Of a DNA stretch of 64,000 nt, positions 1 to 64,000 are shown piece by piece. The position numbers and the translations under genes are program-made. How positions within the stretch are numbered: position 1 is the stretch's first letter; each line of letters begins with the position of its first letter. The DNA is taken from positions 496,001 through 560,000 of the forward strand of contig NZ_BMCR01000003.1 of the NCBI RefSeq assembly GCF_014635285.1, in the 5' to 3' direction. A model generated the notes under the pieces. That model made no database searches, had not been told where the DNA came from, and worked only from the letters and a program-made list of their open reading frames with translations. This DNA comes from Stappia taiwanensis. Its GTDB lineage: Bacteria > Pseudomonadota > Alphaproteobacteria > Rhizobiales > Stappiaceae.

Positions 1-450
1 GGGGTGGTCGACGTCGATCCGGCGATCTTTGCCAAGGAAGTGCCCTGTCCGCCGCTGGAGGTGGAGGCGGGCAACTACCTGACCGCGAACTACGCGCGCG
101 GCAAGGACAACGACCCGCGCGGGCTGCGTTATCAGGCAAGCCTTGAGAAATGGGCGCGCAAATGCCGCCGCGAGGGCGGCGAGGTGAAGATGACCCTTGG
201 CGTTTCCGGCCGTGTCACGCCGGGGCCGGCGTGGAAGGGCGGGGAGATCCTGCTGCCCATTCGGGTGACCTATGCACCGCTCTCCGATGAGGGCGGCAAG
301 TCGGAGGTGAAGATGTTCACCGTCCCGGTCACCGTGGGTGAGGGGGCGCCGGCCGAGCAATGGGCGCTGGTCGAACAGGGGCTGGTGATTCCCCAGGATC
401 GCTCGATCAAGGTGCAGATCGCGCTGACCGACAAGAAGCGCCGCCGCTGA
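1..450 (+). CDS. Hypothetical protein, 3' end only
   Basis: The reading frame is open from the window edge, so the start and any signal peptide lie outside. The visible 149 residues have no motif I recognise. They are mixed alpha/beta in character, with two Cys (in PCPP and RKCRR) and a basic tail ending KKRRR. Codon use and GC match the neighbours, so this is a genuine resident gene. About 215 bases separate its stop from the glycine riboswitch, so it is probably not part of the gcv operon. No function can be assigned. Confidence 0.7.
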   Translation, partial: GVVDVDPAIFAKEVPCPPLEVEAGNYLTANYARGKDNDPRGLRYQASLEKWARKCRREGGEVKMTLGVSGRVTPGPAWKGGEILLPIRVTYAPLSDEGGKSEVKMFTVPVTVGEGAPAEQWALVEQGLVIPQDRSIKVQIALTDKKRRR

Positions 451-667
451 GGACAGGCGCCGGCCGGGAGCGAAACCGGCCGGAATCGGCGGGCTTTCCT
501 GGCCCCGGTCGCCAGTGTCGATGGAGGCCAGCCAGGGCGATTGACACTTCCTGCCGGTCCGGCGAGAGTGTATGGAGATTGAAGGCGGCGTTTTCGTTGT
601 GCGCCGCTTTTTCATTTTCCTGCGGCAGAGCCTCGGCGGCGATGCGGTGAGAAGATGAAATCATGTT

Positions 668-884
668 CTGCGGGAGAGACCGGGGCGACAAGCTCCGGCG
701 CCGAAGGAGCAACCGCCCCGGAAACTCTCAGGCCAAAGGACCGCAGGCCAAGCAACGCTCTGGAAAGCAGTGCGACCGGGACATTGGACCGGCCGGGCTC
801 ACCGAAGGAGTAACCGCCGGACGGCATCGCGCAGCGCGCGATCCAGCCGCAGGGCGGGAAATCTCTCAGGTTGTCGGGACAGAG
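668..884 (+). promoter_or_regulatory. Tandem glycine riboswitch upstream of gcvT
   Basis: Two glycine aptamers lie in series. The first (668-746) is closed by CTGCGG at 668-673 pairing with CCGCAG at 741-746. It contains the family core elements GGAGAG, GCCGAAGGAGCAA and CTCTCAGG..AAAGGAC. The second (758-884) is closed by CTCTG at 758-762 with CAGAG at 880-884. It repeats CACCGAAGGAGTAA and TCTCTCAGG, with a longer variable P3 arm. The linker is about 11 bases. The gcvT start follows 58 bases later. Known members of this class turn on glycine cleavage genes when glycine binds. I see no obvious intrinsic terminator between the second aptamer and gcvT, so control may act on translation (inference). 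Confidence 0.93.
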
Positions 885-942
885 GGGGCGCGTGAGCACG
901 GATGTGTTCGCGTCGCCGCACTCGTGAGCCAGGACGCCTGAC

Positions 943-2091
943 ATGACCCTTGAGACCGACGCTCCCCTTCTGTCGACACCGCTGACCGACCTGCATCGGG
1001 AGCTGGGCGCGCGCCTCGTTCCCTTCGCCGGCTACGAGATGCCGGTACAGTTTCCCGCCGGCATCATCGCCGAGCATACCCACACCCGCGAAGCCGCCGG
1101 TCTGTTCGATGTCTCGCACATGGGTCAGGCCTATCTGGTCGGCCCCGATCACGAGACCACCGCCCGGGCGCTGGAGCGGATCGTCCCCTCCGACATCTTG
1201 AACCTGAAGCACGGCCGGCAGCGCTATTCGGTGCTTCTGAACGACGAAGGCGGCATCATCGACGATCTGATGGTGACCCGGCCTGTCTCGGAGGCCGCGG
1301 ACGGCCGGCTGTTCCTGGTGGTCAATGCCTCGCGCAAGGCGGTGGATTACGACTTCATCCGCGCTGCCCTGCCGGACAATGTCCGGCTGGAGCCGATCGA
1401 GGACCGCGCACTGATCGCCGTTCAGGGACCGCAGGCCGCCGCCGTGGTCGCTGCCCATGCGCCTCAGGCGGCGGAACTGGCTTTCATGGCCGCCGCGCCG
1501 ATGGAGTTCGACGGCATCGCCTGTCACGTCTCGCGCTGCGGCTACACCGGCGAGGATGGCTATGAGCTGTCCGTTCCCGCCGGAGCAGCCGAGGCGATCG
1601 CCCGGGCACTGCTCGCTGATGAGCGGGTCCAGCCGATCGGTCTCGGCGCCCGCGATTCGCTGCGCCTTGAGGCCGGGCTCTGCCTTTACGGTCATGACAT
1701 CGACGAGACGACCTCGCCGGTCGAGGGCGCCATCACCTTCGTCTTGCAGAAGCGGCGCAAGGAAGCGGGAGACTTCCCCGGCGCGGACCGGATCCTGTCG
1801 GAGCTGGAAGCAGGCCCGAAGCGTGTGCGTGTCGGCCTGCGGCCGGAAGGCCGGGCACCGGCGCGCGAGGGCGCGGAAATCCGCGACGCCAGCGGCACGG
1901 TCGTCGGCACCGTCACCTCCGGCGGCTTCGCGCCGACGCTCGGGGCGCCGATTGCCATGGGGTATGTCGATGCCGCCCATGCGGCGCCGGGCACTGCCCT
2001 CGTTCTGGTGGTGCGCGGGCGTGAATTGCCCGCTACCGTTGCCGACATGCCCTTCGTGCCGCAGCGCTACTACCGCAAACCGAAATCCTGA
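943..2091 (+). CDS. gcvT: Glycine cleavage system T protein (aminomethyltransferase)
   Basis: This 382-residue protein is full length for the GcvT family. It transfers the methylene carbon from the aminomethyl-lipoyl arm of GcvH to tetrahydrofolate and releases ammonia, in the cytoplasm. Family features are the N-terminal LxxxHxxLGA..VPFAGYEMP region, the DVSHMGQ segment, and the GYTGEDGYE motif near residue 200. The C-terminal barrel ends in FVPQRYYRK. The ATG is preceded by an AGGA-type ribosome site. It is the first gene of the operon under the glycine riboswitch. Confidence 0.97.
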   Translation: MTLETDAPLLSTPLTDLHRELGARLVPFAGYEMPVQFPAGIIAEHTHTREAAGLFDVSHMGQAYLVGPDHETTARALERIVPSDILNLKHGRQRYSVLLNDEGGIIDDLMVTRPVSEAADGRLFLVVNASRKAVDYDFIRAALPDNVRLEPIEDRALIAVQGPQAAAVVAAHAPQAAELAFMAAAPMEFDGIACHVSRCGYTGEDGYELSVPAGAAEAIARALLADERVQPIGLGARDSLRLEAGLCLYGHDIDETTSPVEGAITFVLQKRRKEAGDFPGADRILSELEAGPKRVRVGLRPEGRAPAREGAEIRDASGTVVGTVTSGGFAPTLGAPIAMGYVDAAHAAPGTALVLVVRGRELPATVADMPFVPQRYYRKPKS

Positions 2092-2139
2092 CACCTTAAC
2101 CGGGACGGCGCGCCCGTCCGGAGCATCTGGGAGATTGCC

Positions 2140-2511
2140 ATGACCACCCGTTACACCGAAGACCACGAATGGATCACCGTCGAGGGCGATGTCGCCACCG
2201 TCGGCATCACCAACTACGCCCAGGAACAGCTTGGCGATGTGGTGTTCGTCGAACTGCCCGATGCCGGCAAGACCGTCGCCAAGGGCGATGAAGCCGCCGT
2301 GGTGGAAAGCGTCAAGGCCGCGTCCGAGGTCTTCGCCCCGCTCGATGGCGAGATCGTCGAGGCCAACACCGCCCTTGCCGATGAGCCGGGCAAGGTCAAC
2401 GAGGATCCGGAAGGCGCCGCCTGGTTCGTCAAGATCCGCATGAGCGACAAGAGCCAGCTCGACGGCATGATGGACGCGGACGCCTACAAAGCTCACCTGG
2501 AAGGTCTTTAA
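2140..2511 (+). CDS. gcvH: Glycine cleavage system H protein
   Basis: The gene encodes a 123-residue lipoyl carrier of the glycine cleavage complex. The lipoylated lysine lies in the ESVKAASE motif of the central beta hairpin. The N-terminal TEDHEWI signature is also present. It shuttles the aminomethyl group from the P protein to the T protein and passes electrons to dihydrolipoamide dehydrogenase, which is not encoded here. It starts 48 bases after gcvT behind a GGGAGA ribosome site, so it is co-transcribed. Confidence 0.97.
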
Positions 2512-2516
2512 AGACC

Positions 2517-2996
2517 ATGGCCCGGCACCTCTATCAGGCGGAGATCACCTGGACCTGCGAGGGCGACTTCGCGGCCAATGCCTATTCGCGTGGGCACCAC
2601 TGGTCGTTCGATGGCGGAGTGCAGGTGCTTGCCTCCTCCTCGCCGTCAATGGTGCCGCTGCCCCAGTCCATTGAAGCCGCCGTCGATCCGGAAGAAGGCT
2701 TCGTCGCGGCGCTGTCGAGCTGCCACATGCTGTGGTTCCTCGATCTGGCCCGCCGCGACGGTCTGGACGTCAAGGCCTATCGGGATGAAGCCGAAGGGGT
2801 GATGGAGCGAATTGCCCCCGGCAAGATGGCGGTCACCCGCGTCATCCTGCGGCCCGAGGTTACCTTTGGCGGCACCGAATTGCCGGAGGCTGCGCGGGTC
2901 GCGCATCTCCACCACCGGGCCCATGAGGCGTGTTTCATCGCCAATTCCGTGACGAGCGAGATCGAACTGGCCGCGCGCCCGTCGATCCTCGCCTGA
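2517..2996 (+). CDS. OsmC/Ohr family protein within the gcv operon
   Basis: This 159-residue protein belongs to the OsmC/Ohr thiol-peroxidase superfamily. It has the two expected cysteines, one in [12 protein letters not shown] at mid-protein and one in HEACFIANS near the C-terminus. In characterised relatives these form the peroxidatic and resolving pair acting on organic hydroperoxides. It starts 5 bases after the gcvH stop, so it is translated as part of the gcv operon. The family call is strong. A role in glycine cleavage is inferred only from position, for example protecting the dithiol lipoyl arm of GcvH. Confidence 0.88.
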
Positions 2997-3015
2997 GATC
3001 ACAAAGGAGCACAGG

Positions 3016-4359
3016 ATGCGGTATCTGCCGCTTTCCGATACCGACCGCGCCGATATGCGCGCCCGTGTCGGTGTTTCGGACATCAACGAGATTTTTGCCG
3101 ATATTCCCGAAAGTGCCCGGCTGGACGGTCTGCTCGACCTGCCGCTGCACCAGAGCGAATTCGCGGTCGAACGCGACATGGCGCGCATGGCCGCGAAGAA
3201 CGTGGCGGCTTCCTCGGTGCCGTTCTTCGTCGGCGCCGGCGCCTACAAGCATCACGTGCCGGCCAGCGTCGATCACCTGATCCAGCGCTCCGAGTTTCTC
3301 ACCTCCTATACGCCGTATCAGCCGGAGGTGACGCAAGGCACGCTGCAGTACCTGTTCGAGTTCCAGACCCAGGTCGCCGCCCTGACCGGCATGGAGGTGG
3401 CCAATGCCTCCATGTATGACGGCTCGACGGCCACCGCCGAGGCGGTGCTGATGGCCCACCGGGTCACCCGGCGCAACAAGGCGGTGTTGTCCGGCGGCCT
3501 GCACCCGCAGTACCGTGCTGTGACCGAGGGGCTCAGCGAGATGGCCGGCGACCGGGTGGTCAGCCTTGCGGCCGATCCGACCGGGACGGAGGATATCCTC
3601 GCCGCAATCGATGACGAGACCTCCTGCGTCGTCGTCCAGTCGCCCAATTTCTACGGCCAGTTGGTCGACCTCAAGCCGATTGCCGAGAAGGCCCATGCCC
3701 ATGGGGCGCTGCTGATCGCCGTCTGCACCGAGGTGGTGTCGCTCGGCCTGATCGAGCCGCCGGGCGCGCAAGGCGCCGATATCGTCGTCGGCGAGGGCCA
3801 GTCCATCGGCAACGGCCTCAATTTCGGCGGTCCCTATGTGGGGCTGTTCGCCACGCGGCAGAAGTTCATCCGGCAGATGCCGGGCCGGCTCTGCGGTGAG
3901 ACCGTCGATGCCAATGGCAAGCGCGGCTATGTGCTGACGCTCTCCACCCGCGAGCAGCATATCCGCCGCGACAAGGCGACGTCGAACATCTGCACCAACT
4001 CCGGGCTGTGCTGCCTGGCCTTCACCATTCACATGACGCTTTTGGGCGGAAATGGTCTGGCGACGCTGGCGCGCATCAACCACGCCAGCGCGGTGAAGCT
4101 GAAGGCGGCGCTGGAAGAGGTGCCGGGGGTGTCGGTGCTGAACGACACGTTCTTCAACGAATTCACGGTGAAGCTGCCCAAGCCCGCGGCCGAGGTGGTC
4201 GAGGAACTGGCCAAGCGCGGCGTGCTCGGCGGTGTGCCGGTGTCGCGGCTGGAGCCCGGCCAGGCGGAGCTTGAGCCCCTGCTTCTGGTGGCCGCGAGCG
4301 AGGTCAACAGCGACGAGGACCGGGCGGCCTTCGTTACGGCGCTGAAGGAGGTGCTGTGA
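3016..4359 (+). CDS. gcvPA: Glycine dehydrogenase (decarboxylating) subunit 1
   Basis: The 447 residues match the N-terminal half of a split P protein. The start [14 protein letters not shown], the [13 protein letters not shown] segment and the [13 protein letters not shown] motif are typical of GcvPA. With GcvPB it decarboxylates glycine and loads the aminomethyl group on GcvH. An AAAGGAG ribosome site precedes the ATG. The gene now ends ...GAGGTGCTG-TGA. That TGA overlaps the start of the foreign gene that follows, which has displaced the original direct junction with gcvPB. Confidence 0.96.
4348..4356 (+). repeat. Left copy of 9-bp direct repeat flanking the gcv insert
   Basis: GAGGTGCTG forms the last codons of gcvPA and contains the Shine-Dalgarno sequence GAGGTG, 5 bases before the ATG at 4359. 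The identical 9-mer recurs at 4831-4839. The two copies bracket a low-GC gene, as a target duplication or a recombination between short homologies would leave. Confidence 0.75.
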
Positions 4360-4832
4360 TGGTTGACGGTTTGACGGCGGCGGTCGCAGGAGTTTCTAGT
4401 GCTCTGAGAATTGCAAAGCACATATTTGAAATAAATGCGGAACTCCAAAAAAGTGACCTCAAACTCAAGATGGCGGAAGTGATAGCGGCTTTGTCAGATG
4501 CCAAGGTTGCACTCAGCGAAGCCAAATCTGAATTATATGAAAAATCTCAAGAAATTGAGAGGCTAAGAAACTCTTCTATCAGAATAGATGGGCTGACGAA
4601 GCAGGGTGAGCTTTTCTATGATGGCGAGGTTTTAAAAGCCAATGCTAAGTGTCCAAGGTGTGTTGAGCATGATAGGCGGGTAATTAGTATTGTTGAGGAT
4701 GTCGAGTTTGGCGGGCATAGATTGAAGTGTCATGCGTGCGGAAGTGTTTACAAAAATCCATTCCACCAGAATTCTAGTGATTTTGGGCACGGTCGCGTCA
4801 TTCAAGACTACGATCCCCTGGAAGGAATCTGA
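4359..4832 (+). CDS. Low-GC inserted gene: coiled-coil plus zinc-ribbon protein
   Basis: This 157-residue protein has an N-terminal hydrophobic/amphipathic stretch (residues 1-27) and a heptad-rich coiled coil (about 28-72). A C-terminal four-cysteine zinc ribbon follows, with CPRC at 98-101 and CHAC at 124-127. A line I counted (4381-4440) is about 43% GC against roughly two thirds GC in gcvPA and gcvPB, and the codon use is AT-rich, so the gene was acquired. GTG at 4356 is an in-frame alternative start. The gene is bracketed by a 9-bp direct repeat that supplies its ribosome site and that of gcvPB. The architecture resembles small proteins carried by prophages and genomic islands (recollection, not a search). 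The function is unknown. Confidence 0.8.
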   Translation: MVDGLTAAVAGVSSALRIAKHIFEINAELQKSDLKLKMAEVIAALSDAKVALSEAKSELYEKSQEIERLRNSSIRIDGLTKQGELFYDGEVLKANAKCPRCVEHDRRVISIVEDVEFGGHRLKCHACGSVYKNPFHQNSSDFGHGRVIQDYDPLEGI

Positions 4833-4839
4833 GGTGCTG
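4831..4839 (+). repeat. Right copy of 9-bp direct repeat flanking the gcv insert
   Basis: This second GAGGTGCTG has its GAGGTG core 5 bases before the gcvPB ATG at 4842, the same spacing as in the left copy. Deleting one repeat unit (483 bp) would give GAGGTGCTGGCATGAGC. There gcvPA would end Val-Leu-Ala-stop with a classic ATGA overlap onto gcvPB. Confidence 0.75.
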
Positions 4840-4841
4840 GC

Positions 4842-6434
4842 ATGAGCATGAACACGCAAGGACGGCCGTCCGCGCCGACAGAGGCCGGCGGCACTGCGGC
4901 GCATGAGACCTTCACCGGCAACAAGGCGCTGCAGATGGAAGAGGCGCTGATCTTCGAGATCGGCCGCAACGACGTCTGCGGTGTGGACCTTGAGGAGCCG
5001 GAGGACTTCGTTCCGGCGCTTGGCGGCCATGCCCGCCGCGCCGAACTGGACCTGCCGGCCCTGACCGAGCCGGAGGCGATGCGCCACTATGTGCGCCTGT
5101 CGTCGAAGAACTACGCCATCGACGCCGGGCTCTATCCGCTCGGCTCCTGCACCATGAAGCACAATCCGCGTCTTAACGAGAAGATGGCGCGGCTTCCGGG
5201 CTTTGCTGACGTTCACCCGCTGCAGCCGCGCTCCACGGTAACCGGCGCGGTGGAGATGATCGCCGAACTGGCCCATTGGCTGGTGACCCTGACCGGCATG
5301 GAAGCGGTGGCGATGAGCCCCAAGGCCGGCGCCCATGGCGAGCTGTGCGGCATGATGGCGATCAAGGCGGCACACACCGCCGCCGGCCGTGATCCCAAGG
5401 TGGTGCTGGTGCCGGAATCGGCCCATGGCACCAACCCGGCGACGGCGGCGCTGCTCGGTTACAAGGTGGTGTCCATCGAGGCGCGTGAGGATGGCACGGT
5501 CGACACCCAGGCGGTGCAGGACCGGATCGCTGAACACGCGGGAAATGTCGCCGGCATCATGCTGACCAACCCGAACACCTGCGGGCTGTTCGAGCGGGAC
5601 ATCATCGCCATTGCCGAGGCGATCCATGCGGCGGATGGCTACTTCTACTGCGATGGCGCCAATTTCAACGCCATCGTCGGCAAGGCCCGGCCCGGGGATC
5701 TCGGCGTCGATGCCATGCATATCAACCTGCACAAGACCTTCTCCACGCCTCATGGCGGTGGCGGTCCGGGCTCTGGCCCAGTGGTGTTGTCGGAGCGTCT
5801 GGCGCCCTTCGCGCCGCTGCCGTTCCTGCGCAAAGGGCCGGACGGGCCGGAGTGGATCGAGAGCGAGGCGGAGCTCCAGGACGGCGAGCAGCCGTTCGGC
5901 CGGATGACCGCCTTCCACGGCCAGATGGGCATGTATGTGCGGGCGCTCGCCTACATGAAGAGCCACGGTGCCGACGGCCTGCGCCAGGCGTCGGAAGACG
6001 CGGTGCTCAACGCCAATTATGTGCGTGTCGGCCTTGAGGACCTGATGAGCCTGCCGTTCGGCTCGCGCTGGTGCATGCATGAGGTGCTGTTCGACGACAG
6101 TTTCCTCAAGGATACCGGTGTGACCACCCTCGATTTCGCCAAGGCGATGATCGACGAGGGCTACCATCCGATGACCATGTACTTCCCGCTGGTCGTCCAT
6201 GGCGCGATGCTGATCGAGCCGACGGAATCGGAAAGCCGCGCCGCGCTCGATCTGTTCATCGCCACCATGCGCGATCTGGTGATGAGCGCGCAGCGGGGCG
6301 AGACCGGTCGCTTCAAGGGAGCGCCGTTCCATGCGCCGCGGGCCCGCCTCGACGAAACCCGGGCGGCGCGCAAGCCGGTGCTGAAGTGGCAGCGTCCGGC
6401 CGCCAGCGAGGTGCAGCCGCAAGCGGCCGAGTAG
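4842..6434 (+). CDS. gcvPB: Glycine dehydrogenase (decarboxylating) subunit 2
   Basis: The 530-residue protein is the C-terminal, PLP-binding half of the split P protein. The PLP lysine lies in INLHKTFSTPHGGGGPG, and LGSCTMKHNPR is a family signature. The C-terminus carries an extra Ala/Pro-rich tail of about 25 residues. It pairs with GcvPA to decarboxylate glycine. It is translated from the GAGGTG in the right-hand direct repeat. It is the last gene of the operon, with an intrinsic terminator about 30 bases downstream. Confidence 0.96.
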   Translation: MSMNTQGRPSAPTEAGGTAAHETFTGNKALQMEEALIFEIGRNDVCGVDLEEPEDFVPALGGHARRAELDLPALTEPEAMRHYVRLSSKNYAIDAGLYPLGSCTMKHNPRLNEKMARLPGFADVHPLQPRSTVTGAVEMIAELAHWLVTLTGMEAVAMSPKAGAHGELCGMMAIKAAHTAAGRDPKVVLVPESAHGTNPATAALLGYKVVSIEAREDGTVDTQAVQDRIAEHAGNVAGIMLTNPNTCGLFERDIIAIAEAIHAADGYFYCDGANFNAIVGKARPGDLGVDAMHINLHKTFSTPHGGGGPGSGPVVLSERLAPFAPLPFLRKGPDGPEWIESEAELQDGEQPFGRMTAFHGQMGMYVRALAYMKSHGADGLRQASEDAVLNANYVRVGLEDLMSLPFGSRWCMHEVLFDDSFLKDTGVTTLDFAKAMIDEGYHPMTMYFPLVVHGAMLIEPTESESRAALDLFIATMRDLVMSAQRGETGRFKGAPFHAPRARLDETRAARKPVLKWQRPAASEVQPQAAE

Positions 6435-6465
6435 GTCGGCGGACTGAGCCGGTCACGTGAGACAG

Positions 6466-6501
6466 GACACCCGGTGTGGTTGCTGCGCCGGGTGTCTTTT
6501 T
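6466..6501 (+). terminator. Rho-independent terminator of the gcv operon
   Basis: GACACCCGG at 6466-6474 pairs perfectly with CCGGGTGTC at 6488-6496 across a 13-base loop. TTTTTAT follows directly. Confidence 0.85.
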
Positions 6502-6557
6502 ATGTGCAGGTAAGGGGGCTGGCGAAACGGCTTGGGCCGGGGCACGCCCACGCGAAA

Positions 6558-6590
6558 CCGCCCCCGTCCGGTTTGTCCGGACGGAGGCGG
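6558..6590 (-). terminator. Hairpin downstream of ccrM
   Basis: A 14-bp stem with one mismatch (6558-6571 with 6577-6590) and a 5-base loop lies about 37 bases beyond the ccrM stop. On the minus strand it is followed only by a short TTTC, so termination is likely but not certain. Confidence 0.5.
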
Positions 6591-6627
6591 GAACGATGCG
6601 CGGGGAACGCTTTGAAAAACTCGCAGG

Positions 6628-8206
<1,579 letters not shown>

Positions 8207-9715
8207 ATGACAGGTGTAGCAGAGAGCCGGATCGACGAGGGACCAATCACCGAATTCACGCCGCCTCACCGGCCGCATCTGTCGTTCCGCGACGCGGATC
8301 TCGCCGTGGCCCATCTGCGCAAGCTGTTCGAGGAAAACACCGCTTTCCTGCGCGAGGCCTTCCAGCGCTTCGTCAATGGTGAGCTGCCGGAGGGGCGGGT
8401 GCGCGCCTGCTATCCGGAGGTGCGGCTGGAAACGGCCACCCATGCCCGGCTCGACAGCCGGCTGGCCTATGGCTTTGTCTCCGGTCCGGGGGTGCATTCG
8501 ACCTCGATCACCCGGCCGGATCTGTTCACCGACTATCTGCACGAGCAGATCGAACTGTTGATCCGCAATCACGACGTGTCCGTTGAGGTCGGCGTCGGCG
8601 ATCTGCCGATCCCGCTGCATTTCGCCTTCTACGACGGCACCCATGTGGAGGGCGTCGCCGACACCCTGCAACGGCCCTTGGCCGATGTGTTCGACCTGCC
8701 GGACCTGTCGGTGCTGGACGACGCCATCGTCAACGGCACCTTCGAGGCGCCGGCGGGGACGCCGCGCCCGCTGGCCCCCTTCACCGCGCCGCGCGTCGAC
8801 TATTCGCTGCACCGGCTGCAGCATTACACCGCCACCGCCGCCGAGCATTTCCAGAACTACGTGATCCTGACCAACTACCAGTTCTACATGGATGAGTTCT
8901 GCCGGTTGGCGAAGGACCTGCTCGCCGACCCGGAGAGCGGCTATTGCCGTTTTGTCGAGCCGGGCAACGTTATCACCCATGCCGGGGAGGCGGGGCCGGC
9001 GGAAGGCGAGCGGCCGGCGCGGCTGCCGCAGATGCCGGCTTATCATCTGGTCCGTGCGGACCAGTCCGGCATCACCATGATCAACATCGGTGTCGGGCCA
9101 TCCAACGCCAAGACCATCACCGATCATGTGGCGGTGCTGCGGCCCCATGCCTGGCTGATGCTTGGCCACTGCGCGGGCCTGCGCAACAGCCAGCAACTGG
9201 GTGACTATGTGCTGGCCCATGGCTATGTGCGCGAGGACCATGTGCTCGATGCCGACCTGCCGGCCTGGGTGCCGATCCCGCCACTGGCGGAAATTCAGGT
9301 GGCGCTGGAAAAGGCGGTGGAGGAGGTCACCGGCTATGCCGGCTACGAGTTGAAGCGGGTGATGCGCACCGGCACCGTCGCCTCGATCGACAATCGCAAC
9401 TGGGAACTGCGCGATCACCGCGAGCCGGTACAGCGGTTCTCACAGTCGCGGGCGATCGCGCTCGACATGGAATCGGCCACCATCGCCGCCAATGGCTTCC
9501 GCTTCCGGGTGCCCTACGGAACGCTTTTGTGCGTCTCCGACAAGCCGCTGCACGGAGAGTTGAAGCTGCCGGGCATGGCGACCGAGTTCTACAAGCGGCA
9601 GGTGGCGCAGCACCTTCGGATCGGCATCCTCAGCATGGAAAAGCTGAGGGCGATGCCGCGCGAACGGCTGCATTCGCGCAAATTGCGCAGCTTCGCCGAG
9701 ACCGCGTTCCAGTAG
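8207..9715 (+). CDS. amn: AMP nucleosidase
   Basis: This protein of about 502 residues hydrolyses AMP to adenine and ribose 5-phosphate, linking purine salvage to AMP levels. It has the N-terminal AMP nucleosidase domain and a C-terminal nucleoside-phosphorylase-type domain. The latter carries LDMESATIAANG and SDKPLHGE, typical of substrate binding in this fold. I chose the ATG behind AGGAAAGGTGAGTGC. An upstream in-frame start at 8144 would add 21 residues of low coding quality. Divergent from ccrM. Confidence 0.93.
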   Translation: MTGVAESRIDEGPITEFTPPHRPHLSFRDADLAVAHLRKLFEENTAFLREAFQRFVNGELPEGRVRACYPEVRLETATHARLDSRLAYGFVSGPGVHSTSITRPDLFTDYLHEQIELLIRNHDVSVEVGVGDLPIPLHFAFYDGTHVEGVADTLQRPLADVFDLPDLSVLDDAIVNGTFEAPAGTPRPLAPFTAPRVDYSLHRLQHYTATAAEHFQNYVILTNYQFYMDEFCRLAKDLLADPESGYCRFVEPGNVITHAGEAGPAEGERPARLPQMPAYHLVRADQSGITMINIGVGPSNAKTITDHVAVLRPHAWLMLGHCAGLRNSQQLGDYVLAHGYVREDHVLDADLPAWVPIPPLAEIQVALEKAVEEVTGYAGYELKRVMRTGTVASIDNRNWELRDHREPVQRFSQSRAIALDMESATIAANGFRFRVPYGTLLCVSDKPLHGELKLPGMATEFYKRQVAQHLRIGILSMEKLRAMPRERLHSRKLRSFAETAFQ

Positions 9716-9724
9716 AGGCGGCCT

Positions 9725-10267
9725 TTAGCGGAACGCCGGCCCGTGGCACCAGCAGGTGAGCGAATGGCGGGTGCCATGGGTCACCGGCGTGACCCGGTGC
9801 AGCATGAAGGAGGCAAAAAGCGTTGCGTCGCCGATGCCGCGCGCTGCGGTGACGGTGGTCCCACCGGGATTGATCTCCAACGCGCCGCCGCGATAGCTCT
9901 GCGGATCGCTCAACTGCACGACGATGGTCAGCTTGCGCCAGCGCGCGATCGGGCCGTCGCCGATGTCCGAATGCCAGTCGTAGTGGCCGGCGACGCTTTC
10001 GTCATAGGCCGCGACCTGAAGCCGTTCGCGAAAATCGCTGATGTCGAAATCGAAGACATCGCGGTTGGCACGCGCCACGCCCGAGACGATGCGCTCCATC
10101 ACCCAGGCAGCGGAGCCGGTATCATCGAGCCAGGCGATGTCCGCGCGGCGAATGTTGTGATTGTGCAAGCCGCCGACGAGCCCGCCGGAGGTTGCCTGAA
10201 CATCGACGGCAAGGCGAATGACCTCCGCAGCTTCCGCAGCGGAGAAGAGGGCAGGAACAGCATGCAT
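9725..10267 (-). CDS. 2-oxoglutarate/Fe(II)-dependent oxygenase (PKHD type)
   Basis: The 180-residue protein carries the prolyl-4-hydroxylase-like double-stranded beta-helix. The iron triad is visible as H99-x-D101 (in DWHSD) and H157 (in LHRVTP), and Arg167 ten residues later binds 2-oxoglutarate. That spacing is characteristic of the PiuC/PKHD hydroxylase group. The substrate is unknown. The start at MHAVPALFS is preferred because the upstream in-frame residues look non-coding; a start up to 15 residues earlier is possible. It ends 10 bases beyond the convergent amn stop. Confidence 0.85.
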   Translation of the reverse strand: MHAVPALFSAAEAAEVIRLAVDVQATSGGLVGGLHNHNIRRADIAWLDDTGSAAWVMERIVSGVARANRDVFDFDISDFRERLQVAAYDESVAGHYDWHSDIGDGPIARWRKLTIVVQLSDPQSYRGGALEINPGGTTVTAARGIGDATLFASFMLHRVTPVTHGTRHSLTCWCHGPAFR

Positions 10268-10502
10268 GAACATGGGCCGAAGTCTCCACAACGGCATAAG
10301 AAAGCGTGTCATGCGTCAGAAAGAAAAACAAGGCAAAAGAATTCGATAGACTTGCCTTCCCCCTCGGTAGGGGGTGATCGTCATGTCTACCATGCAGGGT
10401 GGAGGAGCGCGGTCCTGCACAATCGGTGCCGATTTTCGCCGGTAGCCGTTGGTTCGGGCGTTTCAGGGAATGATTGCAGCAGTGGCGTCCTCGAGCGTCA
10501 AG

Positions 10503-11567
10503 TTACTCGCCCAACCCGGCCGTCACCGCCTTTTTCATCACCGTTGGCAGGGCTTCCCCGGCCAGCTCCTCCGGCGGTGACCACCAGGAGCCGTCGGCAA
10601 GGGCAAGGTCGGCCGGCGCCGTGGCCCGCCAGACCGCCAGTTCCAGATGGAAATGGGTGAAGGTGTGGCGAACGTCCGCCGGCATCCGCTGCCAGTCGAG
10701 ATCGAAAGGGGCCAATGTCAGATCGTCGGTGACCGCGTCTTCAGTGAAGGGCGTGGTCGGCGGCTCGCTCATGCCGCCAAGCAGCCCCTTTGGCGGGCGG
10801 CGGCGCAGCAGCACGGCGTCATCTCCTTCGCGCAGGAGCACGAAGGCCATGCCGCGCCGGGTCGGCTTGGCAACCTTCGGCGCCTTGCGCGGTAGGGTTT
10901 CCGCGATCCCGAGGCGCTGGCCCGCGCAGGCGCTGGTCCAGGGGCAGAGCGCACAGGCCGGCTTGCGCGGGCTGCACAGGCTGGCGCCCAGATCCATCAT
11001 CGCCTGGGCGAAATCGCCGGGACGATCCTCCGGCACCAGATCCTCGGTGTGGGCGCGGATATCGGGCTTGGACGCGGGCAGGGGCGTTTCGATGGCATGA
11101 AGGCGGCTGATCACCCGCTCCACATTGCCGTCGACGACAGCCGCTGGCCGGTCGAAGGCGATGGCGGCAATCGCCGCGGCGGTGTAGGGGCCAATGCCCG
11201 GCAGGGCGCGCAAGTCTGCTTCATCGGCGGGAAACTGGCCCTGATGCTCGGCCGCGACCCTTTCCGCGCAGGCTTTCAGGTTGCGCGCCCGTGAATAATA
11301 GCCAAGCCCGGCCCAGGCCTTCATCACCTCCGCCTCATCGGCGGCGGCCAGCGCCTTCACTGTCGGCCAGCGGTCGAGGAAAGCTTCGAAATAGGGTTTG
11401 ACCGCCTGCACCGTGGTCTGTTGCAGCATGATTTCCGACAGCCAGACGCGATAGGGATCGGGCCGAATGCCCGCCCGCTTGTCTGCGGGCGAGACCCGCC
11501 AGGGCAGGCTGCGGGCGTGGCGATCATACCAGGCAAGAAGATCGGTGGGGCTGGCTTGAACTGTCAT
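10503..11567 (-). CDS. mutY: A/G-specific adenine glycosylase MutY
   Basis: The 354-residue enzyme removes adenine mispaired with 8-oxoguanine. It shows the helix-hairpin-helix LPGIGPYTAAAI followed by the catalytic aspartate in VVDGNVERV, and the glutamate in SEIMLQQT. A [4Fe-4S] cysteine set has C-x6-C-x2-C-x5-C spacing (CSPRKPACALC...C). A C-terminal Nudix-like domain recognises 8-oxoG. The start MTVQASPTDLLAWYD aligns with the family; 38 upstream in-frame residues look non-coding. It is divergent from the DUF721 gene, in the usual Hyphomicrobiales order. Confidence 0.96.
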   Translation of the reverse strand: MTVQASPTDLLAWYDRHARSLPWRVSPADKRAGIRPDPYRVWLSEIMLQQTTVQAVKPYFEAFLDRWPTVKALAAADEAEVMKAWAGLGYYSRARNLKACAERVAAEHQGQFPADEADLRALPGIGPYTAAAIAAIAFDRPAAVVDGNVERVISRLHAIETPLPASKPDIRAHTEDLVPEDRPGDFAQAMMDLGASLCSPRKPACALCPWTSACAGQRLGIAETLPRKAPKVAKPTRRGMAFVLLREGDDAVLLRRRPPKGLLGGMSEPPTTPFTEDAVTDDLTLAPFDLDWQRMPADVRHTFTHFHLELAVWRATAPADLALADGSWWSPPEELAGEALPTVMKKAVTAGLGE

Positions 11568-11786
11568 GGCGACAGGATCGGTCAAGGCGGCGCGAATGCA
11601 AGAGCGCGCAGTGTTCGGCGGCAGCGTTTTCCCGCGCCTTTCCCGCAAGGGGCATACGCCAGCGGTGGCAAATGGGGACAAGGGCTTGCACAGGCGGGCT
11701 GCTGTCGCGAAAACACCGCAATTGCGGCCTCAAAAAAAGACATGAGTGATTCGCTGCGAACAGGACGGAAACAGGAGCGTTCGGGC

Positions 11787-12314
11787 ATGGCTAATGTTGG
11801 TGGCCGTCAGCGCGGCCCACGGCGGGTGACCCGGGCCAGACCGCTGGGCGATCTGATCGGCGCCTCGCTGGAGCGGGCCTGCCTCAAGCGGGGGTTCGCC
11901 GCCGCCGATCTGGTGGCCGACTGGCCGGATATCGTCGGCGAGCGCTATGCGGGACGGGTGCAGCCGATCCGGCTCGACTGGCCGCGCGGCGCCGATACGC
12001 CGGACGCCGAGCCCAAACCGGCGACGCTGGTGGTGCAGACCGATGGGGCGACCGCCCTGCTTCTGACCCATGACATGCCGCAGGTGATCGAGCGCATCAA
12101 CGGCTTCTTCGGTTGGGCCGCCATTGGCCGCATCCGGATCCTGCAACGGCCGGTGACGCCGCCGCGCTCGCATGCCCCGCCAAAGCTGCGGGCGCTGACC
12201 GAGGCGGAAGAGGGTCGGCTCGCTGATCGGCTCGAGCCGCTGAAGGGGTCCCGCCTCGGAGACGCTCTGGAAAAGCTCGGCCGGGCGGTGATTGCCCGCT
12301 CCAGTCAAGGATAA
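11787..12314 (+). CDS. DUF721 (DciA-like) protein
   Basis: The 175-residue protein has a DUF721/DciA-type domain (about residues 20-115), with LGDLIGASLERACLKRG and the WPDIVGERYA motif. The DUF721 founder DciA is the ancestral bacterial loader/operator of replicative helicase DnaB. The alphaproteobacterial versions have a longer C-terminal tail, as here. A helicase role is inferred from family membership. I chose the ATG with AGGAG 9 bases upstream; an upstream ATG at 11742 lacks a ribosome site. It is followed by dsbA and smc, a conserved order. Confidence 0.82.
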   Translation: MANVGGRQRGPRRVTRARPLGDLIGASLERACLKRGFAAADLVADWPDIVGERYAGRVQPIRLDWPRGADTPDAEPKPATLVVQTDGATALLLTHDMPQVIERINGFFGWAAIGRIRILQRPVTPPRSHAPPKLRALTEAEEGRLADRLEPLKGSRLGDALEKLGRAVIARSSQG

Positions 12315-12433
12315 CCGGGCGGGCAGGGGCCGCGTGGTCCGCCATCCCCCATTGCCGCCACATTTTCCCTGTCCGGTTGACGGGCTTGTCAAAGGCGATA
12401 AACACCACAAATGAAGATCAACGGCCACATTCT

Positions 12434-13087
12434 ATGGGGAACCCGCACGTGACTTTGGATCGCAGACAATTCGTCACCCGCACCGGCATCGGCGCGCTTG
12501 CCATCGGGCTTGGCGCCTTCCCGCTGTCGGCGCTGGCTGAGACCGTGGATATGGCCGAGCTGATGAAGCCCGGCGCGCTGCCGGAAAATGCGCTGGGCGC
12601 CGAGGATGCACCGGTGACGGTGGTGGAATATGCCTCGATGACCTGCGGTCATTGCGCCAACTTCCACAAGGACGCCTTTCCGCATCTGAAGAAGGAATAC
12701 ATCGACACGGGCAAGGTGCGGTACGTCTTCCGCGAATTCCCGCTCGATCCGGTTGCGGCCGCTGCGTTCATGCTCGCCCGCTGCGCGCCGGAGGGGAAGT
12801 ATTTCGATGTGGTCGATCTTCTGTTCGAGGATCAGCGCGCTTGGGCCTTCACCGACAATCCCTATAATTCGCTGCTGAACTTCGCCAAGCAGATCGGTTT
12901 CACGCAGGAAAGCTTCGACGCTTGCCTGAAGGACCAGACCCTGCTCGACGGGATCAACGGCATCAAGGATCGTGCTGCGCAGGAATTTGGCGTATCCTCC
13001 ACGCCAACCTTCTTCTTCAACGGGAAGAAGGAGAGTGGGGCGCAGAGCATTGAGCAGTTGGACACGGCTATCGGCAAGCTTCTCTGA
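12434..13087 (+). CDS. DsbA-family thiol:disulfide oxidoreductase with Tat signal
   Basis: The 217-residue thioredoxin-fold protein has active site CGHC (residues 71-74) and the cis-proline loop in SSTPTFF. The N-terminus, RRQFVTRTGIGALAIGLGAF, is a twin-arginine motif plus hydrophobic stretch, and is followed by an ALA cleavage site. The protein is therefore probably exported folded to the periplasm, where it would oxidise or isomerise disulfides. GTG at 12449, behind GGGGA, is an alternative start that would keep the Tat motif. It belongs to the DsbA/BdbD-like group. It is followed by its own terminator before smc. Confidence 0.9.
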   Translation: MGNPHVTLDRRQFVTRTGIGALAIGLGAFPLSALAETVDMAELMKPGALPENALGAEDAPVTVVEYASMTCGHCANFHKDAFPHLKKEYIDTGKVRYVFREFPLDPVAAAAFMLARCAPEGKYFDVVDLLFEDQRAWAFTDNPYNSLLNFAKQIGFTQESFDACLKDQTLLDGINGIKDRAAQEFGVSSTPTFFFNGKKESGAQSIEQLDTAIGKLL

Positions 13088-13097
13088 GATGACGAGG

Positions 13098-13130
13098 GCG
13101 CGCGGCATGACGGCTGTGCCGCGCGCTTTT
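13098..13130 (+). terminator. Terminator between dsbA and smc
   Basis: GCGCGCGGCA (13098-13107) pairs perfectly with TGCCGCGCGC (13117-13126), followed by TTTT. It lies 10 bases after the dsbA stop and ends 26 bases before the smc start. Confidence 0.75.
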
Positions 13131-13156
13131 CTGCGCCATGGGGCGGCGTGGCGGCG

Positions 13157-16100
13157 ATGAAATTCACCAAGCTTCGCATTCTGGGCTTCAAGTCCTTCGT
13201 CGAGCCGATGGAGTTCATCATCGCCGATGGGCTGACCGGCGTGGTCGGCCCGAACGGCTGCGGCAAGTCGAACCTTGTCGAGGCGCTGCGCTGGGTGATG
13301 GGGGAAAACTCCTACAAGAACATGCGTGCGTCCGGCATGGACGACGTGATTTTTTCCGGCAGCCTCAACCGTCCGGCGCGCAACACCGCCGAGGTAACGC
13401 TGTTCCTCGACAACAGTGACCGCACGGCGCCGACCGGGTTCAACGATACCGACCTTCTGGAGGTGACCCGGCGGATCGAGCGCGAATCCGGCTCCAACTA
13501 CAAGATCAATGCCCGCGATGTGCGCGCCCGCGACGTGCAGCTTCTGTTCGCCGACGCGTCCACTGGCGCCCGTTCGCCCGCGCTGGTGCGCCAGGGCCAG
13601 ATCGGCGAGCTGATCGCCGCCAAGCCGACCTCTCGCCGGCAGATCCTGGAAGAGGCGGCGGGCATTTCCGGCCTGCATTCGCGCCGGCACGAGGCCGAAC
13701 TGCGCCTGCGGGCGGCGGAACAGAATCTCGACCGTCTGGAAGACGTGCTGGTGCAGATCGAGGGCCAGCTCGATGGCTTGAAGCGTCAGGCCCGGCAGGC
13801 AAGCCGGTTCCGCAATCTGTCGGCGGAAATCCGCGCCGCCGAGGCGACCCTCTATTACCTGCGCTGGCTCGACTGCCGCGACCAGCTCGCCGCCGCCGAA
13901 CAGGAGCATGCCGCCGCCGAGGCCGAGGTTGCCGAGGCAACGGCGGCCCAGGCCGAGACCGCGAAGGCCCAGGCGATTGCCGCCTACAAGGTGCCCGAGG
14001 CCCGCGATGGTGCGGCCAAGGCCGGGGCGGCGCTGCAGCGCCTGCTGATCGCCCGCAATGGGCTGGACGGCGAGGAGCGGCGCGCCCGCGAGCGGCTGTC
14101 GGAACTGTCCGCGCGGTTGCAGCAGCTTCAGCAGGACATTGGCCGCGAGGAAGCCCTGATCGCGGAAAACGGCGAGCAGCTTGCCGCGCTGGCGGAAGAG
14201 GAGGAAGAGCTGCGCGCCGAGGCGCTGGCCGATGAGGAACAGGCCGCACTGGCTGGCGAGAAGGTCGAGGCGGCGGAAGCGGTGCTTGCCACTGCCGAGG
14301 AGCGGCTTGAGGCTCTGACCGGGGAGCAGGCGGGCACCGCCGCACGGCGTCGCCAGTTCACCCAGGCGGTGCAGGATGCGCGCGCCCGCGCCGAGCGCAT
14401 CGGCCAGCAGCATGACGCCGCCGCCGCGCAGATCGCCGCGCTGGGGGATCAGCTCTCCGCTGCCGGCGATCTGGAAACCCTGCAGGCCGGGCTGGAGGCG
14501 GCCGAGGAGGAGCTTGAAGTCGGCGAGGAGGCAGCCACGCTGGCCGAGGAGACGGTCGAGACCGCCCGTGCCCGGCTGGAGGCGGCGCGCGGACCGCTTG
14601 CCGAGGCCGAGGGGCTGGTCTCCCGGCTGGACACCGAAGCGCGCATGCTGACCGAGATCATCGAGGCGGGCGGCTCTGGTGACTGGACGGCGGTGGTCGA
14701 CGAGATGAGCGTGGCGCCGGGGTACGAGACCGCGCTCGGCGCGGCGCTGGGCGAGGATCTGGATGCGCCGGTGGGCGGCGAGGCGCCGATGCGCTGGAGC
14801 GTCACGCCCGGCGACGGCGCGGCGGATCCTCCCTTGCCGGCTGGCGCCATCCCCCTTGCCGGGGAGGTGACGGCGCCGGCGGCCCTGTCGCGCCGGTTGG
14901 CGCAGATCGGCGTTGTCGATGCGGCGGATGGTGCGCGCCTGCAAGGCGAGCTGAAACCGGGTCAACGGCTTGTCAGCCGGGACGGGGCGATCTGGCGCTG
15001 GGATGGGTTCACCGTCTCCGCCGATGCGCCGAGCGCGGCGGCGCAGCGGCTGGAGCGCAAGAACCGGCTGGCGGTGGTCGAGGAGGAGCGGATCGCCGCC
15101 GCCGATGCGCTGGACGAGGTCCGGCGCATGTTCGCCGAGGCGGGTGAGGCTGTGCGGCGGGCCGGCGAGGACGAGCAGGCGGCGCGCCAAAGGCTGCGCG
15201 ATCTGCGAATGCGGGTCGAGACCGGGCGGCAGGAGGTTGCTCGGGTCGAGCGGGCGATTTCCGAAACTCTTGCGCGCAAGTCCGGGCTGGAAGACACGCT
15301 GGCGCGGCTTGCCCAGGATCGGGAGGAGGCCGAAGAGGCGGTTGCCGAGGCGCAGGCCCTGCTGGAGGAACTGGCCGATGACGACGGGCTGGAGCGCCGC
15401 GTCGATCTCGCCCGGGCCGAAGCGGCGGAGGCACGCGCGGCGGTCTCGCGCGAGCGTGCGGCGGTCGATGGCTTTGCCCGCGAGCAGCAGATGCGCCAGC
15501 GCCGGCTCGATGCCATTGCCCGCGAACGGGCCAGTTGGGTGCAGCGGGCCTCCGGCGCCGAACAGCAGATCGCAGTGTTGCGCGAGCGCATGGAAACGGC
15601 GGCCGAGGAGCGGGAGGCCCTGCTGCTGGCGCCTGATGACATCGATGCACGCCGGCGCGACTTGCTGGACGGGATCGCCAAGGCGGAAGAGGCACGCAAG
15701 ACCGCCGACGATGCTCTGCTTGCGGCGGAAGCGGCGCAGCGCGAGGCCGATGCGGCGGCCCATGCGGCCCTGTCCCGCTTTTCCCAGGTGCGCGAGCGCA
15801 AGATTCGCGCCGAGGAACGCGTTGAGGCGGCCCGTGGCCGCAAGAGCGAAACCGAAGAGCGAATCGATGAGGTGCTGGAGGTGGCGGTGTCCGCGCTGCC
15901 GGAACTCGCCGGCCTCAAGGAAGGAGCGCCCCTGCCGCAGGCCGAACCGGTGGAGCGCCGGGTGGAGCGGCTGAAGGCGGAGCGCGAGCGGCTGGGCGGC
16001 GTCAACCTCAGGGCGGAGGAGGAGCTGGCGGAAATCGACAGCCAGCGCAGTACGTTGACCAGCGAGCGCGACGATCTGATCGAGGCGATCCGCCGCCTGC

Positions 16101-16618
16101 GCACGGCGATTTCCAACATCAACCGGGAGGCGCGCGAACGCCTGCTCGCCGCCTTCGACACGGTCAACAGCCAGTTCCAGCGCCTGTTCACCCATTTGTT
16201 CGGCGGCGGCACCGCCGAGCTGCAACTGGTCGATGCGGAAGACCCGCTCGATGCCGGGCTGGAGATCATCGCCCGGCCGCCGGGCAAGAAGCCGCAGACC
16301 ATGACGCTATTGTCCGGCGGCGAGCAGGCGCTGACCGCCATGGCACTGATCTTTGCCGTGTTCCTGACCAATCCGGCGCCGATTTGCGTGTTGGATGAGG
16401 TGGATGCGCCGCTCGACGATGCCAATGTGGAGCGCTATTGCGATCTCTTGGACGAGATGGCGCGCAGCACGGAAACCCGCTTCGTGGTGATCACCCATAA
16501 CCCAATCACCATGGCCCGGATGAAGCGGCTGTTCGGTGTGACCATGGCCGAACGCGGCGTGTCGCAGCTCGTCTCCGTCGATCTGGATACCGCGGAACGC
16601 TTCCTGGAGGCGGGTTAG
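13157..16618 (+). CDS. smc: Chromosome segregation protein SMC
   Basis: The 1153-residue condensin ATPase compacts and helps segregate the chromosome with ScpA and ScpB, which are not encoded here. The N-terminus is MKFTKLRILGFKSFVEP, with Walker A GPNGCGKSN. Two very long Ala/Glu/Arg-rich coiled coils surround a hinge near residues 510-630. The C-terminal head has the ABC signature LSGGEQAL, Walker B VLDEVDAPLDD and the H-loop ITHNP. A GTG three codons earlier (13148) is a possible alternative start; MKFTKLR is the usual N-terminus. The heavy GC bias leaves very long spurious frames on the opposite strand. Confidence 0.97.
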   Translation: MKFTKLRILGFKSFVEPMEFIIADGLTGVVGPNGCGKSNLVEALRWVMGENSYKNMRASGMDDVIFSGSLNRPARNTAEVTLFLDNSDRTAPTGFNDTDLLEVTRRIERESGSNYKINARDVRARDVQLLFADASTGARSPALVRQGQIGELIAAKPTSRRQILEEAAGISGLHSRRHEAELRLRAAEQNLDRLEDVLVQIEGQLDGLKRQARQASRFRNLSAEIRAAEATLYYLRWLDCRDQLAAAEQEHAAAEAEVAEATAAQAETAKAQAIAAYKVPEARDGAAKAGAALQRLLIARNGLDGEERRARERLSELSARLQQLQQDIGREEALIAENGEQLAALAEEEEELRAEALADEEQAALAGEKVEAAEAVLATAEERLEALTGEQAGTAARRRQFTQAVQDARARAERIGQQHDAAAAQIAALGDQLSAAGDLETLQAGLEAAEEELEVGEEAATLAEETVETARARLEAARGPLAEAEGLVSRLDTEARMLTEIIEAGGSGDWTAVVDEMSVAPGYETALGAALGEDLDAPVGGEAPMRWSVTPGDGAADPPLPAGAIPLAGEVTAPAALSRRLAQIGVVDAADGARLQGELKPGQRLVSRDGAIWRWDGFTVSADAPSAAAQRLERKNRLAVVEEERIAAADALDEVRRMFAEAGEAVRRAGEDEQAARQRLRDLRMRVETGRQEVARVERAISETLARKSGLEDTLARLAQDREEAEEAVAEAQALLEELADDDGLERRVDLARAEAAEARAAVSRERAAVDGFAREQQMRQRRLDAIARERASWVQRASGAEQQIAVLRERMETAAEEREALLLAPDDIDARRRDLLDGIAKAEEARKTADDALLAAEAAQREADAAAHAALSRFSQVRERKIRAEERVEAARGRKSETEERIDEVLEVAVSALPELAGLKEGAPLPQAEPVERRVERLKAERERLGGVNLRAEEELAEIDSQRSTLTSERDDLIEAIRRLRTAISNINREARERLLAAFDTVNSQFQRLFTHLFGGGTAELQLVDAEDPLDAGLEIIARPPGKKPQTMTLLSGGEQALTAMALIFAVFLTNPAPICVLDEVDAPLDDANVERYCDLLDEMARSTETRFVVITHNPITMARMKRLFGVTMAERGVSQLVSVDLDTAERFLEAG

Positions 16619-16733
16619 GCTTCCGTGCATTGCGGCAACAGCTCGCGCCCAAAACCGTCGGGCGGTTTGTCAGACTGTTGATGGCGATGGATAAATTAAT
16701 AAAAACAGACACTTGCCTTGTTTCGCTGTGTCC

Positions 16734-16762
16734 TTGACAGGGCAGGGGGTGCCGACTATGGT
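16734..16762 (+). promoter_or_regulatory. Sigma70-type promoter of the atp (Fo) operon
   Basis: TTGACA (16734-16739), a 17-base spacer, then TATGGT (16757-16762). This is a near-consensus housekeeping promoter, 69 bases before the preferred atpI start and in an AT-rich patch after smc. Confidence 0.75.
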
Positions 16763-16830
16763 GCGCCCGGCTTTCAGGGGTTTGCGTGAAGCGATCCAGC
16801 AAGCGTCGATCGCGCGGGGATAAGAACGAT

Positions 16831-17193
16831 ATGCCTCCTAGCGACGATGATTCGGGGCGCAAGAGCGACAAGCCGGTGGAAGCTGAACTGTCCGAGCGGA
16901 TGGACCGGCTGGTGCGTGCGCTTGAAGAAAAGAATCCGAAGCCGGATGAGCCGGGGCCGGATGCCTCTTCGAGCGGTGCGCATGGCTATGTTCAGGCCAT
17001 GAAGCTGTCGACGGAATTCGTCGCTGGCATTCTGGTCGGAGCGGCCATCGGTTGGGTGATCGACAGCGGCTTCGGAACGGGTCCCTGGGGCTTGATCGTG
17101 TTCCTGCTGTTGGGTTTCCTTGCGGGCGTGCTGAATGTCCTTCGGTCTGCCGGTCTTGTGGCGGAGCCGTTCGACAAGTCGCGCGACGGATAG
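16831..17193 (+). CDS. atpI: ATP synthase protein I (AtpI)
   Basis: The product is a membrane accessory protein of the ATP synthase, thought to help assemble the c-ring. The N-terminal half is charged and probably cytoplasmic. The C-terminal half has two predicted membrane helices, with STEFVAGILVGAAIGWVIDS and LIVFLLLGFLAGVLNVLR as their cores; these match the AtpI/Ncaa family. I chose the ATG behind GGGGATAAG. GTG at 16786 would add 15 basic residues and leave a very short leader. It heads the Fo operon atpI-B-E-F'-F. Confidence 0.87.
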   Translation: MPPSDDDSGRKSDKPVEAELSERMDRLVRALEEKNPKPDEPGPDASSSGAHGYVQAMKLSTEFVAGILVGAAIGWVIDSGFGTGPWGLIVFLLLGFLAGVLNVLRSAGLVAEPFDKSRDG

Positions 17194-17255
17194 TTTTGAA
17201 CCATTTCACGGCGCTTTTCGCGCCTCCACGCGACCGCTAAAGAGGGGCTGACCCG

Positions 17256-18014
17256 GTGGCGAACGACCCGATCCATCAGTTCCAGATCACCAAGATCGTG
17301 CCGATCGAAATGGGTGGCCTCGATCTTTCCTTCACGAATTCGGCCCTGTTCATGGTCGCGACCACCGCCGTGGTGTCGCTTTTCCTGATCATGTCGACCA
17401 GCGGCCGTGGTCTCGTGCCGACGCGCTGGCAGTCGATGGCCGAGATGAGCTACGAATTCGTGGCCAGTACCTTGCGAAGTTCGGCGGGCAACGAGGGAAT
17501 GCGGTTCTTCCCGCTTGTCTTCTCGCTGTTCATGTTCGTGCTGATCGCCAACCTGATCGGCATGTTCCCGTATTTCTTCACCGTGACCAGTCATCTGATC
17601 GTGACCTTCGCCCTGGCGATGCTGGTGATCGGCACGGTCGTGCTCTACGGCTTCGCCAAGCACGGCATGAGTTTTCTCAAGCTGTTCGTGCCCGACGGTG
17701 TTCCGGGTGCGCTGGTTCCGCTGGTGACGCTGATCGAGGTGATTTCCTTCCTCTCGCGTCCGGTGAGCCTCTCCGTCCGTCTGTTCGCCAACATGTTGGC
17801 CGGTCATATCACCCTGAAGGTGTTCGCTGGCTTCGTGGTGTCGCTCATCGCCGCCGACGGGCTCGGCGTGATGGGGCCGATCACGGCGATCCTGCCGCTG
17901 GTCATGGCGGTTGCCCTGACGGGTCTGGAGTTTCTGGTGGCCTTCCTTCAGGCCTATGTTTTCACGGTTTTGACCTGCATGTACCTCAACGATGCGCTGC
18001 ATCCGAGCCACTAA
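17256..18014 (+). CDS. atpB: F-type ATP synthase subunit a
   Basis: The 252-residue, multi-helix inner-membrane protein forms the proton half-channels next to the c-ring. The essential arginine is in [17 protein letters not shown] in the penultimate helix. The last helix ([21 protein letters not shown]) is also family-typical. It starts with GTG behind AGAGGGG. It sits between atpI and atpE. Confidence 0.96.
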
Positions 18015-18090
18015 GGGTCATTTGGGTTCGGCTTCGCAATAAAGCGAGGCTGACAACGTCGCTGCAATCTCTACTCAAGGAGCAAGTGTC

Positions 18091-18318
18091 ATGGAAGCTG
18101 AAGCAGCAAAGTACATCGGTGCCGGTATCGCCTGTCTCGGCATGGGCGGCGCCGCCGTCGGTCTCGGCAGCATTTTCGGCAACTACCTCTCGGGCGCCCT
18201 GCGCAACCCGTCCGCTGCCGATGGCCAGTTCGGCCGCCTGATCTTCGGCTTCGCCGTGACCGAGGCGCTCGGCATTTTCTCGCTTCTCGTCGCTCTTCTC
18301 CTGCTCTTCGCCGTCTGA
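18091..18318 (+). CDS. atpE: F-type ATP synthase subunit c
   Basis: The 75-residue hairpin of two membrane helices forms the rotating proton-carrying ring. The polar loop RNP (38-40) contacts F1. The ion-carrying carboxylate is Glu58 in the second helix ([10 protein letters not shown]). The ribosome site AAGGAG is strong, in keeping with the high copy number needed. A perfect 10-bp hairpin follows the gene. Confidence 0.97.
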
Positions 18319-18350
18319 TTTCGTAGACGGCGTCAGCGACGCGGATTCCG

Positions 18351-18375
18351 ACCGGGCGGACCTCCTCCGCCCGGT
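18351..18375 (+). promoter_or_regulatory. Strong RNA hairpin between atpE and atpF'
   Basis: ACCGGGCGGA (18351-18360) pairs perfectly with TCCGCCCGGT (18366-18375) around a 5-base loop. There is no T-run, so it does not look like a full terminator. It would block 3' decay or mark a processing point (inference), favouring the more abundant c subunit. Confidence 0.5.
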
Positions 18376-18428
18376 CATCGCATCGCGACGACGGCGATGC
18401 CGAAACCGGAGCGTCATTGGAGACCATC

Positions 18429-18980
18429 ATGGCCACGACAAGCGCTGAAACCCATACCGGAACGGAAGTTCCCGCCGACGCGCACAGCACTGGCACCTTT
18501 CCTCCGTTCGACGGTGGAACCTTTGCCTCGCAGATCCTGTGGTTGGCGATTACCTTCGGCCTTCTCTACTGGATCATGAGCAAGGTCGCCCTGCCGCGCA
18601 TCAGCGGAATTCTCGAGGATCGCCGCGACCGGATCGCCGGCGATCTGGCGGAAGCCAACCGGCTGAAGCAGGAAAGCGATGCCGCCATTGCCGCTTACGA
18701 GCAGGCACTGGCCGAAGCACGCGGCAATGCACACAAGATTGCCCATGACACGCGGGCCAAGCTGAAGTCCGATGTCGAGGCGCGCCGTACCGCGGCCGAA
18801 GCCGGTCTGGCTGACAAGCTGTCGGATGCGGAAAAGCACATCGCGGAGCTCAAGACCACGGCGCTTGCCAATGTGGGTGAGATCGCGACCGACACGACGA
18901 CTGCACTGGTCGAGACCCTGATCGGCAAGGCGCCGACCAAGGCGGAGCTGACCAAGGCCGTCGACTCGGCAATGAAGTGA
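18429..18980 (+). CDS. atpG: F-type ATP synthase subunit b'
   Basis: This 183-residue peripheral-stalk subunit has a single N-terminal membrane helix (ILWLAITFGLLYWIMSKVALP) and a long charged coiled coil. The alphaproteobacterial b' variant has an extra polar N-terminal extension, as here. It pairs with subunit b to form the stator that holds F1. I chose the ATG behind GGAGA; a TTG four codons upstream is less likely. The symbol atpF2 or atpF' is also used for this gene. Confidence 0.92.
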   Translation: MATTSAETHTGTEVPADAHSTGTFPPFDGGTFASQILWLAITFGLLYWIMSKVALPRISGILEDRRDRIAGDLAEANRLKQESDAAIAAYEQALAEARGNAHKIAHDTRAKLKSDVEARRTAAEAGLADKLSDAEKHIAELKTTALANVGEIATDTTTALVETLIGKAPTKAELTKAVDSAMK

Positions 18981-18990
18981 GGATAGGCTG

Positions 18991-19470
18991 ATGGATGCGA
19001 CAGCATGGAGCCTGATCGGGCTCGTTCTCTTTCTCGGCCTTATCGCTTACATGAAGGTGCCGGCGATGATCACCGGGGCGCTGGACAAGCGCGCCGATGG
19101 CATTCGCCAGGAGCTCGATGACGCCCGCAAGCTGCGCGAGGAAGCCCAGTCGCTGCTCGCCGACTATCAGCGCAAGCGTCAGGAAGCCGAAGTCGAAGCC
19201 GAGGGCATCATCGCCGAAGCCAAGCTCGAAGCCGAGCGGCTGACGGTCGAGGCCAATGAGGCGCTCGAAGAGATGATCGCCCGCCGCACGGCCGCTGCCG
19301 AACGCAAGATCGAGCAGGCCGAAGGCCAGGCGGTCGCCGAGGTGCGTGCCCGGGCTGCGGAGATCGCGGTCACCGCGGCAACCGACATCCTTGGCAAGAA
19401 GGTGGCTGGAAAGGTCAGCGACGAGCTTCTCACCAAGAGCATCGGCGAGGTCAAGGATCGGCTAAACTGA
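18991..19470 (+). CDS. atpF: F-type ATP synthase subunit b
   Basis: The 159-residue stator subunit has an N-terminal membrane helix (LIGLVLFLGLIAYMKVP). A long coiled coil rich in Glu, Ala, Arg and Lys follows. It begins 10 bases after the b' stop. It is the last gene of the Fo operon; the F1 genes are elsewhere, as usual for alphaproteobacteria. Confidence 0.95.
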   Translation: MDATAWSLIGLVLFLGLIAYMKVPAMITGALDKRADGIRQELDDARKLREEAQSLLADYQRKRQEAEVEAEGIIAEAKLEAERLTVEANEALEEMIARRTAAAERKIEQAEGQAVAEVRARAAEIAVTAATDILGKKVAGKVSDELLTKSIGEVKDRLN

Positions 19471-19499
19471 TCCGGAACTTGGTCCATTGCATGTGAAAG

Positions 19500-19529
19500 A
19501 CGGCTCCGCTTAGGCGGGGCCGTTTTTTA
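19500..19529 (+). terminator. Rho-independent terminator of the Fo operon
   Basis: A 10-bp stem with one G-U pair (19500-19509 with 19514-19523), a tight loop and a run of six T. Confidence 0.88.
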
Positions 19530-19594
19530 TGGCCGGTGGCGGAGGGTCGATATCGGATTTTGCGGGCCCGGGTTTCGCTGGCTATTCGGGGCCC

Positions 19595-20038
19595 ATGATG
19601 ACGATCCGAAAATCATGCCCGGCCGACGGGCCGCGCGTTGTCGAAATCTGGTGCCGCTCCGTCGATGCCACACACGGCTTTCTGTCCCCGCAGGATCGAC
19701 GGGACATTGAACGCGAGGTGCGTGGCTTCCTGCCTGATGCGCCGCTGGACCTTGCCATTGATGGTGACGATAGGCCGGTGGGCTTCATGCTGCTCGACGG
19801 CGGCCACATGGAGGCCTTGTTCATTGACCCCGACCATCGCGGTAGGGGCGTCGGCCGTCAGCTCGTCGCGGAGGCGCTGAAGCGCGAACCGGACCTTTCG
19901 ACCGATGTGAACGAGCAGAACCTTCAAGCGGTCGGCTTCTATCGGCGCATGGGATTCGAGCCCGTGGGGCGGTCGGCGCGGGATGGGCAGGGGCGGCCGT
20001 ATCCGCTGATCCATCTTCGCCATACCGGTTCCTCCTGA
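19595..20038 (+). CDS. GNAT acetyltransferase, YjaB-like
   Basis: This 147-residue N-acetyltransferase carries the acetyl-CoA site HRGRGVGRQLV. The pieces IWCRSVDATHGFLS, ALFIDPDHRGRGVG and DVNEQNLQAVGFYRRMGF closely resemble E. coli YjaB (from memory). The physiological substrate of that family is not settled. I chose the MMTIRKS start; the upstream in-frame Gly-rich residues overlap the atp terminator and are not coding. It is convergent with rnhB. Confidence 0.85.
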   Translation: MMTIRKSCPADGPRVVEIWCRSVDATHGFLSPQDRRDIEREVRGFLPDAPLDLAIDGDDRPVGFMLLDGGHMEALFIDPDHRGRGVGRQLVAEALKREPDLSTDVNEQNLQAVGFYRRMGFEPVGRSARDGQGRPYPLIHLRHTGSS

Positions 20039-20102
20039 AGCGGCTTCCAGGAAAGATCAGCTCAGGCGCAGAGGTTCCGCCGAAGGAGGCGGATGCAGGG
20101 CG

Positions 20103-20771
20103 CTACTCCGGATCGAGGCCGAGGACGGCGCGGATCGGCCGGAAGCTGCGCCGGTGCAACGGACAGGCGCCGAGTTTTTCAAGCGCGGCTGCATGGGCGG
20201 CGGTGCCATAGCCCTTGTGTCGGGCAAAACCATAGCCGGGCCAGAGCGCATCCATTCGGGTCATCAGGCGGTCCCGGGTCACCTTGGCGACGATGGAGGC
20301 AGCGGCGACGCAGAGCAGGCGGCCATCGCCTTTGATCGCTGGCTGACCGGGGAAGGAGAGGTTCGGCGGCACATCGCGGCCATCGATGAGACAGGCGTCG
20401 GGCGCGCGCGGCAGGGCTTTTGCCGCCCGGGTCATGGCGCCAAGGGTGGCGGCGCGGATGTTGAGCCGGTCGATGCTTTCCGGGCTGGCAAAGGCGATGG
20501 CGACCTCGGCGGTTTCCAGGATCGCCTCGAACGCCCGCACCCGTCCGGCCTCGTTCAGAGTTTTGGAGTCGCGAATGCCCTCGGGCAGGTTCTCATAATC
20601 GAGGATCACCGCGGCGACCGTTACCGGCCCCGCCCAGGGGCCGCGCCCGGCTTCGTCAATGCCGGCCAGTCTGCCATCGAAGGATCGAGCGATCCGCGCT
20701 TCGGCCACCGGGTCGATCGCGCCGGGAAGCTCAAGGGCCAGCGCCGGGCGGAGCTGAAAGTCATTTGCCAT
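20103..20771 (-). CDS. rnhB: Ribonuclease HII
   Basis: The 222-residue enzyme cuts RNA in RNA-DNA hybrids and removes single ribonucleotides from DNA. The metal-binding acidic residues are visible in AGIDEAGRGPWAGPV, in the aspartate of CLIDGRD and further along in the KVTRDRLM region. Length and motif order match RNase HII rather than HI or HIII. On the minus strand, downstream of the PA0069-type radical SAM gene. Confidence 0.96.
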   Translation of the reverse strand: MANDFQLRPALALELPGAIDPVAEARIARSFDGRLAGIDEAGRGPWAGPVTVAAVILDYENLPEGIRDSKTLNEAGRVRAFEAILETAEVAIAFASPESIDRLNIRAATLGAMTRAAKALPRAPDACLIDGRDVPPNLSFPGQPAIKGDGRLLCVAAASIVAKVTRDRLMTRMDALWPGYGFARHKGYGTAAHAAALEKLGACPLHRRSFRPIRAVLGLDPE

Positions 20772-20881
20772 GGCCTATGGTTCGCCTTCGCCGGCTCGGC
20801 CTGCAAGGGGGGCGCATCGGCAATCCCCGCTTTTCCGGCGAGTGCCGGTTCTGTCAGATCATCCGCCGCGAACGCGGTGCC

Positions 20882-21997
20882 TCAGAACAGCGCCAATTGC
20901 ACGCCGCCGCTGCGCGGCGGTGAGAACAGGTCGGTGCGCAGCGGCTGCCGCCGCCGATTGAGGCCGAGGCGCTTGCTGGCGAGCGAAAAGCGCTTGGCCA
21001 GTTGCTCCGCATAGGGGCCTTCGCCGCGCATCCGCTTGTTCCATTGGGCGTCGTAGTCCTTGCCGCCGCGCATGGAGCGGATCAGGTTCATCACATGGCG
21101 GTAGCTGTCCGGCCGGTGCCGCAACAGCCAGTCGCGAAACAGCGGGCTGACCTCGATCGGCAGCCGCAGCAGGATATAGCCGGCGGCGCTCGCGCCCGCT
21201 TCCTGACCCGCTTCCAGAATGCGTTCCATCTCCGCATCGGTCAGGGCCGGGATCACCGGCGCCACCATCACGGCGGTGGGGATGCCCGCGTCGCTGAGGC
21301 CCCGCAGCGCATCGAGGCGCCGGCCGGGGGTGGCGGCGCGCGGCTCCAGCGTGCGTGCCAGCTTGCGGTCGAGGGTGGTGACCGACAGGGCCACCTTGAC
21401 CAACCCGCGTTCGGCCATGGGCGCGAGCAGGTCGAGGTCGCGCAGGATCAGCGCCGATTTGGTGACGATGCCGACCGGATGATTGCAGCGCGACAGCACC
21501 TCCAGGATGCCGCGCATCACCTGATGTTGCCGTTCGATCGGCTGATACGGATCGGTGTTGGTGCCGATGGCGATGGAGCGCGGTTGGTAGCCGGGCTTGC
21601 CGAGTTCCCGTTCCAGAAGCTCCGGCGCGTTCGGCTTGACCGTCAGCCGGGTTTCGAAATCGAGCCCCGGCGACAGGCCGACATAGGCATGGCTCGGGCG
21701 GGCAAAGCAATAGACGCAGCCATGTTCGCAGCCGCGATAGGGATTGACCGAGCGGTCGAAGGAAATATCCGGCGAGGCGTTGCGGGTGATGATGCTGCGC
21801 GCCCGCTCCTCCTGCACCTCGGTCTTCAGGTCGGGCAGGGTGTCGAGCGTGCCCCAGCCGTCATCGAAGGCGTCCTGGCTCTCGCGCTCGAAACGGCCGG
21901 CCATGTTGAGACCGGCGCCCCGTCCCTTGCCGCGCGGGCTGTCGCCGGGCGCGGGAGGGGGCGGCTGATTCGGGAGCTGGATATCGGCGATGGGCAT
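20882..21997 (-). CDS. PA0069-family radical SAM protein with terminal QLALF
   Basis: The 371-residue protein belongs to the SplB-like PA0069 radical SAM family. The cluster-binding CxxxCxxC is C90-C94-C97 in GCEHGCVYCFARP. Conserved family stretches are NPYRGCEHG and IAIGTNTDPYQPIE. The substrate of the family is unknown; distant relatives repair the spore photoproduct. The protein ends SGGVQLALF. The final QLALF fits the QLxLF-type beta-clamp binding pentapeptide, suggesting work at replication or repair sites (inference). It lies upstream of rnhB on the same strand. Confidence 0.9.
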   Translation of the reverse strand: MPIADIQLPNQPPPPAPGDSPRGKGRGAGLNMAGRFERESQDAFDDGWGTLDTLPDLKTEVQEERARSIITRNASPDISFDRSVNPYRGCEHGCVYCFARPSHAYVGLSPGLDFETRLTVKPNAPELLERELGKPGYQPRSIAIGTNTDPYQPIERQHQVMRGILEVLSRCNHPVGIVTKSALILRDLDLLAPMAERGLVKVALSVTTLDRKLARTLEPRAATPGRRLDALRGLSDAGIPTAVMVAPVIPALTDAEMERILEAGQEAGASAAGYILLRLPIEVSPLFRDWLLRHRPDSYRHVMNLIRSMRGGKDYDAQWNKRMRGEGPYAEQLAKRFSLASKRLGLNRRRQPLRTDLFSPPRSGGVQLALF

Positions 21998-22117
21998 GAC
22001 CGGCCCTTGTGTCCTGTTGCGGTTCGAAAATGGAACATAACAGGAACATAGAGGCCGGGGAAGGGACTTCGACAGCGCGTGGTCGGCGCCGCGCGCAAGA
22101 GGCGGGAGAGGGGCGGT

Positions 22118-23101
22118 CTACCCGGCGCTGCGGCGCAAGGTGTCGCTCGGCCGCTCGCCATAGCGCTCGCGATAGGCGCTGGCGGCGCGTCCCAGATGGG
22201 TGAAGCCGGCGGCGTGGATCAGATCGGTGATGCTCTGGCCTTGGCCGCCAGCGGTCAGCCGCTCGCGCAACAGGGTGAGACGCCGTTCCTGAACGGCTTC
22301 GGTCAGGGTCTGGCTACGGTGGGTCTTGAAGGCGATCTGCAGCGCGCGCAGCGAGCAGCCACAGTGGCGGGCGAGGTCGGCGTAGTCGATGGTGCCGTCC
22401 AGATGCGCGTCGATGAAGGCGAGGGCCCGACTCACCCGGCTGGGCGTGGCGCTGCCGCCGGCCGGTAGATCGAACAGGGCGGCGCGGATGTTGCTTCCAT
22501 GCCCCCAGATCAGGGCGCTGCAGATGCTGTCGGCCACCTGCTGCAACAAGGCCGGATGGTGGGCCGCCGGGCTTTCCGCCATCCGCGCCAGATGGCCGAT
22601 CTGCGCGGCGATGATTCGCCCCGGATCCTGGTCGAGGCGCAGCAGCGGATCGAACACGATCTCCTCCACCGGCGTGTCGAGAAAGGTTGCCATCATGCGT
22701 TCCAGATGGCTCCGCTCCAGCATGAGGATCAACTGGCCGCAGGAGCGATGCCAGCGCATCACCGAGGGGCGGGTCGGGGAGAGCACGGAGGCGGCGCGCG
22801 CCGGCACGGTATCGCTGACGGCGGTGCCGCAACGGATCTCGGCGCCGCCGCGCATCGGCACCTGGATCAGGTAGAAGCGTTCAAGGCACCCCGGATCGAT
22901 CTCCACATCGCCGCCATAGGCGACATAGTTGATGGAGCCGCCGGCGAAGCGCAGGCTGTTGTGGGTGGCGAAGAAGGCGGCGCCGCGATCCAGCGGGCTG
23001 AGCCGGTGGGCGCAGAAGATGCGCCCGACCTGTTCCGCAGCTCTGGAAACGTCCTGCGTCGCGACCTTCACATGGCTGGCAAGCGGTTGCCCTGCATCCA
23101 T
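22118..23101 (-). CDS. AraC-family transcriptional regulator
   Basis: The 327-residue protein has an N-terminal sensor domain of the AraC-binding/cupin-like type (about residues 20-190). The C-terminal double helix-turn-helix includes IDYADLARHCGCSLRALQIAFK and FTHLGRAASAYRERYGERPS. The start MDAGQPLASHV is preferred; 47 further in-frame residues upstream would run into the operator region. It is divergent from the cupin and flavin monooxygenase genes and is the likely local activator. A 9-bp inverted repeat lies in between. Confidence 0.9.
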   Translation of the reverse strand: MDAGQPLASHVKVATQDVSRAAEQVGRIFCAHRLSPLDRGAAFFATHNSLRFAGGSINYVAYGGDVEIDPGCLERFYLIQVPMRGGAEIRCGTAVSDTVPARAASVLSPTRPSVMRWHRSCGQLILMLERSHLERMMATFLDTPVEEIVFDPLLRLDQDPGRIIAAQIGHLARMAESPAAHHPALLQQVADSICSALIWGHGSNIRAALFDLPAGGSATPSRVSRALAFIDAHLDGTIDYADLARHCGCSLRALQIAFKTHRSQTLTEAVQERRLTLLRERLTAGGQGQSITDLIHAAGFTHLGRAASAYRERYGERPSDTLRRSAG

Positions 23102-23197
23102 GATTGGCTGTGACCTGTTCAAGCGCTCTGGAAGCCGGTCCTTGGATGGCCGGTCTGTTGCGGCGACGCTACCACGATCGCCGGGGCGCGTCATGCT

Positions 23198-23229
23198 GCA
23201 GCGCAAGGAGGACTGTTTGCGCTGCGCAA
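23198..23229. promoter_or_regulatory. Overlapping inverted repeats, candidate AraC-type operator
   Basis: GCAGCGCAA (23198-23206) and TTGCGCTGC (23217-23225) form perfect 9-bp arms around 10 bases. The right arm is itself half of the 13-bp palindrome TTGCGCTGCGCAA (23217-23229), giving three TTGCGC-type half sites. They lie in the 330-base gap between the divergent AraC regulator and the cupin gene. The gap holds no gene. Confidence 0.5.
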
Positions 23230-23431
23230 TGCCGGAAATCACGGGATTTTTGTAACCAATCTTCGTTTAGCGGCTACCGGCTTCGCCAGGTGGATAGACG
23301 CGGGCGCTGGGGAGGCGTTTGCTTGAAACATCAAATATCGCTCCGGAATGACCCGCGCCGACAAGGCGGACACCGGAGTGCCAGAGGAACAAGGGGGCGC
23401 CCAAAGCGTCCCCAGGAGGGAGACAGACACG

Positions 23432-23932
23432 ATGAAGACATCCATCCCCAACATGGTTCAGGTCAACACCGATCCGGGCATCACCCGCGCCGGAACCGGC
23501 ATTGACGAGGTCGAGTGGAGCATTCTCGGCCACACCTACTGGCTGAAGTCGGAAGGGGAGAGCTGCTTTGCCTTTGAGACGCTGGACCCGCCGGGCACCT
23601 TCGTGCCGCCGCATATCCATCCGACCCAGGATGAATTCATCTATGTGCTGGAAGGGCGGTTCGACCTTTATCTCGACGGCCAGCATCATCAGGCGCATGC
23701 GGGCGACATGGTGCGCATGCCGATGGGCATTCCGCATGGCTACTACAATCTGACCGACAAGCCCTGCCGCGCCATCTTCTGGGTCAGCCCGGCCCGGCGC
23801 CTGCGCGAGCTGTTCGACAATCTGCACAATCTCGGCGATCCGGAAGAGGTGGTGCGCCAGTCGGCCATGCGCGAGGTGCAGTTCCTGCGTCCGGAAGAGA
23901 TGGCGTTCGACCCGCTCACGCTGAAGGGCTGA
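23432..23932 (+). CDS. Single-domain cupin protein
   Basis: The 166-residue protein has both cupin motifs exactly. The first is G(x5)HxH(x4)E(x6)G, from GTFVPPHIHP to VLEG, with metal ligands His, His and Glu. The second is G(x5)PxG(x2)H(x3)N in GDMVRMPMGIPHGYYN. It could be a metal-dependent dioxygenase, isomerase or sugar/ligand-binding protein; the sequence does not decide. The ATG follows AGGAGGGA. It is the first gene of a pair with a flavin monooxygenase, opposite an AraC regulator. Confidence 0.85.
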   Translation: MKTSIPNMVQVNTDPGITRAGTGIDEVEWSILGHTYWLKSEGESCFAFETLDPPGTFVPPHIHPTQDEFIYVLEGRFDLYLDGQHHQAHAGDMVRMPMGIPHGYYNLTDKPCRAIFWVSPARRLRELFDNLHNLGDPEEVVRQSAMREVQFLRPEEMAFDPLTLKG

Positions 23933-24104
23933 CACCGAGCCAGCAAAGGGCGTGATCGCCAGGCGCCTGCCGCCGCCGGGATGCCGGCGGCGAAGGCCCC
24001 CGTGTGTCCATGCCCTGAAAGCCCCATCTGCCACGGGGGGCGTGTTGCAGCCGCGGCCAGAAAGCCGGCGCGGCGCTCCTCGTGAGAAACCGTGGAACAA
24101 ACAC

Positions 24105-25592
24105 ATGGTCAAGCGCAAGAAGGTCTGCGTCATCGGCGCCGGCGTGAGCGGACTTGCGTCCGCGCATGCCTTCAACAGCCGGGGACATGAGGTCACCGTT
24201 CTGGAACGCAGCCACGATCTGGGCGGCGTCTGGGAACCCTCCCGCTCCTATCCCGGGATCAAGACACAGAGCCCGAAGGATCTCTATCGCTACGTCGGCA
24301 AGGCGATGCCGGCGGATTACCCCGAATGGCCCTCCGGCCGTCAGGTCTATGAGTATCTGCGGGACTATGCGGCGGAAAACGGGTTGATGCCGCTGATCCG
24401 CTTCTCCCATAAGGTGACGGGCATGGAGCGCCGGCCCGATGGCGGCTGGCGGCTGACGGTGGAAGCCGAAGATGGCGCGGCGCAGGTGATGGAGTTCGAT
24501 TTCGTCGTTGTCGCCAGCGGCACCTTCAGCGACAAGAATGAGGTCACCCATCCGGGCCGGGACGCCTTCGAGCAAGCCGGCGGGAAGGTGATGCACTCCT
24601 GCGAATACACCGATCCGTCGGTGGTGCGCGGACGCAAGGTCGTGGTGCTCGGCTTTTCGAAATCCGCCACCGATGTTGCCGTCAACGCAGTGCGGGAAGG
24701 GGCCAGCGAGGTCTCCATCGTCTATCTGGAGCCGGTCTGGCGCATCCCCTACAAGTTCGGTGGTCTCGTCAACTTCAAGCGCATCCTCTATTGCCGTGCC
24801 TCCGAAAGCATGTTCCCGGGCTGGAGCATGACCGCGCTCGGCCGGCTCGGCCACGCGCTGGCCAAGCCCTTGATCTGGGCCAACTGGCGCGGACTTGAGG
24901 CACTGCTGACCGCGCAGTTCGGGCTGAAGAAACTGGGGATGCGGCCAAAGACGAAGATCGAGGACACGATCTCCTGCGGCCTGTCGATCGCCACCGAAGG
25001 GTTCTTCGACTTCCTCAAGCAGGGGCGGATCAAGGCCTATCAGGGCACTTTCGATCACTATGAGGGCAACTCGGTGGTGTTGACTGGCGGCCAGACGCTT
25101 GAGGCGGATGTGGTGGTGCAGGCGGTCGGCTGGAAGCTGGGGATTCCCTTCCTGCCCGAAGAGGTGAGCCAGCGGTTGATCGACGACGATGGCCAGTACC
25201 GTCTCTACCGTCTGATCGTCAATCCGGACCTGCCGGACCTTGGCTTCGTTGGCTTCAATTCAAGCTTCGCCACCGTGCTGACCAGCAACATGGCGGCGGA
25301 ATGGTTGGTGCGCTATGTGGATGGCCAATTGGCCAATCAGCCGTCGCCGGAACGGATGCACCAGTGGATTGACGCCCATCTTGCGTGGCGCCGCACCCGG
25401 CGCCCGGCGGCCAAGGTCTATGGCGGGCTTTGTTCCGCGCCCTATCACTTCCGCCATCTCGATGAACTGGTCAGGGACATGGGCGCCAGCAAGACGTCGC
25501 AGGCCAATCCGCTGGCGGAGGTGTTCACCCCGCCCAATGCCGATGCCTTCGGCAAATACCTGCAAACGGTGCCGAGCTATCAGGTCGGTTGA
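24105..25592 (+). CDS. Flavin-containing monooxygenase-type oxidoreductase
   Basis: The 495-residue protein carries an FAD Rossmann motif at its N-terminus (VCVIGAGVSGLASAHAF). A second nucleotide motif is near residue 180 (VVVLGFSKSATDVA), after HSCEYTDP. The layout is that of FMO/N-hydroxylating/Baeyer-Villiger type enzymes, which insert oxygen using NADPH. The substrate is unknown. It lies 172 bases after the cupin gene and ends at a bidirectional terminator, so the two are probably one transcription unit. An in-frame upstream extension from 23952 lacks coding quality. Confidence 0.87.
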   Translation: MVKRKKVCVIGAGVSGLASAHAFNSRGHEVTVLERSHDLGGVWEPSRSYPGIKTQSPKDLYRYVGKAMPADYPEWPSGRQVYEYLRDYAAENGLMPLIRFSHKVTGMERRPDGGWRLTVEAEDGAAQVMEFDFVVVASGTFSDKNEVTHPGRDAFEQAGGKVMHSCEYTDPSVVRGRKVVVLGFSKSATDVAVNAVREGASEVSIVYLEPVWRIPYKFGGLVNFKRILYCRASESMFPGWSMTALGRLGHALAKPLIWANWRGLEALLTAQFGLKKLGMRPKTKIEDTISCGLSIATEGFFDFLKQGRIKAYQGTFDHYEGNSVVLTGGQTLEADVVVQAVGWKLGIPFLPEEVSQRLIDDDGQYRLYRLIVNPDLPDLGFVGFNSSFATVLTSNMAAEWLVRYVDGQLANQPSPERMHQWIDAHLAWRRTRRPAAKVYGGLCSAPYHFRHLDELVRDMGASKTSQANPLAEVFTPPNADAFGKYLQTVPSYQVG

Positions 25593-25604
25593 GGCGATCC
25601 GTTG

Positions 25605-25633
25605 CCCCGCCCGGGAAAGCCTTCCGGGCGGGG
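25605..25633. terminator. Hairpin between convergent FMO and metallo-hydrolase genes
   Basis: A perfect 10-bp stem CCCCGCCCGG / CCGGGCGGGG with a 9-base loop lies between two converging stops. T-runs are absent, so it probably acts in both directions with limited strength. Confidence 0.6.
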
Positions 25634-25644
25634 CGATGCTTTGC

Positions 25645-26613
25645 CTAGAGGGCGAACTGATAGGTCGCCGGCATCCAGCGGTAGCCCTCGCCGGTCGGCT
25701 CCAGGAAGCCGAGGGCGGGGAAGGGCATGTGGTAGCCGGTGATCGGAAGTTTGTCGTTGGCGATCATGTCGAACAGCCGCTTGCGGGTCGCCGCCGCCTT
25801 GTCCTTGTCCATGTCATAGCGCACGTGCCAGTCCGGCCGCTGGATCGACACCACGAAATGATTGGCGACATCGCCCCAGATCAGCAGCCGCTTGCCGCCG
25901 CTCTCGATATGGAAGGACATGTGTCCGGGGGTGTGGCCGGCGGTGTCGAGGCCAAGAATGCCCGGCACCACCTCCGTCTCGTCGCCGATGAAGGTCATCT
26001 TCTCCGCCAGCGGCACAACATTGGAGCGCACCAGCCTGGCTACCCGCTCGGTCGGTCCGCTGAGCCGGTCCTCGGCGCTCCAGAACTCGTATTCCGCCTG
26101 TCCGGTCACGTAGCGCGCGTTCGGATAGGTCGGCGCACCGCCGGTCATCAGCCCGCCGATATGATCGGGATGCATGTGGGTGATGACCACCAGATCGACC
26201 TGTTCGGGACTGTAGCCGGCCGCGGCAAGCTGGGCCGGCAGGGTGCCGTTGTCGCCGCCAAGGCCGGTGTCGAACAACACCAGTTCGCGCCCCGTATTGA
26301 CCAGTACCGGGGTGAAGCCATTGACCATGCGGCTCGCTGGCAGATGGTTGGCGGCCAGAAGCTCCGCCACCGTCTCCGGCTGCTGATCCGTGCCGAAGAT
26401 CGGATGCGGCCCATCCATCGCCCGGGCTGCATCGAGCAGGGTGGTGACCTCGAAGTCGCCGAGCTTGAAGCGGTTGAACCGGGGGGCGGCGGCGCCGAGC
26501 ATCGGCGCTTCGGCCTTCGCCTGTGGGGCCATCGACACCAGGGCCGGCGCGGCGAGGCCAAGACCGGCGGCGCCGGCCAAGAGGCGGCGGCGTGACAGGG
26601 ATGCTGTGCTCAT
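25645..26613 (-). CDS. Tat-exported MBL-fold metallo-hydrolase
   Basis: The 322-residue metallo-beta-lactamase-fold protein has the zinc signature HMHPDH. Further ligands are in the GHTPGHMSF and WGDVANH segments. The N-terminus SRRRLLAGAAGLGLAAPAL with a later AKA site is a twin-arginine signal, so it acts in the periplasm after folding. Its relatives are lactonase/quorum-quenching-like and general MBL hydrolases; the substrate is unknown. The start was chosen 11 residues inside the longest frame to place the Tat motif near the N-terminus. It converges on the FMO gene. Confidence 0.88.
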   Translation of the reverse strand: MSTASLSRRRLLAGAAGLGLAAPALVSMAPQAKAEAPMLGAAAPRFNRFKLGDFEVTTLLDAARAMDGPHPIFGTDQQPETVAELLAANHLPASRMVNGFTPVLVNTGRELVLFDTGLGGDNGTLPAQLAAAGYSPEQVDLVVITHMHPDHIGGLMTGGAPTYPNARYVTGQAEYEFWSAEDRLSGPTERVARLVRSNVVPLAEKMTFIGDETEVVPGILGLDTAGHTPGHMSFHIESGGKRLLIWGDVANHFVVSIQRPDWHVRYDMDKDKAAATRKRLFDMIANDKLPITGYHMPFPALGFLEPTGEGYRWMPATYQFAL

Positions 26614-26736
26614 TGCGTGTTCCTCCCTTGCGAGCGTCGCGAACACTGACGCTTGGTCATTTAAGGCCCCACGGCAGGTGGGACAGCGCGGATCACATAG
26701 CCGTGATGGCCGCCATCGCGACGATGCTGTGCGGGC

Positions 26737-27294
26737 TCAGGCCTCGCGCAGCTTGCCGCGTTTCAGATGTTCATCGAGGCGCGGCAGGATCTCGACGAAA
26801 TTGCAGGGCATGTGCCGGTAGTCGAGCTGCCACTTGAGGATGCCGTCCCAGGCATCCTTGCAGGCGCCCGGCGAGCCGGGCAGCACGAACAGATAGGTGG
26901 CATTGGCCACCCCGCCGGTGGCGCGTGACTGGATGGTCGAGGTGCCGATCTTGTCATAGGAGATCCGGTGGAAGACCTCTGAGAACCCGTCCATGCGTTT
27001 TTCGAACAGCGGCTCGATCGCTTCCGGCGTGACATCCCGGCCGGTGAAGCCAGTGCCGCCGGTGGTGATGATCACATCGACATCCGGCGCCGCGATCCAG
27101 CGCTGGACCACCTGACGGATCGCCTCCACATCGTCGGTGGCAATCGTCCGATCCGCCAGATGGTGTCCCGCTTCCTGCAACCGTTTGGCCAGCGTGTCGC
27201 CGGAGCGGTCATCTTCCAGCACTCTTGTATCGGAGACGGTGAGCACGGCGATGCGCAGCGGGATGAACGGGCGGCTGTCATCAAGGCGATGCAT
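26737..27294 (-). CDS. moaB: Molybdenum cofactor biosynthesis protein B
   Basis: This 185-residue MoaB/Mog-fold protein has the molybdopterin-binding [16 protein letters not shown] segment and the [13 protein letters not shown] motif. It adenylylates molybdopterin before metal insertion, or performs an equivalent step. The start [13 protein letters not shown] fits the family length; a 78-residue in-frame upstream extension is Pro/Ser-rich and not coding. It is a single gene divergent from the ceramidase-like gene. Confidence 0.94.
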
Positions 27295-27422
27295 GGTGTG
27301 GTGTTTCCTCTTGGACGGGCGGGAGCCTCCGCCGGTAAGCTTGTCACAATCTAGGCGTCCGGCGATGGTTCCGCCAGTATCGGCGTATCGGACCAAACAG
27401 CGCGGCCTTGCGAGAGGGGATG

Positions 27423-28085
27423 ATGGACTGGACGGCGGCAGTCGATGGCTATTGCGAGCGGGTTGCGCCGGGCTTCTGGCAGGAACCGGTGAATGCGGTG
27501 ACCAATGCGGCGTTTCTGATCGCGGCAACTCTGGCGCTGCGGTCCTGGCGGCGCTCTGGCGGAGACGACCGCGCCGGCCTTGCCCTGATCCTGATCGTCT
27601 TTGCCGTCGGCATCGGCTCGTTTCTGTTCCACACCTTCGCCAATCGTTGGTCGGGGCTGGCGGATGTGTTGCCGATCATGCTGTTCATCCAGCTCGCCTT
27701 TTACCTGGCGCTGCGCCGGGTGCTGGGTTTGGGCGTTGCCGCTGCGCTGCTGCTTGCGCTGGCCTTTCTGGTGGTCTCATCGCTCGTGGGGCCGTGGCTG
27801 GCGCGCAGCGTCGGCTCGAGCGGTGCCTATCTGCCGGCGGGGCTCGCCATTGTCGGCATTGCCGCGCTGGCTCCGCCCGGCCGACACGGGCAGCGCCGGG
27901 CGCTGTTTGTCACCGGCTTGCTGTTTTTCGTTTCCCTTGCCTTCCGGGCCGGTGATATGCCTGTCTGTCCGGCTTTCCCTATCGGAACGCATTTCGTATG
28001 GCATTGCCTGAATGCCGTGGTCCTGTACCGTCTGATTCGCGTGTTGAGCGATGCGCGGGGCGGGATGCAGGGCGCGGCAGCGTGA
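27423..28085 (+). CDS. Ceramidase-superfamily (CREST) membrane protein
   Basis: This roughly 220-residue protein has about seven hydrophobic helices. It opens with DGYCERVAPGFWQEPVNAVTN, which matches the alkaline ceramidase family start. The CREST-type metal site appears to be complete: Ser and His in GSFLFH, Asp in LADVLPI, and two His in THFVWH. Members are zinc-dependent amide hydrolases of the membrane. Whether this one acts on ceramide is unknown. ATG at 27420 is directly adjacent and equally possible. maeB follows after 76 bases on the same strand. Confidence 0.83.
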   Translation: MDWTAAVDGYCERVAPGFWQEPVNAVTNAAFLIAATLALRSWRRSGGDDRAGLALILIVFAVGIGSFLFHTFANRWSGLADVLPIMLFIQLAFYLALRRVLGLGVAAALLLALAFLVVSSLVGPWLARSVGSSGAYLPAGLAIVGIAALAPPGRHGQRRALFVTGLLFFVSLAFRAGDMPVCPAFPIGTHFVWHCLNAVVLYRLIRVLSDARGGMQGAAA

Positions 28086-28161
28086 GGGGGCCGGTGTTCG
28101 TTCACCGCGCAATGGCTCTCTTCGCGCATTCCTTGCCACCTGCCAATCCCAACGGACCGTC

Positions 28162-30471
28162 ATGACCGATAAGCCGACCGCCCCCAAGACCATCAGCGAA
28201 CTCGATGAGGCGGCGCTCTTCTATCACCGCTACCCCCATCCGGGAAAATTGACGATCCAGGCGACCAAGCCGCTGGGCAACCAGCGCGATCTGGCGCTTG
28301 CCTATTCGCCGGGGGTGGCGGCACCCTGCCTGGAGATCGCCCGCGATCCGGCACTGGCCGCTGACTACACCGCCCGGTCCAATCTGGTCGGCGTGATTTC
28401 CAACGGCACGGCGGTGCTGGGGCTCGGCGCGATCGGTTCGCTCGCCTCCAAGCCGGTGATGGAAGGCAAGGCGGTCCTGTTCAAGAAATTCGCCGGCATC
28501 GACGTGTTCGATATCGAGGTGGACGAACTCAAGGTCGAACCCTTCGTCGATGCGGTGGCGGCGCTGGAGCCGACCTTCGGCGGCATCAACCTTGAGGATA
28601 TCAAGGCGCCGGAATGCTTCATGATCGAGCGCGCCCTGCGCGAGCGGATGAACATTCCGGTGTTCCATGACGACCAGCACGGCACGGCCATCATCGTCGC
28701 CGCCGCGGTCAAGAACGCGCTGGAATTCGCCGGCAAGGACATTGCCAAGGTCAAGATCGTCGCCTCCGGCGCCGGCGCGGCCGCGCTCGCCTGCCTCAAC
28801 CTCTTGTGTTCGCTCGGCGCGCGCCGGGAAAACATCTGGGTGACCGACATCGAAGGGGTGGTCTATGCGGGCCGCGAGGCCCTGATGGACGAATGGAAGG
28901 CGGTGTTCGCCCAGGACACCGACAAGCGCACCCTGGGCGAGGTGATCCCGGACGCGGATGTGTTCCTCGGCGTGTCGGCCGGCGGCGTGCTGAAGCCGGA
29001 GATGGTGGCCAAGATGGCCGAGCGGCCGCTGATCCTGGCGCTCGCCAATCCCAATCCGGAAATCATGCCGGAAGATGCGCTTGCCGTGCGTGACGACGTG
29101 ATGATGTGCACGGGCCGGTCCGACTATCCGAACCAGGTCAACAACGTCCTGTGCTTCCCCTATATCTTCCGCGGGGCGCTGGATGTCGGGGCGACGACCA
29201 TCAACGAGGAGATGAAGCTCGCCGCCGTCGCCGCCATTGCCGAGCTGGCGCGGGAAGAGCCGTCCGAGGTGGTCGCCCGCGCCTATGGCGGGGTCAGCGA
29301 GACCTTCGGCGCAAAGTATCTCATTCCCTCGCCCTTCGACCAGCGGCTGATCCTGCGGATCGCACCGGCGGTGGCGCGCGCGGCGATGGAGACCGGCGTT
29401 GCCCAGCGGCCGATTGAGGATTTCGAGGCCTATCACGACCGGCTCAACCGGTTCGTCTTCCGCTCCGGTCTGGTCATGAAGCCGGTGATCGCCGCCGCGC
29501 GCGGCGCCTCCACCCGGATCATCTACTCCAATGGCGAGGATGAGCGGGTGCTGCGTGCCGCCCAGGTGCTGATCGAGGACAAGCTGGCGCACCCGATCCT
29601 GATCGGCCGCCCCTCGGTGATCGAAACGCGCAGCGCGCGCTTCGGCCTGAAGATCCGTCCGGGCGTCGATTTCGAATGCATCAACCCGGAAGACGATCCG
29701 CGCTACCGCGAATATGTGGAGACGTTGCTGGAGCTGGTCGGGCGGCGCGGCGTGACGCCGGAGGCGGCGCGCACCATGATCCGCACCAACACCACGGTGA
29801 TCGGCGCGATTGCCCTGCATCGGGGCGAGGCGGATGCGCTGATCTGCGGTCTCGATGGCCGCTATTCCAAGCATCTGGCCGATGTGCGCTCGATCATCGG
29901 CACGGCCAAGGGCGTGCAGGACTTCTCAGCCCTGTCGCTCTTGATCAACACGGGCGGGGCCACCTTCTTCACCGATACCTATGTGACCGAAAACCCGAGT
30001 GCGCGGGAAATCGCCGAGACGACCATGCTGGCGGCGGAGGAGATCCGCCGCTTCGGCATCACTCCGCGTGCGGCGCTGCTGTCGGCCTCCAACTTCGGCT
30101 CGCGCGACATGGACTCGGCCTCCAAGATGCGCGAAGCGCTGGCGATCCTCGACGAGATCGCGCCGGATCTGGAAGTCGATGGCGAGATGCATGGCGACAG
30201 TGCCCTGTCGCTGGCCATGCGCAACCGGGTGATGCCGAACTCGCGGCTGACCGGCGAGGCCAACCTTCTGGTCTTCCCGTCGCTGGACGCGGCCAATATC
30301 GCGCTTAACCTGGTGAAGGTGATGACCGACAGCCTGCATGTGGGGCCGATCCTTCTGGGCACGGCCAAGCCGGTGCACGTGCTGACCCCGTCGGTGACCT
30401 CGCGCGGTGTTGTCAACATGTCGGCCTTCGCTTCGGTGGAGGCCAAGACCCGCAAGGCGGCGGAAGGCTGA
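28162..30471 (+). CDS. maeB: NADP-dependent malic enzyme with phosphotransacetylase-like domain
   Basis: This 769-residue protein decarboxylates malate to pyruvate with NAD(P). The malic enzyme part (about 1-430) shows [24 protein letters not shown] and [13 protein letters not shown]. The C-terminal third (about 440-769) resembles phosphotransacetylase. It lacks independent activity in known relatives and is thought to be regulatory. I chose the start [15 protein letters not shown]; an upstream in-frame extension of 37 residues overlaps the previous gene. It is followed by a strong terminator. Confidence 0.96.
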
Positions 30472-30510
30472 CGGGGCGCGGCACGCTTCGCCGCCCACCC
30501 GAATGAATGG

Positions 30511-30546
30511 AAAAAACGCCGGAGCGGTTCGCCGCTCCGGCGTTTT
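30511..30546. terminator. Bidirectional terminator after maeB
   Basis: An A-run, a perfect stem ACGCCGGAGCGG / CCGCTCCGGCGT around a TTCG tetraloop, and a T-run of five. It can work on either strand; here it serves maeB. Confidence 0.9.
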
Positions 30547-30678
30547 TACGTTTCCGAGCTCTTGAAATCGGTGCCAGATTACCGAAGATCAGGGCGCTCG
30601 CGGCGGTCTTATGCCGCATTGTCCTATATTCAGAATCTGTGAAGTTACCCGTTCCACCAGCAGAAAAGGTCCTGCGAC

Positions 30679-31308
30679 ATGTCACTCCATATTGGCGATA
30701 TCGCACCGAACTTCACGATCGAGACCACCAAGGGAACGATCGACTTTCACGACTGGATCGGTGACTCTTGGGTGTTCTTCTTCAGCCATCCTGCGGATTT
30801 CACGCCGGTCTGCACGACCGAAATGGGCCGTACGTCGCAATTGGCTGGGCCGTTCGCCGCGCGCAACACCAAGCCGCTTGGCCTGTCTACCGACACGGTC
30901 GCGGAACATGTCAAATGGATCGCGGATGTCAACGACACCCAGAACACCGATCTGCAGTTCCCGATTGTCGCCGATGCCGACCTCAAGGTGTCGCGGCTCT
31001 ATGACATGCTCCACCCGGATGAGAGCGAGACCCAGGCGGTCCGGTCGGTGTTCATCATCGACCCGAACAAGAAGATCCGTCTGACGATGACCTATCCGAT
31101 GAACGTGGGTCGCAACTTCGATGAGATCCTGCGGGTGATCGATGCCTTGCAGCTTGCCGACAAGAACAGCGTGGCGACGCCGGCGGACTGGCGCCCGGGC
31201 GATCGGGTGATCATCCCGCCGTCCATCACCAACGAGGACGCGAAGACGAAATTCACGCAAGGCTGGGATGAAGTTCGCCCCTACCTGCGCTTTACCGACG
31301 TGGCGTGA
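30679..31308 (+). CDS. 1-Cys peroxiredoxin (Prdx6-like)
   Basis: The 209-residue protein has the peroxidatic cysteine at residue 45 in HPADFTPVCTTE, and I find no other cysteine. That, plus the long C-terminal domain (PADWRPGDRVIIPPS), marks the Prx6 1-Cys class. It reduces hydrogen or organic peroxides in the cytoplasm and needs an outside thiol to regenerate. It is a single gene after the maeB terminator. Two consecutive hairpins lie after its stop. Confidence 0.94.
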   Translation: MSLHIGDIAPNFTIETTKGTIDFHDWIGDSWVFFFSHPADFTPVCTTEMGRTSQLAGPFAARNTKPLGLSTDTVAEHVKWIADVNDTQNTDLQFPIVADADLKVSRLYDMLHPDESETQAVRSVFIIDPNKKIRLTMTYPMNVGRNFDEILRVIDALQLADKNSVATPADWRPGDRVIIPPSITNEDAKTKFTQGWDEVRPYLRFTDVA

Positions 31309-31384
31309 CCAACGCCGTCTGACCGCGTTTGATACCCGCCTTCCCGGGGCGACCGAGGGTCGATCCGGGGAGGCGTTGTCGCCG

Positions 31385-31434
31385 TGCCAGCGGGCAAGTC
31401 CTTCCGCTGGCAGGCGGTTCGCGCTTGCCGCCTG
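31385..31434. repeat. Two tandem hairpins with 10-base loops
   Basis: TGCCAGCGG (31385-31393) pairs with CCGCTGGCA (31404-31412) around 10 bases. Then CAGGCGG (31411-31417) pairs with CCGCCTG (31428-31434), also around 10 bases. The two stems share two bases. No T-run follows, so this may be a REP-like or mRNA-stabilising element rather than a terminator. Confidence 0.45.
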
Positions 31435-31580
31435 GGCGGAAATGCCCGCACGATGCGAGGGCGGGGGTGCTTTGCCGGCTTTTCGACAAGTGCCTTGAGA
31501 TTTGTCATGAAATCTTCGCGAGCCTGATACACTCTGGGCGTGTGCGTGCGGTTTGCGCGCCGATGTTCGGGTGAGAAGTC

Positions 31581-32138
31581 ATGTCCCATTTGCTTGTTGT
31601 CTATGCCACCACCGAGGGGCATACCCGCAAGATCGCCGCGCGGGTGGCGGAGTGCGTACGCGCGGCCGGACACAGCGTGACCCTGGTCGATGCGGGCGCG
31701 GCGGAGCGGCTTGAGCTGGGGCCGTTCGATGGGGCGATCCTGGCGGCCTCATTGCATGTGGGGCAGCACCAGCGCGAGATCCGGGATTTCATTCACAAGC
31801 AGCGCTGTCGCCTGGAGGCGGTGCCGACGGCCTTCATTTCCGTCAGCCTGTCCGGTGGCTCGTTGCTGGCCGAGGATCGGCGGAACGCACAAGGCGCGCT
31901 TGAGGCGATGTTCGAGGAACTGGACTGGCAGGCAACCGCGGCGCATCTGGCCGGCGGTGCGGTGCAGGACGGGCGAATGGGCTTCTTCAAGCGCTGGATC
32001 ATTCACCGGATCCTGCGCCGCAAGGGCGTGGAGATGGACCCGTCCGGCTATATGGAATTCACCGATTGGCCGGCGCTTGACCGGTTCGTCGGGCGGTTTC
32101 TTCACGACAATCTGCATCAGGCGCGCGAAGGCGCCTGA
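31581..32138 (+). CDS. Flavodoxin-domain protein, HemG-like
   Basis: The 185-residue protein starts with a flavodoxin FMN-binding loop (VVYATTEGHTRKIA). It continues with ILAASLHVGQHQREIRDFI and FISVSLSG, as in the HemG family. HemG oxidises protoporphyrinogen IX using menaquinone; a ubiquinone-based alphaproteobacterium may use the protein differently. The family is fairly sure, the reaction is not. Single gene, convergent with the ETF-QO gene, 31 bases apart. Confidence 0.75.
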   Translation: MSHLLVVYATTEGHTRKIAARVAECVRAAGHSVTLVDAGAAERLELGPFDGAILAASLHVGQHQREIRDFIHKQRCRLEAVPTAFISVSLSGGSLLAEDRRNAQGALEAMFEELDWQATAAHLAGGAVQDGRMGFFKRWIIHRILRRKGVEMDPSGYMEFTDWPALDRFVGRFLHDNLHQAREGA

Positions 32139-32169
32139 TGCGAAAGCCCATGGCGGGCGACGTCACCCC

Positions 32170-33849
32170 TTACATGTTCGGGTAGTTCGGCCCGCCCGCG
32201 CCTTCCGGCACCGTCCAGGTGATGTTTTCGTTCGGGTCCTTGATGTCGCAGGTCTTGCAGTGGACGCAGTTCTGCGCGTTGATCTGGAAGCGGGGCGCAT
32301 CCTCGCCCTCTTCGATCCATTCGTAGACGCCAGCCGGGCAGTAGCGGTTCGACGGACCGGCATAGACGCCTTGCTCGGAGCTCTTCTGCAGGGCCATATC
32401 CGCCACCTTGAGGTGGATCGGCTGATCCTCCTCATGGTTGGTGTTCGACAGGAACACCGAGGACAGCTTGTCGAAGGAGACTTCGTTGTCGGGCTTGGGG
32501 TAGGCGATCGGCGTATGCTTCGCCGCCGGCTCCAGGCACTCCGAGTCCTTCTTGCCATGTTTCAGCGTGCCGAACAGCGAGAAGCCGAACAACTCGTTGG
32601 TCCACATGTCGAAACCGCCGATGCCGATTCCGAGCAGGGTGCCGAAACGGCTCCACAGCGGCTTGACGTTGCGCACCGGCTTCAGGTCGGCGCCGATGGC
32701 GCTTTCCCGCCAGGCGGTGTCGAATTCGGTCAGCTCCGCATTGTCGCGGCCGGCGGCAAGGGCATCCATCACCTGCTCGGCGGCCAGCTTGCCGGAGAGA
32801 ATCGCGTTGTGCGAGCCCTTGATGCGCGGCAGGTTGACCAGGCCAGCCGAGCAGCCGATCAGCAGGCCGCCGGGGAAGGAGAGCTTGGGCACCGACTGGT
32901 AGCCGCCCTCGGTGATCGCCCGCGCGCCATAGGAGATGCGCTTGCCGCCCTCGAACGTATCGCGGATCGCCGGATGGGTCTTGAACCGCTGGAACTCGTC
33001 GAACGGCGACAGATACGGGTTCTTGTAGCCAAGGTGGACGACGAAGCCGACGGCGACCTGGTTGTCTTCAAGGTGGTAGAGGAACGAACCGCCGCCGGTG
33101 CGGTTGTCGAGCGGCCAGCCGAAGGAGTGCTGCACCAGGCCGGGCCGGTGCTTGGCCGGGTCGATTTGCCACAGCTCCTTGAGGCCGATGCCGAACTTCG
33201 GCACATCGCATTCGGCGTCCAGCTCGAAGCGCTTGATTAGCTCCTTGGCGAGCGAGCCGCGCACGCCTTCGCCGATCAGCACGTATTTACCGCGCAGCTC
33301 CATGCCGCGGGTGTAGTTGGCATTCGGCTTGCCGTCGCGGCCGACACCCATGTCGCCGGTGGCGACACCGACCACCTTGCCCGCGTCATCGTACAGCACC
33401 TCGGCGGCGGCGAAACCGGGGTAGATCTCGACGCCGAGCGCCTCGGCCTTTTCCGCGAGCCAGCGGCAGACATTGCCGAGGGAAACGATGTAATTGCCGT
33501 GGTTGTTCATCAGCCGGGGCATGATGAAATTGGGCAGGCGGATCGAGCCGGCCGGGCCGAGCAGCAGGAAATGGTCCGCCGTCACCTCGGTCTTGAAGGG
33601 CGTGTCCGCCTCCTCGCGCCAGTCCGGCAGCAGCGCATCGATGCCAACGGGATCGACCACCGCGCCAGAGAGAATATGCGCGCCGACTTCCGAGCCCTTC
33701 TCCAGGACCACGACGGAAAGCTCCTCGCCCTTTTCCTCGGCGATCTGCTTCAGCCGAATGGCCGCCGACAGGCCGGCAGGTCCCGCGCCGACGATCACGA
33801 CGTCGAAGTCCATGCTCTCGCGCTCCGGAAGCGCGTCCGCCTCGCTCAT
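32170..33849 (-). CDS. Electron transfer flavoprotein-ubiquinone oxidoreductase
   Basis: This 559-residue monotopic membrane enzyme passes electrons from ETF (fatty-acid, branched-chain amino-acid and choline oxidation) to ubiquinone. It has an N-terminal FAD motif (DVVIVGAGPAGLSAAIRL) and the GGYQSVPKLSFPGGLLIGCSAG ubiquinone-region signature. The C-terminal [4Fe-4S] cysteines are in YCPAGVYEW and CVHCKTCDIKDP. The start MSEADALPERES matches family length. A perfect 16-bp palindrome lies 170 bases upstream. Confidence 0.96.
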   Translation of the reverse strand: MSEADALPERESMDFDVVIVGAGPAGLSAAIRLKQIAEEKGEELSVVVLEKGSEVGAHILSGAVVDPVGIDALLPDWREEADTPFKTEVTADHFLLLGPAGSIRLPNFIMPRLMNNHGNYIVSLGNVCRWLAEKAEALGVEIYPGFAAAEVLYDDAGKVVGVATGDMGVGRDGKPNANYTRGMELRGKYVLIGEGVRGSLAKELIKRFELDAECDVPKFGIGLKELWQIDPAKHRPGLVQHSFGWPLDNRTGGGSFLYHLEDNQVAVGFVVHLGYKNPYLSPFDEFQRFKTHPAIRDTFEGGKRISYGARAITEGGYQSVPKLSFPGGLLIGCSAGLVNLPRIKGSHNAILSGKLAAEQVMDALAAGRDNAELTEFDTAWRESAIGADLKPVRNVKPLWSRFGTLLGIGIGGFDMWTNELFGFSLFGTLKHGKKDSECLEPAAKHTPIAYPKPDNEVSFDKLSSVFLSNTNHEEDQPIHLKVADMALQKSSEQGVYAGPSNRYCPAGVYEWIEEGEDAPRFQINAQNCVHCKTCDIKDPNENITWTVPEGAGGPNYPNM

Positions 33850-34017
33850 AGTGTTTTCCCCCGCATCGCTTTCGTGCCCGAAAGATGTTCTGAAACCGGT
33901 CATTGGATATGCGCCGATCCGGCAGGGCCAGCGCATGGGATGCCGGACGCACGCTGCTTTCTGTTTAGTGCACTGCGAAAGCGGCTGCAATGGTGCTTCC
34001 GGATCCTGTTGTATATT

Positions 34018-34033
34018 ACGTTTACGTAAACGT
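34018..34033. promoter_or_regulatory. 16-bp perfect palindrome between ETF-QO and UDG genes
   Basis: ACGTTTACGTAAACGT is perfectly self-complementary. It lies in the shared upstream region of two divergent genes, 169 bases from the ETF-QO start and 74 from the glycosylase start. It resembles operators described for LiuR/MerR-type regulators of acyl-CoA catabolism (from memory). No such regulator is encoded nearby. Confidence 0.55.
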
Positions 34034-34106
34034 TATGCGCAAGAGCCGTCTGTGAGATCCCTGCCGACATGATTGCCACGGGCGGGCGGATGCGGCAAAA
34101 CGGGGC

Positions 34107-35075
34107 ATGGCGTCAGGCACCCCCAAAGATCCGATTGCAGAGGACGGGCACACGGCAGCCGCATCGGCCGATCGCCGTGCGCTGGCGGCGCTGCTCGATT
34201 TCTATCTCGCGGCCGGGGTCGATACCGGCATCGAGGAGCTGGCCTATGATGCCTTCACCGCCTCCGAGCCGGCGGCGGCCGCCGCTGCCGCGTCCGCGTC
34301 TTCCCTGCCGCAGATGGCGGAATCGCCCTCCGCCGCATCCATGCCGGCACCCGCTGCGGGGCGCGCGCCGCTGCCGGGGTACGAGTCGCAGCCCGCCCCC
34401 CGCCCACCGGTTGCCGGCACCCACCAGGCGGTGCTTCCGGACGATGAGGCCATCGTCGCGGCCCGGGATGCGGCGCGCTCTGCGGCAAGCCTTGAGGAGC
34501 TGAAGGCGGTCCTTGCCCGCTTCGAGGCCTGCAATCTGCGCCTGACGGCGAAGTCCCTGGTGTTTGCCGATGGCAATCCCGATGCCGATGTCATGTTCAT
34601 CGGCGAGGCGCCGGGCCGGGAAGAGGATCGGCAGGGCGTGCCCTTTGTCGGCCGCTCCGGCCAGTTGCTCGACCGGATGCTGGCGGCCATCGGTCTTGAC
34701 CGCTCCAGCGCCTACATCACCAACGTGGTGCCCTGGCGCCCGCCGGGCAACCGCACGCCGAGCCCGCAGGAAACCGAGATCTGCAAACCCTTCATCCTGC
34801 GCCAGATCGAGCTGGTCGCGCCGAAGGTGCTGGTGTTCCTGGGCGGCGCCTCGGCCAAGGCGCTGACCGGGGCGCCGGAGGGCATCTTGCGCTTGCGTGG
34901 CAAGTGGCTGGACATGCCGCTCGGCGCAGGCCGGATCCGGGCGATGGCGACCTTGCATCCGGCCTATCTGCTGCGCACGCCGGCGCAGAAGCGCTATGCT
35001 TGGCGGGACTTCCTGGAAATCCGTGCGGCGCTGGACGCGGCCGGGGCCGTGCCCACGGACGGGGCGTCCGAGTAG
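34107..35075 (+). CDS. Uracil-DNA glycosylase, family-4-like without full Fe-S ligand set
   Basis: This 322-residue protein has an Ala/Pro-rich linker up to about residue 115. A uracil-DNA glycosylase domain follows: GEAPGREED (166-174), [13 protein letters not shown] (about 206-218) and the LHPAYLLR motif near the end. Family-4 enzymes bind [4Fe-4S] by four cysteines. Here only C142 (ACNLR) and C226 (EICKPF) remain. The second N-terminal site is missing, and the usual Lys-Cys before RPPxNR is Pro-Trp (W210). A cluster is therefore unlikely. The enzyme should still excise uracil from DNA (inference). Confidence 0.88.
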
Positions 35076-35203
35076 GCGCAGGCGGAGAAGCGGTCTTCTG
35101 GAACCGGCCTGCTCTTCAATGGGCGAGGGGAAGGCTTATATTTGCGCGAGGTGGGGGAGGGGGCTCCTTCCCTGAACGCCTGGTTGATGTGAGAGGATCC
35201 AAC

Positions 35204-36079
35204 GTGCTTGACGGTGTTCGCAAATACCTGCCCGGAAAACTGGGGGAGGTCCCCACGGTCATTCCCGTGGTGCGTCTTCAGGGTGCCATTGGCGTTTCCT
35301 CCTCGCCGTTTTCCTCCACCTTGTCGCTGGCCAATGTGGCTCGGCCGCTGGACAAGGCGTTTTCCATGCCCGGCCCGGCGGTTGCGCTGATCGTCAATTC
35401 GCCCGGCGGCTCGCCGGTGCAATCGCGGCTGATCCACAACCGCATTCGCTCGCTGGCCAAGCAGCATGACAAGGAAGTCCTCGTCTTCGTCGAGGACGTG
35501 GCCGCGTCCGGCGGCTACATGATCGCGGTGGCCGGTGATGAGATCATCGCCGATGCCTCGTCGATTGTCGGGTCCATCGGCGTGGTCTATGCCGGGTTCG
35601 GTTTCACCGGCGCGCTGGACAAGCTGGGGATCGAACGACGGCTGCACACCGCCGGCGAGAACAAGGCGCTGCTCGATCCGTTCAGCCCGGAGCGGGACGA
35701 GGACGTGCGCCACCTCAAGGCGATCCAGCAGGAGGTGCATGACGACTTCATCGACCTGGTGAAGGCCCGTCGCGGCGATGTGCTCAGCGAGGCGCCGGAT
35801 CTGTTCTCCGGCCTGTTCTGGACCGGAACCGCCGGCCGCGATCTCGGGCTTGTCGACAGTCTCGGCGATCTGCGCTCCGTGCTGCGCGCCCGGTTCGGCG
35901 AAGAGGTGAAGACCCGGCTGGTGACCGCGCCGCGTTCCCTGCTGGGCCGGCGCCAGGGGGTGGGGGTTGCCGCCGCGCTGGGCGAGCTTCTGACCGGGCG
36001 CGATCAGGGCGCGGGGCTTGCCGAGGAGGTGATTTCCGCACTGGAGAACCGGGCGCTCTGGGCCCGGTTCGGTCTGTAG
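35204..36079 (+). CDS. S49-family serine peptidase, SppA/SohB-like
   Basis: The 291-residue protein belongs to the ClpP-fold S49 peptidases. The nucleophile is Ser102 in EDVAASGGYMIA. The likely general base is Lys154 in GENKALLDPF. The oxyanion region is NSPGGS. I see no signal peptide or membrane helix near the N-terminus, unlike SppA, so it is probably cytoplasmic or peripheral. The GTG start follows AGAGGA; longer in-frame upstream sequence overlaps the udg region and is not coding. A small membrane protein follows. Confidence 0.88.
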   Translation: MLDGVRKYLPGKLGEVPTVIPVVRLQGAIGVSSSPFSSTLSLANVARPLDKAFSMPGPAVALIVNSPGGSPVQSRLIHNRIRSLAKQHDKEVLVFVEDVAASGGYMIAVAGDEIIADASSIVGSIGVVYAGFGFTGALDKLGIERRLHTAGENKALLDPFSPERDEDVRHLKAIQQEVHDDFIDLVKARRGDVLSEAPDLFSGLFWTGTAGRDLGLVDSLGDLRSVLRARFGEEVKTRLVTAPRSLLGRRQGVGVAAALGELLTGRDQGAGLAEEVISALENRALWARFGL

Positions 36080-36143
36080 GTCAGGCCACCGGTGATTTTG
36101 CGTCCCCGGTGAAGGGGGCAGGCAAGGCAGGGGAGACAAGAAG

Positions 36144-36329
36144 ATGGTCAATGCCTTTGGCATCGCGGCGCTGGCGCTTGGCGGCTATGCGCTGGTGCGC
36201 GCTGTACGCCGCGAAATGACCCGGGTGGAACGCAAGGTCTCCGAGGCCGCGCGGAAAGACACCGATGGCGCCCCGCCCAAGGCGCTGGTGCGCGACCCGG
36301 AGACCGGCCGCTATCGGCCGGAGGAATAG
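36144..36329 (+). CDS. Small membrane-anchored hypothetical protein
   Basis: The 61-residue protein has a short N-terminal hydrophobic segment (FGIAALALGGYALV). A basic, charged helix and the tail VRDPETGRYRPEE follow. The tail pattern recurs in small alphaproteobacterial proteins encoded beside S49 peptidases (recollection). It lies 64 bases downstream of the peptidase with a GGGGAGA ribosome site, so it is probably co-transcribed. The function is unknown. Confidence 0.78.
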   Translation: MVNAFGIAALALGGYALVRAVRREMTRVERKVSEAARKDTDGAPPKALVRDPETGRYRPEE

Positions 36330-36352
36330 CGGGCGCCTCGCGTCCGTTTCCG

Positions 36353-37591
36353 TTATTCCGCCGGGACGCCGGCCAGCCGGGCTACCGGTTCCTCGCGGAT
36401 CGGCCAATGCACCAGCGCGGCGAAGATGCTGAGGGCGATGCCGATATACCAGATCGCGTCGTAGGAGCCGGTCTGGTCATAGAGCCGCCCGCCCAGCCAG
36501 ACGCCGAGAAACGCGCCGATCTGGTGCGAGAAGAAGACGAAGCCGAACAGCGTCGCCATGTAGCGCGGGCCGAACATCACCGCCACCAGTCCGGACGTGG
36601 GCGGCACGGTGGACAGCCACAAAAAGCCCATGGCGCCGGCGAACATCAACACGCTCAGCGGCGTCGGCGGCACCAGCAGGAACAGGCCGATGGCCACCGC
36701 CCGCCCCAGATAGATCAGGGCGAGGAAGATCGGCTTGGAGAAACGTCCGCCGATATAGCCCGATGCCAGCGCGCCGAACACGTTGCAAAAGCCGATCAGC
36801 GCAATGGCGCTGGCGCCCCATACCGGGTCGAGGCCGAGATCGACGATATAGGGCGGCAGGTGCACGGTGATGAAGGCGACATGAAAGCCGCAGACGAAGA
36901 AGCCGAAGGTCAGGAGCACGAAGCCACGCGTGCCGAAGGCTTCCCGGAGCGCTTCGATCAGGCTCTGGTCGTGCGCGCCCGGTGTCGCCGGACCAGCGTC
37001 GGGCTTGCCGCGCAGCGCAATGGCAAGGAAGGGCACGAGCAGCATTAGCCCGGACATGATCAATAGCGCGTTCTGCCAGCCGAAGCCGTCCAGCAGCCCC
37101 TGGCCGAGCGGCGCGAACAGGAACTGGCCGAAGGAGCCTGAGGCCGTACCGACGCCGAAGGCAAGCGAGCGCTGCGCCGGGGTGACCGTGCGGCCAAAGG
37201 CAGCGAGCACCAGCGAGAACGAGGAAAAAGCAACGCCGGTGCCGATCATTACGCCTGCGGAGAGATGCAGCACCAGCGGCGTTTCCGCCTGCACCGTCAG
37301 CACCAGACCAGCCGCGTAGAGCACGCCGCCGAAGGCGAGGGTGCGCGCGGTGCCGTAGCGGTCGGCGACCATGCCGGCGATCGGCTGGGCCGCGCCCCAG
37401 AGAAGGTTCTGGATCGCCAGGGCCAGCGCGAAGGTCTCGCGCGACCAGCCCTGGTCGCTGGTGATGGGGCCGAGAAACAGCCCGAGCGCGGAACGCGGGC
37501 CGAAGGTCAGCATGGAGATCAGACAGCCGCAGATGATGATCAGCGGAATGTTGGGGCCGTCCCTGAAACGGGCGGGCAGGGGCGTGGGCAT
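36353..37591 (-). CDS. MFS transporter
   Basis: The 412-residue protein has about twelve hydrophobic helices and the major facilitator loop motif MVADRYGTARTLAFGG between helices 2 and 3. It lacks an obvious substrate signature. It resembles the monocarboxylate/oxalate-formate type group (GPRSALGLFLGPIT at the start). The start MPTPLPARFRDGPN was chosen because the upstream in-frame residues are hydrophilic and non-conserved. It converges on the 61-residue protein gene. Confidence 0.88.
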   Translation of the reverse strand: MPTPLPARFRDGPNIPLIIICGCLISMLTFGPRSALGLFLGPITSDQGWSRETFALALAIQNLLWGAAQPIAGMVADRYGTARTLAFGGVLYAAGLVLTVQAETPLVLHLSAGVMIGTGVAFSSFSLVLAAFGRTVTPAQRSLAFGVGTASGSFGQFLFAPLGQGLLDGFGWQNALLIMSGLMLLVPFLAIALRGKPDAGPATPGAHDQSLIEALREAFGTRGFVLLTFGFFVCGFHVAFITVHLPPYIVDLGLDPVWGASAIALIGFCNVFGALASGYIGGRFSKPIFLALIYLGRAVAIGLFLLVPPTPLSVLMFAGAMGFLWLSTVPPTSGLVAVMFGPRYMATLFGFVFFSHQIGAFLGVWLGGRLYDQTGSYDAIWYIGIALSIFAALVHWPIREEPVARLAGVPAE

Positions 37592-37722
37592 GTGGCGGGT
37601 CCGTCGTGCGGCGGCGCTGGGCCGAGAGGAAGTGTTATCGGGACTATGCCGCGCTTTGCGAGCTGAAAATAATGAAACATGTTTATTCCAGATATTCGCA
37701 TCTAGCATGAAACGGGCGTCCG

Positions 37723-37902
37723 ATGAACATGATCGCCGCCAGCGCCGAGGCCGACCGCCTGATGGTCATCGAGGTGCCGGATTTCCGTGCCAGACTGTCC
37801 GTCTGGCTGCTTTTTGGCGGCGCGCGGGGCTCGCTGGCCTATGCCTTTTCTGCCCTGGAAATGCCCGCCCGTACCGGTTTCGATGATGAAACGGACGTTT
37901 GA
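37723..37902 (+). CDS. Possible small protein (59 aa)
   Basis: An ATG-initiated frame of 59 codons lies in the gap before nadA. It opens MNMIAASAEADRLMVIEVPD, has a hydrophobic middle (VWLLFGGARG) and ends DDETDV-TGA. GC use is coding-like, but no good ribosome site precedes it and I recognise no family. It could equally be chance. The rest of the 37592-38130 gap holds the nadA regulatory sites. Confidence 0.3.
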   Translation: MNMIAASAEADRLMVIEVPDFRARLSVWLLFGGARGSLAYAFSALEMPARTGFDDETDV

Positions 37903-37922
37903 TCAATGAGTTGCGGTGTTTG

Positions 37923-37943
37923 TGACGGTTTCAAAAAGAAACC
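37923..37943. repeat. Inverted repeat in the nadA upstream region
   Basis: ACGGTTTC (37923-37930) and GAAACCGT (37936-37943) form perfect 8-bp arms around AAAAA. With no following T-run this is more likely an operator than a terminator. It lies about 190 bases before nadA, just upstream of the AT-rich TTATATATA tract. Confidence 0.45.
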
Positions 37944-38029
37944 GTTTGGCAAGATCACGCCGCGCACTTATATATACCCCGAATGAGCATAACCACCGGC
38001 GCGAGCCGCCTTTTTTAAACCTCTGGTTA

Positions 38030-38044
38030 TGCTCAAATTGAGCA
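38030..38044. promoter_or_regulatory. Candidate NadQ operator of nadABC
   Basis: TGCTCAAATTGAGCA is a perfect 15-bp palindrome, 87 bases before the nadA ATG. A further half site, ATGAGCATAA at 37983-37992, also makes an inverted repeat with GGTTATGCTC (38025-38034). A TTATATATA tract, a plausible -10 region, ends just before. NadQ regulators of NAD synthesis in alphaproteobacteria recognise ATGCTCA/TGAGCAT-type palindromes (from memory). A NadQ-like gene is in this window. Confidence 0.65.
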
Positions 38045-38130
38045 CAATGCATCCGGCGGCGGAAGCATTGCGGATGCAGGGGGATCGGAGCGGGAGGCCC
38101 GTCCGGTCGCCATCAGTCAGGGAGGTCGCC

Positions 38131-39216
38131 ATGACCACCACCATCCTGTCCACCAGCTTCCAGGCTGGATCCTCCGAGCGCGGCGCGACGGCGCTGGACC
38201 GCTATGGTCCGGTGACGCGGCCCGATCTTGCCTACACGCCGGAGGTCGCGGCCGAGACCGCCCCCATCTACGAGAAGGTCAAGGACTTCATCCCGGAGAT
38301 CGAGTGGCCGCTCCTGGCGCCGTTGATCCATGCGATCAACAAGCTGAAGCGCGAGCGCAACGCGGTCGTCCTGGCGCATAACTACATGACGCCGGAGATC
38401 TTTCACGGGGTCGCCGACATCGTGGGCGACAGCCTGCAGCTGGCCAAGGAGGCCGCCCGCACCGACGCTGAAGTGATCGTCCAGTGCGGCGTTCACTTCA
38501 TGGCCGAGACGGCGAAGATCCTCAGCCCGGAAAAGACCGTGCTCATTCCCGACAGCAAGGCGGGTTGTTCGCTGGCCGAATCGATCACCGCCGAGGATGT
38601 GCGCGGCCTGCGCGAGAAGCATCCGGGCGTGCCGATCGTCACCTATGTCAACACCTCGGCGGCGGTGAAGGCGGAATGCGACATCTGCTGCACCTCCTCC
38701 AACGCGGTGCAGGTGGTGGAGAGCCTCAACGCCCCGCGCGTGCTGCTGATCCCCGACCAGTATCTCGCCGCCAACGTGGCGCGTCAGACCGACGTGGAGG
38801 TTCTCACCTGGGCCGGCGCCTGCGAGGTGCATGAGCGCTTCACCGCCGAGGAGCTGCGCGAGTATCGCGAGATCGAACCGGCGGTGAAGATCATCGCCCA
38901 TCCCGAATGCCCGCCGGAGGTGGTCGACGAGGCGGATTTCTCCGGCTCGACCGCCGGCATGATCGACTGGGTGAAGACCAACCTGCCGGAGAAGGTCATG
39001 CTCGTGACCGAATGCTCCATGGCCGACAACATCGCCTCGGAGACCCCCGGCGTCGATTATGTCCGGCCCTGCAATCTCTGCCCGCACATGAAGCGGATCA
39101 CCCTGTCGAAGATCCTCGATGCGCTGGTGGAGATGAAGGAAGAGGTCACCGTCGATCCCGAGGTCGCCGACCGTGCGCGTCAGGCCGTCGAACGGATGAT
39201 TCATCTGAAAAGCTGA
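38131..39216 (+). CDS. nadA: Quinolinate synthase
   Basis: The 361-residue enzyme condenses iminoaspartate with dihydroxyacetone phosphate to quinolinate, the second step of de novo NAD synthesis. It has the family stretches [27 protein letters not shown] and [10 protein letters not shown]. The [4Fe-4S] cysteines include one in CGVHFM, one in the [11 protein letters not shown] region and one in [12 protein letters not shown]. The ATG follows GGAGG. It is first in nadA-nadB-nadC, beneath a candidate NadQ operator. Confidence 0.97.
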
Positions 39217-39349
39217 CGGACGCCGCCGGCGCCCGTATCATGACGCCCCTGCCTTGCCCGCCCGGGCCGCTTTCCCGCGGTCCGGGCTTTTCGACCGTTT
39301 CGCGGCCAACCTCCTCACGACCGCCGGTCCTTTTTCCGGAACCGCATTC

Positions 39350-40963
39350 ATGTCCGCATCCGCAACCAGCCACATCGACGACGTTGTTATTCTCGGCGGA
39401 GGCCTGACCGGTCTCTTCTGCGCGCTCAAGCTGGCGCCGCGTCCCGTCACCATTCTCTCCGCCTCGCCGATCGGTGAGGGGGCGTCTTCCTCCTGGGCGC
39501 AAGGTGGCATCGCCGCCGCCGTGTCCGATGAGGACAGCGCCGCCGCCCATGCGGAAGATACGCTGGCCGTCGGCGGCGGTCTTTGCGAGGAAAAGATCGT
39601 CCGGCTGATGACCGAGGAAGCCGGCGAGCGGGTGCGCGATCTGCTTGGCTATGGCGTGCCGTTCGACATGGATCTGGAGGGGCGCCTGCAGCTCTCCCGC
39701 GAGGCGGCCCATTCGGCCAACCGGATTGTCCGGGTGCGCGGCGACATGGCCGGCCGGGCGATCATGAATGCGCTGGTGGCCGCCGTGCGCCAGACCCCCT
39801 CCATTCGCGTGGTGGAAGGCTATCTCGGCGAGGAACTGCTGCACGAGGGGCGGCTCGTGACCGGCGTGCTCGCCCGCCGGCGCGGCGATCACGAACGGCT
39901 TGCCTTTCCCGCCCATGCGGTGGTGCTGGCCTCCGGTGGCATCGGTCATCTGTTCGCGGTGACCACCAACCCGCCGGAAGCCAATGGCCAGGGCGTTGCC
40001 ATGGCGGCGCGCGCCGGCGCGGTGATCGCCGATGCGGAGTTCGTTCAGTTCCACCCGACCGCGCTGAATGTCGGGCGTGATCCTGCGCCGCTCGCCTCCG
40101 AGGCGCTGCGCGGCGAGGGCGCGGTGCTGGTGAACGGCGCCGGCGAGCGCTTCATGGAAGCGGTCGATCCGCTGAAGGAACTGGCGCCGCGCGACGTGGT
40201 GGCCCGGGCAGTGTTCGCCGAGATCGAGGCGGGGCGGGGGGCGTTCCTCGACTGCCGCGAGGCGATTGGTGCGGCATTTGCCGAGAAGTTCCCGACGGTT
40301 CATGCCGCCTGCCTCAGCGCCGGCATCGACCCGGTGCGCGAACCGATCCCGGTGGCGCCGGCTGAGCACTATCACATGGGCGGCATCCTGACCGATGCCA
40401 ATGGCCGCAGCTCGCTCGACAATCTCTGGGCCGCCGGCGAGGTCGCCTCCAGCGGTGCCCATGGCGCCAACCGGTTGGCGTCGAACTCGCTGCTGGAAAC
40501 CGTGGTGTTCGCCGCGCGCATCGCCGAGGACATTCAGGGGCAGATGCCCAATCCGCGCACGGCCCACTGGCCGGCCCTCAACGAGGACATTCAGGAAGCC
40601 ACCCGCCGCAACGAGGTGGAGCGCAGCGCCATCACCGTGCTGCGCGAGACCATGGCCGCGCATGTGGGCGTGCAGCGCGATGAGGAAGGGCTGACCCGCG
40701 CCCTGGCGATCGTCACCGCGCTGGAGGCCCAGTGTCGCCGCCGGTCGATCCTCAACATGATGACCACCGCCAAGATCGTGGCCGGGGCCGCGCTGCTCCG
40801 GCGTGAAAGCCGGGGTGGGCACTGGCGCCGGGATTACCGTGGGACCGATCCGGCTCAGGCGCGCCGCTCCTTTCTCCGGTTCTCCGATGTCGAGGCATTG
40901 GCGAGGGAAGCGACCGAAAGCGCCATCGGACAGGCGGCGATTGCCGAAAAGGTGAAGCTATGA
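39350..40963 (+). CDS. nadB: L-aspartate oxidase
   Basis: The 537-residue flavoenzyme oxidises aspartate to iminoaspartate, feeding NadA. The FAD motif [17 protein letters not shown] is at the N-terminus. Family motifs [19 protein letters not shown], and [16 protein letters not shown] with [19 protein letters not shown] follow. The start [13 protein letters not shown] lies 133 bases after nadA. Its stop overlaps the nadC start as ATGA. Confidence 0.97.
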
Positions 40964-41829
40964 GCGGACGCGAGACCCTGCCGGATCTTCCGGCGCTGAT
41001 GATCGAGGAAACGGTCAAGGCCGCGCTGCTGGAAGACTGGGGCCGGACCGGCGATATCACCGCGCAGGCGACCTTGCCGCGCTCTGCCCGCGCCGATGCG
41101 GTCATCGCCGCCCGGGTGCCCGGGCGGATCGCCGGCATTGACTGTGCGCTCACCGCCTTCCGCCTCTCCGCCCCGGAGATTCGCGCCGAAGCCCTGTGCC
41201 GGGATGGCGATCTCGTCGCCCCGGGGGACAAGGTGATGCGGATCGAGGGGCCGGCGCGGGCCGTGCTTGCCGCCGAGCGGGTTGCGCTGAACTTCCTGGG
41301 GCATCTGTCCGGTGTGGCCAGCGCCACGCATCTGTTTGCCGAGAAGGTCGCGCATACCAAAGCGCGCATCGTCTGCACCCGCAAGACCACGCCGGGCCTG
41401 CGCGCCCTGGAGAAATACGCGGTGCGCTGCGGCGGCGGTGCCAACCACCGCTTCGGTCTCGATGATGCGATCCTGATCAAGGACAACCACATTGCCGTCG
41501 TCGGCAGTGTCGCCGAGGCGGTGGCCGCTGCCCGGCGCTTCGCCGGTCATCTGGTCAAGGTGGAGGTCGAGGTCGACACGCTGGAGCAGTTGCGCGAGGC
41601 GCTGGACGCCGGGCCGGATGTGGTGATGCTCGACAACATGCCGCCGGCGCGCCTGCGCGAAGCGGTGGCAATCGCGAACGGCCGGGTGCTGTTGGAAGCT
41701 TCCGGCGGGGTCAATCTGGAAACGGTGGCCGGCATCGCCGAAACCGGCGTCGATCTCATCTCCGTCGGCTGGATCACTCATTCGGCGCCGGTGATGGATC
41801 TGGGGCTCGATATCGCACTGCGCGGCTGA
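40960..41829 (+). CDS. nadC: Quinolinate phosphoribosyltransferase (decarboxylating)
   Basis: The 289-residue enzyme makes nicotinate mononucleotide from quinolinate and PRPP. Motifs include [36 protein letters not shown], and [15 protein letters not shown] with MLDNMPP. It is translationally coupled to nadB by a 4-base overlap. It is the last gene of nadABC, with the LysR gene converging 6 bases away. Confidence 0.97.
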
Positions 41830-41835
41830 GCCGGC

Positions 41836-42759
41836 TTACCCGGTCGCGTCCGGCGCGGTGCCCTTGAAGAAACGGCGCGCCTCCTCCTCGAACACCCGGG
41901 TGACCCAGGTGCCGGGCAGCCGTGCCGGCCGGGCGAGCGCGACCCGGTGCGGCGGGATGGGGTCTTCCAGCCGCAGATGGGCGACCTTTCCGCCGTCATA
42001 GGTGGTGCGATAGGGCAGTTCCGTCGCCAGCAGGCCGACGCCGAGCCGGCTTGCCACCATCGAGCGCAGCATCTCGATGGAATTGGTCTCCATGCCGATG
42101 CGCGCACTCAGCCCGCGCGCCTGAATGATCGACAGGAAGAAGTTCCGGCTTTGCGGCAGGTTGACGAGGATCAGCGGATCCTCAAGCACCCGGGCGAGCG
42201 AAACGCTGGTCTCTCCGGAGAGCGGATGATCGCCGGCCACCAGCGCATAGGGCCGCGCCTCATGCAGCGGCGTCATCTCCACATCTCCGCCAAGACCGAA
42301 GTCGTAGACGATGGCAAGGTCGATGCGTCCGGTCTCCAGCCAGGCGTGCAGGGTTTCCAGATCCGCCTCGTGCAGGCGCAGCCGGGCATTGGGTACGCGC
42401 GCCCGGAACCGGTCGATCAGGGCCGGCACATAGCGCGGCCCCAGGGTGGAAAACACCCCCAGATCCAGCATCGGCGGCAGCGGCGCCTCCTTGCCGGCGG
42501 AGGCGAGGATTGCCCGCGTCTGCGCACGCAGGCTGCGGAACTCGGCCAGTTTCTGACGCCCGAAACCGGTGAGCGCCATGCCCTGACCGGTGGCGCGCAG
42601 GAACAGCGGCTGGCCGAGGGTCTCCTCCAGCCGGGCCACCGCGAGGGACACCGAGGGCTGGGAGACGTTGACAAGGCGGGCGGCGGCAGCGGTGCTGCCG
42701 GTTTCGGCGACGGCGATGAAGTAGTCGACCTGCCGAAAGCTCAAGGGGATAGTTTCCAT
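41836..42759 (-). CDS. LysR-family transcriptional regulator
   Basis: The 307-residue protein has an N-terminal winged helix (residues 1-65, VDYFIAVAETGSTAAAARLVNVSQPSVSLAVARLE) and a C-terminal effector domain. It is divergent from the CoA-transferase and acyl-CoA dehydrogenase genes, so it is probably their regulator. The 114-base gap is AT-rich, with T-N11-A type sequences. The ligand is unknown. Confidence 0.93.
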   Translation of the reverse strand: METIPLSFRQVDYFIAVAETGSTAAAARLVNVSQPSVSLAVARLEETLGQPLFLRATGQGMALTGFGRQKLAEFRSLRAQTRAILASAGKEAPLPPMLDLGVFSTLGPRYVPALIDRFRARVPNARLRLHEADLETLHAWLETGRIDLAIVYDFGLGGDVEMTPLHEARPYALVAGDHPLSGETSVSLARVLEDPLILVNLPQSRNFFLSIIQARGLSARIGMETNSIEMLRSMVASRLGVGLLATELPYRTTYDGGKVAHLRLEDPIPPHRVALARPARLPGTWVTRVFEEEARRFFKGTAPDATG

Positions 42760-42873
42760 CTATCTCTTATATGAAAAGATTGTATTTCTTTCTATATCCG
42801 CCGCCCGCCTAGGGTGCTGCCTCACTTTTGTGTCTGCACCCTGGGCTCGCCGCCACGTGAGCCAGGCAAGAGG

Positions 42874-44049
42874 ATGGCGGAAATGGAAACGGAAAAGGTG
42901 GCGCGGCCGCTCGACGGCGTGCGGGTGCTCGATTTCACCCGGGTTCTGGCCGGACCCTATTGCACGGCGATGCTGGCCGATCTCGGCGCCGATGTGATCA
43001 AGATCGAAAGCCCCGGCGGTGACGATTACCGTCATGTCGGGCCGTTCCGCGAGGAGGAAAGCCTGCTGTTTCAAGCGGTTAATCGCGGCAAGCGGTCGAT
43101 TGCGCTGGATCTGAAGGACCCGGCGGCGGTGCAAAAGGTGCGGGAGCTGGTCAAGTCCGCCGATCTTCTGGTGGAGAATTTCCGGCCCGGAGTGATGGCA
43201 AGGCTCGGCCTCGGCCCGGAGGCGCTTCAGGCGGAAAACCCTGGGCTGGTCTACCTCAGCGTGTCCGGTTTCGGGCAGAGCGGGCCGAATGTCGCCCGCC
43301 CCGCCTATGACATCATCGTTCAGGCGATGTCCGGCCTGATGCATCTCAGCGGCGAGCCGGACGGAGCGCCGACAATGGTCGGCGAGGCGGTGGCCGATGT
43401 GGCCGGCGGCGTGTTCGCCGCCTTCGGGGCGATGGTCGCCCTGTTCGAGCGTCAGCGCACCGGTCGGGGGCGCCATGTGGATGTGGCCCTGTTCGATTCC
43501 CTCCTGGCGATGATGCCGACGGCGGCGACCCGCGTCCTGATGGCCGGCGAGGATCCCATGCGCACCGGCAACCGCCATGCCCTGTCGGCCCCCTTTGGCA
43601 CCTACCGGGCCTCGGACGGACATTTCGCCGTGGCGGTGCTGAACGACCGTCTGTTCCAGGCGTTCTGCCGGGCGATCGGCGAGGAGGCGCTGGCCGCCGA
43701 TCCGCGCTTTGCCAGCGATGTGCTGCGCCGTCAGAACGAGCCGGCCCTGGCCACCCATATCGAGAGCTGGTCGGCGGGGCTGACCGCGGCGGAGGCGGTC
43801 GAGCGGCTTGCCGAGGCCGGCATTCCGGCCGCGCCCATTGAGACTGCCGCGGACGCCTGGCGCTCGCCGCAGGCCTCGGCGCGCGGCCTTGCCAGCATCG
43901 TCGATCATCCGCTGTTCGGGGCGCTGTCGGTCCCCGAGCAGCCGGTGCATTTCTCCGGCGCGCCCCGGGGCGGCCGGCGGCCCGCGCCGGCCCTCAATCA
44001 GCATGAAACCGAAATCCTTGCCGGACTGACCGAAGGAGCCAGCCAATGA
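42874..44049 (+). CDS. Family III CoA-transferase (CaiB/BaiF)
   Basis: The 391-residue protein has the family start GVRVLDFTRVLAGPYCTAMLADLGADVIKIE. It continues with NRGKRSIALDLKDP and the conserved YDIIVQAMSG segment of the active-site region. It moves CoA between carboxylic acids; the acid here is unknown. The ATG at 42883 is a possible alternative start. The 4-base overlap with the acyl-CoA dehydrogenase gene shows that the two are coupled, suggesting activation followed by dehydrogenation. Confidence 0.93.
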   Translation: MAEMETEKVARPLDGVRVLDFTRVLAGPYCTAMLADLGADVIKIESPGGDDYRHVGPFREEESLLFQAVNRGKRSIALDLKDPAAVQKVRELVKSADLLVENFRPGVMARLGLGPEALQAENPGLVYLSVSGFGQSGPNVARPAYDIIVQAMSGLMHLSGEPDGAPTMVGEAVADVAGGVFAAFGAMVALFERQRTGRGRHVDVALFDSLLAMMPTAATRVLMAGEDPMRTGNRHALSAPFGTYRASDGHFAVAVLNDRLFQAFCRAIGEEALAADPRFASDVLRRQNEPALATHIESWSAGLTAAEAVERLAEAGIPAAPIETAADAWRSPQASARGLASIVDHPLFGALSVPEQPVHFSGAPRGGRRPAPALNQHETEILAGLTEGASQ

Positions 44050-45182
44050 CCCCGACATTCCGTGATGACGAAGCGATGATCATCGACCAGATCGCCCGCT
44101 TCGCCGAAAAGACGCTGGCGCCGCAGGCCGCGCGGATCGACGAGGAGGGGCAGTTCGCCACCATCCATCTCGATGCGCTGGCGGAAATGGGCATTCTGGG
44201 CATGAACCTGCCGGAGGAATACGGTGGGGTGGGGCTTTCCGGCCCAGCGCTCTACCGGGCGGTGGAGCTGATCGCCGGTGCCTGCGGGTCCACCGCCTCC
44301 ATGCTGACCGCGCATTTTCTGGCAACCGATTCCCTGCTTCTGGGCGGCGACGAAGCGCTGAAGAAGCGCTATCTGCCGGCGGCGGCCGAACGGCGGATGC
44401 TCGGTGCCTTCGCACTGACGGAACCGGAAGCGGGCTCGAACCCGGCGGACATGCGCAGCCACGCGGTGGCCGAGGACGGGGGCTATCGGCTGAAGGGCTC
44501 CAAGTGCTTCATCTCCAATGCCGGCGCGGCCGATTTTCTGGTGGTCTATGCCAAGACCGACCGGAGCGCCGGCGCGCGCGGGGTCAGCGCCTTCGTGGTC
44601 GAGCCGAAGACGACCGAGGGCATCGAGATCGGCCCCAATGAAAAGACCATGGGCTTGCGCGGCGGCCATGTTTTCAGCCTGTCTCTCGACTGCCATGTGC
44701 CGGCGGAAAATCTCCTGGGTGCGGAGGGCACCGGCTTCCGCACTGCGATGAAGGTGCTCGACAACGGCCGGATCGAGGTGGCGGCGCAGGCGACCGGCAT
44801 CGCCGAGGCTGCCCTTGAGGCCGCCGTTGCCTATGCCAAGGAACGCAAGGTCGGCGGCCATGCCATCGCCGATTTCCAGGGGCTGCAGTGGATGCTCGCC
44901 GATATGGCGACCGATCTGGCGGCGGCGCGGGCACTCGCCTATCAGGCGGCGGAAAAGCGCGGCACCGGTCAGCGTTATTCGCGCGAATCCGCCTTCGCCA
45001 AACTCTACGCCAGCGAGGCCGCCTGGCGGATTGCCGACCGGGCGCTGCAGATCCACGGCGGCTACGGCTACACCTGCGACTTCCCGCTGGAGCGCTATCT
45101 GCGCGATCTGCGTATCTTCCGCATCTACGAGGGCTCCTCGGAGATCCAGCGCACCATCATCGCTCGTGATTTGCTGAGTTGA
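44046..45182 (+). CDS. Acyl-CoA dehydrogenase
   Basis: The 378-residue flavoenzyme has AFALTEPEAGSNPADMRS and KGSKCFISNAGAADF for FAD and acyl-CoA binding, and LQIHGGYGYTCDFPLER. The catalytic Glu lies in IYEGSSEIQR, as in short-chain acyl-CoA dehydrogenases. It passes electrons to ETF, for which the ETF-QO gene is in the same window. It is coupled to the CoA-transferase. Its last 26 bases overlap the 3' end of the opposing EAL-GGDEF gene. Confidence 0.94.
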   Translation: MTPTFRDDEAMIIDQIARFAEKTLAPQAARIDEEGQFATIHLDALAEMGILGMNLPEEYGGVGLSGPALYRAVELIAGACGSTASMLTAHFLATDSLLLGGDEALKKRYLPAAAERRMLGAFALTEPEAGSNPADMRSHAVAEDGGYRLKGSKCFISNAGAADFLVVYAKTDRSAGARGVSAFVVEPKTTEGIEIGPNEKTMGLRGGHVFSLSLDCHVPAENLLGAEGTGFRTAMKVLDNGRIEVAAQATGIAEAALEAAVAYAKERKVGGHAIADFQGLQWMLADMATDLAAARALAYQAAEKRGTGQRYSRESAFAKLYASEAAWRIADRALQIHGGYGYTCDFPLERYLRDLRIFRIYEGSSEIQRTIIARDLLS

Positions 45183-46989
45183 TATCGTTGTCCGGGCCGA
45201 GGTGGCAGACGGAAACCCCGTCCTGTGTTGCCTTGGCCCGGCTCTTGAGCACCGCGATATGCGTGCTCAGGGTGTCGGGATCATTGACCCGCACCCGCCG
45301 GGGAAGGAACAGCACCGCGATCGAGCAGGACAGCAGCGGATAGCGCTGCGGCTGACCTTTCCGGTCTCTGGCCAGGATGAAGCCCTGGCGCCGGTGGCTT
45401 GCCTCATGCAGACTTTCCGCCTCATGCCGGAAGTCCCGGCGCAGCCCCCGCATGACTTCCTCCAACTCCTCAATGGGGATACCTGCGAGGCCGAGAAAGA
45501 AATCATCGCCGCCGACATGGCCGATGAAGGCTGAGAGGTTCTGAAGCTTGCGCCGGGAGATCTCCGCAAACAGCATCAGGGCGCGGTCGCCGAGGCGAAA
45601 GCCGTAGGTGTCGTTGAAGGGCTTGAAATTGTCGAAATCGACGTAACAGAAGGCCCGATCGACGTCAGATTGTCGCGCTGCCTTGCCGATATGGTCGAAG
45701 ATTGCCGCATTGCCCGGCAGCTTGGTCAGCGGGTTCTGGTCCTGTGCGTTCCGCAACCTTGCTTCGTTGGAAAGCTTCAGGAGAGCATTGGTCGGCAGAT
45801 AGCCCGCATAGCGACCGCTCCGCGTGATCACGATGCCCTCGGAGCGGGCCGAGCTGCTGATCTCCACGAGGGTTTCCAGCGGGGTGTGGATGTCCGCCAC
45901 GGCGCAGTGGCGGATGAAGCGCCGCAGATGATTGTCGATGGTGGGATTGAGCAGCAGGTCGCGCCCGTAGGACGTATAAAGCAGGCTCTTGAGATCGGGT
46001 TCCAGTATGAGGCCGGCCGGGTGATCGAGAGGATCGAGCACCGGCAACACGGTCTGTCGGGCGTTCGTGCGGAAGATTTCCAAGGCTCTGGAGATGCTGG
46101 CCCCGGTGCGGATCGAGGGCAGAACCTCCATCTCCTGCATCAGGAAATCCGGATCCGCGCCAGGGGCTTCGCCATGGCGAAGAGCGGCGGCACCAATGGT
46201 GTCATAGCACCGGCGCAGGGTCTGAAGATCAAGCGTGGGCTCTGCAATCAGCGCCCCTTGCACCAGATCGCAGCCCATCTCGCGGCAGGCCCGCAGATCC
46301 GCTTCCGTTTCGACATTTTGCGCAAGCACCCGCCCGCCGAGCGCATGGGCCAGATCGACCAGACTGGCGGCGAACCGCATCCGGCGCGCATCCCCATGTA
46401 GACCCGCGAAGAAGCTGCGGCCCAGCTTGAGCAGGCGCGGTCCCTGTTCGTAGAGCGTCTGCAGTGGCGTGCCGATCGACTCCAAGCCGTCATGGGCATG
46501 GGAAAAGCCAAAGCCGCGCGCCGTCATCACGAAACGATCGATTCTGTCCTGCCGGATCAGCCCGTTCGCCGCTGGAGGTTCGAGACAGATCGCTTCTGGC
46601 GCCAGTTTGTGCTTGGCCGCCAGGTTCCGGGTTTCCTTCAAAAGAGCGCCGTCAAGATCGAGGATATGCCTGCTGACCGGCAACAGAAGCAGGAGGGAGC
46701 GTGCCTCCGCGATCCGGGCGAAACGGGCGATGGCCCTGGCCCGCAGCAGGGTCACGAACTCCGTGAGGCAACCGGTCTCGACGGCGAATTCGTGGGCGAG
46801 GTGGGGCGCCTCGAAGCCGAGTTTTTCCGCCCCGCGCAAATGCGCGCCCAGCCCCTGAACCTCGCCGGTGTGGCTGTCAACAAAGGGCTGCAAGGCAATG
46901 TCGAGATGCGCGCGCGCATTGGCCAGAAACAGATGGCTGTTCCGGTGCGAGCGCCAGGCTTGCGTCAGACTGTCGATGTCATGGTTCAT
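45157..46989 (-). CDS. Degenerate EAL - CBS - GGDEF protein
   Basis: This 610-residue protein has three parts. Residues 1-260 are an EAL fold, but the EAL motif itself is replaced (VQGLGAHLRGAEKLG) and the DxxKID loop reads LLKLGRSF, so phosphodiesterase activity is unlikely. Residues 290-420 are a CBS pair. Residues 450-600 are a GGDEF domain with GGDDF (493-497); no RxxD inhibitory site is seen just before it. It may make c-di-GMP weakly or sense it. I chose the MNHDIDSLTQ start. It is a single gene. Confidence 0.85.
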   Translation of the reverse strand: MNHDIDSLTQAWRSHRNSHLFLANARAHLDIALQPFVDSHTGEVQGLGAHLRGAEKLGFEAPHLAHEFAVETGCLTEFVTLLRARAIARFARIAEARSLLLLLPVSRHILDLDGALLKETRNLAAKHKLAPEAICLEPPAANGLIRQDRIDRFVMTARGFGFSHAHDGLESIGTPLQTLYEQGPRLLKLGRSFFAGLHGDARRMRFAASLVDLAHALGGRVLAQNVETEADLRACREMGCDLVQGALIAEPTLDLQTLRRCYDTIGAAALRHGEAPGADPDFLMQEMEVLPSIRTGASISRALEIFRTNARQTVLPVLDPLDHPAGLILEPDLKSLLYTSYGRDLLLNPTIDNHLRRFIRHCAVADIHTPLETLVEISSSARSEGIVITRSGRYAGYLPTNALLKLSNEARLRNAQDQNPLTKLPGNAAIFDHIGKAARQSDVDRAFCYVDFDNFKPFNDTYGFRLGDRALMLFAEISRRKLQNLSAFIGHVGGDDFFLGLAGIPIEELEEVMRGLRRDFRHEAESLHEASHRRQGFILARDRKGQPQRYPLLSCSIAVLFLPRRVRVNDPDTLSTHIAVLKSRAKATQDGVSVCHLGPDNDINSANHER

Positions 46990-47132
46990 CTGCGGGGCTC
47001 CGCGGCCGCTCGCCGGCCGGCGCGCGCGACCCACATGCCCGGGCTGGGCACGGTCGAACGTCGTGAGCCAATGCTTAGCTGGGGAATTTTACGGCAGTGT
47101 TACGCCTATACGCAAAAACGCGGAGGTCGCCG

Positions 47133-47258
47133 ATGGCAATTGGGCAGGAGCTGATGAGCACAGGGCTCGTTGCCATCCACTGCCTCATGCGTAGCGGAAG
47201 CAATGGACGGAAAGTGATTGCCGGGCTCAAGCAGGAACTGAGGGCGGCAGGGCCGTGA
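47133..47258 (+). CDS. Possible small protein (41 aa)
   Basis: An ATG frame of 41 codons begins MAIGQELMSTGLVAIHCLMR and ends RAAGP-TGA. It has an excellent ribosome site (CGGAGG, 6 bases before the ATG) in an otherwise empty 310-base gap. The middle could form a short amphipathic or membrane-facing helix. No family is recognised. It ends 41 bases before the convergent sleB-like stop. Confidence 0.4.
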   Translation: MAIGQELMSTGLVAIHCLMRSGSNGRKVIAGLKQELRAAGP

Positions 47259-47299
47259 CCGCCTTCGACCGAGCACGCGGTAGGCGGACGGCAATGCCG

Positions 47300-48505
47300 T
47301 CAGCTCCAGCCGCCGCCCTTGGTCTTGTAGAAGATGTGCTGGCCGATCTTTTGCAGCCGGGTCATGTAGCGGGCCCAACGCGGCTTGACGTAGGTCGCAT
47401 GGTAATGGGTTGAGGCGCCGACCTTCTTCAGATACCGCTGGCCGGAGACGGTCTCCCGCGCCACCTTCTGCGCCACCTTCCAGCGCTCGCGATCGTTGAT
47501 GCGGTCGCGGATGCCATCGCAGGCGAAGGAGAACTGGCAGCGATTGCGCTTCGTGCGGTTCTGGTAGACGACCTTGCAAATGGTCGGCGGATAGGCGGGG
47601 TTCTTCACCCGGTTGAGGACCACCTGGGCGACGGCCACCTGACCGTTGAGCGGTTCGCCGCGCGCCTCGAAATAGACCGCCTCGGCAAGGCAGCGCTGTT
47701 CCTTCGCGGCGAGCACGCTGGCCGGCAGCGGGCGTTTGGCCCACCAGAACGGGTCGCTGTCGCTATTGGCTTCAAGCGCCGCCTCTTCCTCGGCTGAGAG
47801 CGGCAACGTGCTGCCGCCAAGCAGCGCCTCAAACGGCGCGCGGATGTTTTCCGTCCCCGCGGGCGCATAGGCGGACGCAAGCGAAACGCTGGTGGCGGCC
47901 ACATTGCGGGCAATGGCCAGCCGGGTCAGGTCGAGCGGGCTTCTGTCCGTCTGCGTGGCGGCAAGGGCCGTGCCGGTGGTTGGCGCGGATTGAATGAAGG
48001 CGACGCGCGGGTTCTGGACAGCCCGGTTCTCGCCGATCAGGCTGGCCATCTGGTAGACGGCGCCGGCGGCAACCCCAACCATCTGTCGGTCCGGCGCCAT
48101 CGACACATAGCGGTCGCCCTTGGCGGCGCGGTTGACCCTGGTCTTGTCCGGCAGTGTCCCGGGGGCCGCTTCCTTGACGTAGCTTTCCAGCCCGCGCACC
48201 ACCGCCGGATCGGATCCGGGCATGGCGTTGGTGACGGCATAATCGGGCGCGTCATCCTGGCGCGGGCGGGAGGCATCGGCAAGCACAAGGGTCGGCGCCA
48301 AGCTGGAGGCATGCGGGGCGGCCTCGATCGCCGACATCCAGCGCGGGGCATTGGCGCGGTTCGCCTCCATCAGCGCGGCGATGTCCTGCTCGGCCACCGG
48401 CAGGGTTGCCAGGAGATAGAAGGCGGGCGCCGAGGCGGCGAGCACACCGATGGCGCGGCCGCGTTTGCGGCTTCGCGGGGAAGCTGATTGCACCGTGCCA
48501 AACAT
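47300..48505 (-). CDS. Cell-wall hydrolase, SleB/CwlJ type
   Basis: The 401-residue protein has a membrane segment near residues 18-36 (AIGVLAASAPAFYLLATLPV). A long low-complexity linker follows. The C-terminal Hydrolase_2 domain (about 275-400) shows LAEAVYFEARGEPLNGQVAVAQVVLNRV and CQFSFACDGI, the SleB/CwlJ glutamate-containing signature. It probably cleaves peptidoglycan glycan strands in the periplasm. The start MFGTVQSASPRSRKRG lies 16 residues inside the longest frame and fits the membrane anchor. Confidence 0.86.
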   Translation of the reverse strand: MFGTVQSASPRSRKRGRAIGVLAASAPAFYLLATLPVAEQDIAALMEANRANAPRWMSAIEAAPHASSLAPTLVLADASRPRQDDAPDYAVTNAMPGSDPAVVRGLESYVKEAAPGTLPDKTRVNRAAKGDRYVSMAPDRQMVGVAAGAVYQMASLIGENRAVQNPRVAFIQSAPTTGTALAATQTDRSPLDLTRLAIARNVAATSVSLASAYAPAGTENIRAPFEALLGGSTLPLSAEEEAALEANSDSDPFWWAKRPLPASVLAAKEQRCLAEAVYFEARGEPLNGQVAVAQVVLNRVKNPAYPPTICKVVYQNRTKRNRCQFSFACDGIRDRINDRERWKVAQKVARETVSGQRYLKKVGASTHYHATYVKPRWARYMTRLQKIGQHIFYKTKGGGWS

Positions 48506-48751
48506 ACGCGGCAACTCCGGTCCTGGGCGATACGCGGTGACGGCGGGCGGCAAAGGCCCGCCAGACGTGTCAGTGCCTATCCTCCGCTCTTAACCTTGAG
48601 AGAGGGTTAACCGGGCCGGAAGTCGGCGGAAACAGGGAGATGGACCCGCCCCGTTCCGGTGAAGGCGAGGCAAAGAGGGTTAATGACTGTGCTAAAAATT
48701 TGCACAACCGTTTGCGGCGTCGAATGTTTTCAGATGTTGCCAGCGGCGGGG

Positions 48752-49423
48752 TCAGAAGGCGCAGGAGGCTTCGAACCGGCATTCGCGCCCGCCGGTCGGG
48801 TGGCGCAGGGTGAGGCTTTCGGCATGCAACTGCAAACGCGGAGCAGCGTTCTGCGCCTCCGGCCCGGCATAGAGCCGGTCGCCGAGGATCGGATGGCCGA
48901 GGCTGAGCATATGCACCCGCAATTGATGCGAGCGGCCGGTGAGCGGGAACAGGCGCAGGCGCGTCGTGCCATTTTCGCGGGCGAGCACCTGCCAGCGGGT
49001 CAGCGCCGGCTTGCCCCGTTCCGGATCGACCATCTGGCGCGGCCGGTTCGGCCAGTCGCAGATGAGCGGCAGGTCGACCTCGCCTTCGTCCGCGGCCACC
49101 TCGCCCCAGACCCGGGCGATATAGGTTTTGGAGAGTTTGCGTCGTTCGAACTGCAATCCCAGATGCCGCTGCGCGGGCGGGTTCATCGCCATCACGACCA
49201 CGCCGGAGGTGTCCATGTCGAGCCGATGCACCAGCCGCACGTCCGGAAGCCGTGCCCGCGCCCGGGTCTCAAGACAATCAGCCAGTTCCGGCGCTTTGCC
49301 GGGCACGGTCAGTAAGCCGCTCGGCTTGTCGAAAACGACCAGATCGGCATCCTGATGCAGGATCGTCAGGAAGGGTTCGGACGGCGGTGCGTAGACCAGG
49401 GGAGGGAGGGCGGCGGACGACAT
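48752..49423 (-). CDS. RluA-family pseudouridine synthase
   Basis: The 223-residue enzyme isomerises uridines in RNA. The catalytic aspartate is in VHRLDMDTSGVVV. It lacks the N-terminal S4 domain of RluC/RluD, and the SKTYIARVWG, LTGRSHQLRVHM and HPILGDRLYAG segments are as in RluA. Its target (23S U746 and tRNA U32 in E. coli RluA) is inferred only from type. On the minus strand, 246 bases before the sleB-like gene. Confidence 0.92.
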   Translation of the reverse strand: MSSAALPPLVYAPPSEPFLTILHQDADLVVFDKPSGLLTVPGKAPELADCLETRARARLPDVRLVHRLDMDTSGVVVMAMNPPAQRHLGLQFERRKLSKTYIARVWGEVAADEGEVDLPLICDWPNRPRQMVDPERGKPALTRWQVLARENGTTRLRLFPLTGRSHQLRVHMLSLGHPILGDRLYAGPEAQNAAPRLQLHAESLTLRHPTGGRECRFEASCAF

Positions 49424-49512
49424 GCCGTCCCTTTACCGCGTCGGCCCGCCCGCGCGCAATGCACCAGGTGCTTCCACCCCGCGCGGAGAGGGTATTCTGC
49501 TTTCCCGCGCGA

Positions 49513-50001
49513 TCAGCGGGTCTCGCCGGCGGGAAAGATCATGCAGGTTTCCACGCCATGGGCGATCAGTTTGCCGTTTTCATCGACGAGCCGGGCCTCG
49601 GAGGTGGCCATGCGCCGGCCCCGGTGCAGCACCGTGCCGTCGCAGATGACACGGCCGCTGGTTTCGAACAGCGGGCGCACGTTGTTCACCTTGAATTCTA
49701 TGGTGGTGTAGCCCTCGCCGGGCTGCAAGGTGGTGTGAACCGCGCAGCCAAGCGCGGAATCCAGGATCGTGGCGATCCAGCCCCCATGCACCATGCCCAT
49801 CGGATTGTAATGGGCAAAGCCCGGCTTGCCCTCGAAGCGGGCGCTGCCCTCATCGACCGTGGTCAGGATGAAATTCATGGTCTGGCAGATCGGCGGCGCG
49901 GGGAAGCGGCCATCGAGCATCGCCTGGAGCATGGCAAGGCCGGTCATGGTCGCGGTTTCGGCCCGGTCGGCCAGTCCGAAAGTCCGCTCCTGAAAGTCCA
50001 T
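49513..50001 (-). CDS. PaaI-family hotdog thioesterase
   Basis: The 162-residue single hotdog domain has the family stretch GMVHGGWIATILDSALGCAVHTTLQPGE. It probably hydrolyses an acyl-CoA; the chain is unknown. It is divergent from a MarR-type regulator, with two inverted repeats between them, so it is likely a target of that regulator. The C-terminus CMIFPAGETR carries a late cysteine. Confidence 0.88.
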   Translation of the reverse strand: MDFQERTFGLADRAETATMTGLAMLQAMLDGRFPAPPICQTMNFILTTVDEGSARFEGKPGFAHYNPMGMVHGGWIATILDSALGCAVHTTLQPGEGYTTIEFKVNNVRPLFETSGRVICDGTVLHRGRRMATSEARLVDENGKLIAHGVETCMIFPAGETR

Positions 50002-50017
50002 CTGTCCTGCTCCCGAT

Positions 50018-50031
50018 TGATACGTGTATCA
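50018..50031. promoter_or_regulatory. Inverted repeat next to the thioesterase start
   Basis: TGATAC (50018-50023), GT, GTATCA (50026-50031): 6-bp perfect arms, 17 bases upstream of the thioesterase start, at a promoter-near position. Confidence 0.45.
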
Positions 50032-50085
50032 GCACATAATCACGAGCTGACGTATAAGGCAATGGCCTGGCGAAGCGGGCAATAC

Positions 50086-50103
50086 TGTGAGGGTGTCCTC
50101 ACA
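50086..50103. promoter_or_regulatory. Candidate MarR-type operator
   Basis: TGTGAGG (50086-50092) and CCTCACA (50097-50103) are perfect 7-bp arms with a GTGT spacer. The repeat lies 45 bases before the MarR gene, where self-repression would act. Confidence 0.5.
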
Positions 50104-50147
50104 ATAAGTGCTGATGCACGGAAATTGCGGCCGTGCTAGCATGCGTC

Positions 50148-50612
50148 ATGAGCAACGATCTCCTGTGTTCCTGTCACCGGCTGCGCCGCGCCGGGCGCGC
50201 GGTAACCCGTCTATACGAACGCGCGCTGGATGGCAGCGGCGTGACCATCTCGCAATTCGCCGTGCTGGCGGCGCTGGGCGAGGGGCACGCGCGCAGCGTG
50301 TCGGAACTGGCGCGGCTTCTGGGCAGCGATCGCACCACCATGACCCGGACGCTGGAGCGCCTGCTCGCCGCCGGTCTCTTGCGGGAGGACCCCGGGGAGG
50401 ATCAGCGCGAGCACCGGGTCATGCTGACCGATGCGGGACGGACGGCCTTTGCCGACGCGGTTGTCTGCTGGCGCCGGGCGGAAGGCACGCTCAACCGGGC
50501 GATGGGGCCGGAGCGGCTTGCCCTGTTGTGGCAATTGCTGGAGGAGGCGGAAACGGCGACGCGAAGTTTCGATCCGTCCCGCGCGGCGCGCAAGGCGCGA
50601 GAAGCGCGGTAG
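50148..50612 (+). CDS. MarR-family transcriptional regulator
   Basis: The 154-residue protein has the MarR winged helix: ISQFAVLAALGEGHARSVSELARLLGSDRTTMTRTLERL, then the wing DQREHRVMLTDAGR. The N-terminus carries two cysteines (LLCSCHRL) that could sense oxidants or electrophiles (inference). It faces the thioesterase gene with inverted repeats between. It converges on the nadQ-like gene 18 bases away. Confidence 0.93.
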   Translation: MSNDLLCSCHRLRRAGRAVTRLYERALDGSGVTISQFAVLAALGEGHARSVSELARLLGSDRTTMTRTLERLLAAGLLREDPGEDQREHRVMLTDAGRTAFADAVVCWRRAEGTLNRAMGPERLALLWQLLEEAETATRSFDPSRAARKAREAR

Positions 50613-50630
50613 ATGTGGGCTGTTGCCGGG

Positions 50631-51596
50631 TTACCGGCCGCCGACCCGCAGGCCGAGCGCCGGGCGCTCCTTCAGCACCTCCCGCCGGAAGCGGAACAGC
50701 GCCGCCGGGCGGCCACCGGTCTGGGTCGAGGTTTCTCCCGTCGGTTCGACCAGTTCGGCCTTGTCCACCAGACGGCGGAAGTTCTGCTTGTGCACATGGC
50801 GTCCGGAAATTGCCTCGACGCAGCGCTGCAGGTCGGTCAGCGTGAAGGTGCGCGGCATCAGCTCGAACACCACCGGGCGGTATTTCAGCTTGGCACGCAG
50901 GCGCGAGATGGCGGTGGCCAGGATCCGCCGGTGGTCGTAGAGCATCGCCTGGCCGAGCGGCGGCAGGCAGGCGCGTTCCAGCGCGGCCGGGCGGCCGTCG
51001 CGCCGCGCCTCAGCAAGAAGGCCGGCCTCGAACAGCAGTTCGAACCGGTCGAGCACCTTTTCCTCGTCCCAGATCCCGTCCTGAATGTCGAAGGCCTGAT
51101 GCATCCGGTCTTCGCGGCTTTGCGCGCGCGGGGGGCTGCCCGCCGGCACCGGCGCGGCCACCCAGCGCTCCAGCGCCGGCAGGATGTGCTCGGTGACGAT
51201 GCCCGGGCAGCCGGAGCGCCAGTCCTCCCAGGGGAAGAAATCGTACCAGGATCGCCAGGTGGCGTTCTCGCGCGCCAGCGCCTCTTCCGACTCGCTGGTT
51301 TGCCGCGCCAGCGCCAGATAGCCGACCGAGACCACATGGGGGCCTTCGTCGCTGTGGATGTGATGCCGGCCCCGGTCGCCGAAGGTGTAGAGCTGCTCCA
51401 CATAGCCAAGGGTGAGTGCGGTCTGTTCCTCCACCCATTCGCGCAGGCCGATCTCGAAGGTGCGATGGCGCTCCGGGTCGAACGGGCCGAAGGGCAGGGA
51501 GGGTGCCTGCTGGGCAATCGGCGTCGCCACGGTCAGCACCAGCGGCTGGGGGTCATCGACCGCGACGATCACCGCGTTGAGGCCAATCTCGATCAT
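50631..51596 (-). CDS. nadQ: NadQ-like NAD biosynthesis regulator (Nudix fold plus winged helix)
   Basis: The 321-residue protein has an N-terminal Nudix-fold domain (MIEIGLNAVIVAVDD.., with a degenerate Nudix box around FEIGLREWVEEQTA). The C-terminal winged-helix domain has PRTFTLTDLQRCVEAI and KQNFRRLVDKAELVEP, as in NrtR-type regulators. This is the COG4111-type family assigned as NadQ, the alphaproteobacterial repressor of nadABC (from memory). A matching palindrome lies before nadA in this window. It is last in the run ygfZ-HD-PTP-nadQ, 7 bases after the phosphatase gene. Confidence 0.8.
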   Translation of the reverse strand: MIEIGLNAVIVAVDDPQPLVLTVATPIAQQAPSLPFGPFDPERHRTFEIGLREWVEEQTALTLGYVEQLYTFGDRGRHHIHSDEGPHVVSVGYLALARQTSESEEALARENATWRSWYDFFPWEDWRSGCPGIVTEHILPALERWVAAPVPAGSPPRAQSREDRMHQAFDIQDGIWDEEKVLDRFELLFEAGLLAEARRDGRPAALERACLPPLGQAMLYDHRRILATAISRLRAKLKYRPVVFELMPRTFTLTDLQRCVEAISGRHVHKQNFRRLVDKAELVEPTGETSTQTGGRPAALFRFRREVLKERPALGLRVGGR

Positions 51597-51603
51597 CGGT
51601 CGG

Positions 51604-52137
51604 TCAGCGCTCCACCCCGGCCACGGGGGCAGGGTCCAGCGGCACGGTGAACGGGGTTCCCTGGAAGGCGTCCGCGCCCCGGCCAATCGCCCTTATGCCG
51701 TCGATCATCCGGCCGTCCCGGTCGAGCAGCCGGTCGGCGATCGCCACCAGCCGGGCATTCGGCGTCGCCGAGGCGGAGGCCAAACGCAGCGCCGTTGCCA
51801 GTCCGGCTTCGCAGGCGTCGGGCCGGAGGGCGCAGGCGGTGATGTAGGCGGCCGCCGTGGAGCGGCTGATGCCGGCAAAGCAATGGATCACCATCGGCGT
51901 GGCCCCGTCCCAGTCGCCGACGAAGTCGAGCAACCGGCGCACATGCTCTTCGCCTGGCGGGGTCATGCCCTCGGCCGGGGTGGTGATGTCATGAAAGGAC
52001 AGAAACAGATGGTCGTCTTCAGCGATTTCCGGCGGTCGCGGCACCACCGTTCCGGCGCTGATCAGGGTCACCAGCCGGCGGGCGCCGGTAACCCGCACCG
52101 TTTCCGGCAGATGCGCGAGGGAGCAGACGGTGATCAT
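51604..52137 (-). CDS. Tyrosine/dual-specificity phosphatase-like protein
   Basis: The 177-residue protein has the phosphatase P-loop C-x5-R in VIHCFAGISRSTAAA and an upstream acidic stretch (HDITTPAEG). It may act on phosphotyrosine or on a small phosphorylated metabolite. It starts MITVCSLAHLPE and precedes nadQ by 7 bases, so it is co-translated. The context suggests nucleotide or NAD-related metabolism (inference). Confidence 0.85.
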   Translation of the reverse strand: MITVCSLAHLPETVRVTGARRLVTLISAGTVVPRPPEIAEDDHLFLSFHDITTPAEGMTPPGEEHVRRLLDFVGDWDGATPMVIHCFAGISRSTAAAYITACALRPDACEAGLATALRLASASATPNARLVAIADRLLDRDGRMIDGIRAIGRGADAFQGTPFTVPLDPAPVAGVER

Positions 52138-52235
52138 GGCGTGGTCTCCGTATCGGCGATGCTGTCGCAAGGTAGCAGGTCTGCTGCTTGGCGTCTGGTG
52201 TCAGGCGTTCGGGATCCGCTGCGCTCGTTCGTTTT

Positions 52236-52868
52236 CTACCGTCGCGGTGTCTGGGTCGCGCGCGCCTGTTCGATCTCGGCGAAGCGGGCCAGAAAACGCG
52301 CCTGGGCCTCTGCCGCGGGCAGCGGGTTGAGGCCGAGCCTCGGCGCGCCTTGCGGCCCGGCGTCGAAGCCGCGCGGCCGGCCGAACAGGCGCCCAGCCTC
52401 CCGGTCATCGAACCCGGCCAGCTCGACCGCCTCGAAATAGGCGGAAATCATGTCGGCGCGCTTGGCCAGCGTCTTGACCGTCTTCGGCGTTTCCGCCGGC
52501 AGGCCGAAGCGCAGGTGAATGGCACCCTGAAGCCGCGCCTCGATCTCCTTGTAGCTGCCGCCCATCACCGTCTTGAAGGGCGAGATCATGTCGCCGATCA
52601 CATATTCGGGGGCGTCATGCAAAAGCACCGCCTGGCACCAGTGCGGCGGCAGGTCCGGTTTCAGCCGCCGGGCCAGCTCCTCCACCAGCAGCGAATGCTC
52701 GGCCACCGAAAAGGCGTTGTCGCCGATGGTCTGTCCGTTCCAGCGCGCCACGCGGGCGAGCCCGTGGGCAATGTCCTCGACCTCGATGTCGAGCGGCGAG
52801 GGATCGAGCAGGTTGAGACGGCGGCCGGAGAGCATCCGTTGCCAGGCGCGGGGTTCGGTTGATTTCAT
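52236..52868 (-). CDS. HD-domain hydrolase, YfbR-like
   Basis: The 210-residue HD-superfamily protein has the metal-binding residues in FSVAEHSLLVEELA, VLLHDAPEYVIGDM, and an aspartate in LAKRADMIS. This resembles 5'-deoxynucleotidase YfbR, which dephosphorylates deoxynucleoside monophosphates. The start MKSTEPRAWQ is chosen over one 6 residues upstream. It lies between ygfZ and the phosphatase gene on the same strand. Confidence 0.86.
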   Translation of the reverse strand: MKSTEPRAWQRMLSGRRLNLLDPSPLDIEVEDIAHGLARVARWNGQTIGDNAFSVAEHSLLVEELARRLKPDLPPHWCQAVLLHDAPEYVIGDMISPFKTVMGGSYKEIEARLQGAIHLRFGLPAETPKTVKTLAKRADMISAYFEAVELAGFDDREAGRLFGRPRGFDAGPQGAPRLGLNPLPAAEAQARFLARFAEIEQARATQTPRR

Positions 52869-52925
52869 GGAGCCCGTTCGTGTCATCGCGTCGGTGGGAA
52901 GCGTGGCCGGTCGCGGCCGCCTGTG

Positions 52926-53810
52926 TCAATCGTCGGCGGCCGCCGTCTCCGGCCAGGTGAACCGGGCAAACTCTGGCAGGGCGAACCGGAGCGCAATGCC
53001 GTCTGCGGCAACCGTCGTGCCCGCGCTCTTGGCAGCTGCCACCCGGTCGAGACGGACAAGGGCGAGCCCTTGCGCGCCATCGACGGAGCCAAGCGTGCCC
53101 ACCGGCTTGCCCGCCGCCTCGATGGCGCTGCCGGTAGCGGGCAGCGCGCTGTCCGAGGTGACCTTGACGATACGCCGGCGGGCGGTGCCGCGATGCTGCA
53201 TCCGGCTCACCACCTCCTGGCCGATGAAACAGCCCTTGTCGAAGGCAACGCCGCCCAGATCGTCCATGTCCACGTCATGCGGGAAGGCATCGCCATAGGC
53301 AAAGTCGAACGGCGCTTCGGGAACGCCAAGGGCGATCCGGTGCCGGTGGTAGGCGGCGGCATCCGCGGTTGTCTTGGCGGGGGGGGAGCCATCGCCGGAC
53401 GCGGGCACCACGGCCCGCTGTCCGAGCGCGGCAAGCCGGGGGTCGATTGCATGGGCCAGGGCAGTCTCCAGCGCTGCGACCGCGCCGTCCCAAAGGGCCA
53501 AAACCGCCGTTTCCGCGCTGATATCGGTGATTTCCACCTTGCTCCGCAGCCGGTAGAAGGTCAGCCGCTTGACCAGATCGCCGGCGGCGGCGCGCGGCAG
53601 GTCGAGCAGATAGTCCTCGCCTTGGCGGAAAATGAGGAAGTCGAACAGGATCTTGCCCTGGGGCGTCAGCAGGGCGCCCGCTCCAGCGCCGTTCTCCTCG
53701 ACCCGGTCGAGATCGCAGGTCAGGAGATTTTGCAGGAACCCACGCGCCTCTGGCCCGCCGATCCGCACCACGCCCCGGTCTTCCAGATGCGCGATCTTGC
53801 CCATGCCCAT
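52926..53810 (-). CDS. ygfZ: Folate-binding protein YgfZ
   Basis: The 294-residue protein has the YgfZ signature KGCFIGQEVV with its cysteine, and an aminomethyltransferase-like fold. It uses tetrahydrofolate to assist repair or synthesis of iron-sulfur clusters in some enzymes (MiaB, for instance). The ATG at 53810 follows GGAGG with good spacing; an ATG two codons later is also possible. It heads the ygfZ-HD-PTP-nadQ run. Confidence 0.94.
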   Translation of the reverse strand: MGMGKIAHLEDRGVVRIGGPEARGFLQNLLTCDLDRVEENGAGAGALLTPQGKILFDFLIFRQGEDYLLDLPRAAAGDLVKRLTFYRLRSKVEITDISAETAVLALWDGAVAALETALAHAIDPRLAALGQRAVVPASGDGSPPAKTTADAAAYHRHRIALGVPEAPFDFAYGDAFPHDVDMDDLGGVAFDKGCFIGQEVVSRMQHRGTARRRIVKVTSDSALPATGSAIEAAGKPVGTLGSVDGAQGLALVRLDRVAAAKSAGTTVAADGIALRFALPEFARFTWPETAAADD

Positions 53811-53931
53811 GCGTTCCCTCCGTCCGTGTCGGTCCGTCGTTTCAAGGCTGTAAGCGACATAGGCCGGATCGGCGGGAGCAACAAGGGGGCGAACAGGGTT
53901 ATCCGCCGGTCCGGCGCGAGGGGCCGTTGTT

Positions 53932-54699
53932 TCAGGCGGGACCAAGAAAAGGCGATGCCGGGCGGTGACTGGGAGCAAGCTCGCTCATCCGCGCCCGAGG
54001 CGGGATCGGCTTGATGGTGAAAAGGCGGGGAACCCGCTGGGTGTCGGCGTCGCTGGCCAGTGCCATCAGCGCCTCGATCTGGTCGCCAACCCGGCGGTGG
54101 GTCTCGGTCTCGATGCGGATCCGCCGCCAGACATGCCTCTGGATGACAAGGTCCAGGCAGGCCTTCAACTCCACGATCAGGAACTCGAGATCGAGGGTCG
54201 GCAGGCTGAGATAGCTTCGCAGTTCATCGAAGATGGTCCTGAGCACCGCCGCATAGGCCATCTGTTCGGCGGCCGGGCGCAGCTCGTTGATGTCGAGGCA
54301 CTGGATCTGCGCTTCTTCCCGGGCGGTTTCGATGAAGGCGGCGATTTCCGCCGCCGTGGCGGTGATGGTGCCATCCTCCATCGATAGCTGGCGCATCAAG
54401 AGGGCAGCTTCGAAAATATCCAGAATGCGCCGGGACAGCAGATGCACAAGCTCGCGCAGGGCCTGTTCCTGCGCCGGATGACACTCCACGAAGTTCATCT
54501 CGATGATGTCGAAAAGACCCGCTTCGAAGGCCTCGCCGACCTTGCGCAGGCAGGGCGTGTGCTCCAGCAGCGCGTTAACCGCCGGAAGGGCGTCGGCCTC
54601 GATCGGGCAGTCGCTCATGCGGATGTCGTCGATGTCGGTGAACAGATCCGGGACCGGCAGATCCCTGATGGCTTGGCTGGTGAGCACGGCGATCTCCAT
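53932..54699 (-). CDS. Hypothetical helical protein
   Basis: The 255-residue protein has no recognised domain. It is strongly alpha-helical and acidic, with several cysteines (MSDCPIEADA, EHTPCLRK, VECHPAQEQ, IQCLDINEL, LKACLDLVIQ). A basic/proline-rich tail ends SPFLGPA. The start MEIAVLTSQAIRD is chosen because the 92 further in-frame residues upstream are Arg-rich and non-coding. It stands 121 bases upstream of ygfZ, on the same strand. The function is unknown. Confidence 0.7.
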   Translation of the reverse strand: MEIAVLTSQAIRDLPVPDLFTDIDDIRMSDCPIEADALPAVNALLEHTPCLRKVGEAFEAGLFDIIEMNFVECHPAQEQALRELVHLLSRRILDIFEAALLMRQLSMEDGTITATAAEIAAFIETAREEAQIQCLDINELRPAAEQMAYAAVLRTIFDELRSYLSLPTLDLEFLIVELKACLDLVIQRHVWRRIRIETETHRRVGDQIEALMALASDADTQRVPRLFTIKPIPPRARMSELAPSHRPASPFLGPA

Positions 54700-55021
54700 C
54701 GCGGAACGGGTGGTCGCGTTTTGCAAGGTCTGGTTGTTCGGGTTTCGGGCCGGGAGGGGCCGATGCAGAAAAGCATTCCGAATCGCGCCCTGAGTCGCAA
54801 CGGGGAATTGCAATCCGAAAGGCAAGTTTTTTCTTCTCAGCCTGTTGAGCCTTTGTGGATGAGCGTTCGCGCGGGAGCTGTCGGCCCGCATTCGCACCGC
54901 CCGGCCTGTGATGGCGATCACTGCGATGTGAACGCCGGCGCGGCATCTAACGATGCGGGCTAACCAGAGATTCACCGGTCGCCGCTAGGGTTTCCCGGAC
55001 CGTCGGCGCGTACCGAGTAGG
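54700..55021. other. Intergenic region between unknown gene and L,D-transpeptidase
   Basis: These 322 bases hold the divergent promoters of the unknown protein and the transpeptidase. There is a T-rich tract near 54829-54836. I see no convincing gene, operator or RNA in it. Confidence 0.5.
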
Positions 55022-56311
55022 ATGGGTGTGAACATGATCGGATTGCTTTCGAACGGCGCGCATCTTCCGCGCGGCAAGGCTGCCCTCGGAGTGGCCGCCG
55101 CGATGACGATGTGGACCGTGCTGCTCGCCCACGCGCCGGCACAGGCCCGCGATGCCGGCCAGTTGACGCCGGTGGCCGGTCAGAGCGCGCCGGTGATCGC
55201 GCCCGACGATCCGTTGCAGGTGATCGTATCGCTGAAGGAGCAGCGTCTCGACGTCTACCGGGGTACGAGGCTGATGGAGAGCTCGCGCATTTCCTCCGGC
55301 AAACGCGGTCACGGCACCCCCACCGGCGTGTTCAGCATCCTGGAAAAGCGCCGCCGGCATTTCTCCAACATCTACGACAATGCCCCCATGCCCTACATGC
55401 AGCGCCTGACCTGGTCGGGCATCGCCCTGCATCAGGGGCGGGTGCCGAATTATCCGGCCTCCCATGGCTGTGTCCGCCTGCCCGGAAAATTCGCCAAGCG
55501 GCTGTTTTCGCTGACCGAACGCGGCGCGCATGTGGTGGTCACCCGTGAGTTGACACAGCCGGTGCCGATTTCCCATCCGATCCTGCCGCAACCGGCGGTG
55601 CGCGCGACCGAGGTTGCCAGCCTGGATGAGACGGTGGGGACGACCGGAGGGTTGCGCGGCGCGCTCGACGCGGGCAAGCCGGCCGCAGTCGCCGCGCTGG
55701 TGGTTGAGACGGAACGAGCCGCCGAGGAGCCGCGTGTTCCCTTGCGTATTCTGATCACCCGGACCGATGCCCGCGAGCGCCTGCGCGACATGCAGCGGCA
55801 GCTCCACCGGCTTGGCTATGCGCCGGGGCCGATCGACGGGGTGATGGGCCGCCGCACTCGCGAAGCTCTGCGCCTGTTCCAGGAAGGGGCCGACCTGCCG
55901 GTGACCGGCGAGCCGACCGATGTGGTGCTGCGCGCGCTCTATGCCGAGGCGGGCGAGCCCGGGCCGGCAACCGGCAAGCTCTACGTTCGGCGCAAGTTTC
56001 GCGAGCTTTACTCGGCCAATGTGGTTCTGAAGGACCCGGATGCGCCGACCGGCACCCATATCTTCACCGCGCTGGGGCCGGATGCATCGGCGAAGGAGGG
56101 GGCCGCGCCCATGCGCTGGATGCAGGTGACGGCGGCGGAAACGCCGGGCGTGAGCGTTGCAACCGTGCTCGACCGAATCGAACTCTCCGACGAGACCCGC
56201 GCCTTCCTGGGGGCCCGGCTGGTGCCCGGAACCTCGCTGATCGTTACCGACCGGCCGTTTCGCCTGCATTCCGGTCTCGGGACGGATTTCGTCGTCACCA
56301 CGCGGCAGTAG
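55022..56311 (+). CDS. L,D-transpeptidase with peptidoglycan-binding domain
   Basis: The 429-residue protein has a signal peptide (about 20-42, AALGVAAAMTMWTVLLAHAPAQA). A YkuD catalytic domain follows (66-160), with the cysteine C150 in YPASHGCVRLP. A peptidoglycan-binding repeat lies near 260-310 (MQRQLHRLGYAPGPIDGVMGRRTREALRLFQ), then a further unassigned C-terminal region. It would form 3-3 crosslinks or attach proteins to peptidoglycan in the periplasm. An ATG four codons later (55034) is an alternative start. Confidence 0.92.
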   Translation: MGVNMIGLLSNGAHLPRGKAALGVAAAMTMWTVLLAHAPAQARDAGQLTPVAGQSAPVIAPDDPLQVIVSLKEQRLDVYRGTRLMESSRISSGKRGHGTPTGVFSILEKRRRHFSNIYDNAPMPYMQRLTWSGIALHQGRVPNYPASHGCVRLPGKFAKRLFSLTERGAHVVVTRELTQPVPISHPILPQPAVRATEVASLDETVGTTGGLRGALDAGKPAAVAALVVETERAAEEPRVPLRILITRTDARERLRDMQRQLHRLGYAPGPIDGVMGRRTREALRLFQEGADLPVTGEPTDVVLRALYAEAGEPGPATGKLYVRRKFRELYSANVVLKDPDAPTGTHIFTALGPDASAKEGAAPMRWMQVTAAETPGVSVATVLDRIELSDETRAFLGARLVPGTSLIVTDRPFRLHSGLGTDFVVTTRQ

Positions 56312-56609
56312 CCGGGCTTTGCCCAGAATGTCGTTCCTGCTCATGGGCATGTCGGCAATTGACATGCGCCATGGCAAGAAAGCAGGTTGTCTTTCTAGGG
56401 GCCAGACTCACAAATGAGGTTGGCATGGCATGGGAAATGGCAAAGCCTTCGCGAGGAAGAGCGTGCGGAGCGGGTTGGTTGCCCGGTCAAACGCGCTGAC
56501 GACGCGAGAGTGAAGCCATTTCCATGTCCTGAAGGATTTGACCGGATTGCACCTGCTCATGCGTCGCGAAAGTCTTGAAAATGAACCACATTTCCTGCGC
56601 TTCCGCTCC

Positions 56610-56623
56610 TTGATCAGAAGCAA
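56610..56623 (+). promoter_or_regulatory. FNR/FixK-like box before usp
   Basis: TTGAT-CAGA-AGCAA matches the TTGAT-N4-ATCAA consensus at 9 of 10 positions. It lies 102 bases before the usp start. Universal stress genes in alphaproteobacteria are often FnrN/FixK targets. Single-site evidence only. Confidence 0.45.
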
Positions 56624-56643
56624 TCCGTCTCAAACCATTTCGA

Positions 56644-56657
56644 GCTCATTTATGAGC
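56644..56657. promoter_or_regulatory. Inverted repeat GCTCAT/ATGAGC before usp
   Basis: Perfect 6-bp arms around TT, 68 bases upstream of the GTG start. It recalls the nadA half sites but with different spacing. Confidence 0.35.
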
Positions 56658-56725
56658 CTGGACCCTAGGGTGCCACGAGGCAACCGGTTCTGGTTGGTTC
56701 GATCATCCCCAAAGGAGGCAGCACA

Positions 56726-57139
56726 GTGTTCAAGACGATTCTGATTCCCGTCGACCTTGCCCATGTGGATGGAATGCAGCGGTCGATAAAGCTCGCGGCA
56801 GATTTTGCACGGCTTTATGACGCCTCGCTTACCCTTGTGGGCGTTACGGCGGGAACGCCGGGTCCAATGGCGCATTCCCCCGAGGAATACAGGGAGAAGC
56901 TCGAAGCTTTCGCTGGCGAGCAGTCCATCAACTTTGCCCTGCCGATCAAGGCAAAGGCGATGCTGGCTCATGATCCGGCAGTGGATCTCGATGACCGCAT
57001 CCGCGCGGCGGCCGAGGAAATCGGCGCGGATCTGATCGTCATGGCCTCGCATGTTCCCGGGTTTGCCGAGCACCTCTTCGCCTCGCGCGCCGGCTATCTG
57101 GCCGCCCATAGCAGCCTGTCCGTCTTCGTGGTGCGATAA
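56726..57139 (+). CDS. Universal stress protein
   Basis: The 137-residue single-domain UspA-fold protein starts MFKTILIPVDLAHVDG. It has a C-terminal region (ADLIVMASHVPGFAEHLFAS) resembling the ATP-binding G-2x-G-9x-G class but without the clear glycines. It probably acts in the cytoplasm in stress or low-oxygen survival. The GTG start follows AAAGGAGG. It is a single gene with possible low-oxygen control. Confidence 0.93.
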   Translation: MFKTILIPVDLAHVDGMQRSIKLAADFARLYDASLTLVGVTAGTPGPMAHSPEEYREKLEAFAGEQSINFALPIKAKAMLAHDPAVDLDDRIRAAAEEIGADLIVMASHVPGFAEHLFASRAGYLAAHSSLSVFVVR

Positions 57140-57157
57140 CCGGCGGCGGTGCCGGCG

Positions 57158-57856
57158 TCAGTCGCCGGCGACGAAATAGTGCATGGTGCCATCCGGGCCG
57201 ATGCCGACCCGGTAGAACAGCCAGGTGCCGGTCGCTTCCATCTCCGCCAAATCGCCGGCGGTGACGATCCGGTACATCTCTACGGTCTGCTCACGGCTCA
57301 GGCGGTCGAGCGGGAAGCGGGCGAAATACGGCCAGATGTACATTTCTTGCGCCGTGCCCTTGTCGACATGCACATAGCCGGCTTCCAGGATCTCGGTCAG
57401 GATCGCGAGCGTCTCAAGGCCCTCGCCATCGCCGGAGGCCGCCTTCAGCGTCTCGACCGGGTCTGCCATCTCGCCGAAGGTCAGGGTCGGCATCAACTCG
57501 TTGCCTTCCAGTACCATGCGCAGCCGCTCAAGATCGCCAGAATAGGCGGCCTCCAGCAGTTGCGCGCGCATCCGTGCCACCGGCTTGGGAAGACCCGCTT
57601 CGCCGTAGTGGACCTCAGGTATGGGCAGGGGTGCGGCGGCGGGGTCCTCCCCGGTGGCCGCGTCAGTGGGCGCGTCCTGCTCGGGCGCGAGGGGCTCCGC
57701 CCCCTGAAGCGCATCGGCGGGAATGGGGCCGCCGGTATCTTCCGGTGGCGAAAGCTGGATGCGCTCGGTGGTGACCGGGGTCGCAGCCTGGGCGATCATC
57801 GAGCCGGTGAGGGCGGTCGCGAGGACAAGGGAAGACGCCAGAAGGTGAGGAGACAT
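57158..57856 (-). CDS. Secreted hypothetical protein
   Basis: The 232-residue protein has a signal peptide (MSPHLLASSLVLATALTGSM, then AQA). A Pro/Ala/Asp-rich linker follows to about residue 85. The C-terminal globular domain (LLEAAYSGDLERLRMVLEGNELMP...) begins like an ankyrin-type helix pair. It ends GPDGTMHYFVAGD. It is probably periplasmic; the function is unknown. It converges on usp 18 bases away. Confidence 0.78.
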   Translation of the reverse strand: MSPHLLASSLVLATALTGSMIAQAATPVTTERIQLSPPEDTGGPIPADALQGAEPLAPEQDAPTDAATGEDPAAAPLPIPEVHYGEAGLPKPVARMRAQLLEAAYSGDLERLRMVLEGNELMPTLTFGEMADPVETLKAASGDGEGLETLAILTEILEAGYVHVDKGTAQEMYIWPYFARFPLDRLSREQTVEMYRIVTAGDLAEMEATGTWLFYRVGIGPDGTMHYFVAGD

Positions 57857-58150
57857 TCAGCAGGTTCCCGAGTTGAGTGGGGAGCGCCAGAAGGCGATAC
57901 GGTGGCCAGGGTGCGCGCGCAAAGGCCGGATCGCGGACGCAAGGCGACCGCACACTAGATCAATGAACGGTGCAGTGAAAGCGCTTGTCGCGCGCATTGA
58001 TCGGGCGAGAGGGGTGGAAGCAGGCGGTGGATGGTTGAGCGGGACCGCGAATTTGGGCTATGGCAAGCGCGGCGTCTCGGCGGTGGTTCACCCATCGAGG
58101 AAACGCGGGGCAAAGGGTGAGGAACAGAGCGATATGACATCAGGAAGCGA

Positions 58151-58789
58151 GTGAGTTTGTTCGATCCGTTTTTCTTCCTGATCGGCGGGGCCATCGGCGT
58201 CGCCACCAGCGCGCCCGTCGGGCCGGTCAACATCGCGGCAATCCAGCGGGCGCTGCGCTACGGTTTCCTGCCCGGGGTGCTGGCGGGGCTCGGGGCGGTG
58301 CTGGCCGACGGCCTTTATGCCAGCTTCGCCGCCTTCGGCATTACCTCCGTTTCCGACTTCGTCGCCCGGCATAGTGCGCTCATCCAGACCGCAGGCGGCC
58401 TGTTGGTGATCCTGTTCGGTGTCCAGGTGCTGGTTGCGCGGCCGCATATGGAGGCGGAAAACGGTGGTGCGAGCGGGCTGTTGTCCGGGCTGGCCGCCGG
58501 CTTTGCCATCACCGTCACCAACCCTGGCGTGGTGCTCGGTTTTCTGGCGATCTTCGGCAGTCTGGGGAAATGGGCACCGGCCCCGGGGGACTATGCGGCG
58601 GCGGCCGCGATGGTCGTGGGGGTCGTTGTCGGTGCGTTGCTCTGGTGGGTGTTCCTGGCCGCCACCGTGTCCAGCCTGCGGGCGCGGTTGACCGACGAAT
58701 GGCTCGCCTGGATCAACCGGACTTCCGGTGGGCTGCTGATCCTGTTCGGTCTTGGGCTGTTCATCCACCTCTTTCTGGAAACAGCCTGA
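58151..58789 (+). CDS. LysE-family exporter
   Basis: The 212-residue membrane protein has about six helices. It has the LysE/RhtB start GGAIGVATSAPVGPVNIAAIQRAL and the mid-protein ITVTNPGVVLGFLAIFG. It exports amino acids or related compounds; the substrate is unknown. The GTG start follows AGGAAG. Confidence 0.92.
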   Translation: MSLFDPFFFLIGGAIGVATSAPVGPVNIAAIQRALRYGFLPGVLAGLGAVLADGLYASFAAFGITSVSDFVARHSALIQTAGGLLVILFGVQVLVARPHMEAENGGASGLLSGLAAGFAITVTNPGVVLGFLAIFGSLGKWAPAPGDYAAAAAMVVGVVVGALLWWVFLAATVSSLRARLTDEWLAWINRTSGGLLILFGLGLFIHLFLETA

Positions 58790-58849
58790 CGGGGCGGTGA
58801 CGGACGCGGGCGGGCCGCCCGTGGGCGGCGCCCGGCGCCCGGCACGGGA

Positions 58850-59122
58850 TCAGTGCAGCGGGCGGTGCAGGGTGTAGTCGCCGCGCCGGACCCGCTCGGG
58901 AAACTCCTCCGCAAGGGCGGCCACAGCCTCTTCGCCAAAGCTGGCGACCAGATCGGCAAAGGCGGTGAACAGCGCCGCATGGGAAACCGCTGCCGGGTCG
59001 ATGCCATCGGCGATGGCTTCGGCGAAGGCCTCATCGATATAGCCGAGCGCCATTTGGCGGATGTCCTGGTCGGAGACCATCTGCTCGTCGTGGTCGATGT
59101 CGTTGAGTTCGGTATCTCGCAT
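58850..59122 (-). CDS. Hypothetical acidic protein
   Basis: The 90-residue, acidic, all-helical protein begins MRDTELNDIDHDEQMV and ends YTLHRPLH. No domain is recognised. It is coding in character and lies alone on the minus strand. A CtrA-like site (TTAACCAT, in the repeat at 59251-59265) lies about 130 bases upstream. Confidence 0.7.
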   Translation of the reverse strand: MRDTELNDIDHDEQMVSDQDIRQMALGYIDEAFAEAIADGIDPAAVSHAALFTAFADLVASFGEEAVAALAEEFPERVRRGDYTLHRPLH

Positions 59123-59250
59123 CGCGATGCCGCCTTCGGTCCGGTGTTGGGGCCGTTCTGGCCCGTGAGTCGTGTCTGACCTAGGCGTAGCACGGGCCGG
59201 CGAGTCGCCAAACGGATCGTAAACGAAACCTTAATTTCCCCCGGGAATTC

Positions 59251-59265
59251 TAACCAATATGGTTA
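59251..59265. promoter_or_regulatory. CtrA-like site with dyad symmetry
   Basis: TAACCA-ATA-TGGTTA; read on the minus strand, with the next bases, it contains TTAACCAT. That equals the half-site form of CtrA boxes in alphaproteobacteria. It lies in front of the 90-residue gene. Confidence 0.35.
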
Positions 59266-59302
59266 ACAGGCCACAGTCCGGAGGTGGGAAGGGGCACAAG
59301 GC

Positions 59303-59725
59303 TCAGCGATTGTAGCGGGTGGTGACCGTGCGCACGAGCGCGCTGCCTTCCTCGATATAGCGGGCGAGGGCCACTTCTGCGGCCGGTGTGCAGCGGCGAT
59401 AGACGGAGGAAAAACCGCGATAGCCCTGGTTGAAGCGCTCGATGAACCGCCGCTCGCGGTTCGTGTCCCGGGTTTCCGCATCGAGTAGGGCGCGCATCTG
59501 GTCGCGCCACAGGGTGCCGTCGGTGGCGCCGCAGAGCGGACGCAGATAGTGCAGGGCGCCGAGGATTTCCGAAAGACGCATCAGGTCCGCTTCATAGGGC
59601 GGGTCTTCCGCCGCCGGTTGGGCGCTGACTGATGGGGCAAGAACGAGCGGCGCAAGCACGAGCGCGGCGGCCAGGGACGCGGTGAGAAGGCGCAAGGGCG
59701 CGAAGGGGCGAGAACTGCGCGGCAT
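59303..59725 (-). CDS. TIGR02301-family secreted protein
   Basis: The 140-residue protein has an N-terminal signal peptide (PLRLLTASLAAALVLAPLVLA, then VSA). A domain with LSEILGALHYLRPLC, MRALLDAE and the final YRRCTPAAEVALARYIEEGSALV matches TIGR02301, a conserved hypothetical of Hyphomicrobiales (from memory). The two cysteines may form a disulfide. The function is unknown. An in-frame upstream extension overlaps the Nudix gene and was rejected. Confidence 0.82.
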   Translation of the reverse strand: MPRSSRPFAPLRLLTASLAAALVLAPLVLAPSVSAQPAAEDPPYEADLMRLSEILGALHYLRPLCGATDGTLWRDQMRALLDAETRDTNRERRFIERFNQGYRGFSSVYRRCTPAAEVALARYIEEGSALVRTVTTRYNR

Positions 59726-59817
59726 GGGGCGAAGATGCGTCGGTTGGCGCGGCAAGGCAAGGGGCGGGGCGGCTTGTGCCCGGATGATGTGGCGGTCGCC
59801 GGAACCGCTGTCGCCGA

Positions 59818-60246
59818 TCAGCGGGGCATCAGCCACCGGATGCGTGCGGCGGTGCCCGGCGTCATCGGCAAACGTTCCAGGGCGTCGAGGCTGATCCAGC
59901 GGGCATCGGCGGCATCGTCGCCGGCCAGAAGCCGCCCCGTCGGCTGCCACGCGCGAAACACGGCAATCACGAAATGAAGGCCGGCAAGCGAGGACCCCGC
60001 CTCGTTCTGCACGGGCGGCGGCAAGAGTTCGACCAGATCGGCGGGCGCGGTTTCAAGGGTCGCGGACAGCCCGGTTTCCTCGCGCAGCTCGCGCAAGGCG
60101 GCATCGGCGAGCGATTCGCCGAAATCGACACTGCCGCCGGGCAGGCTCCAGTGGCCGTGATAGGGCGGCTTGCCGCGCTGGACGAGCACGACCCGGTTCT
60201 GGTCATGGCACAGCACGCTGACGCCAAGCTGAGGGCGAAGGATCAT
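59818..60246 (-). CDS. Nudix hydrolase
   Basis: The 142-residue protein has the complete Nudix box GGSVDFGESLADAALRELREETGL, with the metal-binding REETG core. It hydrolyses a nucleoside diphosphate derivative (ADP-ribose, ADP-sugar or modified NTP); which one is unknown. The start MILRPQLGVSVLCHD fits family length. It is upstream of the TIGR02301 gene on the same strand. Confidence 0.93.
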   Translation of the reverse strand: MILRPQLGVSVLCHDQNRVVLVQRGKPPYHGHWSLPGGSVDFGESLADAALRELREETGLSATLETAPADLVELLPPPVQNEAGSSLAGLHFVIAVFRAWQPTGRLLAGDDAADARWISLDALERLPMTPGTAARIRWLMPR

Positions 60247-60286
60247 GGAACCCGACAAATCATGCCGTGCGCTTCGGGGCAAGCGA

Positions 60287-60793
60287 TCAGGCGAACAGGG
60301 CGTCAATCGCGTCCTGCGCTTCCGTATCCTCGGTGCCATCGGGGATTGCCTCGCCGTGAATGATGGCGCTGGCGCTGGCGATCAGCGGCCGCACCTCTTC
60401 CACGGTCTCATGCGCCACCTGCTCGGCGATCAGGCGCACGTCCTCCGCCGATCGCAACCGACCCTGCTTCTCGCACACGGCGGTATCGAGGGTGGCGACC
60501 ACATCGCGCAAGGCGCGGCGCACCGGCACCGGCGCGGCGCGAAACGCCTCGATGGCCAGATGCTTCTCGGCGAAGTTGGAGGCCTCGAAATGCGCTTCAT
60601 AGCTGAGCGGCTGCCATTCCAGCACATCCTCGGCACATTCGGGCATGTCCGGCAGCATTTCCAGGAGCATCACCACTTCGTTGAAGTGGTTGAGGTAGTC
60701 GGTGGCAAGGCCGGTGCGAGGGTTGATATTGGCGGCGGTGAGACGCTCCGCCGTCAACATGCCTTCTCCCAATGTGGAACACGCCTGATCCAT
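60287..60793 (-). CDS. Hypothetical protein, conserved-looking
   Basis: The 168-residue protein has no recognised domain. Features are NINPRTGLATDYLNHFNEVVMLLEMLPDMP near the N-terminus and a helical acidic C-terminal half ending DAIDALFA. The first part has the flavour of enzymes or regulators with clustered hydrophobics, but no signature. The start MDQACSTLGEG follows AGAGG; in-frame ATGs 2 and 8 codons upstream are alternatives. It is upstream of the Nudix gene. Confidence 0.72.
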   Translation of the reverse strand: MDQACSTLGEGMLTAERLTAANINPRTGLATDYLNHFNEVVMLLEMLPDMPECAEDVLEWQPLSYEAHFEASNFAEKHLAIEAFRAAPVPVRRALRDVVATLDTAVCEKQGRLRSAEDVRLIAEQVAHETVEEVRPLIASASAIIHGEAIPDGTEDTEAQDAIDALFA

Positions 60794-60919
60794 TGCCATG
60801 CCTCTTGGAATTTCCATCCCTGTCAGTTTAGCTGAGGTACGGTTTCGAATTGGCTAACCGGATGTCAAAACGGGGAAATCCGTTGCGGCAACCTGTGGTG
60901 TGGCTGCGGAGTGGGTGCA

Positions 60920-61693
60920 ATGTGTGGACGCTATAGCCTGACGGCGACGCCGGAAGAGGTGCGGGCATTCTTCGAGTTTGTCGAGAAGCCGTGGTTTCCG
61001 CCGCGCTACAACATCGCGCCGACCCAGCCGATTGCCACCGTGCGCTTCGCCCATGGGGCGCGGCATTTCGCGCTGGTGCGCTGGGGGCTGGTTCCCGGCT
61101 GGGTCAAGGATCCGGCCAGTTTCTCGCTGCTCTTGAACGCCCGGGCGGAAACGGCGGCGGAAAAGCCCTCCTTTCGGGCGGCCATGCGCCATCGCCGCTG
61201 CCTGATACCGGCCAGCGGCTTTTACGAATGGCACCGGCCGGATGCAGGGCCGAAGCAGCCCTACTGGATTCGCCCGAAGGCGGGCGGGATGGTCGCCTTT
61301 GCCGGGCTTTACGAGGAGTGGTGCGACCCGGACGGCGGCGAGATCGAGACCGGCGCGATCCTGACGGTTTCCTCAAACGCATCCATTGCGCCGATCCATC
61401 ACCGGATGCCGGCGGTGATCGCCAAAGAGGATTTCGCAAGCTGGCTCGATGTGGGCGGTGTCTCGGTACGCGAGGCGCAGGCGCTGTTGAAGCCGGCACC
61501 GGAGAGCCTGTTCGAGGCGGTGCCGGTCGCCACCCGGATCAACAGCGCCCGCGATGACGATCCGGGGCTGCAAGAGGCGGTTGACCCGGTGGTGGCGACG
61601 CCGGAGGAAAAGCCGCGCGAGACGGGCGGCAAAAAAGGAAAGGGCGCGGCCAGGTCTCCCGCCGCGCCCTCTTCGCAACTCGATTTGTTCTGA
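60920..61693 (+). CDS. SRAP-family protein (YedK/HMCES) with terminal QLDLF
   Basis: The 257-residue protein crosslinks abasic sites in single-stranded DNA and protects them. The catalytic Cys2 follows Met1 (MCGRYSLT). The other active-site residues are present: N73 (LLNARAET), E103 (GFYEW) and a histidine near 160 (APIHHRMP). A basic linker leads to the C-terminus SSQLDLF. That end is a good beta-clamp (DnaN) binding pentapeptide, placed like the PCNA box at the end of human HMCES. The start is fixed by the need for Cys at position 2. Confidence 0.92.
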   Translation: MCGRYSLTATPEEVRAFFEFVEKPWFPPRYNIAPTQPIATVRFAHGARHFALVRWGLVPGWVKDPASFSLLLNARAETAAEKPSFRAAMRHRRCLIPASGFYEWHRPDAGPKQPYWIRPKAGGMVAFAGLYEEWCDPDGGEIETGAILTVSSNASIAPIHHRMPAVIAKEDFASWLDVGGVSVREAQALLKPAPESLFEAVPVATRINSARDDDPGLQEAVDPVVATPEEKPRETGGKKGKGAARSPAAPSSQLDLF

Positions 61694-61718
61694 TAGGCGG
61701 AACGCGCTCCCGCCCGGA

Positions 61719-63821
61719 TCAGCCGGCGATCTTCGAGAAATCCGCCACCGTGCGGGTCGCCTCGCGGATTTCGGCAAGCAGCCGCAGCCGGTTAAGGCGC
61801 AGCTCCGGGTCATCGGCATTGACCAGAATATCGTCGAAGAACCGGTCGACCGGGCCGCGCAAACCGGCCAGCGCCGTCATCGCCCCGGCGAAATCCTCCT
61901 GGCCGAGCGCTTCGCGCATCGCCGCCCGGGCCGTGTCGATGGCCGCCGCCAGGGCGATTTCCGCCGGTTCGACCAGATGGTCGGCATGGGGCGCGCCCTC
62001 GATGGCCGCGCCGTCCTTCTTTTCTTCCGCGCGCAGGATGTTGGCCGCGCGCTTGGTGCCGGCCAGAAGGTTGGCGCCATCGTCGGTGGCGAGGAAGGCG
62101 CCCAGCGCCTCGACCCGGCGGACGATCATGAGAAGGTCGTCCTGACCGCCGAGCGCGAACACCGCGTCGATCAGGTCATGGCGCGCGCCCTCGTCCTTCA
62201 GATGCACCTTCAGCCGGTCGGCGAAGAAGGCGAGAAGATCGGCGTAGAGCGCATCGGCTTGCGGGGTGCCCGGTTCGCCGGCGGCCGAAAGGTGCGGGGT
62301 CGTGGCCGTCCGCAGCCAATCGGTGAGTTTGAGCCGCAGGGCGTTCTCAAGAACGATGCGGATCACGCCAAGAGCGGCGCGGCGCAGGGCGTAAGGGTCC
62401 TTGGAGCCGGTCGGCTTCTCGTCGATGGCCCAGAACCCGGTGAGGAGATCGAGCTTGTCGGCAAGCGCAACCGCGATGGCGACCGGATCGGTGGGCACAG
62501 CATCGGAGGGGCCCTGCGGCTTGTAATGGTCCTCGATGGCAATGGCGACGGAGGCATCCTCACCCTGCATCTGCGCATAGGTGCGGCCGATCTGGCCCTG
62601 TAGTTCGGGGAATTCATAGACCATCTGCGTCGGCAGATCCGCCTTGGCCAGATGCGCCGCGCGCACGGCCTTGTCCGGATCGGCGCCAACCAGCGGCGCC
62701 AGCTCCCGGGAAAGCGCCTCAAGCCGCTTCACCCGCGCGCCCTGCGTGCCGAGCTTTTCGTGGAAGACGACGCTGTCGAGCTTCGGCAGGCGGCTTTCCA
62801 GCGGTGCCTTCAGGTCCGTGTCCCAGAAGAAGCGGGCATCGGAAAGCCGCGCCCGGATCACCTTCTCGTTGCCGGCGATGACGGTCTTGCCGCCATCCGC
62901 AGCCTCGATGTTGGAGACGGCGACGAAGCGGTTGGAGAGCTTGCCGGTCGCCGGATCGCGCAAGACGAAGCATTTCTGGTTGGCGCGGATGGTCAGGCGG
63001 ATCACTTCGTCCGGCAGCTCAAGGAACGCTTCCTCGAAGCTGCCGACCAGCACCACCGGCCATTCGACGAGACCGGCGACCTCTTCCAACAGCCCCTCGT
63101 CCTCGACCAGTTCCAGCCCCAGCGCCATGGCCCGGTTGCGGGCGTCATGGGCGATGATGTCCTTGCGCCGGTCGGCATCGAGCACGACCTTGGCCTTGTC
63201 CAGCTTGTCGGCGTAATCCTCCAGCCGGCGCACCTCGAAGGCGTCCGGGGCAAGGAAGCGGTGGCCGCGTGTCACGTTGCCGGAACGGATGCCGTCGACC
63301 TCGAAGGGCACGACCTCCGGCTCCTCGGTCTCCGGACCGAAGGTCGCGACGATGGAATGCAGCGGGCGCACATAGCGCATGGTGCCTGTGCCCCAGCGCA
63401 TGGACTTCGGCCAGGGGAAGTTGCGGATGATCTCCGGCATCGCCTCGGCGATGATCTCCTCGCTCGGCCGTCCGGGGCGCTCGATCACGGCGACGTAGAA
63501 GTCGCCCTTCTTCGGGTCGGAGGCGACCTCCGCCTGATCGAGGCTCTCCAGTCCGGCACCGCGCAGGAAGCCGGCGACCGCCTTTTCCGGCGCGCCGACG
63601 CGCGGTCCCTTGCGCTCTTCCCGGGTCGGATTCGATCCGGCGGGAAGGCCTGCCACATGCAGCGCCAGCCGGCGCGGGGTGGAGAATGCCTTGGCGCCCT
63701 CATAGGTGAGGCCGGCCTCCACGAGGGCATCGGTGACATGCGACTTCAGGACTTCCGCCGCGCGGCGTTGCATCCGGGCGGGAATTTCCTCGCTGAACAG
63801 CTCCAGGAGAAGATCAGGCAT
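61719..63821 (-). CDS. glyS: Glycyl-tRNA synthetase beta subunit
   Basis: The 700-residue beta subunit of the alpha2beta2 enzyme starts [18 protein letters not shown], the family N-terminus. It has the motifs [12 protein letters not shown] and [14 protein letters not shown], and C-terminal HD-like and anticodon-binding parts. The catalytic alpha subunit GlyQ is not in the window but is expected further upstream. The last 179 bases of the window hold its upstream region, with no gene I can support. Convergent with the SRAP gene. Confidence 0.97.
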
Positions 63822-64000
63822 CGGGGGCGTCTCGAACGGTTGGGTGAGGGACGCGCGGGCGGGCGCGGCGGATCACGGATGGCGCATCCGGCACGGCAAC
63901 GGCAATCGCCGCTTCGGATGCTGTCCCGCGTCCGTTACCAAGGCGGGGGGGAAAAGTCACCCCCGCTTGGGGCCGCCCGGGCTCAAAGGGTGAGAAAAAG

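What the first reader, a model, noticed from the sequence alone, without database searches (positions are those of the whole stretch)
4348..4839. A foreign 483-bp gene unit placed exactly between gcvPA and gcvPB, with its ribosome site in the flanking repeat
Seen: the line at 4381-4440 is about 43% GC, against roughly two thirds GC around it. The insert is bracketed by identical 9-mers GAGGTGCTG at 4348-4356 and 4831-4839. In both copies GAGGTG sits 5 bases before the ATG (4359 and 4842), so the insert and gcvPB share the same translation start context. Removing one unit gives GAGGTGCTGGCATGAGC, an ATGA overlap typical of an ancestral gcvPA-gcvPB junction. The encoded protein has a coiled coil and a CPRC/CHAC zinc ribbon. 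Inference: an unknown small mobile cassette, or recombination between short homologies, entered a core operon while keeping both genes translated. No transposase or terminal inverted repeats were seen.
Basis: partly seen in the sequence, partly recalled or inferred. Interest (0 to 1): 0.85.

Follow-up and report, generated by a model that had tools for sequence, protein, structure and literature searches.

The report
Repeated single-gene landing site in gcv operon
A small foreign gene was slotted exactly between the two genes of a basic glycine-degrading enzyme, and related bacteria have done the same at the same spot with different small genes, so this junction looks like a repeated landing site for single accessory genes.

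Summary
A 157-aa ORF (GC 0.45, flanks about 0.65) sits between gcvPA and gcvPB, bracketed by GAGGTGCTG at the stated places. The closest relative (gcvPA 97% identical) has exactly the predicted empty site. Of 76 family genomes with split gcvPA/gcvPB, 7 have an ORF-sized insert at this junction and 69 are empty. These are five protein families and at least six events; three more genomes of the order carry other inserts there. Two control ATGA junctions (nadB|nadC, hisS|hisZ) had none in 74 and 76 genomes. The flanking repeat clearly exceeds ordinary ribosome-site similarity only in the three most AT-rich inserts (9, 10, 16 bp). Its variable length, and the absence of terminal inverted repeats or a transposase, argue against a transposon. 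The window protein belongs to phage family phrog_1244 (coiled coil plus zinc ribbon), a solitary gene of phages, plasmids and restriction islands. Best reading: a moron-like accessory gene captured by short-homology recombination at a translation-coupled junction of a riboswitch-headed operon, then kept by selection. Why this junction is hot is unexplained; site-directed insertion is not excluded.

The parts
661..753 (+). glycine riboswitch aptamer (RF00504) upstream of gcvT
   Evidence: Rfam 69.4 bits, gathering 32
943..2091 (+). gcvT, first gene of the operon (name by eye from translation)
   Evidence: ORF; collinear in 29 of 30 family loci read
2140..2511 (+). gcvH (name by eye)
   Evidence: ORF
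2517..2996 (+). OsmC-like gene inside the gcv operon
   Evidence: Pfam PF02566 E 1.8e-12; present in 30 of 30 family loci read
3016..4359 (+). gcvPA, last codon lost relative to empty alleles
4348..4356 (+). left copy of the 9-bp direct repeat GAGGTGCTG, carries the ribosome site of the inserted gene
4359..4832 (+). inserted solitary gene, phrog_1244 family, 157 aa
4446..4574 (+). predicted coiled coil of the insert (by eye, about residues 30-72)
   Evidence: sequence; weak Rad50-type coiled-coil hit over residues 28-102
4650..4739 (+). zinc-ribbon cysteines CPRC...CHAC (residues 98-127)
   Evidence: C98 and C101 invariant in 8 aligned relatives
4831..4839 (+). right copy of the repeat, carries the ribosome site of gcvPB
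4842..6434 (+). gcvPB

Best explanation
A solitary accessory gene of the phage, plasmid and restriction-island gene pool (phrog_1244 family) was captured at the gcvPA|gcvPB junction by illegitimate recombination between short homologies in the 20-bp ribosome-site/start region AAGGAGGTGCTGGCATGAGC, leaving a 9-bp duplication. The junction tolerates such capture because gcvPA, the newcomer and gcvPB can be chained by overlapping or nearly overlapping stops and starts behind strong ribosome sites, so the newcomer needs no promoter and gcvPB stays translated, all within an operon headed by a glycine riboswitch. Shown: insertion, exact empty site, at least nine events with seven or eight protein families at this junction in the order, none at two control junctions. 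Inferred: the short-homology route, coupled riboswitch-controlled expression, and a protective role of the cargo against phages or competitor toxins.
For: Exact empty site in all 13 other genus members. 7 of 76 family genomes filled, the other measured gaps at most 8 bp (G007 read). Controls 0 of 74 and 0 of 76, Fisher p 0.0004 by genomes and 0.0013 by six events. Nine filled rows need 8 changes on the gcvPA tree. In G034 the flanks are 97-100% identical to its empty relatives right up to the insert. Junction repeats of 16, 10 and 9 bp in the three most AT-rich family inserts exceed ribosome-site similarity (0, 1 and 3 of 200). No transposase, no inverted repeats at the ends. Homologues are solitary genes in phages, plasmids and near restriction genes. 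The G028/G306 insert is under purifying selection, dN 0.11, dS 0.89. Glycine riboswitch.
Against: Five of ten inserts show no repeat beyond ribosome-site similarity (74-197 of 200), so short homology is supported mainly by three. Only two control junctions were measured. In the same operon G020 carries a second accessory ORF at osmC|gcvPA, so the receptive unit may be the operon rather than the junction. Excess at this one junction is not explained by random short-homology recombination alone. Ku is absent from the seven filled family genomes, so Ku end joining is not the route there. No expression data.
Confidence: 0.55

Rival explanations
1. Site-directed insertion: an enzyme acting in trans (integrase, homing-type nuclease or other) recognises or cuts the conserved junction, and single ORFs are captured there with a target duplication.
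For: At least nine events in one 20-bp site, none at two control junctions. Members of one rare protein family (G034, G332) occur in only 2 of 87 family genomes, and both times exactly here, in different genera; a third, weakly similar one (G593, phmmer E 2e-4 to 4e-4 in an 11-protein set, hhalign probability 10.8%) also lies here.
Against: Duplication length and position vary; insert ends share nothing; no nuclease or integrase domain found in the inserts. No candidate enzyme was looked for elsewhere in the genomes.
Confidence: 0.15
2. Selection only: ORFs insert anywhere at random, but this operon junction is one of few places where an insert is both expressed and harmless, so survivors concentrate here.
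For: Inserts are co-directional and coupled; a glycine-riboswitch operon gives ready expression; a second insert in the same operon in G020; the G028/G306 insert is conserved.
Against: nadB|nadC and hisS|hisZ are also ATGA-coupled and held none in 74 and 76 genomes. The long duplications in G000, G034 and G332 call for a specific joining event.
Confidence: 0.2
3. Allele exchange: filled alleles spread between species by homologous recombination through the conserved gcvPA and gcvPB flanks.
For: The flanking genes are highly conserved; a shared insert family in G034 and G332 of different genera.
Against: G034 and G000 flanks follow their own empty relatives up to the insert, without a divergent tract. 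The G034 and G332 inserts are only 42-45% identical. It does not explain the first entry of each gene.
Confidence: 0.08
4. An ancient gene of this operon was lost in most lineages.
For: The G028/G306 insert is shared by two related genomes.
Against: Mostly unrelated proteins at the same place, GC far below the flanks in several, 8 changes on the tree, and every loss would have to restore the same coupled junction.
Confidence: 0.02

Closest known systems
Phage morons (solitary extra genes between conserved phage genes; concept recalled)
   Same: One foreign gene of deviating GC squeezed between conserved genes and missing in relatives; a homologue of the window gene, orf25 of phage D3112, is such a gene.
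   Different: Here in a host metabolic operon, co-directional, coupled, without an evident promoter; morons are recalled as having their own promoter and terminator.
phrog_1244 (phage protein family of unknown function)
   Same: Profile match E 1.4e-8 over residues 3-134; coiled coil and C-terminal zinc ribbon.
   Different: Only 18-33% identical to the relatives aligned; chromosomal single gene.
Orphan immunity genes (CDI/T6SS type, in rAID or immunity islands)
   Same: Small solitary genes that travel without their toxin; a homologue of the G335 insert lies among small genes beside filamentous haemagglutinin genes.
   Different: No such link for the window gene. The orphan I2 homologues described in PMC12247911 were found in recombinase-associated islands or on short scaffolds with such features (passages read), not in core operons.
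Insertion of new genes into operons (Price et al. 2006, recalled; paper not held)
   Same: A foreign gene joins an existing operon.
   Different: Here the same two-base junction is used again and again, with empty and filled alleles in close relatives.
Insertion sequences and integron cassettes
   Same: Target-like duplication; cargo of one gene.
   Different: No transposase, no terminal inverted repeats, variable duplication; attC was not searched for.

Membership tests
phrog_1244 protein family | Full-length profile match | tested here: met
   E 1.4e-8, residues 3-134, profile 3-146 of 157
phrog_1244 protein family | Two Cys pairs of a zinc ribbon at the C end | tested here: met
   C98/C101 invariant in 8 aligned rows; second pair C124/C127 present here and in several of the rows, not in all
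Transposon / insertion sequence | Transposase gene in the element | tested here: not met
   One ORF, no transposase family hit
Transposon / insertion sequence | Terminal inverted repeats | tested here: not met
   None at the ends of the insert
Transposon / insertion sequence | Fixed target-duplication length | tested here: not met
   9, 10 and 16 bp in the three clear cases
Integron gene cassette | attC site and nearby integrase | not tested
   No attC search made
Phage moron | Extra gene of deviating GC between two conserved genes, absent in relatives | tested here: met
Phage moron | Lies in a phage or prophage | tested here: not met
   Lies in the gcv operon; homologues do lie in phages
Phage moron | Own promoter and terminator | not tested
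   No promoter scan was run; coupling suggests none
Orphan immunity gene | Homologues beside a toxin gene | tested here: inconclusive
   Not seen for the window gene in the contexts read; seen beside filamentous haemagglutinin for the G335 insert
Free-standing homing endonuclease | Nuclease domain | tested here: not met
   Only PDDEXK_10 at E 0.1, 13 bits against a cut-off of 21.2
Known defence system gene | PADLOC model match | tested here: not met
   Only a weak LmuB hit, E 0.002, 14.8 bits

The most novel reading that the evidence does not exclude
The gcvPA|gcvPB ribosome-site junction is a specific landing site: an unidentified activity repeatedly places single promoterless ORFs there in step with operon translation, giving this family an exchangeable one-gene slot whose expression is tied to glycine through the operon's riboswitch.
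Probability: 0.15. Interest if true: 0.85.

Novelty: new variant of a known kind. Interest (0 to 1): 0.6.

Why it matters
Gain of single foreign genes inside operons is usually inferred only after the fact. Here one junction shows it repeatedly, with empty and filled alleles in close relatives, so how single genes enter an operon without breaking it becomes testable. Reading what sits in this slot may also be a way to find unknown defence or immunity genes. Control of such genes by a glycine riboswitch would be unusual.

Tried and rejected
Fixed 9-bp rule: rejected (9, 10, 16 bp). Self-mobile cassette: rejected for lack of transposase, inverted repeats or shared ends. Ku end joining: no Ku in the seven filled family genomes; of 18 genomes tested only G593 and G564 have it. 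Import with divergent flanks: no tract in G034 or G000. The window gene as a common gene of the clade: of 61 relatives only G000 itself matched clearly; the G041 hit is E 9e-4. In 240 class genomes phrog_1244 gave 15 genomes at E 1e-3; the five best besides G000 are clear (E 5e-23 or better), the other nine are weak, E 3e-5 to 9e-4.

Searches that gave no relative: viral contigs with the window protein, the G335 insert and alignment A3; phages with the window protein; plasmids with the inserts of G034, G593, G600, G028 and G020; solved structures with the G593 insert. A3 in 289 class genomes gave one marginal hit with a stop inside (E 6.8e-4).

Not every gap is a gene insert. In the order, 125 of 229 genomes matched; 60 junction regions were fetched and read. 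Six of these 60 (G593, G560, G046, G530, G684, G512) were chosen because one search showed them separated, so the sample is not even. Ten had gaps over 90 bp: two hold an AT-rich coupled ORF (G593, G600), two share a 52-aa ORF of local GC (G682, G641), six hold GC-rich or short stretches I do not count. G249 is a third case from the order, outside the 60. In the class, 114 gcvPA/gcvPB pairs are listed in both capped tables (207 of 385 genomes matched, 196); only G249 has a gap over 90 bp.

G000 against G010: 27 alignment gaps over 490 kb, 15 examined; the gcv insert alone combines an ORF, low GC and an exact repeat. A 1064-bp block with an ORF (GC 0.56, no repeat) in G010 and an 888-bp one (GC 0.67) in G000 are other gene-sized differences.

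Literature, search listings only: searches showed no paper describing this junction as an insertion hotspot; one search found no paper naming DUF2513. Searches gave background; PMC12247911 was read as passages. Many subscription papers are outside the library.

Full report
Observation. The sequence is as described. GAGGTGCTG stands at 4348-4356 and 4831-4839, 483 bp apart, and in both copies GAGGTG is 5 bases before an ATG. The ORF 4359-4832 (157 aa) begins inside the gcvPA stop (TGATG), and its stop overlaps the right repeat. GC falls to 0.41-0.42 in the middle against about 0.60-0.71 over the neighbouring gcv genes. A 9-bp repeat is not by itself improbable: two other exact 9-bp pairs lie within the same 551 bp. 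Its strength lies in its place.

Empty site. G010 (gcvPA 97.3%, gcvPB 98.6% identical) reads GAGGTGCTGGCATGAGC at the junction, the predicted ancestral form, and so do all 13 other genomes of the genus. Over 490 kb of synteny G000 and G010 are 93.3% identical. Of 27 alignment gaps there, 15 were examined, and only the gcv insert combines an ORF, low GC and an exact repeat.

Recurrence. All 87 genomes held for the family were searched with a gcvPA-end plus gcvPB-start query. Eleven give only one weak match, as expected of an unsplit gcvP (for two of them one search shows an open frame of about 1000 aa). Of the 76 with gcvPA, seven have an ORF-sized gap at this junction: G000 485 bp, G028 340, G306 340, G332 about 331, G034 328, G020 322, G335 238. 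In 68 others the gap is at most 8 bp; the gcvPB of G007 lies past its contig end, but its junction sequence is the empty one. Each insert is one co-directional ORF chained to its neighbours. By all-against-all comparison they form five groups: the window protein; G034 with G332 (42-45% identical); G028 with G306 (85%); G020; G335 (a G020-G332 similarity at E 0.001-0.009 is weak). The order adds three: G249 (DUF2513, E 3.4e-20), G593 (107 aa, insert GC 0.50) and G600 (114 aa, insert GC 0.46). Genomes of the same families as these three have short or no gaps (G130; G609, G665, G627 and G497). G593 may belong with G034/G332 (phmmer E 2e-4 to 4e-4 in an 11-protein set, hhalign probability 10.8%). 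In the class sample, 114 pairs could be measured and only G249 has a gap over 90 bp.

Controls. Two other ATGA junctions of this genome were measured in 76 family genomes each. For nadB|nadC, 63 two-piece pairs have gaps of at most 26 bp, 11 genomes read as one continuous match, and nadC was not matched in G315 and G319. For hisS|hisZ, 61 pairs have gaps of at most 69 bp and 15 read as one continuous match. So 0 of 74 and 0 of 76, against 7 of 76; Fisher p is 0.0004 by genomes and 0.0013 by six events. Genomes are related, so these are rough. Within the gcv operon, 30 loci show no insert at gcvH|osmC; G020 carries a 121-aa accessory ORF at osmC|gcvPA, and four relatives have a 228-255-bp spacer there (two read: GC-rich, no convincing ORF). 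The operon as a whole may therefore be receptive, and two controls are few.

Independence and age. On a gcvPA tree of 48 rows the nine filled rows need 8 changes, at least 6 by well-supported branches (G600 not included). Counting G028/G306 once, and with G249, G593 and G600, that makes at least nine events. G034 is almost identical in gcvPA to G031 and G026, which are empty, and its flanks are 97-100% identical to theirs near the insert, with no divergent tract. The G028/G306 insert has dN 0.11 and dS 0.89, so it is kept by purifying selection.

Repeats. The longest common run between the two junction copies is 16 bp in G332, 10 in G034, 9 in G000, 8 in G600, 7 in G593 and 4-6 in the other five. 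Against 200 ribosome-site regions of the G000 genome the number reaching the observed value is 0, 1, 3, 11 and 13 for the first five and 74-197 for the rest. The long repeats belong to the three most AT-rich family inserts (GC 0.415-0.454); over seven inserts rho is -0.73, p 0.06. This fits duplication at insertion followed by decay, but ribosome-site similarity explains the short ones equally well. Different lengths, and different parts of one 20-bp site, speak against a transposase. No inverted repeats lie at the window insert's ends, and no common ends are seen by eye. Ku is absent from all seven filled family genomes.

What the gene is. The protein matches phrog_1244 (E 1.4e-8) and nothing in Pfam, NCBIfam or PADLOC at a curated cut-off or convincing score. 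Aligned relatives (8 rows) share the first Cys pair. Contexts, labels by eye from translations: beside a type I specificity gene and HNH-like genes (L003), in a prophage-like tail region (L066), near a restriction-type helicase (L067), near methylase- and transposase-like genes (L068), near phage-type regulators (L070); also on 25 plasmid records, mostly enterobacterial, one read lying close to type VI secretion genes. The window protein itself hit no phage record, but a homologue from G298 hits 50, and in D3112 that gene (orf25) is a reverse-oriented single gene wedged between orf24 and orf26 with 1-2 bp of space or overlap. That is the behaviour of a solitary insertable gene. A protective role is plausible and untested. 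For the G335 insert, a homologue lies in a row of small genes beside filamentous haemagglutinin genes, which suggests an immunity function for that insert only.

How it may work. The operon is headed by a glycine riboswitch, followed by gcvT, gcvH, osmC and gcvPA. An ORF placed between gcvPA and gcvPB with a copy of the native strong ribosome site would be transcribed with the operon and translated by coupling, while gcvPB keeps its own copy. This is inferred from sequence. The route of entry is best described as short-homology illegitimate recombination. Why this junction is preferred is open: conserved sequence, coupling tolerance, expression level, or a nuclease that acts there. The G034/G332 protein family occurs in only 2 of 87 family genomes, both times exactly here, which keeps a site-directed process alive.

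Verdict. The unit is not shown to be mobile by itself. The new result is a recurrent single-gene landing site in a core operon. Interest 0.6; a new variant of operon invasion and moron-like insertion.

Noticed in passing
window 661-753: Glycine riboswitch aptamer at the head of the gcv operon (69.4 bits), so the inserted gene may be under glycine control.
   Followed up: partly
window 2517-2996: An OsmC-like gene sits inside the gcv operon between gcvH and gcvPA and is kept in all 30 family loci read; unusual operon member.
   Followed up: partly
L046 about 1125-1490 (G020): A second accessory ORF (121 aa) lies between osmC and gcvPA in the same genome that has an insert at gcvPA|gcvPB.
   Followed up: partly
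L188 2468-3004 (phage D3112 orf25): A phage relative of the window protein family is wedged in reverse between orf24 and orf26 with 1-2 bp of space or overlap.
   Followed up: partly
L139 and L142 (G682, G641), gcvPA|gcvPB gap: Two genomes of one family share a 52-aa ORF of local GC exactly at this junction, not AT-rich, with no Pfam match.
   Followed up: no
window 6628-7770, minus strand: Looks like a CcrM-type adenine methyltransferase just downstream of gcvPB (label recalled, no search made).
   Followed up: no
G316 C13 4223-5191: hisS and hisZ matches lie in one open frame of 908 aa with about 69 extra bases between them, a possible fusion.
   Followed up: no
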